Shown here in pieces: positions 1 to 49,250 of a stretch of DNA of 49,250 nucleotides. The position numbers were made by a program, and so were the translations under genes. This DNA comes from an uncultured Gammaproteobacteria bacterium (lineage in GTDB: Bacteria > Pseudomonadota > Gammaproteobacteria > DRLM01): the NCBI GenBank assembly GCA_947259075.1, contig CAMYKQ010000031.1, forward strand, positions 1 through 49,250, written 5' to 3'. The notes beneath the pieces were generated by a model. The model saw only the letters and a list, made by a program, of their open reading frames with translations, was not told the DNA's origin and did no database searches. Numbering within the stretch: the first letter of the stretch is position 1; every line of letters begins with the position of its first letter.

Positions 1-84
1 CAGGGCAAAAGCCCTCAGAAGGCGCCGAAATCTGGCCTCACTGATCTTGGAATTTTTGTAGTATCTGTTTTTGCCTTTATACAT
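1..84 (-). CDS. IS1595-family transposase, N-terminal fragment (cut by window edge)
   Basis: The minus strand from an ATG at 84-82 reads MYKGKNRYYKNSKISEARF, then RRLLRAFAL, without a stop to the window edge (28 residues). The Arg/Lys/Tyr-rich start followed by 'ISEARFRRLLRAFAL' resembles the N-terminal helix-turn-helix region of ISXO2-like (IS1595 family) DDE transposases, where a phrase of the form 'S.ISE.KFR.LvR.FaLDLTA' is common. The catalytic domain is not in the window, so the call rests on this short match. The element sits directly upstream of a 5'-truncated gene, suggesting it interrupted that gene. Confidence 0.55.
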   Translation of the reverse strand, partial: MYKGKNRYYKNSKISEARFRRLLRAFAL

Positions 85-127
85 AGAAGCAAACGCATGT
101 TAGCATGCAATCTGCTTCCTAAGACCC
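1..127 (-). mobile_element. End of an IS1595-family (ISXO2-like) insertion sequence, running off the window
   Basis: The first bases on the minus strand encode the N-terminus of an IS1595-type transposase (see the CDS at 1-84). Between its start codon and about position 127 lies a short noncoding stretch with inverted-repeat character (GAAGCA at 86-91 against TGCTTC near 113-118, and GCATG/CATGC nearby), as expected for an element end. Read inward, the proposed tip is GGGTCTTAGG. The exact boundary and the target duplication are inferred, because the other end lies outside the window. Confidence 0.55.
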
Positions 128-1166
128 AAATATAAAAGACACGTTTTTTGATTCGTTTCGAGAAGATTATGATGGCTTTGACGATTGGTTTAATAAAAAA
201 TCTGATGAAATTGCATATGTCTGTCAGTCGGGAACCGACGGTGTTTTAGCGTTTCTCTACATAAAGAAAGAAGGATATGATGAGGATTATACAAATATTG
301 AACCTGCCTTTAGCCGCAAAAGTCGATTAAAAATCGGAACATTTAAAGTAATAACCAATGGATTCAAGCTGGGCGAAAGGTTTTTAAAAATAATATTCGA
401 CAATGCTCTGATCAACAACGTAGATGAAATTTATGTGACACTTTTTCATTCAAGAGAAGAGCATGATCGACTGATAGGTCTGCTAGAAGATTGGGGCTTT
501 ACTTACCATGGGATCAAAAGATCTAAATCTGGTGAAGAAAAAGTATATACAAAGAATTACAGACCGACCCCTGATAAAGCACACCCTAAGATCACATATC
601 CTTTCATTTCTAGTGATAGGCGAATATTCATCGTTCCTATTTATCCTGATTACCATACCGAGTTACTTCCAGATTCTATATTGAATAACGAATCGCCGAA
701 AAACTACGTTGATAACGAGCCCCACAGAAATGCGATTCAGAAAGTATATATTTCTCGCTCGTTTAATCGTGACCTTGAGCCTGGTGATATAATTCTTTTC
801 TATAGAACAGGCGGTTTTTACAAAAGCGTAGTTTCGACAATTGGAATTGTAGAAAGTGTAATTGATCATATAAATGATGAAGCGGAGTTTGTAAGGTTAT
901 GTAGAAAGCGAAGCGTTTTTACGGATAAGAAATTGGCGGAATATTGGAACCATAAGGCACGGAACGGACGATGGTATAAGCCATTTATAGTTAATTTCCT
1001 CTATCTTTACTCTCTGCCGAAAAGATTAAATATGGAGGCGCTAATCAAACTTGGTGTTCTGGCTGATGCTAATAGCGCACCCAGAGGATTTGAATGTATT
1101 GATCCAAAACATTTCAATGTAATTATGGAGGCATCAGAGGCCAATGAAAATTTTATTATCGATTAA
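123..1166 (+). CDS. 5'-truncated GNAT acetyltransferase with C-terminal PUA/EVE-like domain
   Basis: The reading frame is open from 123 (in-frame stop at 120-122) to the stop at 1164-1166, but has no ATG, GTG or TTG before a GTG at 435. Coding similarity clearly begins before that GTG, so the gene has lost its 5' end. Residues from about position 141 (TFFDSFREDYDGFDDWF) to about 520 look like a GNAT fold, with an acetyl-CoA loop region KIGTFKV...GFKLGERFLKII. The second half (LEPGDIILFYRTGGF, then STIGIVESV) resembles PUA-superfamily domains of the EVE/ASCH kind. Intact relatives, as I recall them, often carry an N-terminal PIN nuclease domain; it would have been lost here or lie beyond the insertion sequence. 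Base composition is AT-rich, unlike the rest of the window. It overlaps the ASCH gene by 23 bases, implying co-expression. The acetylation target is unknown. Confidence 0.6.
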   Translation, partial: DPNIKDTFFDSFREDYDGFDDWFNKKSDEIAYVCQSGTDGVLAFLYIKKEGYDEDYTNIEPAFSRKSRLKIGTFKVITNGFKLGERFLKIIFDNALINNVDEIYVTLFHSREEHDRLIGLLEDWGFTYHGIKRSKSGEEKVYTKNYRPTPDKAHPKITYPFISSDRRIFIVPIYPDYHTELLPDSILNNESPKNYVDNEPHRNAIQKVYISRSFNRDLEPGDIILFYRTGGFYKSVVSTIGIVESVIDHINDEAEFVRLCRKRSVFTDKKLAEYWNHKARNGRWYKPFIVNFLYLYSLPKRLNMEALIKLGVLADANSAPRGFECIDPKHFNVIMEASEANENFIID

Positions 1167-1518
1167 ACCAGAATATGCCGAGAAAATATTATCCGGTGAA
1201 AAGAAATACGAATTTAGAAGAGCAATCTTTAAAAATGCTGCAGTAACAAAAGTAGTTATTTATGCATCAAGCCCAATCCAAAAAATCATAGGTGAATTCG
1301 AAATTGAATGCGTAATTTCACTAGATTTAAATGAACTATGGGAGAGCACTAAATTCCACTCTGGTATTGATAAGAAGTTCTATGATAGCTATTTCGAGGG
1401 AAAAGAAGTCGGGCATGCTATTAAAGTGAAGAAAACGAGAAGGTACAGAAAGCACCAAGATTTGGATGCTTATAATATTCAGTATCCACCTCAATCGTTT
1501 TGTTATTTGGGCGCATAA
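1144..1518 (+). CDS. ASCH-domain (PUA-like) protein
   Basis: A 124-residue protein starting MKILLSIKPEYAEKILSGEK and continuing KYEFRR, the characteristic opening of ASCH-domain proteins: a beta strand, then 'KPEya..I..GeKkyEfRr', then a strand with 'YaSsP...iiGefei'. ASCH domains are PUA-like beta barrels predicted to bind RNA or modified bases and are common in mobile gene contexts. It overlaps the end of the upstream GNAT/PUA-like gene by 23 bases, so the two probably form one transcription unit. Like that gene it is AT-rich and probably acquired. The stop codon is followed after five bases by an attC-like sequence. Molecular function is not known. Confidence 0.8.
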   Translation: MKILLSIKPEYAEKILSGEKKYEFRRAIFKNAAVTKVVIYASSPIQKIIGEFEIECVISLDLNELWESTKFHSGIDKKFYDSYFEGKEVGHAIKVKKTRRYRKHQDLDAYNIQYPPQSFCYLGA

Positions 1519-1523
1519 AGAAT

Positions 1524-1545
1524 CGCTAACAAGCCCATCAAGCCG
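1524..1545 (+). other. Half attC-like sequence (possible remnant of an integron cassette recombination site)
   Basis: CGCTAACAAGCCCATCAAGC followed by CG begins five bases after the ASCH stop codon. It has the layout of the 5' arm of an attC site, a TAACAA core followed by a TCAAG-containing stretch, and the short distance to a stop codon is typical of cassette genes. No complementary 3' arm ending in a GTTRRRY core was found before the cupin gene, so at best this is a truncated site. The call is a pattern inference. Confidence 0.3.
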
Positions 1546-1586
1546 CAGCATCAGCCTACCGAACTTGATACAAGGGTAATAGAGTA

Positions 1587-1961
1587 ATGGCCAAAACCAC
1601 GACGACCTATTGGAATGCCTTGGACCCCAGCAACAACGGCAAATGGCAAGCGATTGAAGGCACAGATGGCATGCTGGAACAGGTGACTTTAGCCATCGAT
1701 GAAATAACGGGGGACTATACTCGCCTGACACGCTTCAAGGCGGGTGCGGACACACGGTCATTCGGCGCGAAGCAACATGATTATCCGGAGGAGATAATGA
1801 TCCTCAAGGGCCGTTTGTATGATGTAGCGGTCGATAAATGGCTGGAGCCGGGAGAGTATGCAAGCCGCCCCCCTGGTGAGGTGCATGGTCCCTTCTTGGC
1901 CAAAGAAGAATGCATCGTTCTGGAAGTGTCATACCCTAGCCTGTCCACTGAGAAAGAGTAA
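1587..1961 (+). CDS. Small single-domain cupin protein
   Basis: The 124-residue product contains a compact cupin barrel: DYTRLTRFKAGADTRSFGAK..HDYPEEIMILKGRLYD..DKWLEPGEYASRPPGEVHGPF. The first motif keeps His and Glu residues (HDYPEE) and the second has PGEVHGPF, so a metal site is plausible. The 'PEEIMILKGRLYD' pattern resembles ChrR/anti-sigma-type cupins, but no zinc-binding N-terminal domain is present. It stands alone after the AT-rich patch, converges on trpC, and may belong either to the acquired segment or to the core. Substrate and role are unknown. Confidence 0.7.
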   Translation: MAKTTTTYWNALDPSNNGKWQAIEGTDGMLEQVTLAIDEITGDYTRLTRFKAGADTRSFGAKQHDYPEEIMILKGRLYDVAVDKWLEPGEYASRPPGEVHGPFLAKEECIVLEVSYPSLSTEKE

Positions 1962-2120
1962 GAGATCAACCGCTTATCAAGCACGGGCAAGCGCGTTTCA
2001 ACCCCCGCTCATTCATGAATCTCCAGCAGGGTGAAGGCGTGACGGGTAAACGCCGCTTCTAGGCATGTGCCGCAGCCGCGAACCAGATCGGCCCCGCTAT
2101 AGTCCCTCAATTATTCTTTA

Positions 2121-2135
2121 GCGGCGCTTAGCCGC
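2121..2135 (-). terminator. Possible weak terminator at the end of trpC
   Basis: GCGGC (2121-2125) can pair with GCCGC (2131-2135) around a 5-base loop that contains the trpC stop codon. On the minus strand the hairpin is followed by TAAAGAATAATT, an AT-rich but not uniform T tract. It lies between convergent trpC and the cupin gene. Stem length is only 5 base pairs, so confidence is low. Confidence 0.3.
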
Positions 2136-2928
2136 CGAACAACGCGGCCAGGGCCTCGCCCGGCTCGGGGGCGCGCATGAAGACCTCGCCCACCAGATAG
2201 GCCATCACCTGATGACTGCGCATGAGGGCTACGTCGTCATGGCTGTGAATGCCGCTCTCAGTGATGACGATGCGGTTTGTGGGCATGTCATCGAGCAAAT
2301 CCAAGGTGGTTTGCAATGTCGTTTCGAAGTTGCGCAGATCGCGATTGTTAATACCGATGAGCGGCGTGGCCAAACGCAGGGCGCGCGCCAGCTCAGCGGC
2401 GTCATGCACCTCCACCAGCACCGCCATGTCCAGTTCGGCGGCCAGTCCTGCCAATTCGGCCATTTGCTCATCATTCAGCGCGGCGACAATGAGCAGGATA
2501 CAATCGGCGCCGATGGCCCGCGCCTCGTAGACCTGATAGGGCGAGATCATGAAATCCTTGCGCAGCACCGGCAGGATGCAGGCGGAGCGCGCGGCTTGCA
2601 AATAGGCCTCGCTGCCTTGAAAGAAATCCGCGTCGGTCAACACGGAGAGGCAGGCCGCGCCGTGGCGCTCATAACTGCGCGCGATCGCCGCGGGATCGAA
2701 ATCCTCCCGCAGCACGCCTTTGCTGGGTGAGGCCTTTTTGATCTCGGCGATCACCGCCGGCCTGCCCGCAGCGATTTTGTCGCGCAAGGCCGCGGTAAAA
2801 TCTCGCGGCGGCGGCTGCGCCGCGGCTTGGCCGCGCAAAGCGTCCAAACTCACACGTGCGCTGCGCTCGGCAATTTCTTCCTGCTTGCGCCGCACTATGC
2901 GTTTAAGAATGTCGGGCGTGTCGCTCAT
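2128..2928 (-). CDS. trpC: Indole-3-glycerol phosphate synthase
   Basis: A 266-residue monofunctional TrpC, about the normal size; there is no fused TrpF domain. It closes the indole ring from carboxyphenylamino-deoxyribulose phosphate in tryptophan synthesis. Visible family signatures are [13 protein letters not shown] near residue 60 (phosphate and catalytic Lys), LRKDFMI near residue 120, LVEVHD, GINNRDL and ITESGIHS toward the C-terminus, marking the TIM-barrel strands. It is the last gene of the minus-strand trpE-G-D-C series, 80 bases after trpD. ATG at 2928 starts [15 protein letters not shown], a normal N-terminus. Confidence 0.95.
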
Positions 2929-3008
2929 GCTAATAGCCGAATAGGTGGGTTAAGTAATACTGACTTGTCTATGCTGATGGTTAAACTGCTGACTGGTGGC
3001 GTCGACAT

Positions 3009-4037
3009 TTACTCAGTAGCCTTCATTGCATTGCTGAGTTCAACTAAGGCATCGAGCTTGGCCCGCGCCGCCCCGCTGGCGATCACCTCCGCCGCCTTGC
3101 GCACCCCCGCCGCCAGATCAGCGCTGAGACCCGCCGCGTAAATCGCCGCGCCGGCGTTGAGACAGACGATGTCGCGCGCCGGACCCGCTTCGTTCGCCAA
3201 CACGGCGCGCAACATCGACAGACTCTGCGCGGCATCGTCCACCACCAGCGCGGCGATGTCAGTGCGTGTCATGCCGAATTGTTCCGGCGTCAGCGTCGCG
3301 CGGCTGATGCGCCCGTCTTTCAACTCGGCGAGCTGTGTCGCCGCGCCGATGCTGATTTCATCGATGCCGTCCTCGCCATGTACCACCAGCACATGGCGGC
3401 TGCCGAGGCGCAGCAACACCTGCGCGAGCGGCTCCAGCCACTGCGCGCTGAACACGCCGACCACTTGGTTGGGCGCGCCAGCGGGATTGGTGAGCGGCCC
3501 GAGCAGATTGAACACGGTGCGCACGCCCATCTCGCGGCGCGGGCCGATGGCATGCTTCATCGCGCCATGATGCAAGGGCGCGAACATGAAACCCACACCC
3601 AGCTCGCGCACGCAGCGCGCCACTTGCGCGGAGCTGAGATTCAAATTCACGCCCGCCGCCTCCAGCACATCGGCGCTGCCGGAGCGGCTCGACACCGAGC
3701 GGTTGCCGTGTTTCGCCACTTGCGCCCCCGCCGCCGCGGTGACGAAGGCGCTGCAAGTGGAGACGTTGAACGTGCCGCGCGCATCGCCGCCGGTGCCGCA
3801 GGTGTCCACCACATGCGCGCCGCTCACCTCAACGCGGCTGGCGAGCTCGCGCATAACTTGCGCGGCGGCGGCGATCTCGTCCACCGTCTCGCCCTTCATG
3901 CGCAGGCCGACGAGAAAACCGCCGATCTGCGCGGGCGTGGCGCCGCCGGTCATGATCTCGCGCATCACCTCGGTCATCTCGGCGGCGGAGAGGTCGCGGC
4001 GCTCGGTGACGGCGCGGATGGCGGCGGGCATGTCCAT
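3009..4037 (-). CDS. trpD: Anthranilate phosphoribosyltransferase
   Basis: A 342-residue TrpD, standing alone rather than fused to TrpG. It transfers phosphoribose from PRPP to anthranilate. The PRPP-binding glycine-rich motif [17 protein letters not shown] is present near residue 80, followed by [19 protein letters not shown] and the [12 protein letters not shown] region. The C-terminal part carries [12 protein letters not shown] and the usual glycine/alanine-rich end. A GAGGA ribosome binding site lies six bases before the ATG at 4037. It follows trpG after about 40 bases, consistent with one transcript. Confidence 0.95.
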
Positions 4038-4076
4038 GTGAATTCCTCGCGTGTTAGTGATTCGCTGCGCGCGGCG

Positions 4077-4661
4077 TCAGCAGCGCATCGCCAAAAAATT
4101 TTTCAGCATGGCATGGCCGTGCTGGGTGAGGATGGATTCGGGATGAAACTGCACCCCTTCCACCGCCAGCTCGCGATGGCGCACGCCCATGATCTCATCG
4201 CGCGTGCCATCCTCGTACTGCGTCCACGCCGTGACTTCCAAACACGCGGGCAGGCTGGCCTGCTCGATCACCAGTGAATGATAACGCGTGGCCTCGAAGG
4301 GATTGGGCAGACCGCGGAACACACCCTTGTCGGCGTGATACATCGGCGAGGTCTTGCCGTGCATCACTTGCCGCGCGCGCACGATTTTGCCGCCGTAGGC
4401 CTGGCCTATGCTTTGATGACCGAGACACACGCCCAGGATCGGAATCTTGCCCGCGAAGGCGTTGATCGTGGCGATGGACACCCCCGCCTCATTCGGCGTG
4501 CACGGCCCCGGCGAGATGACGATATGCGCGGGCTTGAGTTGCGCGATGTCGTCCACCGTGATCTGGTCGTTGCGATGCACGCGCACGTCCTCGCCCAACT
4601 CGCCGAGGTATTGCACCAGGTTGTAGGTGAAGGAATCGTAATTGTCGATCATCAGCAACAT
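4077..4661 (-). CDS. trpG: Anthranilate synthase glutamine amidotransferase subunit
   Basis: The 194-residue class I glutamine amidotransferase begins [20 protein letters not shown], the standard TrpG/PabA N-terminus. The nucleophile Cys79 lies in [12 protein letters not shown] and the partner His-Glu in QFHPESIL near the C-terminus. I chose the ATG at 4661 rather than an upstream in-frame ATG at 4691 because the upstream extension lies inside trpE and has no family similarity. The trpE stop is four bases before this start, so the two synthase subunits are probably translationally linked. As in other bacteria with a single copy, it might also serve PabB. Confidence 0.95.
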
Positions 4662-4665
4662 AGCT

Positions 4666-6171
4666 TCACCCTGCCCACGGCGCGGCGCCATCCAGCCCCG
4701 CCTCCGCCATGGCCACGGCGCGGAAGATGGCGCGGCCTTTGTTCATGGTCTCGTCCCACTCGCTGGCGGGCACGGAGTCGGCGACGATGCCCGCGCCCGC
4801 TTGAATATGCAATTGGCCGTCTTTAATCACCGCGGTGCGAATGGCGATGGCGGTGTCCATATTGCCGTTCCAACCGAGGTAACCGACGGCACCGCCGTAG
4901 ATGCCGCGCTTGACCGGCTCCAGTTCGTCGATGATTTCCATCGCGCGGATCTTGGGCGCGCCGCTCAAGGTGCCGGCGGGAAAGGTCGCGCGCAGCGCGG
5001 CGATGGCGCCGGTGCCTTCACGCAAACGGCCGGTGACATTGGAGACGATGTGCATCACATGCGAATAGCGTTCGACGGCCATGCGCTCGGTGACGTTGAC
5101 GCTGCCCACCTCGGCGACGCGGCCGACGTCGTTGCGGCCGAGATCGATGAGCATCAAATGTTCGGCAAGCTCCTTAGGATCGGCGAGCAGGTCTTGTTCC
5201 AGCGCCGCGTCCTCAGCCTCGTCGGCGCCGCGCTTGCGCGTGCCCGCGATGGGCCGCACGGTGACCATGCCGTTTTCCACGTGCACCAGAATTTCCGGCG
5301 AGGAACCCACCACGTAAAAATCGCCGAGGTTGAAATAGAACAGATACGGCGAAGGGTTGAGACTGCGCAGGGCGCGGTATAAATCCAGCGGCGCGGCGGC
5401 GAAGGGGATGGAGAGGCGCTGCGACAACACCACCTGCATTGCGTCGCCGTCGATGATGTAGTCCTTGATGCGCCCCACCGCCGCCTCGAAACCCGCGCGG
5501 GTGAAGCCGGAGACGAAGTCGGATTCTTTATGCACGGTGTCCACGCGGCGGCCGCGGCCGTACAAGGGCGCGGCCTGCTGCATGCCTTGCACTAATTCAG
5601 CGAGCCGCGCCTGCGCTTGTTCATACGCGTCCGCCAGCGCGGGATCGGCGTGCACCACCACGTAAAGCTTGCCGCGCAGATTATCGAAGACCAGCACCTC
5701 GTCGGAGATCAGCAATAAAATATCCGGCGTACCCAAGGCGTCGGCATTGGGGCAGCGTGCCAAACGCGGCTCGACGTAGCGCACGGTGTCGTAGCCGAAG
5801 TAGCCCACGAGTCCGCCGGTGAAACGCGGCAGGCCCGGCAATTCGGGCACGCGGTGTCGCGCGTGGAATTGTTCGATCCAGGCCAGAGGGTCTGCGGTAG
5901 TGATGCTTTCACGCACTTCGCCGTCGCGCAACACGCTGAGCTGGGTGCCGCGCACCTCGATGCGATTGCGGCAGGGCAGGCCGATGATGGAATACCGTCC
6001 CCATTTTTCGCCGCCCTGCACCGACTCCAGCAGATATGAATAAGGGCCATCGGCCAGCTTGAGATAGGTGCTGAGCGGCGTGTCCAAATCCGCCAGCACT
6101 TCGCGCATCAGCGGGATGCGGTTGTATCCCTGGTCCGCCAGGGTTTGAAATTCTTCAGGGCTCATAGTCAT
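4666..6171 (-). CDS. trpE: Anthranilate synthase component I
   Basis: A 501-residue chorismate-utilising enzyme converting chorismate and ammonia to anthranilate. The N-terminal half holds the feedback element [15 protein letters not shown] near residue 50, whose LLES motif is the usual tryptophan-binding site, so allosteric inhibition is expected. The C-terminal catalytic half shows [31 protein letters not shown] and [11 protein letters not shown] in order. TrpE rather than PabB is supported by the LLES motif and the trp operon context. The start at 6171 gives [20 protein letters not shown], typical of gammaproteobacterial TrpE. About 30 bases upstream ends a candidate attenuator. Confidence 0.95.
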
Positions 6172-6190
6172 GACTCTCGAAAACGACGAC

Positions 6191-6231
6191 GCAATAAAAC
6201 CGATGGCAAGCCAAACTCAGCCGCGCCATCG
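6191..6231 (-). promoter_or_regulatory. Candidate trp attenuator hairpin upstream of trpE
   Basis: On the minus strand CGATGGC (6231-6225) can pair perfectly with GCCATCG (6207-6201) around a 17-base loop, followed by GTTTTATTG. The 5' arm overlaps the second Trp codon of the leader ORF at 6217-6273. A ribosome stalled at the Trp codons would cover this arm and prevent the hairpin, allowing readthrough into trpE; with charged tRNA-Trp, the ribosome reaches the stop codon and releases. The stem is short and the T tract imperfect. Leader-peptide attenuation upstream of trpE, downstream of gph, is established for pseudomonads. Confidence 0.5.
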
Positions 6232-6273
6232 CCACGGCCGTGCTGCGTGTCTATTCGCCGTTTCAAGTTGCAT
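6217..6273 (-). CDS. trpL: Candidate trp leader peptide with two Trp codons (18 aa)
   Basis: The 18-codon ORF reads MQLETANRHAARPWRWRG and stops. Two Trp codons separated by one Arg codon near the end of a tiny ORF directly upstream of trpE is the classic leader arrangement. The ATG is about 15 bases after the gph stop and is preceded by GGAACGG, a modest ribosome binding site. The second Trp codon lies in the 5' arm of a terminator-like hairpin. The ORF is too short for statistical support by itself; the case rests on position, composition and overlap with the hairpin. Confidence 0.55.
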   Translation of the reverse strand: MQLETANRHAARPWRWRG

Positions 6274-6288
6274 GATGCCGTTCCGTGC

Positions 6289-6966
6289 TTAAGCGGCCTT
6301 GCCCAGCAGGCCGGACAGTTCCGCGAGTGAGTCCATCACCGCGTCGGGCTGAGCCTCGCGGATATCAATGCCGTGATTGTAGCCGTAGGTGAGGCAGGCG
6401 ATTTGAAAGCCGGCATTGCGCGCCGCCTTCACGTCGCTGATGGAGTCGCCCACCATCAAGGCCTCGTCGGCGCTGAGTTTGAAAAAGCGCGCGGCGTGCA
6501 ACAAGGGCGCGGGATCGGGCTTCTTCACCGGCAGGGTGTCGCCGCTGACCACGATCTCGAAATAATCGTAGATGCCCATGTCTTTCAGCAGCGGCACGGT
6601 GAATGCCTCGGCCTTGTTGGTGATGCAGCCGAGCCGGTAGCCGGCGCCGCGCAGAAAATCCAAACCTTCTTTCACGCCGGGATAGAGCTGGCTGCGTTTG
6701 GAAATATTGTCTTTGTAAAAGGCCATGAAGATCGGCAGGGCGCGCTGGAACTCGGCCTCGTCGGCTTCGCCGTCAAGCTGGTCGATCAAGGCGCGTTGCA
6801 CCAGCCGCTCGACGCCGTTGCCCACCCACTGCCGCACCTTGGCCTCGCCGCGCACGGGCTGGCCGAGCTGCTTCATCATTTCATCGACGCAATAAGCGAG
6901 GTCGGGCACGCTGTCCACCAGGGTGCCGTCGAGGTCGATGAGGATCATCTTCGGGTTCTTCAACAT
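6289..6966 (-). CDS. gph: Phosphoglycolate phosphatase (HAD superfamily)
   Basis: A 225-residue HAD phosphatase. Motif I is ILIDLDGTLVDS near residue 10 with the nucleophile Asp, motif II is GCITNKAE with Thr, and motif III/IV comprise KPDPAPLLHAARFF and MVGDSISDVKAARNAG. This order and the alpha-helical cap between motifs I and II are typical of Gph, which dephosphorylates 2-phosphoglycolate formed in DNA repair or by RuBisCO oxygenation. I chose ATG 6966 (preceded by GAGAG) over an upstream ATG at 6993 without a visible ribosome binding site. It precedes the trp leader and trpE on the same strand, the usual rpe-gph-trpE order. Confidence 0.93.
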   Translation of the reverse strand: MLKNPKMILIDLDGTLVDSVPDLAYCVDEMMKQLGQPVRGEAKVRQWVGNGVERLVQRALIDQLDGEADEAEFQRALPIFMAFYKDNISKRSQLYPGVKEGLDFLRGAGYRLGCITNKAEAFTVPLLKDMGIYDYFEIVVSGDTLPVKKPDPAPLLHAARFFKLSADEALMVGDSISDVKAARNAGFQIACLTYGYNHGIDIREAQPDAVMDSLAELSGLLGKAA

Positions 6967-7009
6967 AGCCACTACTCTCATCACGCACTGCATTTATATT
7001 TATAAAGCC

Positions 7010-7163
7010 TGGCGACAAAACCACCCCGCCGCCTTCGCGTTCACCCCTCACTGGAAAGGCGAAACCACCCCGTCCGCTTCGCGTCCACCCCTCCTTGGAA
7101 AGGAGGGGATGTTTATTCTTTCTCGCCTCCTCTTTGAGGGTGAACGCCCCGCCGCCGCTGCCG
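7010..7163. repeat. Palindromic dispersed repeat units in the gph/rpe gap
   Basis: CCCCTCCTT (7088-7096), GGA, AAGGAGGGG (7100-7108) forms a perfect 9-bp stem with a 3-base loop. To its left the sequence AACCACCCCGTCCGCTTCGC repeats imperfectly (7017-7040 and 7063-7085 both carry CCACCCCG...TTCGCGT.CACCCCTC), and to the right CCTCCTCTTTGAGGGTGAACG looks like a third decayed unit. The complement matches units at 46.4-46.6 kb. The block fills the space between the gph and rpe genes and could act on either transcript as an RNA hairpin. Confidence 0.65.
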
Positions 7164-7856
7164 TTATTTCTCCGCCTTGGCCAGTTCGGCGCGCATCGCG
7201 GCGATGATGGAATCGTAACGGTTCGGGTCGCTGGCCTTGCCCGCGCCGAACACCGCGGAGCCGGCGACGAAGGTGTCGGCGCCCGCCGCGGCGATCTCGC
7301 GGATGTTATCGGTCTTCACGCCGCCATCGATCTCCAAGCGGATGGCGTAGCCGCTGTCGTCGATCATGCGGCGCGCCTCACGGAGTTTGTCGAGGGTGGC
7401 GGGGATGAATTTCTGGCCGCCGAAGCCGGGGTTCACCGACATCAGCAGGATCATATCGACCTTGTCCATCACGTGCTTCAGATAACTCAAGGGCGTGGCG
7501 GGGTTGAACACCAGGCCGGACTTGCAACCCGATTCACGGATCAGCGCCAGCGAGCGGTCGATGTGCTCGGAGGCCTCGGGATGGAAGGTGATATAGGTCG
7601 CGCCGGCCTTGGCGAAATCGGGGATGATGCGGTCCACCGGTTTCACCATCAGATGCACGTCGATGTCCGCGGTGACACCGTGTTTGCGCAGCGCCTCGCA
7701 CACCAGCGGGCCGATGGTGAGGTTGGGCACGTAGTGATTGTCCATCACGTCGAAATGGACGATATCGGCGCCGGCCGCCAATACCTGGGTCACTTCCTCG
7801 CCCAGACGGGCGAAATCCGCCGACAGGATCGACGGGGCAATTTTATAATCGGTCAT
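7164..7856 (-). CDS. rpe: Ribulose-phosphate 3-epimerase
   Basis: The 230-residue TIM-barrel enzyme interconverts ribulose 5-phosphate and xylulose 5-phosphate in the pentose phosphate (or Calvin) pathway. Family marks are [17 protein letters not shown] at the N-terminus, [17 protein letters not shown] with metal-binding His and catalytic Asp, [34 protein letters not shown] and [12 protein letters not shown]. The length is normal. GAGAG precedes the ATG. The dispersed repeat block separates it from downstream gph. Confidence 0.95.
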
Positions 7857-8044
7857 GGCTCTCTCGCTGTTTAATCAATGCGCTAGCTATACATGGGCGG
7901 ACCATAGACGCACGCATGGCCCGCCGGGAAAGTGCGACTTTACCCGATTGCGCGGTTTTTTTCACGCCGCGCGGCGCGCCCCGGGTTAAAGGGGGGGGCG
8001 CGCGGGCCGATCTGATCAACACGCCCCTCAGCCGCCGCACCCTC

Positions 8045-9022
8045 ATGAGTCCGCCACGCCGCCGTCACCGCGTTCATCTCCCCGCACTGACCCTCTTACT
8101 CGCGGGCTTGTGCCTGCCGCCCGCCGCCATCCCCGAGGACGCGCCGGCGGCGGCCATCCCGGAGCACACCCCCGAGCCCGTAGCCGCCCCGAAAGCCGCG
8201 GCCGCGGCCGAGAACCCGCTCATCGTCAATCTCAGCGCGGGGCGCGCGCAATGGCTGGAGGCCGCGGGTGAACGGTTTTTAGGCTTGTATGCCGATGCGG
8301 ACAGCGGCGAGCCGCAAGGCGGCATCATTCTATTGCACGGCCTGGGCACTCACCCCGATTGGCCGGCGGTGATCTACCCCTTGCGCAGCGCCTTGCCCAG
8401 CCAAGGCTGGGCCACTTTGTCAATTGAATTACCCGCGCCCAGGCAAAACGCAAACCGCGAATGGGAGCTGAAACCCATCTTCGAGACCGGCGCCGCGCGC
8501 ATCGAAGCGGCGGCACTCTTCCTCGAACAACAAGGTTTGCGCAACATCGTGGTGATCGGCCACGACCTCGGCGGCGCGGTGGCGGCCAACGCCTTGGCCG
8601 GCGTGAAAGGCGGAAAAATAAAAGCCTTCGTCGCGGTGGGTCTGGGCCTGCCGCCGCACAGCGCCGCCGGCCCTTATCAACCCGCCCTCTTCGAACAAAT
8701 CGACGTGCCGGTGCTGGATATTTACGGCAGCCGCGATATGGATTCCGTGATGCAACAGGCTGGCGCCCGCGCCCGCGCCGCGCGCAAGGGCGGCGCCGCC
8801 GCCTATCGCAGCCAGCAGCTCGACCCGCTAAAACGCTCCGCCACCGCACGCATCCCCATGAGCGAGCAGAGCGGCTACATCGCCTACCGCCAAATCGAAA
8901 TCACGGGGGCCGATCATAACTTCACCGGCAGTGAAGCGCTCTTAATCAAACGCATCACCGGCTGGCTGAAAAAACACGCGGCGGGCGCGGCGGTGCGGGA
9001 TAAACGCCTTTCACCCAGTTGA
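8045..9022 (+). CDS. Exported alpha/beta-hydrolase-fold protein (DUF3530-like)
   Basis: A 325-residue protein. The ATG at 8045 was chosen because it gives a signal peptide (Arg-rich start, then LPALTLLLAGLCLPPAA), followed by an Ala/Pro/Glu-rich spacer and the hydrolase fold from about residue 70. Recognisable elements are GGIILLHGLGTHPDWPAVIYPL, the nucleophile elbow NIVVIGHDLGGAVAANAL, LDIYGSRDMD, and a late His in GADHNFTGSE. The elbow has Asp where lipases have Ser. The layout resembles DUF3530 proteins, whose role is not established. It is divergent from rpe and convergent with the GGDEF gene. Confidence 0.7.
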   Translation: MSPPRRRHRVHLPALTLLLAGLCLPPAAIPEDAPAAAIPEHTPEPVAAPKAAAAAENPLIVNLSAGRAQWLEAAGERFLGLYADADSGEPQGGIILLHGLGTHPDWPAVIYPLRSALPSQGWATLSIELPAPRQNANREWELKPIFETGAARIEAAALFLEQQGLRNIVVIGHDLGGAVAANALAGVKGGKIKAFVAVGLGLPPHSAAGPYQPALFEQIDVPVLDIYGSRDMDSVMQQAGARARAARKGGAAAYRSQQLDPLKRSATARIPMSEQSGYIAYRQIEITGADHNFTGSEALLIKRITGWLKKHAAGAAVRDKRLSPS

Positions 9023-9036
9023 GCCCCCACGGCAAT

Positions 9037-11436
9037 TCAGACGAACTCCACCAGCGGCCGCGGTGCCGCTACGGCGAAGCCTTGCGCGTAGTCGATACCC
9101 AGGGCGCGGGCGCGCTCCATTTGCACCGGACTGTCCACGTGTTTCGCGACGGTGCGGCAGCCCGCGGCGGCGGCAACGTGGTGAGCCGCCGCCACGACCG
9201 CGCGGTCAATATCATCATCCACCATGCCACCGATGAGCTGGCCGCTGATCTTGACGTAATCCACCGCCAGCTTCTTCATATAACTGAATGAGGCCCAGCC
9301 GCCGCCAAAATCGTCCAAGGCAACTTGGCAGCCAAAACCACGCACCGCGCCGATGAAAGTGCTGGCTTTGAGGAAATGCTGCGCCACCACCGCTTCGGCG
9401 ATTTCAAAGCACACCTGCCACGGCTGCAAGGCGCAGGACGCGATCTCTTGGAAGATAAAGGCGGGCAATTCCTCATCACTCAATGAATGGGGCGAGAGGT
9501 TGATGCAGATACGGACCTGGTCGAGTTGCGCGTGCAGTTCTTTAAAACTGCGTAAAGTCGCGTTGATTACCCAGCGATCGAATTTGCGCATGACCCCGTA
9601 ACGCTCCGCGGCGGGAATGAAGGCGCCCGGCAATAAGACATTGCCTTCGCCGTCGACCATGCGCAATAACATCTCATAGAATACCGGCGAACCGGTTTGC
9701 TCTTGCTGCAGCGGCACTAAAGGCTGGCAGTATAGGCGCAAGCGGCCTTCGCCCAGGGCATTACGCAACTCGTCGAGTTGCAGCACGCTCACCGGACGGC
9801 GCAAGGGTTCCTGTTCATCCATCGAACAGACGAAGACCCGGTTACGCCCCATATCCTTGGCGATGTAGCAGGCCTGGTCCGCCCGGCTCAGCAACCGTGC
9901 CGCATCGCTGGCCTCCGCGGTGATGGGCACGATGCCGATACTGGTTCCGATTTGAAAGACGCGGCCCTTCCACAGAAACTGGAAATCCCGCACCTGCGCC
10001 ATGAGATTCTCGGCGATTTGCCACGCCTTTTCCAAAGGGCAATTGTGCAGCAATAAACCAAACTCATCGCCGCCGAGACGGGCCAACGTGTCGCGCTCAC
10101 GCACGCCTTCCAGCAAGCGCGAGGTGACCTGGCGCAATAATTCATCACCGGCCATGTGCCCGGCGCTATCGTTGACGATTTTGAAGCGATCGAGATCGAG
10201 AAAACACAAGGCATGCTGCCAGCCATATTCCCGGCTGCTGCTCAACGCCCGCGCGAGGCGGCGCTCGAATTCGCGGCGGTTGACCAAACCCGTCAAGGCA
10301 TCGTGCTGGGCGTGATAAACCATTTCTTGATTGGCGAGGCGCTGCTGCGTCACATCGCGAAATACGATCACCGCGCCCATGCGTTCACCATTGCGCCCGC
10401 GGATCGGCGCCGCGTTCCCCTCCACCGGGTATTCCTCACCCTTGCGGCTGATCAGCAACAGGGGCAGATTTTCCGCCCGTATCGCGCCGTCGCGCTTTAT
10501 ACAGGCGGCCACCGGATCGACGATGGCTTGGCGCGTGGTTTCATCGATGACTTGGAATATTGCCCCAAGCGGGCGGCCGCGGGCCTCCTGCTCGCGCCAC
10601 GCGGTGAGCGTTTCCGCGACCCCGTTCATCGACTGCACCATACCCGCCGGGTCCGTCGTAATCACGCCATCGCCGATCGAGCGCAAGGTGATTTCCGCAC
10701 GTTCCTTTTCAGTAAATAATAAACGTTCGGTCTGGGTCCGCTCGGAGATTTCCCGCGCCAGTTCGGCGGTGCGGTCTTGGACGCGGTGCTCCATTTTTTC
10801 CTGCGCCTCCAGCAAGGCGGCCTCGGCCTGCTTCTGCGCGGTAACATCCTCGTGCATGAGGATCACCTCAACCAGGACATCCCCCTCAAAAACGGGATAG
10901 ATGAATCCCCTCACCCATCTTTTACAGCCCGCGTCGGTTATTTGCTGCTGCGTATCATATTCAATCGCGGGAATCGCCACCGGCTCACCGGCAAAACCGC
11001 GGCGGATATAGGCCATCACACCCTTTGCCGCCAATTGCGCATCAGCCAGCACATTATATTCGGCGACCTGCTCGGATGTGGCGCGCCACAGACTCCGCCA
11101 CGCCCGGTTGACCGCGACACAACGGCCATCGGGCGAGAAAATCTGGGTGCTAAACGGAGATTCGTCGAAGAGGGCGCGGAGACGGCTCGGCGCGGTTGGC
11201 GGGAATGCAGACGTGCGCTCATCCCGGGACCCGGGCGCGCTTATCATTGAATCAAACACAAGACAACGCTCAGCCTCACGCTGACACGTGTTGGCGTCAT
11301 AGCGCGCTATTTCGCCTTGCTCATCCACCATGACAATAACGGACATCACGCCATCCGCCATTGCCATCGGGAAACTGCGCGTCGCAGGACTTGAGGCTTG
11401 ACGACTCCCAACACTGTCAAAATCCGGCGCTTTCAT
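9037..11436 (-). CDS. PAS-PAS-GGDEF-EAL cyclic-di-GMP signalling protein, EAL domain probably inactive as phosphodiesterase
   Basis: A 799-residue cytoplasmic protein (no membrane helix seen). Approximate order: PAS with PAC-like end (85-205), a coiled-coil linker (205-245), a second PAS (245-370), GGDEF (375-540), EAL (550-799). The diguanylate cyclase signature GGDEF is intact at 455-459, with an RERD inhibitory-site motif nine residues before it. The EAL motif is EML at 588-590, which still has the metal Glu, and DDFGGGWAS keeps both Asp residues. However, the usual KIDG is KISG and the usual AEFVE/AEGVE is AKHVD, losing metal and catalytic positions. I therefore infer a sensor diguanylate cyclase whose EAL module binds or regulates. 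Confidence 0.85.
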   Translation of the reverse strand: MKAPDFDSVGSRQASSPATRSFPMAMADGVMSVIVMVDEQGEIARYDANTCQREAERCLVFDSMISAPGSRDERTSAFPPTAPSRLRALFDESPFSTQIFSPDGRCVAVNRAWRSLWRATSEQVAEYNVLADAQLAAKGVMAYIRRGFAGEPVAIPAIEYDTQQQITDAGCKRWVRGFIYPVFEGDVLVEVILMHEDVTAQKQAEAALLEAQEKMEHRVQDRTAELAREISERTQTERLLFTEKERAEITLRSIGDGVITTDPAGMVQSMNGVAETLTAWREQEARGRPLGAIFQVIDETTRQAIVDPVAACIKRDGAIRAENLPLLLISRKGEEYPVEGNAAPIRGRNGERMGAVIVFRDVTQQRLANQEMVYHAQHDALTGLVNRREFERRLARALSSSREYGWQHALCFLDLDRFKIVNDSAGHMAGDELLRQVTSRLLEGVRERDTLARLGGDEFGLLLHNCPLEKAWQIAENLMAQVRDFQFLWKGRVFQIGTSIGIVPITAEASDAARLLSRADQACYIAKDMGRNRVFVCSMDEQEPLRRPVSVLQLDELRNALGEGRLRLYCQPLVPLQQEQTGSPVFYEMLLRMVDGEGNVLLPGAFIPAAERYGVMRKFDRWVINATLRSFKELHAQLDQVRICINLSPHSLSDEELPAFIFQEIASCALQPWQVCFEIAEAVVAQHFLKASTFIGAVRGFGCQVALDDFGGGWASFSYMKKLAVDYVKISGQLIGGMVDDDIDRAVVAAAHHVAAAAGCRTVAKHVDSPVQMERARALGIDYAQGFAVAAPRPLVEFV

Positions 11437-11643
11437 GGGCTCACCATCAGACAGAAGGATGCCACATCGCCGCTCCCCAGGAACGGCAACACCAAATACC
11501 AGACTGCGCGTCGTTTTTTCAAACCCGGCGAAACATATGCTGAGTCTTAATTCTAATTATTATTTATTGTGCGGGCGTCTTATTAGGCGCGCCCGTTGTA
11601 TTTATCGATTTATATCTTCCCCCTCCAACCTCACCAAGAAGCA

Positions 11644-11672
11644 AAAACGCCATCACTTTCAGCTGGCGTTTT
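11644..11672 (-). terminator. Rho-independent terminator of the alternative complex III operon
   Basis: AAAACGCCA (11644-11652) pairs with TGGCGTTTT (11664-11672) around an 11-base loop. On the minus strand the stem ends in a short T run just after actF, and the symmetry makes it a possible bidirectional terminator. It separates the act operon from the GGDEF gene. Confidence 0.65.
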
Positions 11673-11701
11673 CACTCTCGCTCATCAATCCGTCCTTAGT
11701 G

Positions 11702-12736
11702 TTAACTACGGATAAGTCCTTGGCGCGTCATTCCCCACTTCACGACAATCCAAGCAACCACGAGAACACCCGCGGTAAAGAAAATATCGATGATCGACGT
11801 CATCGGAATATGGTAGAACTGCGGATCAACGGAACCGGAGATCCAGGTGTAACGCTCGATCCACCAGCCCAAGACGATGGAGCAGCCCACCATGGTGATC
11901 ACCACGGGATTATGCCGATTTGGCGTAATCGCCAAGGTGCAGAAGGGGATGATGAACTTCAGCGTCAAGAAGGTCCACCATAGCGGTCCCAAGTCGTTAT
12001 ACATCATCGCGAAGAAACGGGTCATGTCGTCGGGCAGACGTCCGTACCACATGATGAGGTACTGCGTGAAATACAAATAAGTCCACAGTATCGTCATGCC
12101 CAGCATGAACTGCGCCATGTAGTTGAAGATGTGGGGCTGAATCTCCACGGCGAGTTTGCCCGAACGATACAGGAAAAACAGCAACACCACGAAGAAACCA
12201 AGGAACATGTGGAAGGCGCTTTGGAAATGGTAGAAGCCATAACTGGCGCTGTGCCAGCCGGGCAGCTGCGTCATTTCAAAGTCCCAACCCACCATGGTGG
12301 CGTACAAAACGTAGACCGCGGGAATCAACAAGGCGATGTTGCGGAAACGGCGCTGAACGGCATAGGACGAATCCACCTCGGTCGCCGCTTGGTATTTAAT
12401 GAACAAACGATACATACCCCAAATCACCAGAAAACCGATGATCTGGCGCGCCACCAGAAAAGTGTAATTGTGCCAGCCTGGCAGGTGATGCTCGGGATCG
12501 TGACCGGCCTCAGCCAGCCACGGGAAGGTCGCATTACCGTTAGCCAACAGCACCAGCAGCAACACCCCGGCAATCGGAAACAGCACCGACAAAGAGCAGG
12601 CGATGTGACGCACCTGGAAACGCCAGCTGCCGTTACATAGGTGCAGGATGGACGTGAAGGTCACCCCGCCTATGGCCAGATAAAGCACAAAGAGAAAGTT
12701 GGTAGTCAGTACAGACCAGCTGCCGAAGTTTTCCAT
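11702..12736 (-). CDS. actF: Alternative complex III membrane subunit ActF
   Basis: A 344-residue polytopic membrane protein with nine to ten hydrophobic helices. It has features of the second NrfD-like subunit of alternative complex III: LFVLYLAIGGVTFTSILHL at the start, YTFLVARQIIGFLVIWGMYR, LGMTILWTYLYFTQYLIMWY mid-protein, and LGWWIERYTWI near the end. ActF forms part of the quinol-binding membrane arm. It is the last gene of the operon, 37 bases after actE, and is followed by a terminator, so no actG or terminal oxidase genes are attached. Confidence 0.85.
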   Translation of the reverse strand: MENFGSWSVLTTNFLFVLYLAIGGVTFTSILHLCNGSWRFQVRHIACSLSVLFPIAGVLLLVLLANGNATFPWLAEAGHDPEHHLPGWHNYTFLVARQIIGFLVIWGMYRLFIKYQAATEVDSSYAVQRRFRNIALLIPAVYVLYATMVGWDFEMTQLPGWHSASYGFYHFQSAFHMFLGFFVVLLFFLYRSGKLAVEIQPHIFNYMAQFMLGMTILWTYLYFTQYLIMWYGRLPDDMTRFFAMMYNDLGPLWWTFLTLKFIIPFCTLAITPNRHNPVVITMVGCSIVLGWWIERYTWISGSVDPQFYHIPMTSIIDIFFTAGVLVVAWIVVKWGMTRQGLIRS

Positions 12737-12773
12737 GGATTCCCCTCAAATATCTATTCGGTGGCGCCAATGC

Positions 12774-13331
12774 TTATTGATTCGCGGCCGCTGCGGCACG
12801 CACGGCCGGCGGCGCCTCTTTCATCAAACCATGCTTGACGTAATTGACGATATGCCACCGCTCTTCGACGGTCAGGTCGTTGGCACCGCGCTGATCTTCA
12901 CGTGAGCTGGGCTTACCGTACGCCGGCATGATCGCGCTGCCAAAGGTGATCGTGCCCCACACCCAGCCTTCGGTGAGCATCTTCTGCACGTAATCATCAT
13001 TGAGGGCAATCGCGCCGATCTTATTGCTCACGGGCGATTCGGCGCCGCCGGTCAAACCGTGACATGCGGCGCAGATGATCCTAAACAAGGTCCGCCCTTC
13101 TTTAATTGACTCCGCGCTCGCGGGTATCGGATTGACCAAGTCCTTCGCCTCATCCCGATTGGCCACCTGGGTGGCCACGCCTTGCACCGGAATGGAGCGC
13201 GCGGGGAAGAGCGCCATTACGCCCTCTTGGGGTTTGACGTTAGGCTGATTCACCATATCGGTTGACCACGGCCAAGCAAACGCGGCACCCGGGATTAAAG
13301 CCCCCAGCAAAATATATTTAGCCAATCTCAT
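12774..13331 (-). CDS. actE: Alternative complex III monohaem cytochrome c ActE
   Basis: A 185-residue exported cytochrome with a signal peptide (YILLGALIPGAAFA) and one haem-binding CAACH in the ICAACHGLTGGAESPVS segment. A probable axial Met lies in GSAIMPAYG. The length and class I cytochrome fold agree with ActE, which passes electrons from the complex toward a soluble acceptor or oxidase. Its start overlaps the end of actD by four bases (ATGA), indicating coupled translation. Confidence 0.87.
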   Translation of the reverse strand: MRLAKYILLGALIPGAAFAWPWSTDMVNQPNVKPQEGVMALFPARSIPVQGVATQVANRDEAKDLVNPIPASAESIKEGRTLFRIICAACHGLTGGAESPVSNKIGAIALNDDYVQKMLTEGWVWGTITFGSAIMPAYGKPSSREDQRGANDLTVEERWHIVNYVKHGLMKEAPPAVRAAAAANQ

Positions 13332-13855
13332 CGCACGACCTCTTCCCGGATTTCGACAACCTCGTGTGCTTTGAACAAGTCTTTAAGCGCTTGCGCTTTA
13401 CCCTCATCCACTTCCAGCAACACACCCACTTGATCCAGGCTCACCATTTCACTGTAAAGGGTGTCACGCTTGCGCACGATGCGTGAGCCGATGACGAAAC
13501 TGATGATGGTGAACAACACGCCAAACAAGATTGTCATCTCATAGGTCAACACAATATTACTCGGCAAAGGCACCACGGGTTTTCCGCCCTGCGGTTGCAC
13601 CAAAAAGGTGGCCTGCGCCGATGCCAAAAACAAAAAGCCAAAGGTCATACCGAACAGCGCGCCCATCAAGGTGAACTTGGGCACGTGGGCGGGACGCTCC
13701 CCCAGTACTTCTTCGATTTCCGGATGCTCGATGGGGGACTTGATCGTGACGTCATCGACCGACACGCCGGGGATTTTATACGCGCGGATATCAGCGACCG
13801 CCGCAAAGGCCTGATCGAAATCACTGAACAATCCCATAATACGATGTTTGCTCAT
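13328..13855 (-). CDS. actD: Alternative complex III subunit ActD (DUF3341)
   Basis: A 175-residue protein with two membrane helices (FTLMGALFGMTFGFLFLASA and MTILFGVLFTIISFVIGSRI) flanked by soluble ends. The N-terminus (IMGLFSDFDQAFAAVADIRAYKI) and the KSPIEHPEIEEVLG segment match the DUF3341 pattern. ActD packs against ActC and ActE; it carries no cofactor motif. The gene lies between actC and actE with an 11-base gap and a 4-base overlap respectively. Confidence 0.87.
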   Translation of the reverse strand: MSKHRIMGLFSDFDQAFAAVADIRAYKIPGVSVDDVTIKSPIEHPEIEEVLGERPAHVPKFTLMGALFGMTFGFLFLASAQATFLVQPQGGKPVVPLPSNIVLTYEMTILFGVLFTIISFVIGSRIVRKRDTLYSEMVSLDQVGVLLEVDEGKAQALKDLFKAHEVVEIREEVVR

Positions 13856-13866
13856 TTTATAACTCC

Positions 13867-15270
13867 CTATGGGCTCGGCGTATCAGTGGCTGGTTGACGA
13901 TCCGACAACCGGCGATGGAAGTATTTAGCTTGATCTTCCACATGGGCACGGCGGCGGTGGTACACCATTTCTTTCACCTCGTACATGGACACCGAGGGGA
14001 AGACCTTGACGAAGACCAGGAACAGCAGACCGAACCAGCCGAAACTGCCGAACACAATGGCCCACTGCACCATGCTGGGCCACAATACATTCCAGGCGAT
14101 GGGATGGTAGGACAAGGATAAGGTGGGTGACACGATCATCCAGCGCTCCAGCCACATGCCGACGTTCAGCAACAGCGATACCACGAACATGGTGGGCAAG
14201 TGCCTTCTCAACTTCTCGAAGGCCAGCGTGAACGGCAACACCGAACCGAAGAACAGCATCGCCCAGAAATAGGGCGAGTACGGCCCTGTAAACTTATCCC
14301 ACAACACTTCTTTGGCCGCGGTGTCGTGTCCGTACCAAGTAGCCGCGAACTCGATCAGATTGAGGTAAGACCAAGCCATGGCGATGACGAAGGTGAGTTT
14401 ACAGGTCTTCTCCAAGATCGGAATCGTCATGTATTCCTCAAAGCGGAAGAAATACCGCAAGAGGATGAACAGGGTGATGATCGCCGCGCAACCCGAATAG
14501 AGAGCGCCCGCCACGAAGTACGGGGGGAAGCTGGTGACGTGCCAGCCGGGCATGATGGACATGGCGAAGTCGGACGACACGATGGAATGCACCGACACCG
14601 CGAGGGGGATCAGGAAACACGCCATCAGCAAATAGGTCTTGCGGAAGTGGCGCCACTGACGATCGGTACCCGACCAGCCCAAGGACAAGGCCGTATAGAG
14701 CTTCTTGCGCCAGCCTTTGGCATTGTCGCGGCAAATCGCCAGATCAGGGATCATGCCGATGAACAGGAACATGGCCGACGATGTCAGGTAAGTGAAAATC
14801 GCGAAGGCGTCCCACACCAGCGGTGAACGGAAGTTAGGCCAGATGCCGCGGTCGCTGACATAGGGCAACACCCAATACATATTCCACAAACGACCCAAGT
14901 GGATCATGGGGAACAGCCCGGCCGTCATGAGCGAGAACGTCGTCATCGCCTCGGCGAAACGGTAAATCGGCTTGCGCCAATCCGCATGCACGATATGCAA
15001 AATCGCCGACAGTAAGGTGCCCGAGTGACTCATGCCGATCCAGAAAATGAAGGTGGCGATATAAAGCCCCCACATCTGCGGCCAGTTGAGATTGGCGGGC
15101 CCCATACCCACTTGATATTGGTAGATCTCCGCAACCACCGCGCACATCAGCATGGCGAGGCAGGTGCCCACGGCCACCCAATAGGCCATGCGTGGATTCT
15201 CCATACTGCGCAGAACATCCTTATTGATCTGCGCCCACTTAATTTGCTCGTTAATGTCTTTCGTCTGCAT
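13867..15270 (-). CDS. actC: Alternative complex III NrfD-like quinol-binding subunit ActC
   Basis: A 467-residue integral membrane protein with about ten helices. ENPRMAYWVAVGTCLAMLMC opens the first helix, and FIFWIGMSHSGTLLSAILHI lies in the conserved helix bundle that forms the quinol site in NrfD/PsrC proteins. Further segments include LFPMIHLGRLWNMYWVLPY and WHVTSFPPYFVAGALYSGCA. It is longer than ordinary PsrC and matches ActC of alternative complex III in size and position between the Fe-S and ActD genes. It is predicted to oxidise quinol at the periplasmic face and hand electrons to the Fe-S subunit. Confidence 0.9.
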   Translation of the reverse strand: MQTKDINEQIKWAQINKDVLRSMENPRMAYWVAVGTCLAMLMCAVVAEIYQYQVGMGPANLNWPQMWGLYIATFIFWIGMSHSGTLLSAILHIVHADWRKPIYRFAEAMTTFSLMTAGLFPMIHLGRLWNMYWVLPYVSDRGIWPNFRSPLVWDAFAIFTYLTSSAMFLFIGMIPDLAICRDNAKGWRKKLYTALSLGWSGTDRQWRHFRKTYLLMACFLIPLAVSVHSIVSSDFAMSIMPGWHVTSFPPYFVAGALYSGCAAIITLFILLRYFFRFEEYMTIPILEKTCKLTFVIAMAWSYLNLIEFAATWYGHDTAAKEVLWDKFTGPYSPYFWAMLFFGSVLPFTLAFEKLRRHLPTMFVVSLLLNVGMWLERWMIVSPTLSLSYHPIAWNVLWPSMVQWAIVFGSFGWFGLLFLVFVKVFPSVSMYEVKEMVYHRRRAHVEDQAKYFHRRLSDRQPATDTPSP

Positions 15271-15324
15271 GTGCCACCTGATCTTTATTGCTTGGCCACT
15301 GACTCAATCTAAGTCGAGAACGAT

Positions 15325-16245
15325 TTAGACTTCGCGCACTCGTTCCATGTACATCACACAGGGATCGGTATTGAGCGCCTCGAAGACCCGGTAACCGCGC
15401 TTCTCCGGATTCTGTTTGGTCTGCTTGGTTTTACCAAGGCTCACCTGATGTCCATCCCAGAGCTTGCGTACCTGACTCTCCGGATTAAGCATATCGCCGA
15501 AGACGATCGCGCCGGTCGGGCAGGTCTGCTGACACGCCGTTTGGAATTCCATGTCTTCCAGCTTCCCGCGGCCCGCCGCGGCGCGGAAAGTGGAATCACC
15601 AACCTTAATCACGGCGGCCTCCTTCTCCACTCTATCTTCCATCCGCGCCTTATCCTTCGCGACGCGGATACGCTGGATGCAGAAAGTGCATTTCTCCATC
15701 ACGCCCTTGTCCCGCACGGATAGATCAGGATTGAGCTGCAAGTGCAGAGGCGCGGGCCAGGAGGATTCGTAATAGGAATAGAAATTAAAATAACGCAGAC
15801 GGTAAGGGCAATTGTTGGAGCAATAGCGCGAACCGATACAACGATTGTAGACCTGCGCGTTCAAACCATCCGGCGTATGGAAGGTCGCCGCCACGGGGCA
15901 GACCGGCTCACAGGTCGCGGCATTACATTGCTGACACATCATCGGCAGGAAATTCGCGCCGTGTTCTTGATATTGGCTGCTGGATTGAGACAGCTTATCC
16001 AGATCGGGCTCCCCCCAATAACGCTCAATGCGCATCCAATGCATGCCTTGCTTCTTGGTCATTTTCTCTTTACCGACTATCGCCAGATTGTTCTCGGCGT
16101 AGCAAGCGACCGCGCAGGCATTGCATCCAATACACTTATTGAGGTCAATGGCCATACCCCACATGTGTTCATATTCGTGATGACCGCCTGCTTCGCGGTC
16201 ACGCCGATAGTTTGACCAATTCTCAAGAATGTTCTTAAGCGACAT
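15325..16245 (-). CDS. actB: Alternative complex III iron-sulfur subunit (ActB C-terminal half as a separate gene)
   Basis: A 306-residue ferredoxin-like subunit. Cysteine sets are NKCIGCNACAVACYAENNL, CQQCNAATCEPVCPVAA, NRCIGSRYCSNNCPYR, MEKCTFCIQRI and ACQQTCPTGAI, enough for four clusters. The CIGSRYC spacing lacks one Cys of the usual CxxC pair, fitting a [3Fe-4S] centre. In well-studied complexes this domain is fused to the molybdopterin-like domain as ActB; here it is its own gene. The start at 16245 is supported by GGAGG nine bases upstream and gives an 11-base overlap with the preceding gene. Confidence 0.87.
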   Translation of the reverse strand: MSLKNILENWSNYRRDREAGGHHEYEHMWGMAIDLNKCIGCNACAVACYAENNLAIVGKEKMTKKQGMHWMRIERYWGEPDLDKLSQSSSQYQEHGANFLPMMCQQCNAATCEPVCPVAATFHTPDGLNAQVYNRCIGSRYCSNNCPYRLRYFNFYSYYESSWPAPLHLQLNPDLSVRDKGVMEKCTFCIQRIRVAKDKARMEDRVEKEAAVIKVGDSTFRAAAGRGKLEDMEFQTACQQTCPTGAIVFGDMLNPESQVRKLWDGHQVSLGKTKQTKQNPEKRGYRVFEALNTDPCVMYMERVREV

Positions 16246-18460
16246 CTTGACCGCCCTCCGTCCGTCTGAACACATCCGCGGTTACCGTGGCCACTAACTT
16301 GCGACCCATTTGCTGATCGGTACCGCCCAACTTCACCAGCGCTTCGTTCCGGCCCGCCTTGGCGAGCTTCACCCGCGTGCCGTACAAGGCCAACTCACCC
16401 GTTTTGGCCTCGCGCACCGGGCTCAAGATTTTCAGCGGGTTGACACCCCTGTCCTTGGCGTAGCGGCTGAACTCTTTTTCATGACCTTGCCCCAGCGGCA
16501 CGGCGATCGCATCGGGGTGAATGCCTTTATAGATGTAAACCGCCGCCTCAATCGCGCCTTGATCCGAGGTAATCTTGATGACATCACCTTCCATCACGCC
16601 CAGTTTCTGGGCCGTAAGCGGATGCATTTCGGCCCAGGAATCCCACACCACTTTACTGATCTGGTCGGGGGCTTCTTGCAACCAAGGAATATTGGCATAA
16701 CGGCCGTCCCACATCCCCAAACGCGGAGAGGGGACCAAATGGTACGGGTATTCGCTGTCTTGCGCATAATCGGGCAAGCTCACCGCTATCGCCTTGGCGG
16801 TCAAACTGCGCGGTTTGCGCTGCACGGGTATCAATCCGCGCTGCAATACCTGCTGCCAATATTTATCTTCGCTGCCAGCATCCGCTTTCATTTCGGCGGG
16901 CAAAGCGGCGACGGCTTGGCGGATATAGCCGTAGTAATCTTCGAAGTCGGCGTAGCCGGCCACGCCCCGCATTTTGAGCATGCCCAGCAGCAAATCGCCG
17001 AAGCCGCGGGTAGTCGGATTCAAAGGTTCCATCAGCGGCTGCTGAATACTGATTTGATTCCCGTAATACCCCGCGACATGCGTGCCCCAATCTTCGTAGG
17101 GCGAATGAATCGGCAGCACCACATCGGCGCGCATGGCGGTTTCATCAGGGAACTGAGCGAAAACGACCTTGAAGGGCACGGCACTCAGTTTTTCGGCCAG
17201 ATTGAGATGGCTCGGCGCCGTGTAGACCGGGTTGGTATTGTAGACAAATACCGCGTCGAGACCACCCTTATCCAAGGTATCCGCCAAAGCCAGCAAGCCC
17301 GCGGTGTTGCCACTCTTGGCTTCCATTTGCGCGAAGGGAAGATCGCCGCTGGAAACAATGGTGCGGCCGATATTACCCAAAATGATATTGAGCAGCATCA
17401 CTGCGGCCGCGGTGTCGTAACCATGCGCCTGGCCTTCGGCGGAACCACCCGCCAATACCAAGCTGGGTGATTGCGAATTCAACCAAGCGGCAACCTTAAC
17501 GATACGGTCACCCGCCACGCCGGTAATCCGTTGCACGGTATCGTGATCATATTTGGCGATGACGTCACGCACGTCGGCTGGCAAATCGGCGGCATCGCGC
17601 TTATGTTTGACCAGCAAGGCATTCGCCAGACCCAAGGCCAAGACGCCTTCGGTACCCGGCCGCACCGCCAGCCACAAGTCGGCATTGGCGCCAGTGAGCG
17701 TCATTTTGGACTCAACTTGCACCAGCACGCCGCGCGGCGCTTCGCGGAACTTGGCGTATTGGGTGGTGAAGTGTACCGGCGACTGCGACGCGCCGAGCAA
17801 ATCGGCGCCAAAGGACACGATGAGGCGGGCTTCATCGATGCGATAAGCCGGCTGCGCTTCACCGAGCATCTCTCGATTCACCGCCTGGCTCACCGCGTTA
17901 TTGACAATTTCGTGAGCAAAGTGATTGGTGGAGCCCATGGCATCCAGATGGGATTGCAGCAGCACGGCTTGATGACCGCTGACCGTGCCCGTCACCCAGG
18001 CGAAACGCTCGCCTTTAAGGGTGGATTCCGCACCCACATTCTGTTTGATGAGGTCCATGGCCTCATCCCAAGAGGCTTCCACCAAGGCGCCACCCTTGCG
18101 AATGAGCGGCTTGGTGATGCGATCGGGATTGTAATGCCCCTGCACACCGGCCTGCCCCATTTGACACACCTTGCCGTGATTGAGCGGGGCGTCTGGATTG
18201 CCTTCCACCTTTAAGAACCGGCCTTCACGCACCCGGCCATGAATACCGCAGCCTGCGGGACATTGCTGGCAGGTGGAGGCATAATAGACGCCGACGCCGG
18301 GAATGACGTATTCCTCGGGCAGAACATAAGAGGTGACCTTCTCTTTACCTTCTTCGAGGGTCACGGTAGTGGGCATGTCGCAGCCCGCCAAGGCGACGCC
18401 CGCGCCACTCCAGCCCATGACCTTAAGAAAATCTCTGCGGTTAATCTCGTTACCACTCAT
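16235..18460 (-). CDS. actB: Alternative complex III molybdopterin-oxidoreductase-like subunit (ActB N-terminal half)
   Basis: A 741-residue protein of the complex iron-sulfur molybdoenzyme superfamily. A Tat signal (NEINRRDFLKVMGWSGAG, then GVALAGC) begins it, consistent with the tatABC genes nearby. A four-Cys cluster motif CQQCPAGCGIHG...GKVC is retained near residue 65. The region that would supply the metal ligand reads HEIVNNAVSQAV, with no Cys, Sec or Asp at the expected place, so I infer that molybdenum is not bound, as in known ActB. The ATG at 18460 is preceded by GGATGG; a TTG two codons earlier is the alternative. Normally this region is fused to the Fe-S domain; here they are separate overlapping genes. 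Confidence 0.87.
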   Translation of the reverse strand: MSGNEINRRDFLKVMGWSGAGVALAGCDMPTTVTLEEGKEKVTSYVLPEEYVIPGVGVYYASTCQQCPAGCGIHGRVREGRFLKVEGNPDAPLNHGKVCQMGQAGVQGHYNPDRITKPLIRKGGALVEASWDEAMDLIKQNVGAESTLKGERFAWVTGTVSGHQAVLLQSHLDAMGSTNHFAHEIVNNAVSQAVNREMLGEAQPAYRIDEARLIVSFGADLLGASQSPVHFTTQYAKFREAPRGVLVQVESKMTLTGANADLWLAVRPGTEGVLALGLANALLVKHKRDAADLPADVRDVIAKYDHDTVQRITGVAGDRIVKVAAWLNSQSPSLVLAGGSAEGQAHGYDTAAAVMLLNIILGNIGRTIVSSGDLPFAQMEAKSGNTAGLLALADTLDKGGLDAVFVYNTNPVYTAPSHLNLAEKLSAVPFKVVFAQFPDETAMRADVVLPIHSPYEDWGTHVAGYYGNQISIQQPLMEPLNPTTRGFGDLLLGMLKMRGVAGYADFEDYYGYIRQAVAALPAEMKADAGSEDKYWQQVLQRGLIPVQRKPRSLTAKAIAVSLPDYAQDSEYPYHLVPSPRLGMWDGRYANIPWLQEAPDQISKVVWDSWAEMHPLTAQKLGVMEGDVIKITSDQGAIEAAVYIYKGIHPDAIAVPLGQGHEKEFSRYAKDRGVNPLKILSPVREAKTGELALYGTRVKLAKAGRNEALVKLGGTDQQMGRKLVATVTADVFRRTEGGQDVA

Positions 18461-18546
18461 AAGCAAGCCATCCGTTTCAGTGTTTCATCAGGCGCATTCA
18501 CAGCCACGCCACCCTAGCGGAGCACCGACTCCTCGCACCCTATGTT

Positions 18547-19191
18547 TTATTTATGGCACTTCCAGCAGTCCGAGGGACCTTTATTTGCTTCATGACAGCG
18601 CACACAAAAACCCATGGTCAGTGGCTTGACCTTGTGTGCCACGGTCATGTTTTTAACCTCACCATGACAAAAAGCACACACCTCCGACACCCGCTCCACC
18701 GGCAACTCTTCGTTGTCGAATACAAAGCGCTTCAGATGTTTTTCATGGGTAAAATGCACGTAATCAGGCACGTCATGGACTTTATTCCACGGCGGCGGCT
18801 CACGCTTTTCCCAATATTCGGTCAGCTTTTGGATACGGGGCTTGTCGGTAGCGATCACGCTGTGACAACCCATGCATTTGCTAGTAGGAGGAATGCCCGC
18901 CACCTTGCTGCGGCGCGCATAGGTATGGCAGTACATACAATTGATTTCATTTATTTTGGCATGGATGTCGTGCGGGAACTCGATGGGCTGCGGCACATCT
19001 TCCCCCTTGTGATCGCCTTTCGGTGGCACTGCGTTTGGCACTTCAGCATAGACTTGCGCCGATGACATCATTAACAGCAGAAATACGGCTAGCGGCAGAA
19101 AAAGCGCCCACGACCAGACTATTCCGCGTCCCGCATTCATTCCTTGCGTCCTGTTGATCAGACTCATGAAACCACGATCACTGACTGACAT
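18547..19191 (-). CDS. actA: Alternative complex III pentahaem cytochrome c ActA
   Basis: A 214-residue membrane-anchored multihaem cytochrome, first gene of the operon. Five CxxCH sites are visible: CMYCH, CMGCH, CAFCH, CVRCH and CWKCH (the last two residues from the C-terminus). A hydrophobic segment (IVWSWALFLPLAVFLLLMMS) near residue 25 serves as signal anchor. ATG 19191 has a G-rich stretch just upstream; an in-frame ATG at 19140 with AGGA eight bases before it gives a tidier signal peptide and is an equally good start. The protein accepts electrons from the Fe-S subunit in the periplasm. Confidence 0.87.
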   Translation of the reverse strand: MSVSDRGFMSLINRTQGMNAGRGIVWSWALFLPLAVFLLLMMSSAQVYAEVPNAVPPKGDHKGEDVPQPIEFPHDIHAKINEINCMYCHTYARRSKVAGIPPTSKCMGCHSVIATDKPRIQKLTEYWEKREPPPWNKVHDVPDYVHFTHEKHLKRFVFDNEELPVERVSEVCAFCHGEVKNMTVAHKVKPLTMGFCVRCHEANKGPSDCWKCHK

Positions 19192-19685
19192 CTTCCCCCC
19201 AAATCGGCTTTAAGCCTCGTTCCATGTTCCGCGACGGTCTATCGACTACGCGCGCACCAACAACGGGCAGCGAGTCCTAGACTCGCATGCGCGATGATAA
19301 AAATTCATTCACTTGGGATCCGTCTCTTTAGCCGCTCCTTGACACCCGTTACAGGGAATCGATTCACACTCAAGCAGCGAGAAAAACACGGCGGGACAAA
19401 CAACACATCCGAACATCCCCCTTACCCTATATCCAATTTCTGGCTCTCCCGCACCAGATAGATCCCCTGAAAGGCTCTGTATATTTCTTGCGGAAACCCC
19501 ATAAATATTCCGCTTATAGCCACTGCATTTTTAATCCGTTGGGTCCCGAATCCTAGACCAATTACATTAAGCATGTCAACGCTCGAAAAAAGACAAATTT
19601 AATCAACTAATTTCTGCCGGCTTCCGCGCCATGCACCTTCTCACTTTCAAACGGCGCTGGATCACACCCCGCGCTCATCCTCAAC
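19192..19685. other. Intergenic region upstream of the act operon
   Basis: About 490 bases separate actA from the NIF3-family gene on the same strand. I find no convincing gene in it. It contains one good sigma-70-like promoter for actA (19550-19579), which would leave a leader of roughly 350 bases. AT content is higher near 19480-19610. No riboswitch or small RNA could be recognised by eye. Confidence 0.5.
19550..19579 (-). promoter_or_regulatory. Candidate sigma-70 promoter for the act operon
   Basis: On the minus strand a perfect TTGACA (19579-19574) is followed after 18 bases by TAGGAT (19555-19550). This is the best -35/-10 pair seen in the gap upstream of actA. The implied transcript would have a long untranslated leader, so a second promoter nearer actA may exist. 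Confidence 0.45.
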
Positions 19686-20438
19686 TCATGCAGGATTATC
19701 CAAATCGAAAAAGGCGTAGTCCAAAGCAAAATGCCGCGCCAAATGCTCGCCCAATGCCGCCACGCCATACCTCTCCGTAGCGTGATGACCCGCGGCGAAA
19801 AAATGAATACCCAATTCGCGCGCGATATGCACCGTATGCTCGGAGATCTCGCCGCTGATATAGGCATCCAAGCCCATGGCCGCGGCGGCCTCGATGTATT
19901 TCTGCGCCGCGCCCGTACACCAGCCCACGCGTCTAATTGGCTGCTCACTCCCGCTCACGCACACCGGCGCGCGGCCCAATACCGCTTCGATATGCCGCGC
20001 GAAGGCCTGCACCGGCAGCGGCGCGGGCAACACGCCATACTGCGCCAACACCGGCTCGGGACCGAAACGCCCCATCACCGTAATACCGAGTTTTTTAGCG
20101 AGCTGCGCATTATTGCCGTAGACCTCGTGCGCGTCGAGCGGCAAATGATAGGCAAACAAATTAATGCCATTCGCCAGCAGCGGCGCCAGCCGCGCCTTTT
20201 TCATGCCGACGACGCGCGGGTCTTCGCCCTGCCAAAAATAACCGTGATGCACCAATAGCGCATCCGCGCCCGCGGCGACCGCCGCTTCCACCAAGGCACG
20301 GCTGGCGGTGACGCCGCTCACCAATTTGGTAATGGCGTCCACGCCCTCCACCTGCAAACCGTTGGGCGCGTAATCACGAAACCGCGCCACCTCCAGCAAG
20401 GAATCGAGATAAGCCGCCAAATCTTCGCGCCGCACCAT
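19686..20438 (-). CDS. NIF3/DUF34-family metal-binding protein
   Basis: A 250-residue protein of the NIF3 (YbgI-like, DUF34) family, matching the normal length of about 247. Metal-binding motifs are LLVHHGYFW near residue 60, AYHLPLDAHEVYGNN near 95, and FFAAGHHATERYG near 215. Databases often label the family GTP cyclohydrolase I type 2, but its cellular role is unsettled. I chose the ATG at 20438, preceded by AGAGGA with eight-base spacing, rather than the upstream ATG at 20471. It is divergent from the DegS-like gene. Confidence 0.88.
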   Translation of the reverse strand: MVRREDLAAYLDSLLEVARFRDYAPNGLQVEGVDAITKLVSGVTASRALVEAAVAAGADALLVHHGYFWQGEDPRVVGMKKARLAPLLANGINLFAYHLPLDAHEVYGNNAQLAKKLGITVMGRFGPEPVLAQYGVLPAPLPVQAFARHIEAVLGRAPVCVSGSEQPIRRVGWCTGAAQKYIEAAAAMGLDAYISGEISEHTVHIARELGIHFFAAGHHATERYGVAALGEHLARHFALDYAFFDLDNPA

Positions 20439-20553
20439 ACCGCCATTCCTCTTGATGAGATTGCCCGCCATTACTGTTCGCCGGGACGTAAATGCCGTAT
20501 CTTTCGCTTCTACGCTTCTAGATTAATAAACGAAAACTTAGGGTAGCGCGTCC

Positions 20554-21726
20554 ATGAACACCCGCAAACTTTTTATTTTCGTACTCGAAGCCACCCTCTC
20601 CGGTTTGGCGGTGGCCTTCGTCATGATTTTGCTGTTCCGCCCCGCGGCGCTGGAACGGCATCCCTCGGTCAGCATCATCGAGGCACCCGCGATTGAATCC
20701 AGCGACGATGATGGCGGCGCGGCCGGTCGCGCACCCGCGTCCTACGCCAAGGCGGTGCGCGCGGCCACCCCCGCGGTAGTCAACATTTACACCAGCAAAA
20801 CCGTCACGCAACGGCCGCACCCCTTGTTCGACGACCCCGCCTTCCGCCGCTTCTTCGGCGAAGGCGCCGTGCCGCGCCAGCGCAATGAGTCGAGTTTAGG
20901 CTCCGGCGTCATCATCAGCCCGCAAGGCTACGTGCTCACCAACAACCACGTCATCGAGGGCGCCGACGAAATTCAAGTGGCGCTCAACGACGGCCGCAGC
21001 GCCACCGCCACCCTAGTGGGGGCGGACCCCGAATCCGATCTGGCGCTCTTGAAAATCGATATCGGCGAACTGCCGGTCATCGTCTTCGGCCATTCCGAAT
21101 CGCTGAGTGTCGGCGACGTGGTGCTCGCCATCGGCAATCCCTTCGGCGTCGGCCAAACCGTCACCCAAGGCATCATCAGCGCCACCGGCCGCCACCAGCT
21201 CGGCATCAGCACCTTCGAAAACTTCATTCAAACCGACGCCGCCATCAACCCCGGCAATTCCGGCGGCGCGCTGGTCAACACCTACGGGCAACTGGTCGGC
21301 ATCAACACCGCCATCTTTTCGCGCAGCGGCGGCTCGCAGGGCATCGGCTTCGCCATCCCCGCGCAACTGGCCAAAACGGTAATGGAACAAATCCTCGAAC
21401 AAGGCCGCGTCATTCGCGGCTGGCTGGGGATCGAGGCGCAAGACATCAGCCCGGCGCTGGCCGAATCCTTCGGCCTCGACAGCACCCGCGGCGCGCTGGT
21501 GGCGGGCGTCTACCCGCGCAGCGCGGCGGACAAAAGCGGCTTGCTGCCGGGCGATATCGTGACGCAGATTAACGGCAACGACGTCAATGACGCCAAGGCG
21601 GCGATGGACGTCATCGCCGCCTTCGCCCCCGGCGAACGGGTGGAGATCCAACTCAAGCGCAACGGCCAGCTGCAAACGGTCGACGTCATCATTGGCGAAC
21701 GCCCCACGCCCCGCTCCCCACGCTAA
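20554..21726 (+). CDS. Membrane-anchored DegS/AlgW-type periplasmic serine protease
   Basis: A 390-residue HtrA-family protease. The N-terminal helix (KLFIFVLEATLSGLAVAF...) anchors it in the inner membrane; residues about 65-285 form the trypsin-like domain and about 290-380 a single PDZ domain. The triad is His132 (TNNHVIEGAD), Asp162 (ESDLALLKI) and Ser236 (NPGNSGGAL). One PDZ plus an anchor points to DegS/AlgW, which starts regulated proteolysis of an anti-sigma factor when the PDZ binds misfolded outer-membrane porins, rather than to DegP/DegQ. No anti-sigma gene is in the window. It converges with tatC. Confidence 0.87.
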   Translation: MNTRKLFIFVLEATLSGLAVAFVMILLFRPAALERHPSVSIIEAPAIESSDDDGGAAGRAPASYAKAVRAATPAVVNIYTSKTVTQRPHPLFDDPAFRRFFGEGAVPRQRNESSLGSGVIISPQGYVLTNNHVIEGADEIQVALNDGRSATATLVGADPESDLALLKIDIGELPVIVFGHSESLSVGDVVLAIGNPFGVGQTVTQGIISATGRHQLGISTFENFIQTDAAINPGNSGGALVNTYGQLVGINTAIFSRSGGSQGIGFAIPAQLAKTVMEQILEQGRVIRGWLGIEAQDISPALAESFGLDSTRGALVAGVYPRSAADKSGLLPGDIVTQINGNDVNDAKAAMDVIAAFAPGERVEIQLKRNGQLQTVDVIIGERPTPRSPR

Positions 21727-21736
21727 ACCCGGTCTG

Positions 21737-22546
21737 CTACAGCCCGTCCTTGTCCGCGGAGGCGGCGGGCTTGCCTTGCGCCTCCGCTGCGTCCGTTACT
21801 GGCGCGGGAATCATCAGCCTCGCCATGAACAGACCCAGCTCGAACAGCATCCATATCGGTATCGCCAGCAGGGTTTGAGAGATGACATCGGGCGGCGTGA
21901 GCACCGCGCCGATCACGAAGGCCCCCACGATCACGTAAGAACGCTTCTTCGCCAACCCCTCGGGGGTGGCGATACCGGCCCACACCAAAATAATCGTCGC
22001 CACCGGCACCTCGAACGCGAGGCCAAAGGCGAAAAAAATCGCCAAGGTAAAATCCAGATAGCTGCTGATGTCGGTCATCACCGCCACCCCCGCGGGCGCG
22101 GCGCCGATCAAGAAGGTGAAGGCCAGCGGAAACACCACGTAATAGGCGAAGGCGATGCCTGAATAAAACAACACCACGCTGGAAAATAATAAGGGCAAGG
22201 CGATACGCCGCTCGGTGCGGTACAAGCCCGGCGCGACGAAGCGCCAAAACTGGTGCAGCACATAGGGCATCGATAAGGCGATAGCGAGCACGAACACAAA
22301 TTTAAACGGCGTGATGAAGGGCGAGGCCACCGCGGTGGCGATCATCGTCGCGCCCTCGGGCAGACGTGCCAGCAAGGGATGGGCGAGCATGGCATAAAGC
22401 TCGGCGGTGAAGGGAAACAGCACCAAAAAAATTAACAGCACGCACAGCAAAATCCGCAGCAGACGATCACGCAACTCAATGAGGTGCGTCATGAACGGCT
22501 GCTCTTGCTGGGGCTGATGCTGATGCTTAGGTTTGCGAGGTCCCAT
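21737..22546 (-). CDS. tatC: Twin-arginine translocase subunit TatC
   Basis: A 269-residue, six-helix membrane protein. The family start MTHLIELRDRLLRIL follows a short His/Gln-rich N-terminal tail, and the cytoplasmic/periplasmic signatures FWRFVAPGLYRTER and FAFGLAFEVPVA are present. TatC recognises the twin-arginine signal. The ATG at 22546 was chosen over a longer reading that would lie inside tatB; it overlaps the tatB end by 20 bases. The window encodes at least one probable client, the Tat-signal ActB subunit. Confidence 0.93.
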   Translation of the reverse strand: MGPRKPKHQHQPQQEQPFMTHLIELRDRLLRILLCVLLIFLVLFPFTAELYAMLAHPLLARLPEGATMIATAVASPFITPFKFVFVLAIALSMPYVLHQFWRFVAPGLYRTERRIALPLLFSSVVLFYSGIAFAYYVVFPLAFTFLIGAAPAGVAVMTDISSYLDFTLAIFFAFGLAFEVPVATIILVWAGIATPEGLAKKRSYVIVGAFVIGAVLTPPDVISQTLLAIPIWMLFELGLFMARLMIPAPVTDAAEAQGKPAASADKDGL

Positions 22547-22892
22547 GGCCTTGCTTGTCGTCTGGCGCCGCGGGCTCGACGCCGGGCACCGCATCCGGCT
22601 CACCTATTTCGGTGGCGGTTTTACCGGGGCGCGGCGCGGCGGCTGGCTGGCGGCGCGGGTCAGTGTGTTGCGGCGTGGCGGCGATCTCCGCCTCCCGCGC
22701 CATGAGCTGCTTGATCTCTTCGGCCTTGTGAATTTCTTTATCGAATTCGGTCTTCACCGAGTTGGCGAATTGGCGGATATTACCCAGCCACGAGCCGACC
22801 TGCTTGACCAGGCCGGGGAATTCCCTCGGCCCGACCACCAGCAGCGCCACCACCACGATCAGTATGATTTCCGTAAAACCGATGTCGAACAT
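22527..22892 (-). CDS. tatB: Sec-independent translocase subunit TatB
   Basis: A 121-residue protein with the TatB N-terminal helix (FDIGFTEIILIVVVALLVVGP), the hinge REFPGLV and an amphipathic helix (GSWLGNIRQFANSVKTEFDK). A Pro/Ala-rich tail follows. The Glu within the membrane helix (GFTEII) is the mark of TatB rather than TatA. It lies between tatA and tatC with a 9-base gap and a 20-base overlap, so one transcript is expected. Confidence 0.93.
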   Translation of the reverse strand: MFDIGFTEIILIVVVALLVVGPREFPGLVKQVGSWLGNIRQFANSVKTEFDKEIHKAEEIKQLMAREAEIAATPQHTDPRRQPAAAPRPGKTATEIGEPDAVPGVEPAAPDDKQGHGTSQT

Positions 22893-22901
22893 CGCCGGGC
22901 A

Positions 22902-23150
22902 TTACACCTTGTCTTTGTTGCCGTCCTTGGACGAGACTTCAGCGTCGATGGTATTGCGGGCCGCCTGGCCCTCGACGCGCTCTTGGCTCTTGGCTTGCGC
23001 CTCGTCATCTTTGCCAGCCTCGCCCATGGAATCGCGGAAACCCTTCACCGCGCCGCCCAGATCCGTGCCGATGGTGCGCAGCTTCTTCGCCCCGAACAGC
23101 AACAAGATGATCAACAAAATAATCAACAACTGCCAAATACTGATACCCAT
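22902..23150 (-). CDS. tatA: Sec-independent translocase subunit TatA
   Basis: An 82-residue protein. It shows the short helix [20 protein letters not shown], the FGAKKLR hinge, then an amphipathic helix [15 protein letters not shown] and a charged tail. TatA forms the oligomeric translocation path for folded proteins. It is the first tat gene, 225 bases after hisE on the same strand; his-tat adjacency is common in gammaproteobacteria. Confidence 0.93.
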
Positions 23151-23278
23151 TTCATCTCTCCGTTCATCACACGCCCAGGGGGCGGATGCGCCCCATCCTA
23201 CGCCATACCGTGAAAATCCACACCTCCCCCGCCGCGCGCAACAGGCGCGGGGGAGACGCGCGTTTACGCGTCCACTAC

Positions 23279-23301
23279 TAAAAAAACCTTCGCCGCCAAG
23301 G
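23279..23301 (-). terminator. Possible weak terminator after hisE
   Basis: In the 225-base hisE-tatA gap, CCTT (23287-23290) and AAGG (23298-23301) flank a 7-base GC-rich loop, and on the minus strand the stem runs straight into a run of seven T residues. The stem is only 4 base pairs. A second stem in the same gap, CTCCCCCGC with GCGGGGGAG around 23224-23255, has no T run. His-tat readthrough is possible. Confidence 0.3.
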
Positions 23302-23375
23302 CGCTAAATCCACCGGGCGCAACCGCAACTTTGGTGACGGCGCAGCACGGCCTTGTGACTCACCCCGGTCTTTAT

Positions 23376-23702
23376 CTATTCGGGCTCGCCCTCGCGCCGC
23401 GCCTTCTCCGTCACGCCGGACAAACCGAAGCGGCGCTCCAGCTCGGCCAGCACCTCGTCGGGGTGCAAGCCCTGCTGCGCCAGCAGCACCAAGCTGTGAA
23501 ACCACAGGTCGGCAATTTCATAAATAATCTTGTCCGGCGCGCCGTCCTTGGCGGCCATCACCGTCTCGGTGGCCTCCTCGCCGATCTTTTTCAAGATCGC
23601 GTCCAGCCCTTTGGCGTACAGTCCGGCGACGTAAGAGCTGGCCGGGTCCGCGCCCTTGCGCGCCTCCAGCACCGCGGCCAAACGCGTCAGCACCTCACTC
23701 AT
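23376..23702 (-). CDS. hisE: Phosphoribosyl-ATP pyrophosphatase
   Basis: A 108-residue all-alpha MazG-like enzyme catalysing the second step of histidine synthesis. Visible marks are [27 protein letters not shown] and [13 protein letters not shown], containing the metal-binding Glu and Asp residues. It is encoded separately from hisI, as in many gammaproteobacteria outside the enterics. The ATG at 23702 follows AAGGCGGGGG and overlaps the hisI end by eight bases; an ATG five codons earlier is the alternative. Confidence 0.92.
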
Positions 23703-24096
23703 GGCCCCCGCCTTCATATATCCGTGACGCGTCTTTCAGCACCGGATCCACCGCCAGCCATTGCCCTTGCTCCAAACGGCGGTAGAAACAGCTGTGACGG
23801 CCGGTATGGCAGGCGATGCCCCCCGCCTGCTCAACCGTGAGCAAGACCACGTCGGCATCGCAATCGAGACGGATGTCCTTCACGGTCTGCACATGACCGG
23901 ACTCCTCGCCCTTGCGCCACAATTTTTTACGCGAGCGCGACCAATACACCGCGCGGCCGCTGGTGGCGGTCTCGGCGAGCGCCTCGTGATTCATCCACGC
24001 CAGCATCAGCACCCGGCCGCTGCCCGCCTCCTGCGCCACGACGGGCACCAGACCGTCGGCGGTCCATTTAATTTCATTCAGCCACGGCGGATTCAC
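23695..24096 (-). CDS. hisI: Phosphoribosyl-AMP cyclohydrolase
   Basis: A 133-residue monofunctional HisI opening the purine ring of PR-AMP. The segment [11 protein letters not shown] is followed by [18 protein letters not shown], then [13 protein letters not shown] with the Mg-binding Asp residues and [11 protein letters not shown] with the zinc Cys and His residues. It overlaps hisF by four bases at its start and hisE by eight at its end, indicating translational coupling. Confidence 0.93.
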
Positions 24097-24890
24097 GGCG
24101 CCGCGGACTCCGTTTGCGTCAGCCGCACCGCGACGCCGTGCGCCGCCAAGTGGCGCTTGGCCTCTTCCACGCTGTGCTCACCGAAGTGAAAAATACTCGC
24201 GGCCAGCACCGCGTCGGCCCCGCCTTTAATCACGCCGTCGACCAAGTGATCCAAATTGCCGACGCCGCCCGAGGCGATGACCGGCACGTTCACCGCGTCG
24301 CTCACCGCGCGGGTGAGGGCGAGATCGAAACCGTCGCGGGTACCGTCGCGATCCATGCTGGTCAGCAGAATTTCACCCGCGCCGTACTCCACCATGCGCT
24401 TGACCCACTCGATGACATCCAGGCCCGTTGGCTTGCGCCCGCCGTGGGTGAACACTTCCCAACGCGGCGGCGCGTTCGCAGCGCTGACTTGCTTGGCATC
24501 GACGGCGACCACGATGCATTGCGAACCGAAACGCGACGCCGCCTCGCGCACGAACTCGGGCCGGCTCACCGCCGCGGTGTTGATGGCCACTTTGTCGGCG
24601 CCGGCGTTGAGCATGCGGCGGATATTCGCCGTGCTGCGGATGCCGCCGCCGACGGTGAGCGGGATGAAGACCTGCCCGGCCACCTCTTCGACGATGTGCG
24701 CGAGGGTCTCGCGGTCCTCATGACTGGCGGTGATGTCGAGAAACACCAGCTCGTCGGCGCCCTGCTCGTCGTAGCGCTTGGCGATCTCCACCGGATTGCC
24801 CGCGTCGCGGATGCCGACGAATTTCACGCCTTTGACGACGCGGCCCTTGTCCACGTCCAAACAGGGAATGATGCGTTTGGCTAGGGGCAT
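24093..24890 (-). CDS. hisF: Imidazole glycerol phosphate synthase cyclase subunit
   Basis: A 265-residue TIM barrel, slightly longer than usual because of a short C-terminal tail (TQTESAAP). It forms imidazole glycerol phosphate and AICAR with His[21 protein letters not shown] holds the catalytic N-terminal Asp; [11 protein letters not shown] holds the second; [16 protein letters not shown] and [13 protein letters not shown] are the phosphate sites. I chose the ATG at 24890 over a longer reading that lies in hisA. Four bases separate it from the hisA stop. Confidence 0.95.
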
Positions 24891-24894
24891 GGAA

Positions 24895-25629
24895 TTATCC
24901 CAGCTCGTCGGCGAGCTTTTGCGCCTCGGCCAAATCGATGCCGCCCTCATAGAGCGCGCGGCCGACGATGGCGCCCATGATGCCTTCTTCCGCCACGCCG
25001 CAAAGACGGCGGATATCATCGAGGCTGCTCACCCCGCCCGAAGCGATCACCGGAATATGAATGGCCTGGGCCAAGGCGACGGTAGCTTCGACATTGACGC
25101 CGCCCATCATGCCGTCGCGATTGATGTCGGTGTAGACGATGGCCTCCACGCCTTCGCGCTCGAAACGCTGGGCGAGGTCGATGACGTCGTGATTGGAGAG
25201 TTTGGACCAGCCGTCGATCGCCACCTTGCCGTCCTTCGCGTCCAGCCCCACCATGATGTGGCCGGGAAATTCGGAGCAGGCATCGCCGACGAAGTGCGGC
25301 GCGTTGACCGCGTTGGTGCCGATGATGACGTAGCTCACGCCCATTTCCAGATACAGTTCGATGGTCTCGTCGTCGCGAATGCCGCCACCCACTTGGATGA
25401 GCACATCGGGATGCGCTTCGGCGATGCGGCGTATGGCCTCGGCGTTCACCGGCTTGCCGGCGAAGGCACCGTTCAAATCGACGATGTGCAAGCGCCGCGC
25501 CCCGGCCGCCACCCAGCGGTCCGCCACCGCAAGCGGGTCATCGGAAAACACCGTGTCGTCTTCCATACGCCCCTGGCGCAGGCGCACGCACTTGCCGTCT
25601 TTGAGATCGATGGCGGGTATCAACAACAT
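24895..25629 (-). CDS. hisA: ProFAR isomerase
   Basis: A 244-residue TIM barrel paralogous to HisF. It isomerises ProFAR to [24 protein letters not shown] starts the chain with the catalytic Asp, and [15 protein letters not shown] and [12 protein letters not shown] hold the second Asp and the phosphate loop. IQVGGGIRD and [12 protein letters not shown] are the usual strand ends. It sits between hisH and hisF in pathway order. Confidence 0.95.
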
Positions 25630-25694
25630 ACGCTTTTCCTCAAGCTAGGCTCTCATCAATTATGTGGCCGTTTCACTCACGGGCCGCGGCGCAG

Positions 25695-26342
25695 TCACGC
25701 CCGCCCGTCCCATGTCATGAAATTGGCGAGCAGGGTCAAACCCGCCTGCTGACTTTTTTCCGGATGAAATTGCACCGCGAATAGATTGTCGCGCGCCAGC
25801 GCGGCGGCGAAATCATGGCCGTAATTGGCCGTGCCCGCCACATCGCCAGCAGCGGATGGCGCGGCATAATAGCTATGCACGAAATAAAAACGGCTGTCTT
25901 GGGCGATGCCCTCCCACAGCGGGTGGGGACGGGTTTGATGGACCTCGTTCCAGCCCATATGCGGCACCTTCAAACGCGCACCCGTCTTGGCGTCTTTCAA
26001 ATCGGCGCCGAAGCCGCGCACCTGGCCGCTGAAAAAACCGAAACCGTCGGCGCCGCCGTTCTCATCGCTGTGATCCAGCAGGCCTTGCATGCCCAAACAG
26101 ATACCGAGAAAAGGCTTGTTCTTGGCGCACTCGCGTATCACCTCGTCCAGCCCCAAGCGCTCCAGCTCCGCCATGCAATCGCGCAGGGCGCCGACGCCGG
26201 GAAACACCACGCGATCACAACGGCGGATCAGGCCGGGATCATAGGTGACGCGCACGCTGTCGCCGCGCCCCACATGTTCCAGCGCCTTCGCCACCGAGCG
26301 GAGGTTACCCATTCCATAATCAATGACTGCAACGGAACTCAT
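25695..26342 (-). CDS. hisH: Imidazole glycerol phosphate synthase glutaminase subunit
   Basis: A 215-residue class I amidotransferase supplying ammonia to His[21 protein letters not shown] begins it; [13 protein letters not shown] forms the oxyanion strand; the nucleophile Cys lies in [28 protein letters not shown] carries the catalytic His and Glu. The length is normal. It follows hisB after 45 bases. Confidence 0.95.
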
Positions 26343-26387
26343 GACCGCTATCTCATATTACCCGCGGCGACGCCGCGCGCGGGCGGC

Positions 26388-26981
26388 CTACAATGTGCCT
26401 TTGGTGGATGGCATCACGCCCTGCATGCGCGGGTCCTGCTCCAAGGCCATGCGCAAGGCGCGGCCGAAGGCCTTGAACACCGTCTCGGCGATGTGATGGG
26501 CATTGCGTCCGCGCAGACAATCGATGTGCAAACTCACCTGGGCGTGATTGACGAAACCCTGAAAAAACTCGCGCAGCAAATCCACATCGAAGTCACCGAT
26601 GCGCGCGCGGGTGAATTCCACGCCGTATTCCAGACCGGGGCGGCCGGAGAAATCCACCACCACGCGTGACAGCGCCTCGTCCAGCGGCACATAGGCGTGC
26701 CCGTAACGGCGCAGGCCTTTTTTATCGCCCACCGCCTGCGCCAGCGCCTGGCCCAGGGTGATGCCCACGTCTTCCACGGTGTGGTGGGCATCGATGTGCA
26801 AATCACCCGCGGCGCTGATCTCGATATCGATCATGCCGTGACGCGCCACTTGATCGAGCATGTGATCGAGGAAGGGCACGCCGGTTTGAAATTTGGCCGC
26901 GCCGGAACCGTCGAGATTGACGCTCGCCTGTATACGCGTTTCCAAGGTATTGCGCTGCACGCTCGCCTTGCGCTCAGCCAT
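26388..26981 (-). CDS. hisB: Imidazoleglycerol-phosphate dehydratase
   Basis: A 197-residue monofunctional dehydratase without the N-terminal phosphatase domain of the enteric fusion. Manganese-binding motifs are [14 protein letters not shown] and [14 protein letters not shown] in the first repeat and [19 protein letters not shown] in the second; [18 protein letters not shown] is characteristic. A separate histidinol-phosphate phosphatase must exist elsewhere. It follows hisC after 57 bases. Confidence 0.95.
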
Positions 26982-27038
26982 GGGCTGTCTCCGGATGTGT
27001 TGACCTAAGAGTGTACATGATTCCCGTGCCCGCCCGCC

Positions 27039-28133
27039 TCATAAGGCCGCCCGCAACGCGGTGATGAAGGCCTGATTCTCCTCCGGCGTGCCCACGGTCA
27101 CCCGCAGGCAATCGTGCAGGGCGGGATGCGCGCCGTGGACGCTTTTAATCAACACCTGCTGTTCCTTGAGGCGCTGAAACAACTCACCGGCGCGGCCCGC
27201 GGCCACGCGGAACAAGATGAAATTGGCCTGACTCGGAAAAGGCGCCACCCCCGCCAGCGCCGCCAAGTCCGCCGCCAGTTTTTCGCGTTCGGCGCGGATG
27301 CGCTGGGTTTGATCCAGCAGCACCGGGTAGCGGCTGAGGGCGAAGCGGGCGCTGGCTTGCGTGAGCACATTGATATTGTAAGGCAGGCGGATCTTGTCCA
27401 ACTCGTGCAGCCAGTCCGCGGCGCCCACCAAAAAACCCAGACGCAGACCAGCCAGACCGAGCTTGGACACCGTGCGCAGAATTAACAACTGCGGATAACG
27501 GGCCAGGTCCGCGAAGAAGCTGCCGTCGCAAAAAGGCGTGTAGGCTTCATCCACCACCACGATGCCCGGCGCCGCCTCGATGATGGCGCGGATATCCTCG
27601 CGCGCGAACAGATTGCCGGTGGGGTTGCTGGGATAGGCGATGAACACCACCGCCGGTTGCAGCTCAACGATGGCGGCCAAGGTGGCGGGCACGTCGAGGC
27701 TGAAATCGGCCTTGAGCGGCACGCCGTGATAACGCAGGCCGACGCTATTGCTGATGATCTTGTACATCGAAAAGGTGGGCTCGGGCGCCAGCACCACGCG
27801 CTCCGGTCCCGCCACCGCCATCAAGATCATCTGGATCAATTCGTCGGAGCCGTTGCCGAGCAAGATCTCGCTGCCGCCGGGGATGGCGAAGGTCGCGCGC
27901 AATTGCGCTTTCAACTCGGCGGCGCCGGGATCGGGATAACGATTGAGACTGACGGCGCGCAGCGCGGCCAGCCACTCGTCCACCACCGGCGCGGGCCAGC
28001 TATAAGGATTTTCCATGGCGTCCAGTTTCACATAGCCCGAGGCGTCGGGCACATGGTAGGCCTTGAGGGCCTGCACCTCGGGACGCACCCAGTGTTTGAC
28101 GCGGTTGGTGTTCACGGCATCGTCCATCATCAT
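27039..28133 (-). CDS. hisC: Histidinol-phosphate aminotransferase
   Basis: A 364-residue fold-type I PLP enzyme. KLDAMENPYSWP marks the N-terminus, LLGNGSDELIQMIL the PLP phosphate region, FIAYPSNPTGNLF and VVDEAYTPFC the cofactor contacts, and RTVSKLGLAGLRLGFLVG holds the Schiff-base Lys. Three consecutive ATG codons (28133, 28130, 28127) start the frame; the third has GAG at the best spacing. It begins six bases after the hisD stop. Confidence 0.94.
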   Translation of the reverse strand: MMMDDAVNTNRVKHWVRPEVQALKAYHVPDASGYVKLDAMENPYSWPAPVVDEWLAALRAVSLNRYPDPGAAELKAQLRATFAIPGGSEILLGNGSDELIQMILMAVAGPERVVLAPEPTFSMYKIISNSVGLRYHGVPLKADFSLDVPATLAAIVELQPAVVFIAYPSNPTGNLFAREDIRAIIEAAPGIVVVDEAYTPFCDGSFFADLARYPQLLILRTVSKLGLAGLRLGFLVGAADWLHELDKIRLPYNINVLTQASARFALSRYPVLLDQTQRIRAEREKLAADLAALAGVAPFPSQANFILFRVAAGRAGELFQRLKEQQVLIKSVHGAHPALHDCLRVTVGTPEENQAFITALRAAL

Positions 28134-28139
28134 CTCGAA

Positions 28140-29459
28140 TTAGGTTTTGCCCGCCGCGCCCATGCGGTACTCCGCGGAACGCGCGTGGGCGGTGAGCCCT
28201 TCGCCGCGCGCCAATAAAGACGCGGTGCCGCCCAAGACGCGCGCGCCCTCGGGCGAACACATGATGAGGCTGGAGCGCTTTTGAAAATCGTAGACCCCCA
28301 GTGGCGAGGAGAAGCGCGCGGTGCGCGAGGTCGGCAACACATGATTGGGACCGGCGCAGTAATCGCCCACGGCCTCGGCGGTGTAGCGGCCCATGAAGAT
28401 CGCGCCGGCGTTGCGGATGCGCTTCACCAGTTGTTCCGGCTCCGCCACCGATAATTCCAGATGCTCGGGTGAGATGAAATTGGCCACCGCCGCCGCTTCT
28501 TCGAGATCGCGAATTTGAATCAGCGCGCCGCGCGCGGACAGCGATTGGCGGATGATCTCGGCGCGCTCCATTTGCGGCAGCAGTCTTTCAATGCTGGCCT
28601 GCACCGCATCGAGATAAGCGGCGTCGGGACAGAGCAAAATCGACTGCGCGTCTTCGTCGTGCTCGGCCTGCGAGAATAGATCCATCGCCGTCCAATCGGG
28701 GTCGGTCTTGCCGTCGCAGACGATCAAAATTTCCGAAGGTCCGGCGATCATATCGATGCCGACCGTGCCGTAGACCATGCGCTTGGCGGTGGCGACGTAA
28801 ATATTGCCGGGGCCGACGATCTTGTCCACCGCGGGCACTGTCTCGGTGCCGTAGGCCAGGGCCGCCACGGCGTGCGCGCCGCCGACGGTGAAGACGCGAT
28901 CCACCTCGGCCAGCGCGGCGGCGGCGAGCACCAGCTCATTCAATTCCCCGCCCGGCGTCGGCACCACCATCACCACCTCGGACACGCCGGCCACCTTGGC
29001 GGGTACGGCGTTCATCAACACCGAGGAGGGATAGGCGGCCTTGCCGCCGGGCACGTACAGGCCGACGCGATCCAGCGGCGTGACCTGCTGGCCGAGCACG
29101 GTGCCGTCGGCCTCGGTGTAGGTCCACGTCTCTTGCTTTTGATGCTGGTGATAGGCGCGCAGCCGTGCCACTGAGATCTCCAAGGCGGCGCGGGTCGCGG
29201 CGGGCAGGCCCTGCAAGGCCTGTTGCAAACGCGCCTTGGGAACGTCCAGCTCGCCTATCGACCGCGCCTGCATGCGGTCGAAGCGGTTGGTATATTCGAT
29301 CAGCGCCGCATCGCCGCGCTGTTTGACGTTGGCGAGGATCTCTTCCACCGCCTTTACCACCTTGGCGTCGGAGACGCTCTCCCACGCCAGCAAATTTTCC
29401 AGGCGCGGCCAGAAATCGGCGGATTGTGAGTCGAGACGTTTAATAGCGATCATTGCCAT
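28140..29459 (-). CDS. hisD: Histidinol dehydrogenase
   Basis: A 439-residue zinc- and NAD-dependent enzyme performing the last two oxidation steps. Signatures include [49 protein letters not shown], and [13 protein letters not shown] with catalytic residues, then PEHLEL and [10 protein letters not shown]. The length is standard. It begins 19 bases after hisG. Confidence 0.95.
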
Positions 29460-29478
29460 CCTCCTCCGCGGCCCGGCC

Positions 29479-30135
29479 TTATTGAGATTGAGCGCCGGCG
29501 CGGCGCTGCGCCACGGCCTCGGCCATGCTGCGCACGAAGGCGTTTACACGGGCGTGCTTCATTTTCATCGAGGCCTTGTTGACGATCAAACGCGAGCTGA
29601 TATCGGCGATGTGTTCCAGAGGCTCCAGCCCATTGGCCTTGAGGGTGTTGCCGGTGTCCACCACATCGACGATGAGATCCGCCAGGCGCACCAGCGGCGC
29701 CAGCTCCATGGAACCGTAGAGTTTGATGATCTCCACTTGCTTGCCCTGCTCGGCGAAATAGCGGCGGGTGCACTTGACGTATTTGGTGGCGATGCGCAGA
29801 CGCGTTTGCCCGCGCGCGGCGGCGGGCGGCCCGGCCAGCATCAAACGGCAGCGGGCGATTTCTAGATCCAAGGGTTCGTAGAGGCCTTCGCCCTCGTACT
29901 CCAGCAACACGTCCTTGCCGGTGATGCCCATATCGGCGGCGCCGTATTCCACGTAGGTGGGCACGTCGGAGGCGCGGATAATCACCAGCTTTACATCGTC
30001 CTGGTTGGTGTCCAGCACCAGCTTGCGGCTGGTGACGGGGTCGTCGATGGGGACGATGCCCGACGCGGCCAGCAGCGGCAGGGCATCCTTGAAGATGCGG
30101 CCCTTGGACACGGCGATGGTGATGGTATTAGTCAT
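29479..30135 (-). CDS. hisG: ATP phosphoribosyltransferase, short form
   Basis: A 218-residue HisG, the first committed step of histidine synthesis. [19 protein letters not shown] begins it, [14 protein letters not shown] lies mid-protein, and the PRPP loop is [14 protein letters not shown]. The regulatory C-terminal domain of long-form HisG is absent, so the protein should need HisZ, which is not in this window. ATG 30135 was chosen over an upstream ATG at 30279 inside murA. It follows murA after 37 bases. Confidence 0.95.
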
Positions 30136-30172
30136 GGTGGCGGCGCTGGCGATAGACGAGGACCCGCTAGGA

Positions 30173-31450
<1,278 letters not shown>

Positions 31451-31512
31451 TTAGGGGATAGGTATTGGCCAGTGGGCCTTGCGAGCAAGGCCGCCTCAAT
31501 GGCGCGCGCCGG

Positions 31513-31752
31513 TCATTTCTGGATTTTTTCCCACTGCTCCCGGGTGTAGGTGCGCATGGATAAGGCATGAATTTCGCCGCCCATTTTGTCACCCAAGGTG
31601 GCGTACACCATGCGGTGCTGCTCCAGCAAACCTTTTCCGCCGAAGGCGTCATCGACCACTATCGCCTCGAAATGGCGGCCGTCGCCGGTCACCGACACCT
31701 GGCTGTCAGGCATGCCCCGTTCGATCATCGCTTGAATGTCTTCGCACTGCAT
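31513..31752 (-). CDS. ibaG: BolA-family protein IbaG
   Basis: A 79-residue BolA-type protein. It starts MQCEDIQAMIERGMPDSQVS and has the class sequence FEAIVVDDAFGGKGLLEQHRMVYATLG and MGGEIHALSMRTYT. BolA proteins work with monothiol glutaredoxins in Fe-S handling. I set the start at the ATG at 31752; the longer upstream reading has no family similarity. Its place between mlaB and murA is the conserved one for ibaG. Confidence 0.92.
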   Translation of the reverse strand: MQCEDIQAMIERGMPDSQVSVTGDGRHFEAIVVDDAFGGKGLLEQHRMVYATLGDKMGGEIHALSMRTYTREQWEKIQK

Positions 31753-31844
31753 GAGTTTAAAATTTAAGTAGTAAGTGTAAATTCCGCTCCAGCGGACGCC
31801 GCCGGACGTGACAGCATACCCGCTCCCCCGCGTTATTGTAAGTA

Positions 31845-32156
31845 TTAATGCGCCGCGGGCGTCAGCGGCAGCAACGCTTCCAAACCCGTCACCCGCGCGA
31901 TGGCGAGAATTTGCGCCGGCACATGCTCGAAGCTCACCCGCGCGCCCCGCTGCCGCGCAAGGCGCAGCCATTCGATGAGCAGGGCGATGCCCGCGCTGTC
32001 GGCGCGGCTGATCCCGGCCAGATCGAAACGCAGCACTTCCCGGGCCGCGAAGAGATTTTGCGTGTCGCGCCAGGCATCAGGCACGGTCTCGAAGCTCAGT
32101 TCACCGGACAGGGCATAAGCGCCCTCGCCGCGCGGATCGACGCGCAGCACGCTCAC
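31845..32156 (-). CDS. mlaB: MlaB-like STAS-domain protein
   Basis: A 103-residue single STAS domain. LRFDLAGISRADSAGIALLIEWL includes the conserved Asp-Ser of the STAS loop. MlaB is a cytoplasmic partner of the MlaF ATPase and stabilises the MlaFEDB transporter. It overlaps mlaC by four bases (ATGA) and lies immediately before ibaG, matching the gammaproteobacterial mla gene order. Confidence 0.88.
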   Translation of the reverse strand: MSVLRVDPRGEGAYALSGELSFETVPDAWRDTQNLFAAREVLRFDLAGISRADSAGIALLIEWLRLARQRGARVSFEHVPAQILAIARVTGLEALLPLTPAAH

Positions 32157-32779
32157 TTCACGCCGTCCCGCTCATTGCGCTCGGCCAGCACGGTGATGAG
32201 TTTGTCCAAGCCATCTTGGCGGATTTGCGAGGCGAAGGTGGAACGGTAATTAGTCACCAGACTGACGCCGTCGATGGTCACGTCGATCACCTTCCATTCT
32301 TTCTCGTTGAGGACCAAGTCATAGTCGATGGGTATGGGAAAGCCACCCGGCTGATCCACCTCGGTGCGCACCTTCACCTGGGTGTCTTGCGGCGAGGGCC
32401 GCATGGGCAGATAGGAAATCTTGCTGTCACTGTATTCCGACAAGGATTTGGCATAAGTGCGCACCAGCAGCGTGCGGAATTGCGCCACGAATTTTTCCTT
32501 TTGCACCGGCGTCGCGGCACGCCAGTACTTACCCAGCACCCAGCTCGACATCCGCTCGAAGTCAAAATGCGGAATAATAACTTGATTCACCAAATCATAA
32601 ATACGCTCGGGGTGCTGCTCTAGAACCTGGCGTTCATCGCGCAATTTCGCCAGCATTTGTTCCGCGGTCTGCTGCACCAGTTCTTGCGGCGGCTGAGTGG
32701 CGGCCATCACCCCGGCCCCGCCCCAGGCCAGCAGACTCAGGCCCGCGCCCAGCAGTAAACCCTTAAGCCAAGTTTTCAT
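32153..32779 (-). CDS. mlaC: Periplasmic phospholipid-binding protein MlaC
   Basis: A 208-residue exported protein with signal peptide (LKGLLLGAGLSLLAWGGAGVMA). IPHFDFERMSSWVLGKYWR and FRTLLVRTYAKSLSEYSDSK identify the MlaC/Ttg2D family, followed by VDVTIDGVSLVTNYRSTFAS near the end. MlaC ferries phospholipids between the outer membrane and the MlaFEDB complex. It overlaps the TolC-family gene by four bases upstream and mlaB by four downstream. Confidence 0.92.
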   Translation of the reverse strand: MKTWLKGLLLGAGLSLLAWGGAGVMAATQPPQELVQQTAEQMLAKLRDERQVLEQHPERIYDLVNQVIIPHFDFERMSSWVLGKYWRAATPVQKEKFVAQFRTLLVRTYAKSLSEYSDSKISYLPMRPSPQDTQVKVRTEVDQPGGFPIPIDYDLVLNEKEWKVIDVTIDGVSLVTNYRSTFASQIRQDGLDKLITVLAERNERDGVK

Positions 32780-34134
32780 TGATTCTCTCCCGTGGCATTG
32801 AGTAACTGCGCCACGTGCATATTGTAATCGAAGACGGTACGTAAATAATCGGTGTGCGCCAACACATAGCCTTGCAACGCGCCCACGACTTTATCGCCCT
32901 TTTCCATGCCCGCCTCGAAATCGGCGAAGCTGGAAATCATCCAGCGTCTCGCGGCGCGGCTGGCCTCGGCCAGCTTAGCCACCGCCTCGTGATGGGCGCG
33001 CACTTGGTGATACTGTTCCGCCACTTGAAAAGGGATACCTTCACGGGCAAAAGCCGACTTGGCGATCATGGCGTTCAACTCAGCCTCGGCCCGCGCCACT
33101 TGAGCCGTTTGCACCCCGCCGGTCCAGTCCCATTGAATGCCCAGCACCGGGCTCAGACCCACGTCATTGAAGGGATCGGATATATAGGGATTATCGAGCC
33201 GGTCGCGATTGGGCGAAAACGACAAGACCCCCGCGGCCCCGGCGTAAACATTCGGACGGCCGTTGGCCTTATTGGCCGCCACCAAGGCGCGCCGCGCCCG
33301 CAGACCCGCCTCGACCTGGGCCATCTCCGGACGATTGGCGCGCGCCCGCAGCTGCAATTCATCCAGATTCAATTCCGGCAGGGCCCGCGCCGAAAGGCCG
33401 CGGTCCGCCACCTCCAGCTCCGCGCCTAAACCCGCGCCGGTCAAGACCCTCAAGCCATCGAGGGCGATATTTTCCAGCGCCGCGGCCTGGGCAAGGTACT
33501 TGCCTATCAAGGCCGAACCGGCCTGCAAAGCGAAGAGATCGGACTGGCGGATGTCGCGTTCGCCATCACTCAGCCATTCCTCCACCTGCGAGATGGCGCC
33601 GTCCACCCGGCCGCGCACGTCATCCAACAGCAAGCGGGCGTCGCGGGCGGCAAGATAGCCATAATAAGCGCGCTTGACCTCCAGCACGGTTTCACCGCGG
33701 CGTAAGCGCACATCGCCGCGCTTCACATCCACGCTGGCGCGGGCGGCGTCGGCGTAATTTTCGATCTTGCCGAAGGTGTAGAGCGGTTTAATCAAGGACA
33801 GTTTGAAATAGGTCCACAGCGAAAAACCATCGGGGTCGTAGCGGTCGGAGCGCACCGTGCACGCCCCGGGCGCGCAGCCGCCGTTTTCAAAAAAACCACC
33901 CTTCACGCCCGGCGCCATGCCCAAGAAGGCGTTGGCGTCTATATTCCAATCACCATGCGCCTGCGCCTCATCCACCAAGGTGCGCGCGGCTTCGACGAGG
34001 TGCTCCATCTCCTCGATGCGTGGATCGTGATCGAGCGCCCGCGCCACGGCCTGGTCCAGATCAATACTATCCGCCCGCGCCGCGCCCAGGCTCGCCGTTA
34101 ATAAAAACACGAACGCTAAACCGCCGCGGCTCAC
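32776..34134 (-). CDS. TolC-family outer-membrane protein inserted in the mla operon
   Basis: A 452-residue exported protein with a signal peptide (GLAFVFLLTASLGAARA) and the two long helical repeats of outer-membrane efflux proteins. IDLDQAVARALDHDPRIEEM begins the first; KPLYTFGKIENYADAARASVDV is typical of the family and the second repeat follows ELNLDELQLRARANRPEMAQVEAG. A Cys pair in FFENGGCAPGACTVRSD looks like an extracellular-loop disulfide. It overlaps mlaD and mlaC by four bases at each end, so it is co-translated with the phospholipid transport genes. The standard mla operon of enterics has no such gene. Confidence 0.85.
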   Translation of the reverse strand: MSRGGLAFVFLLTASLGAARADSIDLDQAVARALDHDPRIEEMEHLVEAARTLVDEAQAHGDWNIDANAFLGMAPGVKGGFFENGGCAPGACTVRSDRYDPDGFSLWTYFKLSLIKPLYTFGKIENYADAARASVDVKRGDVRLRRGETVLEVKRAYYGYLAARDARLLLDDVRGRVDGAISQVEEWLSDGERDIRQSDLFALQAGSALIGKYLAQAAALENIALDGLRVLTGAGLGAELEVADRGLSARALPELNLDELQLRARANRPEMAQVEAGLRARRALVAANKANGRPNVYAGAAGVLSFSPNRDRLDNPYISDPFNDVGLSPVLGIQWDWTGGVQTAQVARAEAELNAMIAKSAFAREGIPFQVAEQYHQVRAHHEAVAKLAEASRAARRWMISSFADFEAGMEKGDKVVGALQGYVLAHTDYLRTVFDYNMHVAQLLNATGENQ

Positions 34135-34601
34135 TTCGACACCCCCTCCGAGGCCTTGCTGAACAAGACCCGGCCGATGACCTGCTCAAGGATTAAGGCC
34201 GATTGGCTCAAGGTGATGCGATCACCTTCTTTCAGATTCGTCTCCGCGCCGCCCGGCTCCAGCGCCACATATTGCTCTCCGAGCAAACCGGAGGTGAAGA
34301 TGCTGGCACTACTATCGGCGGGCAGCTTGACCCCGGGATTGAGCTTGAGAGTGACCACCGCCTCGAACAACTGGTCATCGAAACCAATGGCGGCCACCCG
34401 GCCCACGCGCACGCCGGCCACGGTCACGGGTGAGCGCACTTTTAAACCACCCGCATTTTCGAAGTACACCTGCACCTCGTAGCCGTCTTGGTCATTGAGC
34501 GCGGAGATATTGCTCACCTTCATGGCGAGCATGAACAGCGCCGCGAACCCCAAGGCCACGAACACCCCCACCATAATCTCCGTCGTCGTCGATTGTTTCA
34601 T
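34131..34601 (-). CDS. mlaD: MCE-domain phospholipid transport protein MlaD
   Basis: A 156-residue inner-membrane-anchored protein with an N-terminal helix (IMVGVFVALGFAALFMLAM) and one MCE domain: EVQVYFENAGGLKVRSPVTVAGVRVGRV, then LLGEQYVALEPGG. It forms the periplasmic ring on MlaE that receives lipids. The ATG at 34601 follows the mlaE stop by four bases; an ATG five codons upstream overlaps mlaE and is less likely. Confidence 0.92.
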   Translation of the reverse strand: MKQSTTTEIMVGVFVALGFAALFMLAMKVSNISALNDQDGYEVQVYFENAGGLKVRSPVTVAGVRVGRVAAIGFDDQLFEAVVTLKLNPGVKLPADSSASIFTSGLLGEQYVALEPGGAETNLKEGDRITLSQSALILEQVIGRVLFSKASEGVSK

Positions 34602-34605
34602 AGCT

Positions 34606-35385
34606 TTATTCACCAAACATTAAGGCGGTCAACACGAAATCCAAGCCCAGTACCGCCAAGGCGGTATGCACCACGGTGCGGGTGGTGGCGCGGCTCACGC
34701 CCTCGGAGGTCGGCACCGCGTCATAGCCTTCGTACACCGCGATCCAACTCGCGACGAAACCGAAGGCCACGCTTTTAATCACACCATTCATCACATCGTC
34801 GTACAAGTCTACCCGCGCCTGCATCTGCGACCAAAACGCGCCCTCATCCACCCCGAGCAGACCGACGCCGACGAAATAGCCACCGACTACGCCGATCGCG
34901 CTGAAAATCGCCGCCAGCAAGGGCATCGCGATGACGCCGGCGGCAAAACGCGGCGCAATCACGCGCCGCAGCGGGTCCACCGCCATCATCTCCATGCCGG
35001 AGAGTTGCTCGGTGGCCTTCATCAAACCGATCTCGGCGGTGAGCGCCGAACCGGCGCGGCCGCCGAACAATAATGCCGTGACCACCGGCCCCAATTCGCG
35101 CACCAGTGACAAGGCCACCATCACCCCCAAGGACTCGGCGGCGCCGAAATCCGCGAGGGTATTGTAACCTTGCAGCCCCAGCACCATACCGACGAACAGC
35201 CCGGAGACCACGATGATGACCAGCGACAACACGCCCACGGAATAAAGCTGCTGAATCACCAGCCGCGGCCGCAGCAACAAGCCCGGCACCCCCGCCAAGA
35301 TTTGCAACAAAAATAAATGGCCGCGCCCCAGCCGCTCGAAAAACGAGAGGGCCGCACGGCCGAGACGCGCCAGCCCACCGGTCAT
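34606..35385 (-). CDS. mlaE: ABC transporter permease MlaE
   Basis: A 259-residue MlaE/TrpD-fold permease with about five helices. [20 protein letters not shown] and [20 protein letters not shown] are the family signature. It forms the membrane channel of the phospholipid transporter with MlaF, MlaB and MlaD. The ATG at 35385 shares its A with the mlaF stop (TGATG), indicating coupled translation; a longer reading starting in mlaF at 35484 lacks similarity. Confidence 0.93.
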
Positions 35386-36203
35386 CAGCCTTGTCCCGCC
35401 AAAAGGTCCTCGGCGTAATCCGGCGCCGGATAATGAAAAGGCACGGGCCCATCGGGCAGACCCTGCATGAATTGCCGCACCCATTCCGAATCACTGTTCA
35501 TTAAATTCTGTGGCGCGCCCTGCCCCACGACCTTACCGCCGGACAAGACGTAAATGTAGTCGGAGATGGAAGCGGTTTCTTGCACATCATGCGACACGAT
35601 AATGCTGGTCACGCCCAAGGCCTCGTTAATTTTGTGGATCAACTCCACCACCGCGCCCTTGGAAATGGGGTCAAGTCCGGTGAAGGGCTCATCATACATA
35701 ATCATCATCGGGTCCAGCGCAATGGCCCGCGCCAGCGCCACCCGCCGCGCCATACCGCCGGACAATTCACTGGGCGACATATCCCGCGCGCCGCGCAAAC
35801 CGACGGCCTCCAATTTCATCAACACCAAATCGCGGATCATCACCTCGGACAGACGGGTATGCTCGCGCAAGGGAAAGGCGACGTTGTCGAACACATTGAT
35901 GTCCGTGAGCAAGGCCCCGCTCTGAAACAACATACCCATGCGCTTACGCAAGTCATAAAGTTCGCGGCGGCGCAGCGCATGCACGTCTTGGCCGTCAACC
36001 AGCACCCGCCCCGCTTGCGGCCGCAGCTGCCCGCCGATCAATCGCAACAACGTGGTTTTGCCGGTGCCGCTGGGCCCCATGATGGCGGTGATCTTGCCGC
36101 GCGGAATGTCGATATCCACGCCGTCAAAAATCATGCGCGATCCGCGCGTGAAACGCAGACCCCGTATCTCCACTAAAGATTGTGCTTCACGACCTTGTGA
36201 CAT
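35385..36203 (-). CDS. mlaF: ABC transporter ATPase MlaF
   Basis: A 272-residue ABC ATPase. Walker A is GPSGTGKTT, the signature is [14 protein letters not shown], and Walker B is [25 protein letters not shown] holds the switch His. Similarity of the mid-region ([19 protein letters not shown]) to MlaF/Ttg2A and the following mlaE, mlaD and mlaC genes settle the assignment. It opens the long minus-strand cluster running through the his genes; its promoter should lie in the 170-base gap to divergent corA. Confidence 0.94.
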
Positions 36204-36374
36204 GATAACTTGCAGTTCTTGTTAAGCCCGGCGTACCACTCCCGCATACGGCACGCGCGGGCAGGCGCCAAGGATAACCCGGATGCCACCCGCCACGCCA
36301 TGGCGTAGGCCCGCACAAGACGATATGCGACAATCGCTTGACGATAGGCATCACCACCGCCCGCGGGAGGCTAC

Positions 36375-37442
36375 ATGGCTTATTTCACCAAACGCTATCA
36401 CCCGCCCGGCACCCCGCCGGGCACGCTGGTGTCACACCCGCCAACAGCTCACCCGCTGCGCCTGCGGCTCATCGACTACACCGCCGACGGCATCAGCGAA
36501 GAAGACGACGTCACCCCCGCCCATTGCCAGACTTCGCTACAGCGAAAAACCATCAGCTGGATTCACGTCCATGGCCAAGCCACGCCCGAGGTCATGCGTG
36601 AATTGGGCGAGACCTTCGGTCTCCATCCCCTGGCTCTGGAAGACGTGCTCAACAGCGGCCAGCGCCCCAAACTCGACAGCCACGATCACCAGCTCTTCAT
36701 CGTCATGAGTCTGCCGGCATGGCGCGACGGCGATTTAAGCACGGAACAGATCAGCCTGTTTCTCGGTGAAGACTACCTCATTAGTTTTCACAATGGCGAC
36801 AGCGATCCTTTCGACCCACTGCGCCAACGTCTGCGCGGCGGCGGCCGCATGCGCGCCCGCGGCGCGGATTATTTGCTCTATTCGCTGCTGGACTTGATCA
36901 TCGACCAAGGCTTTCCCATCTTGGAAACCCTCGGCGAACAGATCGAAGAACTGGAAGAAACGCTACTCGACTCCCCCGGCAAAAAAACCTTGGGGCAAAT
37001 TCACCAATTCAAACGCGACCTGCTGCTGCTGCGCCGCATGCTGTGGCCGCAACGCGAGGTGCTCAACCAATTACTCCGGGAAGAACAAGCCCTCATTCAC
37101 GAAGAGACCAAACCTTATCTGCGCGACTGCTACGACCACACCATCCAAATCATGGACCTGTTCGAAACCTATCGCGACATGAGCGCCAGCATGCTCGATA
37201 TTTATCTTTCCAGCACCAGCCAGCGCCTCAACGAGATTATGCGGGTGCTGACGGTAATGGCCACGCTGTTCATCCCGCCGACGTTTTTAGTGGGCGTGTA
37301 CGGCATGAACTTCGCCAACCCCGACAGCCCCTGGGCCATGCCCGAGCTGCACAGCTATTACGGCTATCCGCTGGTGTGGCTGGTGATCCTCGTCATGATC
37401 GGCGGCCTGCTGCTGTTCTTCAAACGGCGCGGCTGGTTTTAA
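36375..37442 (+). CDS. corA: CorA-family magnesium transporter
   Basis: A 355-residue CorA protein. A large cytoplasmic domain (residues 1-290) contains long helices such as LETLGEQIEELEETLLDS. Two C-terminal membrane helices flank the signature YGMNF: VMATLFIPPTFLVGVYGMNF and LVWLVILVMIGGLLLFFKRR. The last residues are basic, as usual. GGGAGG five bases before the ATG is a strong ribosome binding site. It transports Mg2+ (possibly Co2+ and Ni2+) through a pentameric channel. Confidence 0.93.
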   Translation: MAYFTKRYHPPGTPPGTLVSHPPTAHPLRLRLIDYTADGISEEDDVTPAHCQTSLQRKTISWIHVHGQATPEVMRELGETFGLHPLALEDVLNSGQRPKLDSHDHQLFIVMSLPAWRDGDLSTEQISLFLGEDYLISFHNGDSDPFDPLRQRLRGGGRMRARGADYLLYSLLDLIIDQGFPILETLGEQIEELEETLLDSPGKKTLGQIHQFKRDLLLLRRMLWPQREVLNQLLREEQALIHEETKPYLRDCYDHTIQIMDLFETYRDMSASMLDIYLSSTSQRLNEIMRVLTVMATLFIPPTFLVGVYGMNFANPDSPWAMPELHSYYGYPLVWLVILVMIGGLLLFFKRRGWF

Positions 37443-37508
37443 TCGGCGTCTCATTGCCAGAATGCAAAGCACTAGGCGTATCCTGCAATGGCATCGGCCC
37501 GCGCAACC

Positions 37509-39998
37509 TCACCAGCTCAACTCCTCGCGTGTAATAACCCACGGGTCGCTCAGCAAGCCCGCCGCGTTGGCCTGTGACACCATGGAACGCGCGGTAAAAA
37601 CACCGCCACCGGTGTAAAAATCATTCCAAGTGCAAAAGAGCGAGGCGCGCGGGCTGCGCTGCTGAATGCCGGTAATCATGATCGTATTATCCCAACTGCC
37701 ATCACGCACGCTTTGCGAGCCGGCTTGGGGAAAACCGTAGATTTTCGGGTAACGCCGGAACAGCGCGTTGAGGTCATAGGGCAAGGCCCAATCGTCGTCG
37801 TAGAAATTGTGGCCCATTAGATCAACCACATCATCCCCAGGATAATAGTAATCCGCGGGCACCACGGCGTGGGCGACGCTGTCGCCCTCATACACCCAAA
37901 TGAGATTTTTCAAGTTACGTGTATTGGTGAAGTAATCGTGCATATGACGCCACACGGCGATCCAGGCATCACGTGGCTGGCGGCTGTGCCAGTGCGCACC
38001 GTTATTCATTTCCGAATTTGGGCGCCACAGCACCACCACGCCCGCTTGTTGCAATTCATCGAGACCGTCGGCGATTTGATCGAGCCAATCCAGCCAAACG
38101 GCATTGGCCGCGGTGTTGGCGGCAAGCTTAGCCGGATCGCCGGCGGCGGGATTCAGCAGCCCCACCAGATCGACATGCACACCACCGGCGGGAGAACTAT
38201 TGACTAACGTCCAAGGATCGAAAGGCTGGTACTTGATGAGGACCAAGCCCCCCGTTGCGGCCCAATCCAGGGCCTGCGTGTTAACGGCATTGATCTGCAA
38301 CGGCCCTATACTCGCATCCCCCCCTTCGTACTGCATGCTGAGGATGCCCGGCCATTTACCGGTCTGATCGAAGAGCGCCTGCACATTACTGGTGAACTCT
38401 CCACTTACTCCACCTAGCGAAGTCTGACCTGTAAGATGCTGGCCGCTGATCACGCGCTTGCTGGCTTGACTCGGCAATAAGGCCAGATACCGGACAAGAG
38501 CGAGCACTTGCGCCGTGGCGCCGCCGGCACTCGGCACCCCTGGCAGGGAAGTGGAATTCAGTGGATCCGTCGCGGCCCAGAATTCTTGGTGGTTGGTAAA
38601 GCCGTCGGCATCGGCATCCTGCGCGGCATCGGCCATATTGGGATCCAGCTTGCCAGTCAGGGCATATTGAGTTTCCCAGCCATCGGATAAGCCGTCATTG
38701 TCGCGATCGGGATTACTTGCTTCGTTGACGGCCTCATCCACATCGGGTAAGCCGTCGGCGTCGGCATCACGCTGAATACGCACATCATCGAGCGTGAACC
38801 CCGGATAGGCCAACTCGACGGGTTGGCCTATATTGAATTCCAACATAGCGGCCGTGAGCGCGCCGTTCCACGCCAGCGTGGTCGTGCCGCTGACCTCCAC
38901 CCACACATTCGCCGCCCGCACTACTTGCTCGGCGAGGATCTGATTGGCCGTGGACGAGGCGCCACCGCTACTGCTGGTCAGATTAATCGACAAACGCGCC
39001 ATGCCAGGCGCGTCGAGCTTAATCCAAAAACGCGATGTCACCGGCGTGCCATTGGCATTGGCGAGAAAGCTCGAAAAAACATTTTGTCCGGGCGCATGAT
39101 AGAGCTGCGCGCGATTGGTAACGCGCACGGCGTTAACATTATCCACGGCATCGCTGACAATGGCGTAAGTCACGCCAGACCCCGAGCCGAGCTGCGACCA
39201 GCCGCTCAATCCCTGCTCAAAGGAACCATTGCCGCCCAGTGAAGGTAGCAAAGCACCGGTGACCAACAGCGTGTAATCTTTCGCCGTAATCACTCCGGTG
39301 CCATCAGTCACCTGCACCGTGAAGGCAAACGCCCCGGCGGCGGACGGCGTGCCGCTCAATGATCCGCCCGCGCTCAAGCTCATACCCGCGGGCAAACCGC
39401 CGCCCACCAGACTCCATGCATACGGAGACAAACCGCCCGCCACGCCGAAATCCAGAGAATAAACCGCGCCCACTGAGGCGACCGCCAAGGGCGAGGCCGT
39501 CACGATGGTCTGCGCCGCGAGCACCAGCAAATCAAAACTCAGGCCGCGGCTCTGACTGCCATCAGAGGCAAGCACAGCGAGTGAATAGCTTGCGGGCAAC
39601 ACATTCGCGGGCACAGGCAACAAGATCGTGCCCTCATTAGCCGCGTCAGCAATCACACCACCGCCGCTCATGCCCTGCGCATTAGCGGCGATGCTCAAAC
39701 TGAGGCCGGCCGCATGCGCGCCGGTCCGCGATACGCTCACTGTCACGGCAACTTGCTGGCCTGCTTGAACAGGGGAGGCTTGAATAACGGATACACTGAA
39801 ATCAGGCGCTGGCGCCTGCTGGATGGGTGAAGGTGAATCAAGCACGCCAGAACCAGAATCAGCCGGGTTATCGTACGGCAAAATTGGCGTAAGAGGCACG
39901 GTTGATGACTCGGGACTACCGCCGCCACAGGCGGCTATCAATAGAACGATGGAAAACAGTGAACCGCGGCCTATAAACGAGATGTTACTTGTTTTCAT
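37509..39998 (-). CDS. Modular lipoprotein with Ig-like, carbohydrate-binding-like, calcium-repeat and GH26-like domains
   Basis: An 829-residue lipoprotein: signal SLFSIVLLIAACGGG with lipobox Cys near residue 24, then a Pro/Ser linker and an Ig-like repeat (55-160). A putative-Ig domain (about 165-245, LSGTPSAAGAFAFTVQVTDG) and a jelly-roll carbohydrate-binding-like domain (about 255-410, GNGSFEQGLSGWSQLGSG) follow. Asp-rich thrombospondin-type-3 calcium repeats (410-480) and a GH26 mannanase-like domain (about 500-829) complete it. In the GH26 part RPNSEMNNGAHW places the acid/base Glu at 663. The strand expected to hold the nucleophile reads KIYGFPQAGSQS, with Gln758. The usual His before the acid/base is Ser. 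It may bind glycan without cleaving it. No sugar-utilisation genes flank it. Confidence 0.72.
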   Translation of the reverse strand: MKTSNISFIGRGSLFSIVLLIAACGGGSPESSTVPLTPILPYDNPADSGSGVLDSPSPIQQAPAPDFSVSVIQASPVQAGQQVAVTVSVSRTGAHAAGLSLSIAANAQGMSGGGVIADAANEGTILLPVPANVLPASYSLAVLASDGSQSRGLSFDLLVLAAQTIVTASPLAVASVGAVYSLDFGVAGGLSPYAWSLVGGGLPAGMSLSAGGSLSGTPSAAGAFAFTVQVTDGTGVITAKDYTLLVTGALLPSLGGNGSFEQGLSGWSQLGSGSGVTYAIVSDAVDNVNAVRVTNRAQLYHAPGQNVFSSFLANANGTPVTSRFWIKLDAPGMARLSINLTSSSGGASSTANQILAEQVVRAANVWVEVSGTTTLAWNGALTAAMLEFNIGQPVELAYPGFTLDDVRIQRDADADGLPDVDEAVNEASNPDRDNDGLSDGWETQYALTGKLDPNMADAAQDADADGFTNHQEFWAATDPLNSTSLPGVPSAGGATAQVLALVRYLALLPSQASKRVISGQHLTGQTSLGGVSGEFTSNVQALFDQTGKWPGILSMQYEGGDASIGPLQINAVNTQALDWAATGGLVLIKYQPFDPWTLVNSSPAGGVHVDLVGLLNPAAGDPAKLAANTAANAVWLDWLDQIADGLDELQQAGVVVLWRPNSEMNNGAHWHSRQPRDAWIAVWRHMHDYFTNTRNLKNLIWVYEGDSVAHAVVPADYYYPGDDVVDLMGHNFYDDDWALPYDLNALFRRYPKIYGFPQAGSQSVRDGSWDNTIMITGIQQRSPRASLFCTWNDFYTGGGVFTARSMVSQANAAGLLSDPWVITREELSW

Positions 39999-40250
39999 TG
40001 GCGGCCATCACTTTCACAGATTCAGCGCACACCTCCCTACCCTTGCTGTTTGGCTATCGGCCGCCGCGGGCCTCATGACAAGACCATACGGTAAAAGAAT
40101 ATTTGAAATGTGATGGATTACCGCTTACGCACACCCTCACGCCGCGCCGCCGCACGCAAAAGACCGCATAAGACAGACGAGCTTTTCGAATAACTAGCTT
40201 CAGCGGCACCGAAACGTGAAAGACCTATCTGACAAGCATGACACCGTGCT

Positions 40251-40481
40251 CTAAGTGGGCCCGCGATCCGGGTGCGAGCGCGCCCAGCCACAGGCCAGCC
40301 AGCCAAAAATTGCGCCCACGATCAACAAGGCGAAAACCAGCAAGACTCGCGACATGGTCAACGACCAAAAGAAAATTTTTATTTCCACAACTTCCGTATT
40401 CTGCATGGTAAATACCATCACTAGCGCCGCCAAAATCAAACCCGCCACCAATTTGGCTTTCTTTAAATTATCCTCCGGCAT
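40251..40481 (-). CDS. LapA-domain (DUF1049) small membrane protein
   Basis: A 76-residue protein with two hydrophobic helices: LVAGLILAALVMVFTMQN and VLLVFALLIVGAIFGWLACG, separated by TEVVEIKIFFWSLTMS. The pattern 'vFtlqNt..V.i.ff' plus a second helix is that of the LapA domain, which in enterics helps lipopolysaccharide assembly. Here the protein is short and lacks the LapB partner nearby, so a specific role is not claimed. The ATG at 40481 is preceded by GGGGG; a GTG two codons earlier is the alternative. It begins 15 bases after pmbA. Confidence 0.8.
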   Translation of the reverse strand: MPEDNLKKAKLVAGLILAALVMVFTMQNTEVVEIKIFFWSLTMSRVLLVFALLIVGAIFGWLACGWARSHPDRGPT

Positions 40482-40496
40482 ACTCACCCCCGTGAT

Positions 40497-41834
40497 TCAG
40501 GTACCCGCTATGGTCATCGTCTCCAGCAACACCGAACCCGTGCGCACATTGCCGCGCAAATCCACGTCATTCGCCACGGCGACGATGCCGCGCAGCATCT
40601 GGCGCAGATTGCCCGCCACGGTGATCTCCTCCACCGGGTATTTCAGCTCGCCGCCTTCCACCCAAAAACCGGCTGCGCCGCGCGAATAATCGCCGGTGAC
40701 GAGGTTCACGCCCATGCCCATCAGCTCGGTGACCAGCAGGCCCGTATCCATTTGTTTGAGCACGCCCGCAAAATCCAGCGCGCCCGGCTCGATGGTGAGA
40801 TTGTGCACCCCGCCCGCATTGGCCGTGGTCCGCATGCCCAGCTTGCGCGCGGCGTAACTGTCCAGCACATAACCTTGCACCACGCCGCCGCTGACGATAT
40901 CGCGCGCGCGCGTCGCCACGCCTTCGCTGTCGAAGGGCGCGCTGCCCAAGGCCTTGGGCAAATGCGGCTGCTCGTGAATGCGAATAAAACCGGGAAACAC
41001 CTGCTGCCCCAAGCTGTCGAGCAAGAACGACGATTTGCGGTACAGGCTCTCGCCGCGTATCGCGCGAATGAATTGCGAAAACAATCCCCCGGCCATCTCG
41101 GGCGCGAACAACACCGGCGCCTGCCGCGTCGACAGCCGTTGACCGCCAAGGCGGCGCACCGTGCGCTCGCCCGCGCGCGCGCCCACTTTGCGCGCGGCCT
41201 CCAGCTCCGCGCTGTCGCGCGCGACGGAATACCAATAGTCACGCTGCATGCCGTGACCGTCCTCGGCGATCACCGCGCAATTCACGCTGTGGCGCGAACT
41301 GGGATAGGCGCCGAGAAAGCCGTGACTATTGCCGTAGACGCGATAACCGGCATGACTGCTGACAGTGGCACCCTCGGAATTAGTGATACGTTTATCCACC
41401 TCGCGCGCCGCCGCCTCGCATTCCTGCGCCAGCTCAATCGCGCGCTCCGCCGGCAAATCCCAGGGGTGATGCAAATCTAAATCGGGGATGTCGCGCGCCA
41501 TCAGCGCCGCGTCGGCCAGACCCGCGCTCTCATCCGCGGCGGTGTATTTGGCGATATCGCAGGCCGCGCGCACGGTCTCTTCGATCGCTTGTGGCGAATA
41601 ATCCGAGGTGCTCGCCGAGCCTTTGCGCTGACCGAAGTACACCGTCACGCCGAGACCTTTATCGCGGTTGTGCTCCACGGTCTCCACCTCGCCGAGACGC
41701 ACCGTCACCGACAAACCGCTCTCGGCGCTCACCCCCGCCTCCGCCGCGCTGGCGCCCTGGCGCTGCGCCTGGTCGAGAATGGCGGCCACCACGGCCTGAA
41801 GTTCCTGATGCTTTTGCGCCGGCTGTTTGTCCAT
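40497..41834 (-). CDS. pmbA: PmbA/TldE protease subunit
   Basis: A 445-residue TldE-type protein. LGVTVYFGQRKGSASTSDYS lies in the N-terminal domain, and YRVYGNSHGFLGAYPSSRHS, FIRIHEQPHLPKALGSAPFD and VQGYVLDSYAARKLGMRTTA later. It lacks the HExxxH zinc motif of TldD, as TldE proteins do. With TldD (in this window at 44.8-46.2 kb) it forms a heterodimer processing peptides such as modified bacteriocin precursors. Divergent darP nearby is the conserved neighbour. Confidence 0.93.
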   Translation of the reverse strand: MDKQPAQKHQELQAVVAAILDQAQRQGASAAEAGVSAESGLSVTVRLGEVETVEHNRDKGLGVTVYFGQRKGSASTSDYSPQAIEETVRAACDIAKYTAADESAGLADAALMARDIPDLDLHHPWDLPAERAIELAQECEAAAREVDKRITNSEGATVSSHAGYRVYGNSHGFLGAYPSSRHSVNCAVIAEDGHGMQRDYWYSVARDSAELEAARKVGARAGERTVRRLGGQRLSTRQAPVLFAPEMAGGLFSQFIRAIRGESLYRKSSFLLDSLGQQVFPGFIRIHEQPHLPKALGSAPFDSEGVATRARDIVSGGVVQGYVLDSYAARKLGMRTTANAGGVHNLTIEPGALDFAGVLKQMDTGLLVTELMGMGVNLVTGDYSRGAAGFWVEGGELKYPVEEITVAGNLRQMLRGIVAVANDVDLRGNVRTGSVLLETMTIAGT

Positions 41835-42073
41835 GTGTTTGTCCCGTGTTGCGATACGATGAATGACGCGCGCGCCGCGCGCGTCTCACGAATAGCGGCT
41901 AGTGTAACCGAAGCCGCGGCGCCATGGTTTAAGCGGATTTAATTGGCACGGCAGCGAATAACTTCATCCTGAAGTTTTCAGCGCATGGAGCACGAAAAAC
42001 GGACTGGCCCTCTCCCGCATTGCCCGTGGCTTTCATCCATTGAAAATGGCGGCGCGAAACGAAAATCCGCCGC

Positions 42074-42532
42074 TCAAGCGGGCGCGGGAATCGCGGGCAA
42101 CCAAAAAGAGACGAGCCAAAACACGGCCGCCGCCACGTGTATCAAAATTGCCGCCGCGGGCACCCCTTTATTGAGATGCCGCGGCCGCAGCGCCCAATGT
42201 GAATCGGGCCGCAGCCGCAGCGCCGCCTTGCCGAAGGCGGTGAGATAGCCATTCAACGTGACTTCGATCCAGCCGAAAGCCAGCGCGGCGATCAAACCGA
42301 ACATCCGTATGGCATAGCCCACCTGCGGCGGCGCTTGCAGCGGCTCCTTGCCGTAAAGCGCGGCGATGAGAAACCCGGTTATGGCGATGAACACCCCGAG
42401 AATGGCGTAACGCAAATTGCTGTAATGACGCAGACTGGCGAGCACCTCGCCGTACTCCGCCTCATCCGCCGCCCGCCGCCGCGCCCGTCTGTGAATAAAG
42501 GCCAAACCGGCCCGCCGCGCTTTCATCTGCAT
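42074..42532 (-). CDS. Uncharacterised small membrane protein (three helices)
   Basis: A 152-residue protein without a family I recognise. The first 45 residues are basic (KARRAGLAFIHRRARRRAADE), followed by helices LGVFIAITGFLIAALYG, MFGLIAALAFGWIEVTLNG and AAILIHVAAAVFWLVSFWLP. It lies between divergent darP and pmbA, on the pmbA strand, with a 239-base gap to pmbA. A small hairpin (AACTTCA/TGAAGTT, 41960-41976) lies after it. No function is proposed. Confidence 0.6.
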   Translation of the reverse strand: MQMKARRAGLAFIHRRARRRAADEAEYGEVLASLRHYSNLRYAILGVFIAITGFLIAALYGKEPLQAPPQVGYAIRMFGLIAALAFGWIEVTLNGYLTAFGKAALRLRPDSHWALRPRHLNKGVPAAAILIHVAAAVFWLVSFWLPAIPAPA

Positions 42533-42677
42533 GCCCCCGTGCGCCGGTTATACCGGATATATTCCCGGATAAATTCAAAGATGCAACCATCATTATAGGG
42601 CGAGACACCGGCGGATAAACCGCCGCGTCCAGAATCCCTTTGAAACTCCGCCCGCCCTCATCTACTATCCTCGCCCT

Positions 42678-43232
42678 ATGAACGACGACTACGACGACAT
42701 CCCCGAGACCAAAAGCAAATCGCAGTCCAAACGCGAGGCCAGCGCCGCCCAAGATCTGGGCCGCGGCCTGGTAGAAATGCCCGCCTCGCGTTTCAAAGCC
42801 ATCATGGCCAAACTGGACTTGCCCGACAATCTGACCGCGGCCCTCGCCGAGTGCCGCGGCATCACCGCCCACGGCGGCCGCCGCCGTCAACTGCAATACA
42901 TCGGCAAACTCATGCGCGGCATCGACACCGCGCCCCTCGAACAGGCCATCGCCGCGCTCGAAGGAAAAGACCGCGCCAGCGCCGCCGCCCTGCATCAACT
43001 CGAACGCTGGCGCGAACGCCTCATCGAAGAAGGCGACACCGCCCTCACCGAATTACTCAATGACCACCCCAGTGGCGACCGCCAACACCTGCGCCAACTC
43101 GTCACTAAAGCACGCAAGGAACGCGACGCGGGCCAGCCGCCCGCGGCGGCACGGGCCTTGTTTAAAGTGTTAAAGGGGATGATGGCGAGCGAAGATGATG
43201 AAGATGGTAATGAACAAGGCGGGGAAGATTAA
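42678..43232 (+). CDS. darP: Ribosome biogenesis factor DarP (YjgA family)
   Basis: A 184-residue highly charged helical protein. The core LVEMPASRFKAIMAKLDLPD and the ITAHGGRRRQLQYIGKLMR segment are the family signature; the N-terminus is acidic/basic low complexity and the C-terminus acidic (ASEDDEDGNEQGGED). DarP associates with the 50S precursor and late assembly. Divergent orientation from pmbA is the classical gammaproteobacterial arrangement, here with the small membrane gene between. Confidence 0.9.
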   Translation: MNDDYDDIPETKSKSQSKREASAAQDLGRGLVEMPASRFKAIMAKLDLPDNLTAALAECRGITAHGGRRRQLQYIGKLMRGIDTAPLEQAIAALEGKDRASAAALHQLERWRERLIEEGDTALTELLNDHPSGDRQHLRQLVTKARKERDAGQPPAAARALFKVLKGMMASEDDEDGNEQGGED

Positions 43233-43834
43233 CGACGCGGCGGGATGAGATGGCGGCATAGCAAGCCGCGCTTGTCCAAAATCCGCTTGCTCCAGCAAGC
43301 GCGCCTATAAACCCCTCCCGCATTGCAAGACCCGGAAACACTTGTTGCGACATGTGAAGGATGCATGCATCTATCCGGCCTATTGGCGAGCCATTGGCTG
43401 GGCTCTGACCATAATAAAATCCGCGCACCGGCTTCCAAATAGTCTGCCGGCCATGGTGATGTCACTGCCCTGGCCGCTACGCTTCGGCGGTGTGGCGCCG
43501 CACGGTGCGGCCCCCGTGAAATCGTCCGCATGCGCACGGGGGCATTGCCGCCTTTGCGGATACCGCGCCAACGAGGGAGATACGGCAGTGCGGAACACCT
43601 CACTTAATTGCGCCCTGCGCGCGCTGCTTACCCGCTATCAACCAATCAGGTTCAGCGGCCCGTCACGTGTCGGCGAAACTTACACACCGCCCTGCGCGCC
43701 GCAGCAATGACTACTTAACTCACGGCTTTAATTGTCATTTAATAAATTGGCGCACAACTTGCCCTTGCCCCCTGCAATAAGCAGCTTAGGCCCTGCACTG
43801 TCTAGCCCATCTACTTAAAGTGAGTCTTTCGAAT
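43233..43834. other. Intergenic region upstream of the PEP-CTERM gene
   Basis: No convincing gene lies in these 600 bases; the 122-codon frame at 43342-43710 has no recognisable features. Three consecutive perfect inverted repeats occur at 43497-43559: GCCGCAC-G-GTGCGGC, CCCCCGTG/CACGGGGG with a 16-base loop, and CCGC-CTTT-GCGG. A sigma-54 promoter lies at 43748-43762. The repeats are 190-250 bases upstream of it, at a distance suitable for an enhancer-binding activator, though they might also form a structured RNA. Confidence 0.5.
43748..43762 (+). promoter_or_regulatory. Sigma-54 (RpoN) promoter for the PEP-CTERM gene
   Basis: TGGCGC (43748-43753), five bases, then TTGC (43759-43762) matches the -24/-12 consensus TGGCAC-N5-TTGC with one transition; the GG and GC doublets are ten bases apart as required. 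Preceding TT and position about 70 bases before the ATG are suitable. PEP-CTERM genes are known to be controlled by RpoN with the PrsK/PrsR system in other bacteria. Confidence 0.7.
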
Positions 43835-44611
43835 ATGAACATTCTCTCAAGTCAAACAGCTTTTCGCACGCTCGCGGCCGCCACCTTGACCCTAGCCAGC
43901 TTTGCCGCCAGCGGCGCCACGATTTACTGGACGGACTGGACCACCAGCTCCAGCGCCGGCGGCTTCACCGGGATGGGCGCCATCACCACACCGACATCAA
44001 CGGTAGATGTGACCTACAACAACCCCCAAGGCATCGCCTTTTTCCAGGCCAGCGGCGGCATTGATTATTATCAGAACAGCGGCGGCGGCCGTAATGATGC
44101 GACCTCGCCCTATACCAGCGCCCTGGTCGATAACAGCCCCACCGGCAGCGACATCGTTGCCCTCAACCGTGCGGGCAATCAAACCCTGTCGTTTTCACAG
44201 ACCATCGCCAACCCGGTATTCTCTTATGTCAGTCTCAACGGCAACGGCTACGGTTTCGACCAGGATTTTGAGATTCTGAGCTTCGGCCATCCGAGTGACG
44301 GCAACAGCTGCGGTTACTGGGGCTGCGGCACCTCCAGCAAAAACGTCGTCGACTTGGGCGGCGGCAATTTCGAATATCAACTGCTGGGCACGGGCGAACC
44401 CCACGGCACCATCCGCTTCACCGGCGCCTTCGACACCGTGTCCTGGCGCAGCCTGAGCAATGAACATTGGAACGGTTTCACCGTTGGCGTGCAAGGCACG
44501 GCCGGAGAAATTTTCCCCGACAACGGCACCGTGCCCGAGCCTTCCACTTTTGCCCTGCTAGGCGTCGCCCTGGCGGGAATGGGTTTCATGCGTAGGAAAA
44601 ATCAAGCGTAA
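43835..44611 (+). CDS. PEP-CTERM sorting-domain exported protein
   Basis: A 258-residue secreted protein with a signal peptide (TLAAATLTLASFAASGA) and a C-terminal PEP-CTERM tripartite signal: VPEPST, the helix FALLGVALAGMGFM and basic RRKNQA. This signal is cut by an exosortase before surface display. The middle is Gly/Ser/Thr/Asn-rich beta-type sequence with a Cys pair (NSCGYWGCG) and no known domain. ATG 43835 is preceded by AAGTGAG; a GTG five codons upstream is the alternative. It has its own sigma-54 promoter and terminator. Exosortase genes are not in the window. Confidence 0.85.
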   Translation: MNILSSQTAFRTLAAATLTLASFAASGATIYWTDWTTSSSAGGFTGMGAITTPTSTVDVTYNNPQGIAFFQASGGIDYYQNSGGGRNDATSPYTSALVDNSPTGSDIVALNRAGNQTLSFSQTIANPVFSYVSLNGNGYGFDQDFEILSFGHPSDGNSCGYWGCGTSSKNVVDLGGGNFEYQLLGTGEPHGTIRFTGAFDTVSWRSLSNEHWNGFTVGVQGTAGEIFPDNGTVPEPSTFALLGVALAGMGFMRRKNQA

Positions 44612-44628
44612 GTAATATACGCGGCAAG

Positions 44629-44661
44629 AAAAAAAGCCCCGGCAGTGCCGGGGCTTTTTTT
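44629..44661 (+). terminator. Strong Rho-independent terminator after the PEP-CTERM gene
   Basis: AAAAAAAGCCCCGGC, AGT, GCCGGGGCTTTTTTT: an 8-bp GC stem, extended by A-T pairs, with a 3-base loop and T runs for both strands. It serves the PEP-CTERM gene and, being symmetrical, could also stop transcription from convergent tldD. Confidence 0.9.
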
Positions 44662-44770
44662 ATGGTTCACCTATTAACGAAATTAACAAAACCGCCGCGT
44701 GTTGCTAAACGCATCCAGCGACGCTATTCAATGCTGAGCGCGGACGCCGAATCCGCCCGCATTAAAAAAC

Positions 44771-46213
44771 TTACTCGCCCGTGCCGCCGACGGTAAGCCC
44801 GTCGATGCGCAGGGTCGGCTGACCCACGCCCACCGGCACGCTCTGGCCTTCCTTGCCGCAGGTGCCGACACCGGCGTCGAGCTGCAAATCATTACCCACC
44901 ATGCTCACGCGCGTCAGCACATCGGGGCCGTTACCGACCAAGGTCGCGCCTTTCACCGGGTGAGTGATCTTGCCGTTCTCGATCATATAGGCCTCGCTGG
45001 CGGAGAACACGAACTTGCCCGAGGTGATATCGACTTGGCCGCCACCGAAATTCACGGCGTATAAACCTTTTTCCACCGAGGCGATGATCTCTTGCGGATC
45101 GCTGTCGCCGGCGAGCATATAGGTGTTGGTCATGCGCGGCATGGGCAAATGGGCAAAGGATTCGCGGCGGCCGTTGCCGGTGGAGGACACGCCCATCAAG
45201 CGCGCGTTCATCTTGTCTTGCAGATACCCTTTCAACACCCCGTTTTCGATGAGCACGGTGCATTGACTCGGCGTGCCTTCGTCGTCGATGTTGAGCGAGC
45301 CGCGGCGGCTCTGCAGGGTGCCGTCGTCCACCACCGTGCACAGTGGCGAGGCCACGCGTTCGCCGACGCGGCCGGAAAAGGCGGAGCTGCCCTTGCGGTT
45401 GAAATCTCCCTCCAGACCGTGGCCCACGGCCTCGTGCAGCAACACCCCGGGCCAGCCGGGGCCGAGCACCACGGTCATGGTCCCCGCGGGCGCGTCGCGC
45501 GCCTCGAGATTCACCAGCGCCTGGCGCACCGCCTCGCGCGCGTAACCGAGACCACGCTCTTGATCGAGGAAAAAATCATAGGCGAGCCGCGCGCCGCCGC
45601 CGGCCGAACCCTGTTCGCGGCGGCCCTTGTCTTCGGCGACGACGCTGACATTCAAGCGCACCAGCGGCCGCACGTCGGCGGCGTAGGTGCCGTCACTGGC
45701 GGCGACCATCACCACATCGTGCACGGCGGCAAGGCTCACCATCACCTGCTTGACGCGCGGATCGATGCGCCGCGCCTCGGCGTCCAGCGATTGCAGCAGC
45801 GCCACCTTGTCCTCGGCCTTGAGCGTGTCGATGGGATCGACCGCTTGATACAAGGCTTGCCTGCCGCCGCGCGACCAAGCCTGCACCCGGCCGGTCTGGC
45901 CGGCGCGAGCGATGGCGCGCGCGGCGCCGGCGGCCTTGCTGAGCGCGGGCATGAGGATTTCATCGGAGTAGGCGAAGCCGCTCTTCTCGCCGCTGACCGC
46001 GCGCACGCCGACGCCGCGCTCGATGCTGTGGCTGCCGCTCTTGACGATGCCGTCCTCCAAACCCCAGGATTCGTGGCGGCTGCTTTGAAAATACAGATCG
46101 GCGCTGTCGATCTCATGGCTCATGAGTTCATGCAGCACGCGTTCGAGGTCGCCCTCGGCCAAACCGGCCGGGGCGAGAATGAGGTTGCTGGCTAAATCGA
46201 GGGGTGTGCTCAT
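44771..46213 (-). CDS. tldD: TldD metalloprotease subunit
   Basis: A 480-residue TldD. The zinc motif HEAVGH lies at 260-265 in [20 protein letters not shown]; the C-terminal domain contains [20 protein letters not shown] and [20 protein letters not shown]. It forms a heterodimer with PmbA/TldE (encoded 3 kb away) and cleaves unstructured peptides. The ATG at 46213 gives the expected start [18 protein letters not shown]; an upstream extension to 46504 runs through dispersed repeats and is not real. It converges with the PEP-CTERM gene. Confidence 0.95.
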
Positions 46214-46370
46214 GCGGATTCCCGTGCGAAGTTCACTGAAAAAAACCGGTGCGCCGTCCGGATACGGAACGGCGCGGAATGCGGACAAGCCTAACATATT
46301 CCCCCGCCGCCCCCCCCACGCGGCGCGCGCTGACTGGCCATGGCCTTCAATAACAGCACCGCTCGCTCTA

Positions 46371-46640
46371 AAGAGGCGGGGAGAAACATCCATATATTTC
46401 CCCTCCTTTCCAAGGAGGGGTAGCGGCGATAGCCGACGGGGTGGCTTACCTTTCCAAATAGCGGTGAGCGCGCAGCGGACGGGGTTATCAACCTTAAAAA
46501 CCAAATTCCGTGCCGCGACCCCACCACCCCGCCCCTACGGGGCACCCCTCCTCGATGAGGAGGGGAGAAACAGCGATAATCCCCCCTCCTTTCCAAGGAG
46601 GGGTGGCGACGCAAACCGGCAAGGTGTTTGCGCCGCCGCG
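46371..46640. repeat. Cluster of palindromic dispersed repeat units between tldD and the nitrilase gene
   Basis: Three hairpin units occur: CCCCTCCTT-TCC-AAGGAGGGG at 46400-46420 and 46583-46603, and CCCCTCCTC-GAT-GAGGAGGGG at 46545-46565. Downstream tails resemble each other (GGGTAGCGGCGATAGCCGAC then GGGGTGG; GGGTGGCGACGCAAACCGGC then AAGGTG) and match the complement of the unit at 7063-7108. The middle unit is inverted relative to the others, with CCACCCCG to its left. This is a multicopy intergenic element, not coding sequence. Confidence 0.75.
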
Positions 46641-46670
46641 CGCGGCTTTATCAACCTGGCACTTAGTCTT

Positions 46671-47507
46671 TTATTTTGCCTCGGGCAGACTGCAGCGCAG
46701 ACGTTGATGTTCGATGGCGGGAAAATTGCGGCGGATGGCGCGCAGCCGTGCTTGTTCGATATCGGCGCTGACCACGCCCGAGCCGCGCGGCAGACGGTCG
46801 AGCACCAAGCCCCAGGGATCGACGATCATGCTATCGCCGTGGGTCTCGCGGCCGTTGGCGTGATAACCGCCCTGCGCCGCGGCCACGACGTAGCAAAGAT
46901 TTTCCACGGCGCGCGCGCGCGTCAGAATTTCCCAATGCGCCATGCCGGTGACGGCGGTGAAGGCCGAGGGCACGGCCAGCACCTCCATGCCTTGCGCGAG
47001 CATGGCGCGAAAGAGTTCGGGGAAACGCAGGTCGTAACACACCGCCAGACCCAATTTACCGAAGGGCGTGTCCACCACGACGATGACCTCGCCCGCTTCG
47101 ATGGTCTGCGACTCCGCATAATTTTCGCGCGTCTCGCTGATGTGCACGTCGAACATATGCATCTTGTCGTAACGCACCACCCGCCGCCCGCGATTATCCA
47201 GCAAGAGACAAGCCGCACGCACTTTATTATCCGCCTGCGCCGCCAGCGGGATAGTACCGCCGACCAGCCAGATGCCGTGTTTGGCGGCCTGATTGGCGAG
47301 GAAATCTTGTATGGGTCCTTGACCGTCCTGTTCGCGGATCTTCACCTTGTCCTGCTCGGTGAGACCCATGATGGCGAAATTTTCCGGCAGCACCACCAGT
47401 TTGGCGGCGTGATCGCGCACCGCGCGGGTGATGAGGCGGCCGGCCTCGATGAGATTGGCGCTGACATTGGGCCCGGAGGCCATTTGCACGGCGGCGACGC
47501 GGCTCAT
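46671..47507 (-). CDS. Carbon-nitrogen hydrolase (Nit/YbeM-like amidase)
   Basis: A 278-residue nitrilase-superfamily protein. The triad is Glu42 (LVVLPENFAIMG), Lys115 (RYDKMHMFDV) and Cys157 (GLAVCYDLRFPELFR). The sequence is closest in pattern to Nit1/Nit2 and YbeM, which hydrolyse deaminated glutathione or omega-amides, rather than to true nitrilases. It is between an unknown secreted protein, whose stop it overlaps by four bases, and the dispersed repeats before tldD. The yhdP-nitrilase-tldD order is common in gammaproteobacteria. Confidence 0.88.
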   Translation of the reverse strand: MSRVAAVQMASGPNVSANLIEAGRLITRAVRDHAAKLVVLPENFAIMGLTEQDKVKIREQDGQGPIQDFLANQAAKHGIWLVGGTIPLAAQADNKVRAACLLLDNRGRRVVRYDKMHMFDVHISETRENYAESQTIEAGEVIVVVDTPFGKLGLAVCYDLRFPELFRAMLAQGMEVLAVPSAFTAVTGMAHWEILTRARAVENLCYVVAAAQGGYHANGRETHGDSMIVDPWGLVLDRLPRGSGVVSADIEQARLRAIRRNFPAIEHQRLRCSLPEAK

Positions 47508-47923
47508 GGCACGGACCTCCCCGCTTTGGCGGCCGCGGCCGGCGCGGCGGACACTGATAAACTCACGCGATTCACTTCACTGGCGGCCGGCTGCACATGA
47601 ATGCGTTGCGCCTCCACACCCAAGGCCAGCAGCCAGGCGCGTAACTCCGCGGCCCACAGACCGCCTTCTTCACCGGCGGGGTGCAAAATGTTCAGCTCAG
47701 CCCGCGGCTCCGCCAGCAGAGCGCGCACCGCCGCGGCCACCGGCGGCATCGCCAAAATGGTTTCGGCCTGACGCGGCACCGCCCATTCCGCCGCGCTCAA
47801 AGGCCAGCTTGCGGGCGCGGCCCGCGCGGCGGAGACGCCCGCCGCCAGCAAAACCGCGGCGGCCAACGACCCGCGCCAAACGCGGGACCGGATTACTTCT
47901 GAGCTGGCTTGTGTTTCCAACAC
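47504..47923 (-). CDS. Uncharacterised exported protein
   Basis: A 139-residue Ala-rich protein with a probable signal peptide (WRGSLAAAVLLAAGVSAARA, then APAS) and a small alpha/beta domain. The segment AELNILHPAGEEGGLWAAEL, then LRAWLLALGVEAQRIHV, could belong to a periplasmic OmpA-like or sugar-binding fold, but I do not recognise the family. It overlaps the nitrilase gene by four bases and is 57 bases after yhdP, so the three may be co-transcribed. No function is proposed. Confidence 0.65.
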   Translation of the reverse strand: MLETQASSEVIRSRVWRGSLAAAVLLAAGVSAARAAPASWPLSAAEWAVPRQAETILAMPPVAAAVRALLAEPRAELNILHPAGEEGGLWAAELRAWLLALGVEAQRIHVQPAASEVNRVSLSVSAAPAAAAKAGRSVP

Positions 47924-47980
47924 GCTGGATTCTCCTTATTCGTCACGCTCTACTACTTATTCGAAATTCAAAAACGGGTT

Positions 47981-49250
47981 TTATGGCTGATTTCCCGGCA
48001 GAGCAGCGGCCGCATCACCAGCACGCTCGACCTTCGGCGCCGACCACGGCCCCGTCACGCGATATTCGGCGCGGCCCATGCCGTCGATCTGCGGCTTGAA
48101 CAAACGCTCCACCAGCAGCATCGCCGCCCCGGTCACCACCCCGCCGGCGATGGCGCCCGCCAGAGGCAGGCCGCCGCTCATATTGGGGGTCACGCTGACG
48201 CGTTGATCGTAATCCTCCGCCGCCAAACCCACCCGGCCGCGCGCCGTGATCCGCGCCGCGGGGCCGTCCATGGTCAAGTTATCGGTCAAGGCATTGCCGT
48301 TCTCAACAAGAAAATCACCTTCGATCACATCGAAGGCGAAACCCTTCTGAAACAGGTCGCTGAAATCCAAGGTGAGACGGCGCGGCAGGGTTTGAAAACT
48401 CAGCAGCCCCAAAATCCGTCCGGCGCCGGGACTCACCTCCAGCATGCGGCCATCCTTAATTTTAAGGGCTATCGTACCTTGCGCGCGCGCCAGGGCGAAG
48501 TCCGCTGGCGCGCCCGGCCAGATCAAATCCATGCCGGTATGCATCTTGCCAGCTTTGAGAACATCGGCATACCCCGCGGCACGCAGCGTCTCGCCCGCGT
48601 CATCGCTTTCGAAAGACACGGTGAACGCAGAACGCTGCACCTCATCGCGCTGTTCCCAGCGGCCGTAAATATCCGTGCGCTGCAGGGCCGAGCGCCCTGT
48701 AAATTCCTCCACCACCATGCCCTGGTCGGCGCGCGCCGTGCGCAGCGACACCTCACCCAAATCCAAATCACCGTAATGAAAACTCGCGGCGTGTAATTGC
48801 AGCGGCGGCAAGTCGCGCGGATCAGTCCTATCCTCCGCGCGGACACCCGCGCTGGGCTTGCCCTGCGGCGCGGCCAAATATAAGCGGGCGAAGTCCGCCA
48901 CCAAGGGCGCGGTCACGGCATCGGGCACACGCAATTTTCCCGCCGCGCGCGGGCTATCGAGCACCGCCTCCCAGGCCGCGTCACGCCGCACCGCCAGCAG
49001 CTTGGCATCGGGAAAATGCTGACCCAAGGCCTGCAAGTCCGCGGCAGTGATATCCAGCTCCACTTTAAAGGTCTCAGCCGGGGCCGGAGCCGCTGGAGTT
49101 TTTTCCGGCGGCGCCGCGCGCCACACCGCCGCCCACTCAGCGGGCGCAAACTGCGCCAGCGGGCCCCGCAGCCGCAAGCGCCCGTCCTCCGGCAGCTCGG
49201 CCGCCGCGCCGCCGAAGCGCACTTCGCCGCGCTGCAGCGCCACCCCGCCG
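47981..49250 (-). CDS. yhdP: YhdP family AsmA-like envelope protein, C-terminal part (runs off window)
   Basis: The reading frame is open to the window edge; 423 complete codons including the stop are present, the C-terminal part of a protein of more than 1,000 residues in the family. The terminal stretch LAGAIAGGVVTGAAMLLVER, then LFKPQIDGMGRAEYRVTGPW, is characteristic of YhdP. AsmA-like proteins bridge the periplasm and help move phospholipids to the outer membrane. The window-internal GTG at 49243 is not the start. The mla genes in the same window belong to another phospholipid route. Confidence 0.9.
   Translation of the reverse strand, partial: GGVALQRGEVRFGGAAAELPEDGRLRLRGPLAQFAPAEWAAVWRAAPPEKTPAAPAPAETFKVELDITAADLQALGQHFPDAKLLAVRRDAAWEAVLDSPRAAGKLRVPDAVTAPLVADFARLYLAAPQGKPSAGVRAEDRTDPRDLPPLQLHAASFHYGDLDLGEVSLRTARADQGMVVEEFTGRSALQRTDIYGRWEQRDEVQRSAFTVSFESDDAGETLRAAGYADVLKAGKMHTGMDLIWPGAPADFALARAQGTIALKIKDGRMLEVSPGAGRILGLLSFQTLPRRLTLDFSDLFQKGFAFDVIEGDFLVENGNALTDNLTMDGPAARITARGRVGLAAEDYDQRVSVTPNMSGGLPLAGAIAGGVVTGAAMLLVERLFKPQIDGMGRAEYRVTGPWSAPKVERAGDAAAALPGNQP

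Follow-up and report, generated by a model that had tools for sequence, protein, structure and literature searches.

A probable, recently broken copy of a PIN-acetyltransferase-EVE/ASCH module next to an insertion sequence in a gammaproteobacterial genome

We analyzed a window of 49,250 nucleotides, the contig C31 in the assembly of an uncultured gammaproteobacterium, which starts with an AT-rich patch. With a probability of roughly 0.8, this patch arrived by horizontal transfer and represents a copy, broken not long ago, of a module made up of an AAA_17 gene, a PIN-GNAT-EVE effector gene and an ASCH gene, a module catalogued as PDC-M11 and named GevT-GevA in its short phage form. Missing its start, its PIN domain and the initial GNAT strand, the effector is most likely dead in its own genome, and the ASCH gene most likely persists there as an orphan antitoxin. 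The locus would be an ordinary casualty beside an insertion sequence (IS), and a natural case of an effector that was lost while its partner was kept.

An AT-rich patch that was probably acquired

The GC content is 0.358 over positions 128 to 1518, versus 0.609 over positions 2128 to 49250, and none of 915 other windows of 1,391 bp has a GC content below 0.38. As the original prediction had it, the patch carries two overlapping frames, 123 to 1166 and 1144 to 1518. Six genomes were searched for sequences collinear with the window, and in three relatives, of the same genus and family, the alignment begins at ~2137, just beyond trpC. This break in synteny indicates that the segment not shared with the relatives reaches ~2130, and that it includes a gene for a ChrR cupin-like protein (1587 to 1961, plus strand; Pfam PF12973, E = 8.7e-11), at whose location none of the three relatives aligns. 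The cupin gene is a neighbor only, and nothing ties it to the two-gene system. Profile searches with the effector returned no match in the genomes G001 to G005, of which G001 and G002 belong to the same genus. With the alignment starting only at ~2137 and the effector absent from those five genomes, the patch has the appearance of acquired DNA, and it probably arrived by horizontal transfer. No consensus promoter was found on the plus strand in the interval from the IS to the ASCH gene.

The insertion sequence at the contig edge

Positions 1 to 127 (minus strand) represent the end of a multicopy, IS1595-like IS. Position 1 is a contig edge and falls within this repeat; contigs C19 and C27 of the same assembly end in stretches of 124 to 125 bp that are 100% identical to the left end of the window. 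In all, the assembly contains three left ends of the IS (C19, C27 and C31) and four right ends, the latter located at contigs C44, C42, C10 and C9. The transposase would start at position 84 on the minus strand and be read leftward past the contig edge. The prediction of an IS1595-type transposase at this place is thus right as to the multicopy IS end, but the family name is tentative: a single match is annotated "IS1595 family transposase", with an E value of 0.04, and both transposase ends of 27 to 32 aa, the only parts visible in the assembly, gave no match in Pfam.

The terminal repeat GGGTCTTAGGAAGCAGATT occupies positions 109 to 127 and sets the IS boundary at base 127. The effector gene had been placed at 123 to 1166; this frame is indeed open, but its positions 123 to 127 belong to the IS, and the gene sequence therefore starts at 128. 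The 5′ part of the gene is missing from view because the window begins at the contig edge. When the 7-bp flanks of the IS ends were compared by eye, C19 paired with C9 (CTTGTAA) and C27 with C44 (AAAAATA), and neither C42 nor C10 in the same assembly matched the IS copy of C31. As no other IS end in the assembly shares the target duplication of this copy, a simple insertion may have preceded a deletion or recombination, or else the partner contig may be unassembled.

Elsewhere in the window, a dispersed repeat of ~50 to 130 bp is found at about 7019 to 7153, 46370 to 46485 and 46550 to 46634. Dozens of sites in the same assembly carry it, and so does G001, a genome of the same genus.

The truncated effector gene

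The gene at 128 to 1166 (plus strand) is a truncated, start-less PIN-GNAT-EVE gene of the PDC-M11A, GevT-like type. Its product matches the PADLOC model PDLC04422 (PDC-M11A) over positions 164 to 500 of 501 (E = 3.2e-148), and PHROG matches were also counted toward family membership. The frame from 123 to 1166 contains 347 open codons and is preceded by a TAA stop (120 to 122) that lies inside the IS. In line with the prediction that the gene has no start codon, ATG, GTG and TTG are absent up to a GTG at 435, and the earliest near-start codons are ATA at 132 and ATT at 210. Translation from GTG 435 was considered and rejected, as the region of the acetyl-CoA loop would be lost; no homologue starts at that point, and none of the profile matches begins later than the first helix past the missing GNAT strand.

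The remaining protein comprises the GNAT domain minus its first strand, followed by an EVE/PUA-like domain. Pfam EVE scores 14.6 bits on it against a cut-off of 23; nothing in Pfam or NCBIfam exceeds the cut-off, the GNAT domain is not recognized by Pfam, and a sequence search of the PDB yielded no useful match. As judged by eye, no conservation is seen at the first glycine of the typical acetyl-CoA loop. The nearest intact relative (L031), which is 70% identical to the window gene over the shared part, was modeled as a PIN domain at residues 1 to 143, a GNAT domain at ~152 to 309 and an EVE/PUA-fold domain at ~325 to 502. The fold of its PIN domain matches VapC (3zvk, Z = 12.7), Pfam PIN being sub-threshold, and that of its GNAT domain matches many N-acetyltransferases (best Z = 14.3). 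The C-terminal domain matches both ZmASCH (Z = 13.8) and the structure of THYN1, a reader of 5-methylcytosine, with DNA (5j3e).

What was lost, and when

Residue 3 of the window protein aligns with residue 164 of L031, which means that the entire PIN domain and the first GNAT strand (residues 155 to 159 of L031) have been lost. Searching the organism's own genome by profile at E values up to 10 revealed neither the missing 5′ part nor any other piece of the effector, and no AAA_17 gene was found in the assembly; the same AAA_17 query matches the expected site in 4/4 effector-carrying genomes. The flanking genes of the three relatives gave no match to the other IS-bearing contig ends. These searches bear on the possibility of a misassembled contig end, with a gene that is whole in the organism itself. 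A contig edge within a repeat and a target duplication that finds no matching partner end would both fit such an artefact, which is nevertheless very unlikely, as the contig includes 127 bases of the IS, so that the IS-gene junction was presumably present in the reads, and the PIN part and the AAA_17 gene are found nowhere else in an assembly that is 99.9% complete.

A tree of 99 rows places the window gene in a supported set of 12 (SH-aLRT 98). The other 11 are all PIN forms, with an AAA_17 gene directly upstream, a PIN-GNAT-EVE gene and an ASCH gene downstream, and the ancestor of the window copy therefore most likely had the arrangement AAA_17, PIN-GNAT-EVE, ASCH. The tree omits L012, a duplicate of L027, and L129, whose frame is split; the script tagged the frameshifted PIN loci L068 and L111 as "no PIN". 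Taken with the match to PDC-M11 and the folds of L031, the tree bears out the prediction that a two-gene system of PIN-GNAT-PUA(EVE) and ASCH was broken beside an IS and left a remnant here.

The position in the tree also weighs on whether the truncated gene might still function, initiating at a rare start codon near 132 and resembling the short GNAT-EVE protein GevT of phages. Phages and plasmids do encode GNAT-EVE proteins without PIN, the window protein starts only ~5 to 12 profile positions after most of them, and its frame is entirely open and conserved. This reading has very little probability, however, since the first GNAT strand is missing, none of the three start codons occurs before 435, and the window gene belongs to the PIN lineage and not to the phage lineage. 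A dead effector remains the preferred reading. Of 118 residues with hardly any variation in 56 other aligned sequences, the window protein retains 116, and seven intact relatives used for comparison retain 114 to 117, which argues for a recent break.

The intact ASCH gene

The gene at 1144 to 1518 (plus strand) is an intact ASCH gene of the PDC-M11B, GevA-like type. It has an ATG start and a GGAG-type ribosome site, encodes 124 aa and overlaps the effector gene by 23 nt. The protein matches the PADLOC model PDLC04425 (PDC-M11B; E = 6e-51), as well as Pfam ASCH at 1.7e-6, above the cut-off of that family. The best fold match of its structural model (pLDDT 96.5) is ZmASCH of Zymomonas mobilis (5guq, 5gus, 5y6b and 5y6c), which is its closest solved relative, with a sequence E value of 3.5e-14, an identity of 31 to 33% and TM scores of 0.86 to 0.89.

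Single-stranded RNase activity has been published for ZmASCH, with Tyr47, Lys53 and Ser128 as the residues named in that work. The equivalent of Tyr47 (Y40) is kept in 56 of 56 aligned ASCH proteins and that of Ser128 (S118) in 55 of 56. In contrast, the position of Lys53 varies, being Q46 in the window and S, Q, K, G or H across the 56; the next position, 47, is a Lys in 34 of them. With two of the three published residues retained, ASCH may or may not have an RNase role like that of ZmASCH. The published activity and the retained Tyr and Ser might suggest a reverse polarity of the pair, in which ASCH would be an RNase toxin like ZmASCH and would be restrained by the GNAT-EVE protein. We regard this as very unlikely given the variable Lys and the fact that ASCH, and not the effector, is the partner that occurs alone.

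The ac4C amidohydrolase YqfB (9kyf) has the ASCH fold in common with the window protein (TM 0.57 to 0.60). The equivalent of its catalytic Lys21 (K20) is kept in 56/56 proteins, and the Lys and Arg of the octapeptide are retained, but the position of its catalytic Thr24 is occupied by Glu (E23) in 56/56. Owing to this replacement, a YqfB-like deacetylase role for ASCH is not supported.

The pair in known systems

Judged by sequence, the pair belongs to a described, widespread system composed of a PIN-acetyltransferase-EVE effector and an ASCH partner. The study of Bell et al. (2020; PMC7641849) describes (PIN)-GNAT-EVE plus ASCH as a putative toxin-antitoxin system, often accompanied by an AAA_17 ATPase, indicates that none of those modules had been tested at that time, and reports a proposal of base acetylation by Iyer et al. 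The domain order, the ASCH partner and the AAA_17 neighbor are common to that system and to the nearest relatives of the window copy, whereas the window copy itself adjoins an IS and has neither a PIN domain nor the first GNAT strand nor an AAA_17 gene. Both window proteins match the models of the PADLOC phage-defense candidate PDC-M11 (A and B) across all of their remaining sequence, the A protein being truncated to 164 to 500 of 501 positions; defense is a candidate label only in that collection. Finally, the record PV340567 of a lambda-like coliphage (Escherichia phage PhiR47_2) labels the two products of its pair as GevT toxin and GevA antitoxin. The GNAT-EVE proteins of phage and window are 38% identical and the ASCH proteins 51%, and the 23-nt overlap is the same in both; the phage form differs by having no PIN domain and by its location between cI and kil, whereas the window gene groups with the PIN forms.

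The original prediction had called the patch the best candidate for an undescribed system. This was abandoned in view of the PADLOC match, of the description by Bell et al. and of the GevT/GevA record in GenBank. We found no paper on PDC-M11, and no primary paper on GevTA in the literature searched, beyond which one may exist.

Association of the effector with ASCH

In a species-level genome collection, the effector family has matches in 506 contigs. The 80 loci examined are the best of these 506, ranked by similarity to a PIN-form query, and they are therefore uninformative on the frequency of PIN. An ASCH gene is nearby in 78 of these best 80 loci, and in 60 of the 78 the overlap is exactly 23 nt, as in the window. 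The two others are L038, which stops at a contig edge, and L048, in which ASCH is undetectable although 3.3 kb of downstream sequence are present, so the putative antitoxin gene is not always adjacent to the effector gene. An AAA_17 gene is frequent but not universal, with 43 of the 80 loci, in 40 of them directly upstream. Neighboring type I restriction-modification genes were found with narrow queries in 9 of the 80 loci, too few for such a neighborhood to be retained as a rule; one locus (L109, identical to L036) is flanked by hsdS and hsdR inside an hsd operon, an arrangement like those that Bell et al. describe (PMC7641849).

The same picture emerged from other collections. Five of 369 genomes of the class have a strong effector match, with ASCH adjacent in all five, and ASCH is present in just seven (hypergeometric probability 3.8e-10, a value that ignores kinship between genomes); this count leaves aside G224, G135 and G186, where the effector matches were partial and weak (E = 1.7e-4 to 5.3e-4). 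In plasmid records, the effector is accompanied by ASCH in 33/33 cases and ASCH occurs without the effector in 11/44, the corresponding figures for phage records being 16/16 and 11/27. The association between the two families that had been anticipated is thus borne out. A scan of viral contigs with the window protein as the only query revealed no relative.

This one-sided occurrence, with the effector never alone in plasmid and phage records and ASCH sometimes alone, fits a role of ASCH as the antitoxin and of the effector as the toxin. The window itself, with its broken effector and whole ASCH gene, is consistent with such an effector-antidote pattern. Some of the ASCH-only records may in fact hold a more divergent effector or a GNAT of another kind.

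ASCH beside other GNATs

We inspected 9 of the 11 phage records with ASCH only, and in 7 of these 9 loci a small GNAT gene directly precedes the ASCH gene. The GNAT call was made by profile in three of the seven and by eye in three others; the remaining one, L156, reads the same as one of the profile-based cases. In Streptococcus and Oenococcus phages (L152 and L154 to L159), the order is ParB-like, ABC-type ATPase, small GNAT and M11B ASCH, with no GNAT-EVE. The ATPase and the GNAT of this phage cassette match the first and the last part of phrog_11143, respectively. Sets of ParB, ATPase and acetyltransferase genes have been connected with base modification of phage DNA. A permuted arrangement occurs at L108 (4661 to 7272), where a 729-aa protein has its GNAT domain at 53 to 147, its PIN domain at 200 to 308 and an EVE-like M11A region at 547 to 708, and an M11B ASCH gene follows. 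Together, the phage cassettes and L108 indicate that M11B ASCH follows GNATs of several architectures.

Possible modes of action

A toxin or defense action of the pair is predicted, and we see about even odds that an intact pair acts as a toxin-antitoxin-like or abortive-infection pair. In such a pair, the EVE domain would dock onto a modified nucleic acid, with RNA (tRNA, for example) as the likeliest kind, and the GNAT domain would acetylate the EVE-bound target, which could be an aminoacyl-tRNA or a base. The PIN nuclease, present in the long form only, would cut RNA. ASCH, the second PUA-fold protein, encoded in the overlapping frame, would neutralize the effector by binding to it, by occupying the same ligand or by handling the acetylated product.

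Alternatively, the module might be a nucleobase-modifying cassette, with the GNAT acylating a DNA or RNA base, EVE and ASCH reading the mark, PIN removing unmarked or foreign RNA, and ASCH reading or erasing the product of the GNAT. The proposal of Iyer et al., as reported by Bell et al. (PMC7641849), goes in this direction, as do the similarity of the modeled C-terminal EVE fold to THYN1 and the presence of M11B-type ASCH after the GNAT of the Streptococcus and Oenococcus phages and after the permuted protein of L108. We nevertheless deem it rather unlikely, because an effector without ASCH occurs in 0/49 plasmid and phage records, a pattern more often seen with a toxin-antidote pair, and because the catalytic Thr of YqfB is replaced in all ASCH proteins aligned.

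With the toxin-antidote reading as the preferred one, the reuse of ASCH beside other GNATs raises a further idea, speculative and on balance unlikely, namely that ASCH of the GevA type is devoted to a GNAT chemistry rather than to one toxin. The GNAT would place an acyl mark on a nucleobase or a charged tRNA, and the ASCH antidote would recognize or shield the product. If this were true, the chemistry of ASCH in the phage cassettes would disclose the action of the toxin. The asymmetry by which the effector needs ASCH, combined with the reuse of ASCH, would offer a direct route to the target of the GNAT.

Variant loci

At L107 (6571 to 6969), where no effector gene was detected, an orphan M11B ASCH gene follows an hsdR gene of a type I restriction system at a distance of ~0.7 kb. 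At three loci, L058 (9509 to 10645), L066 (9479 to 10603) and L100 (9497 to 10429), an extra gene encoding ~310 to 379 aa separates the effector gene from the ASCH gene; the interposed genes of L058 and L100 gave no match in Pfam.

In the pair of loci L121 and L153, the Methanothermobacter phage psiM100 has a PIN-GNAT-EVE gene, ORFD, ahead of an ASCH gene. ORFD lies largely inside the annotated inserted fragment IFa, and psiM2 has the ASCH gene alone. The phage GevT-GevA pair (L011, 5944 to 7372) is present at an identity of at least 99% in 274 of 5426 complete Escherichia coli genomes, always on the chromosome and with one copy per genome.
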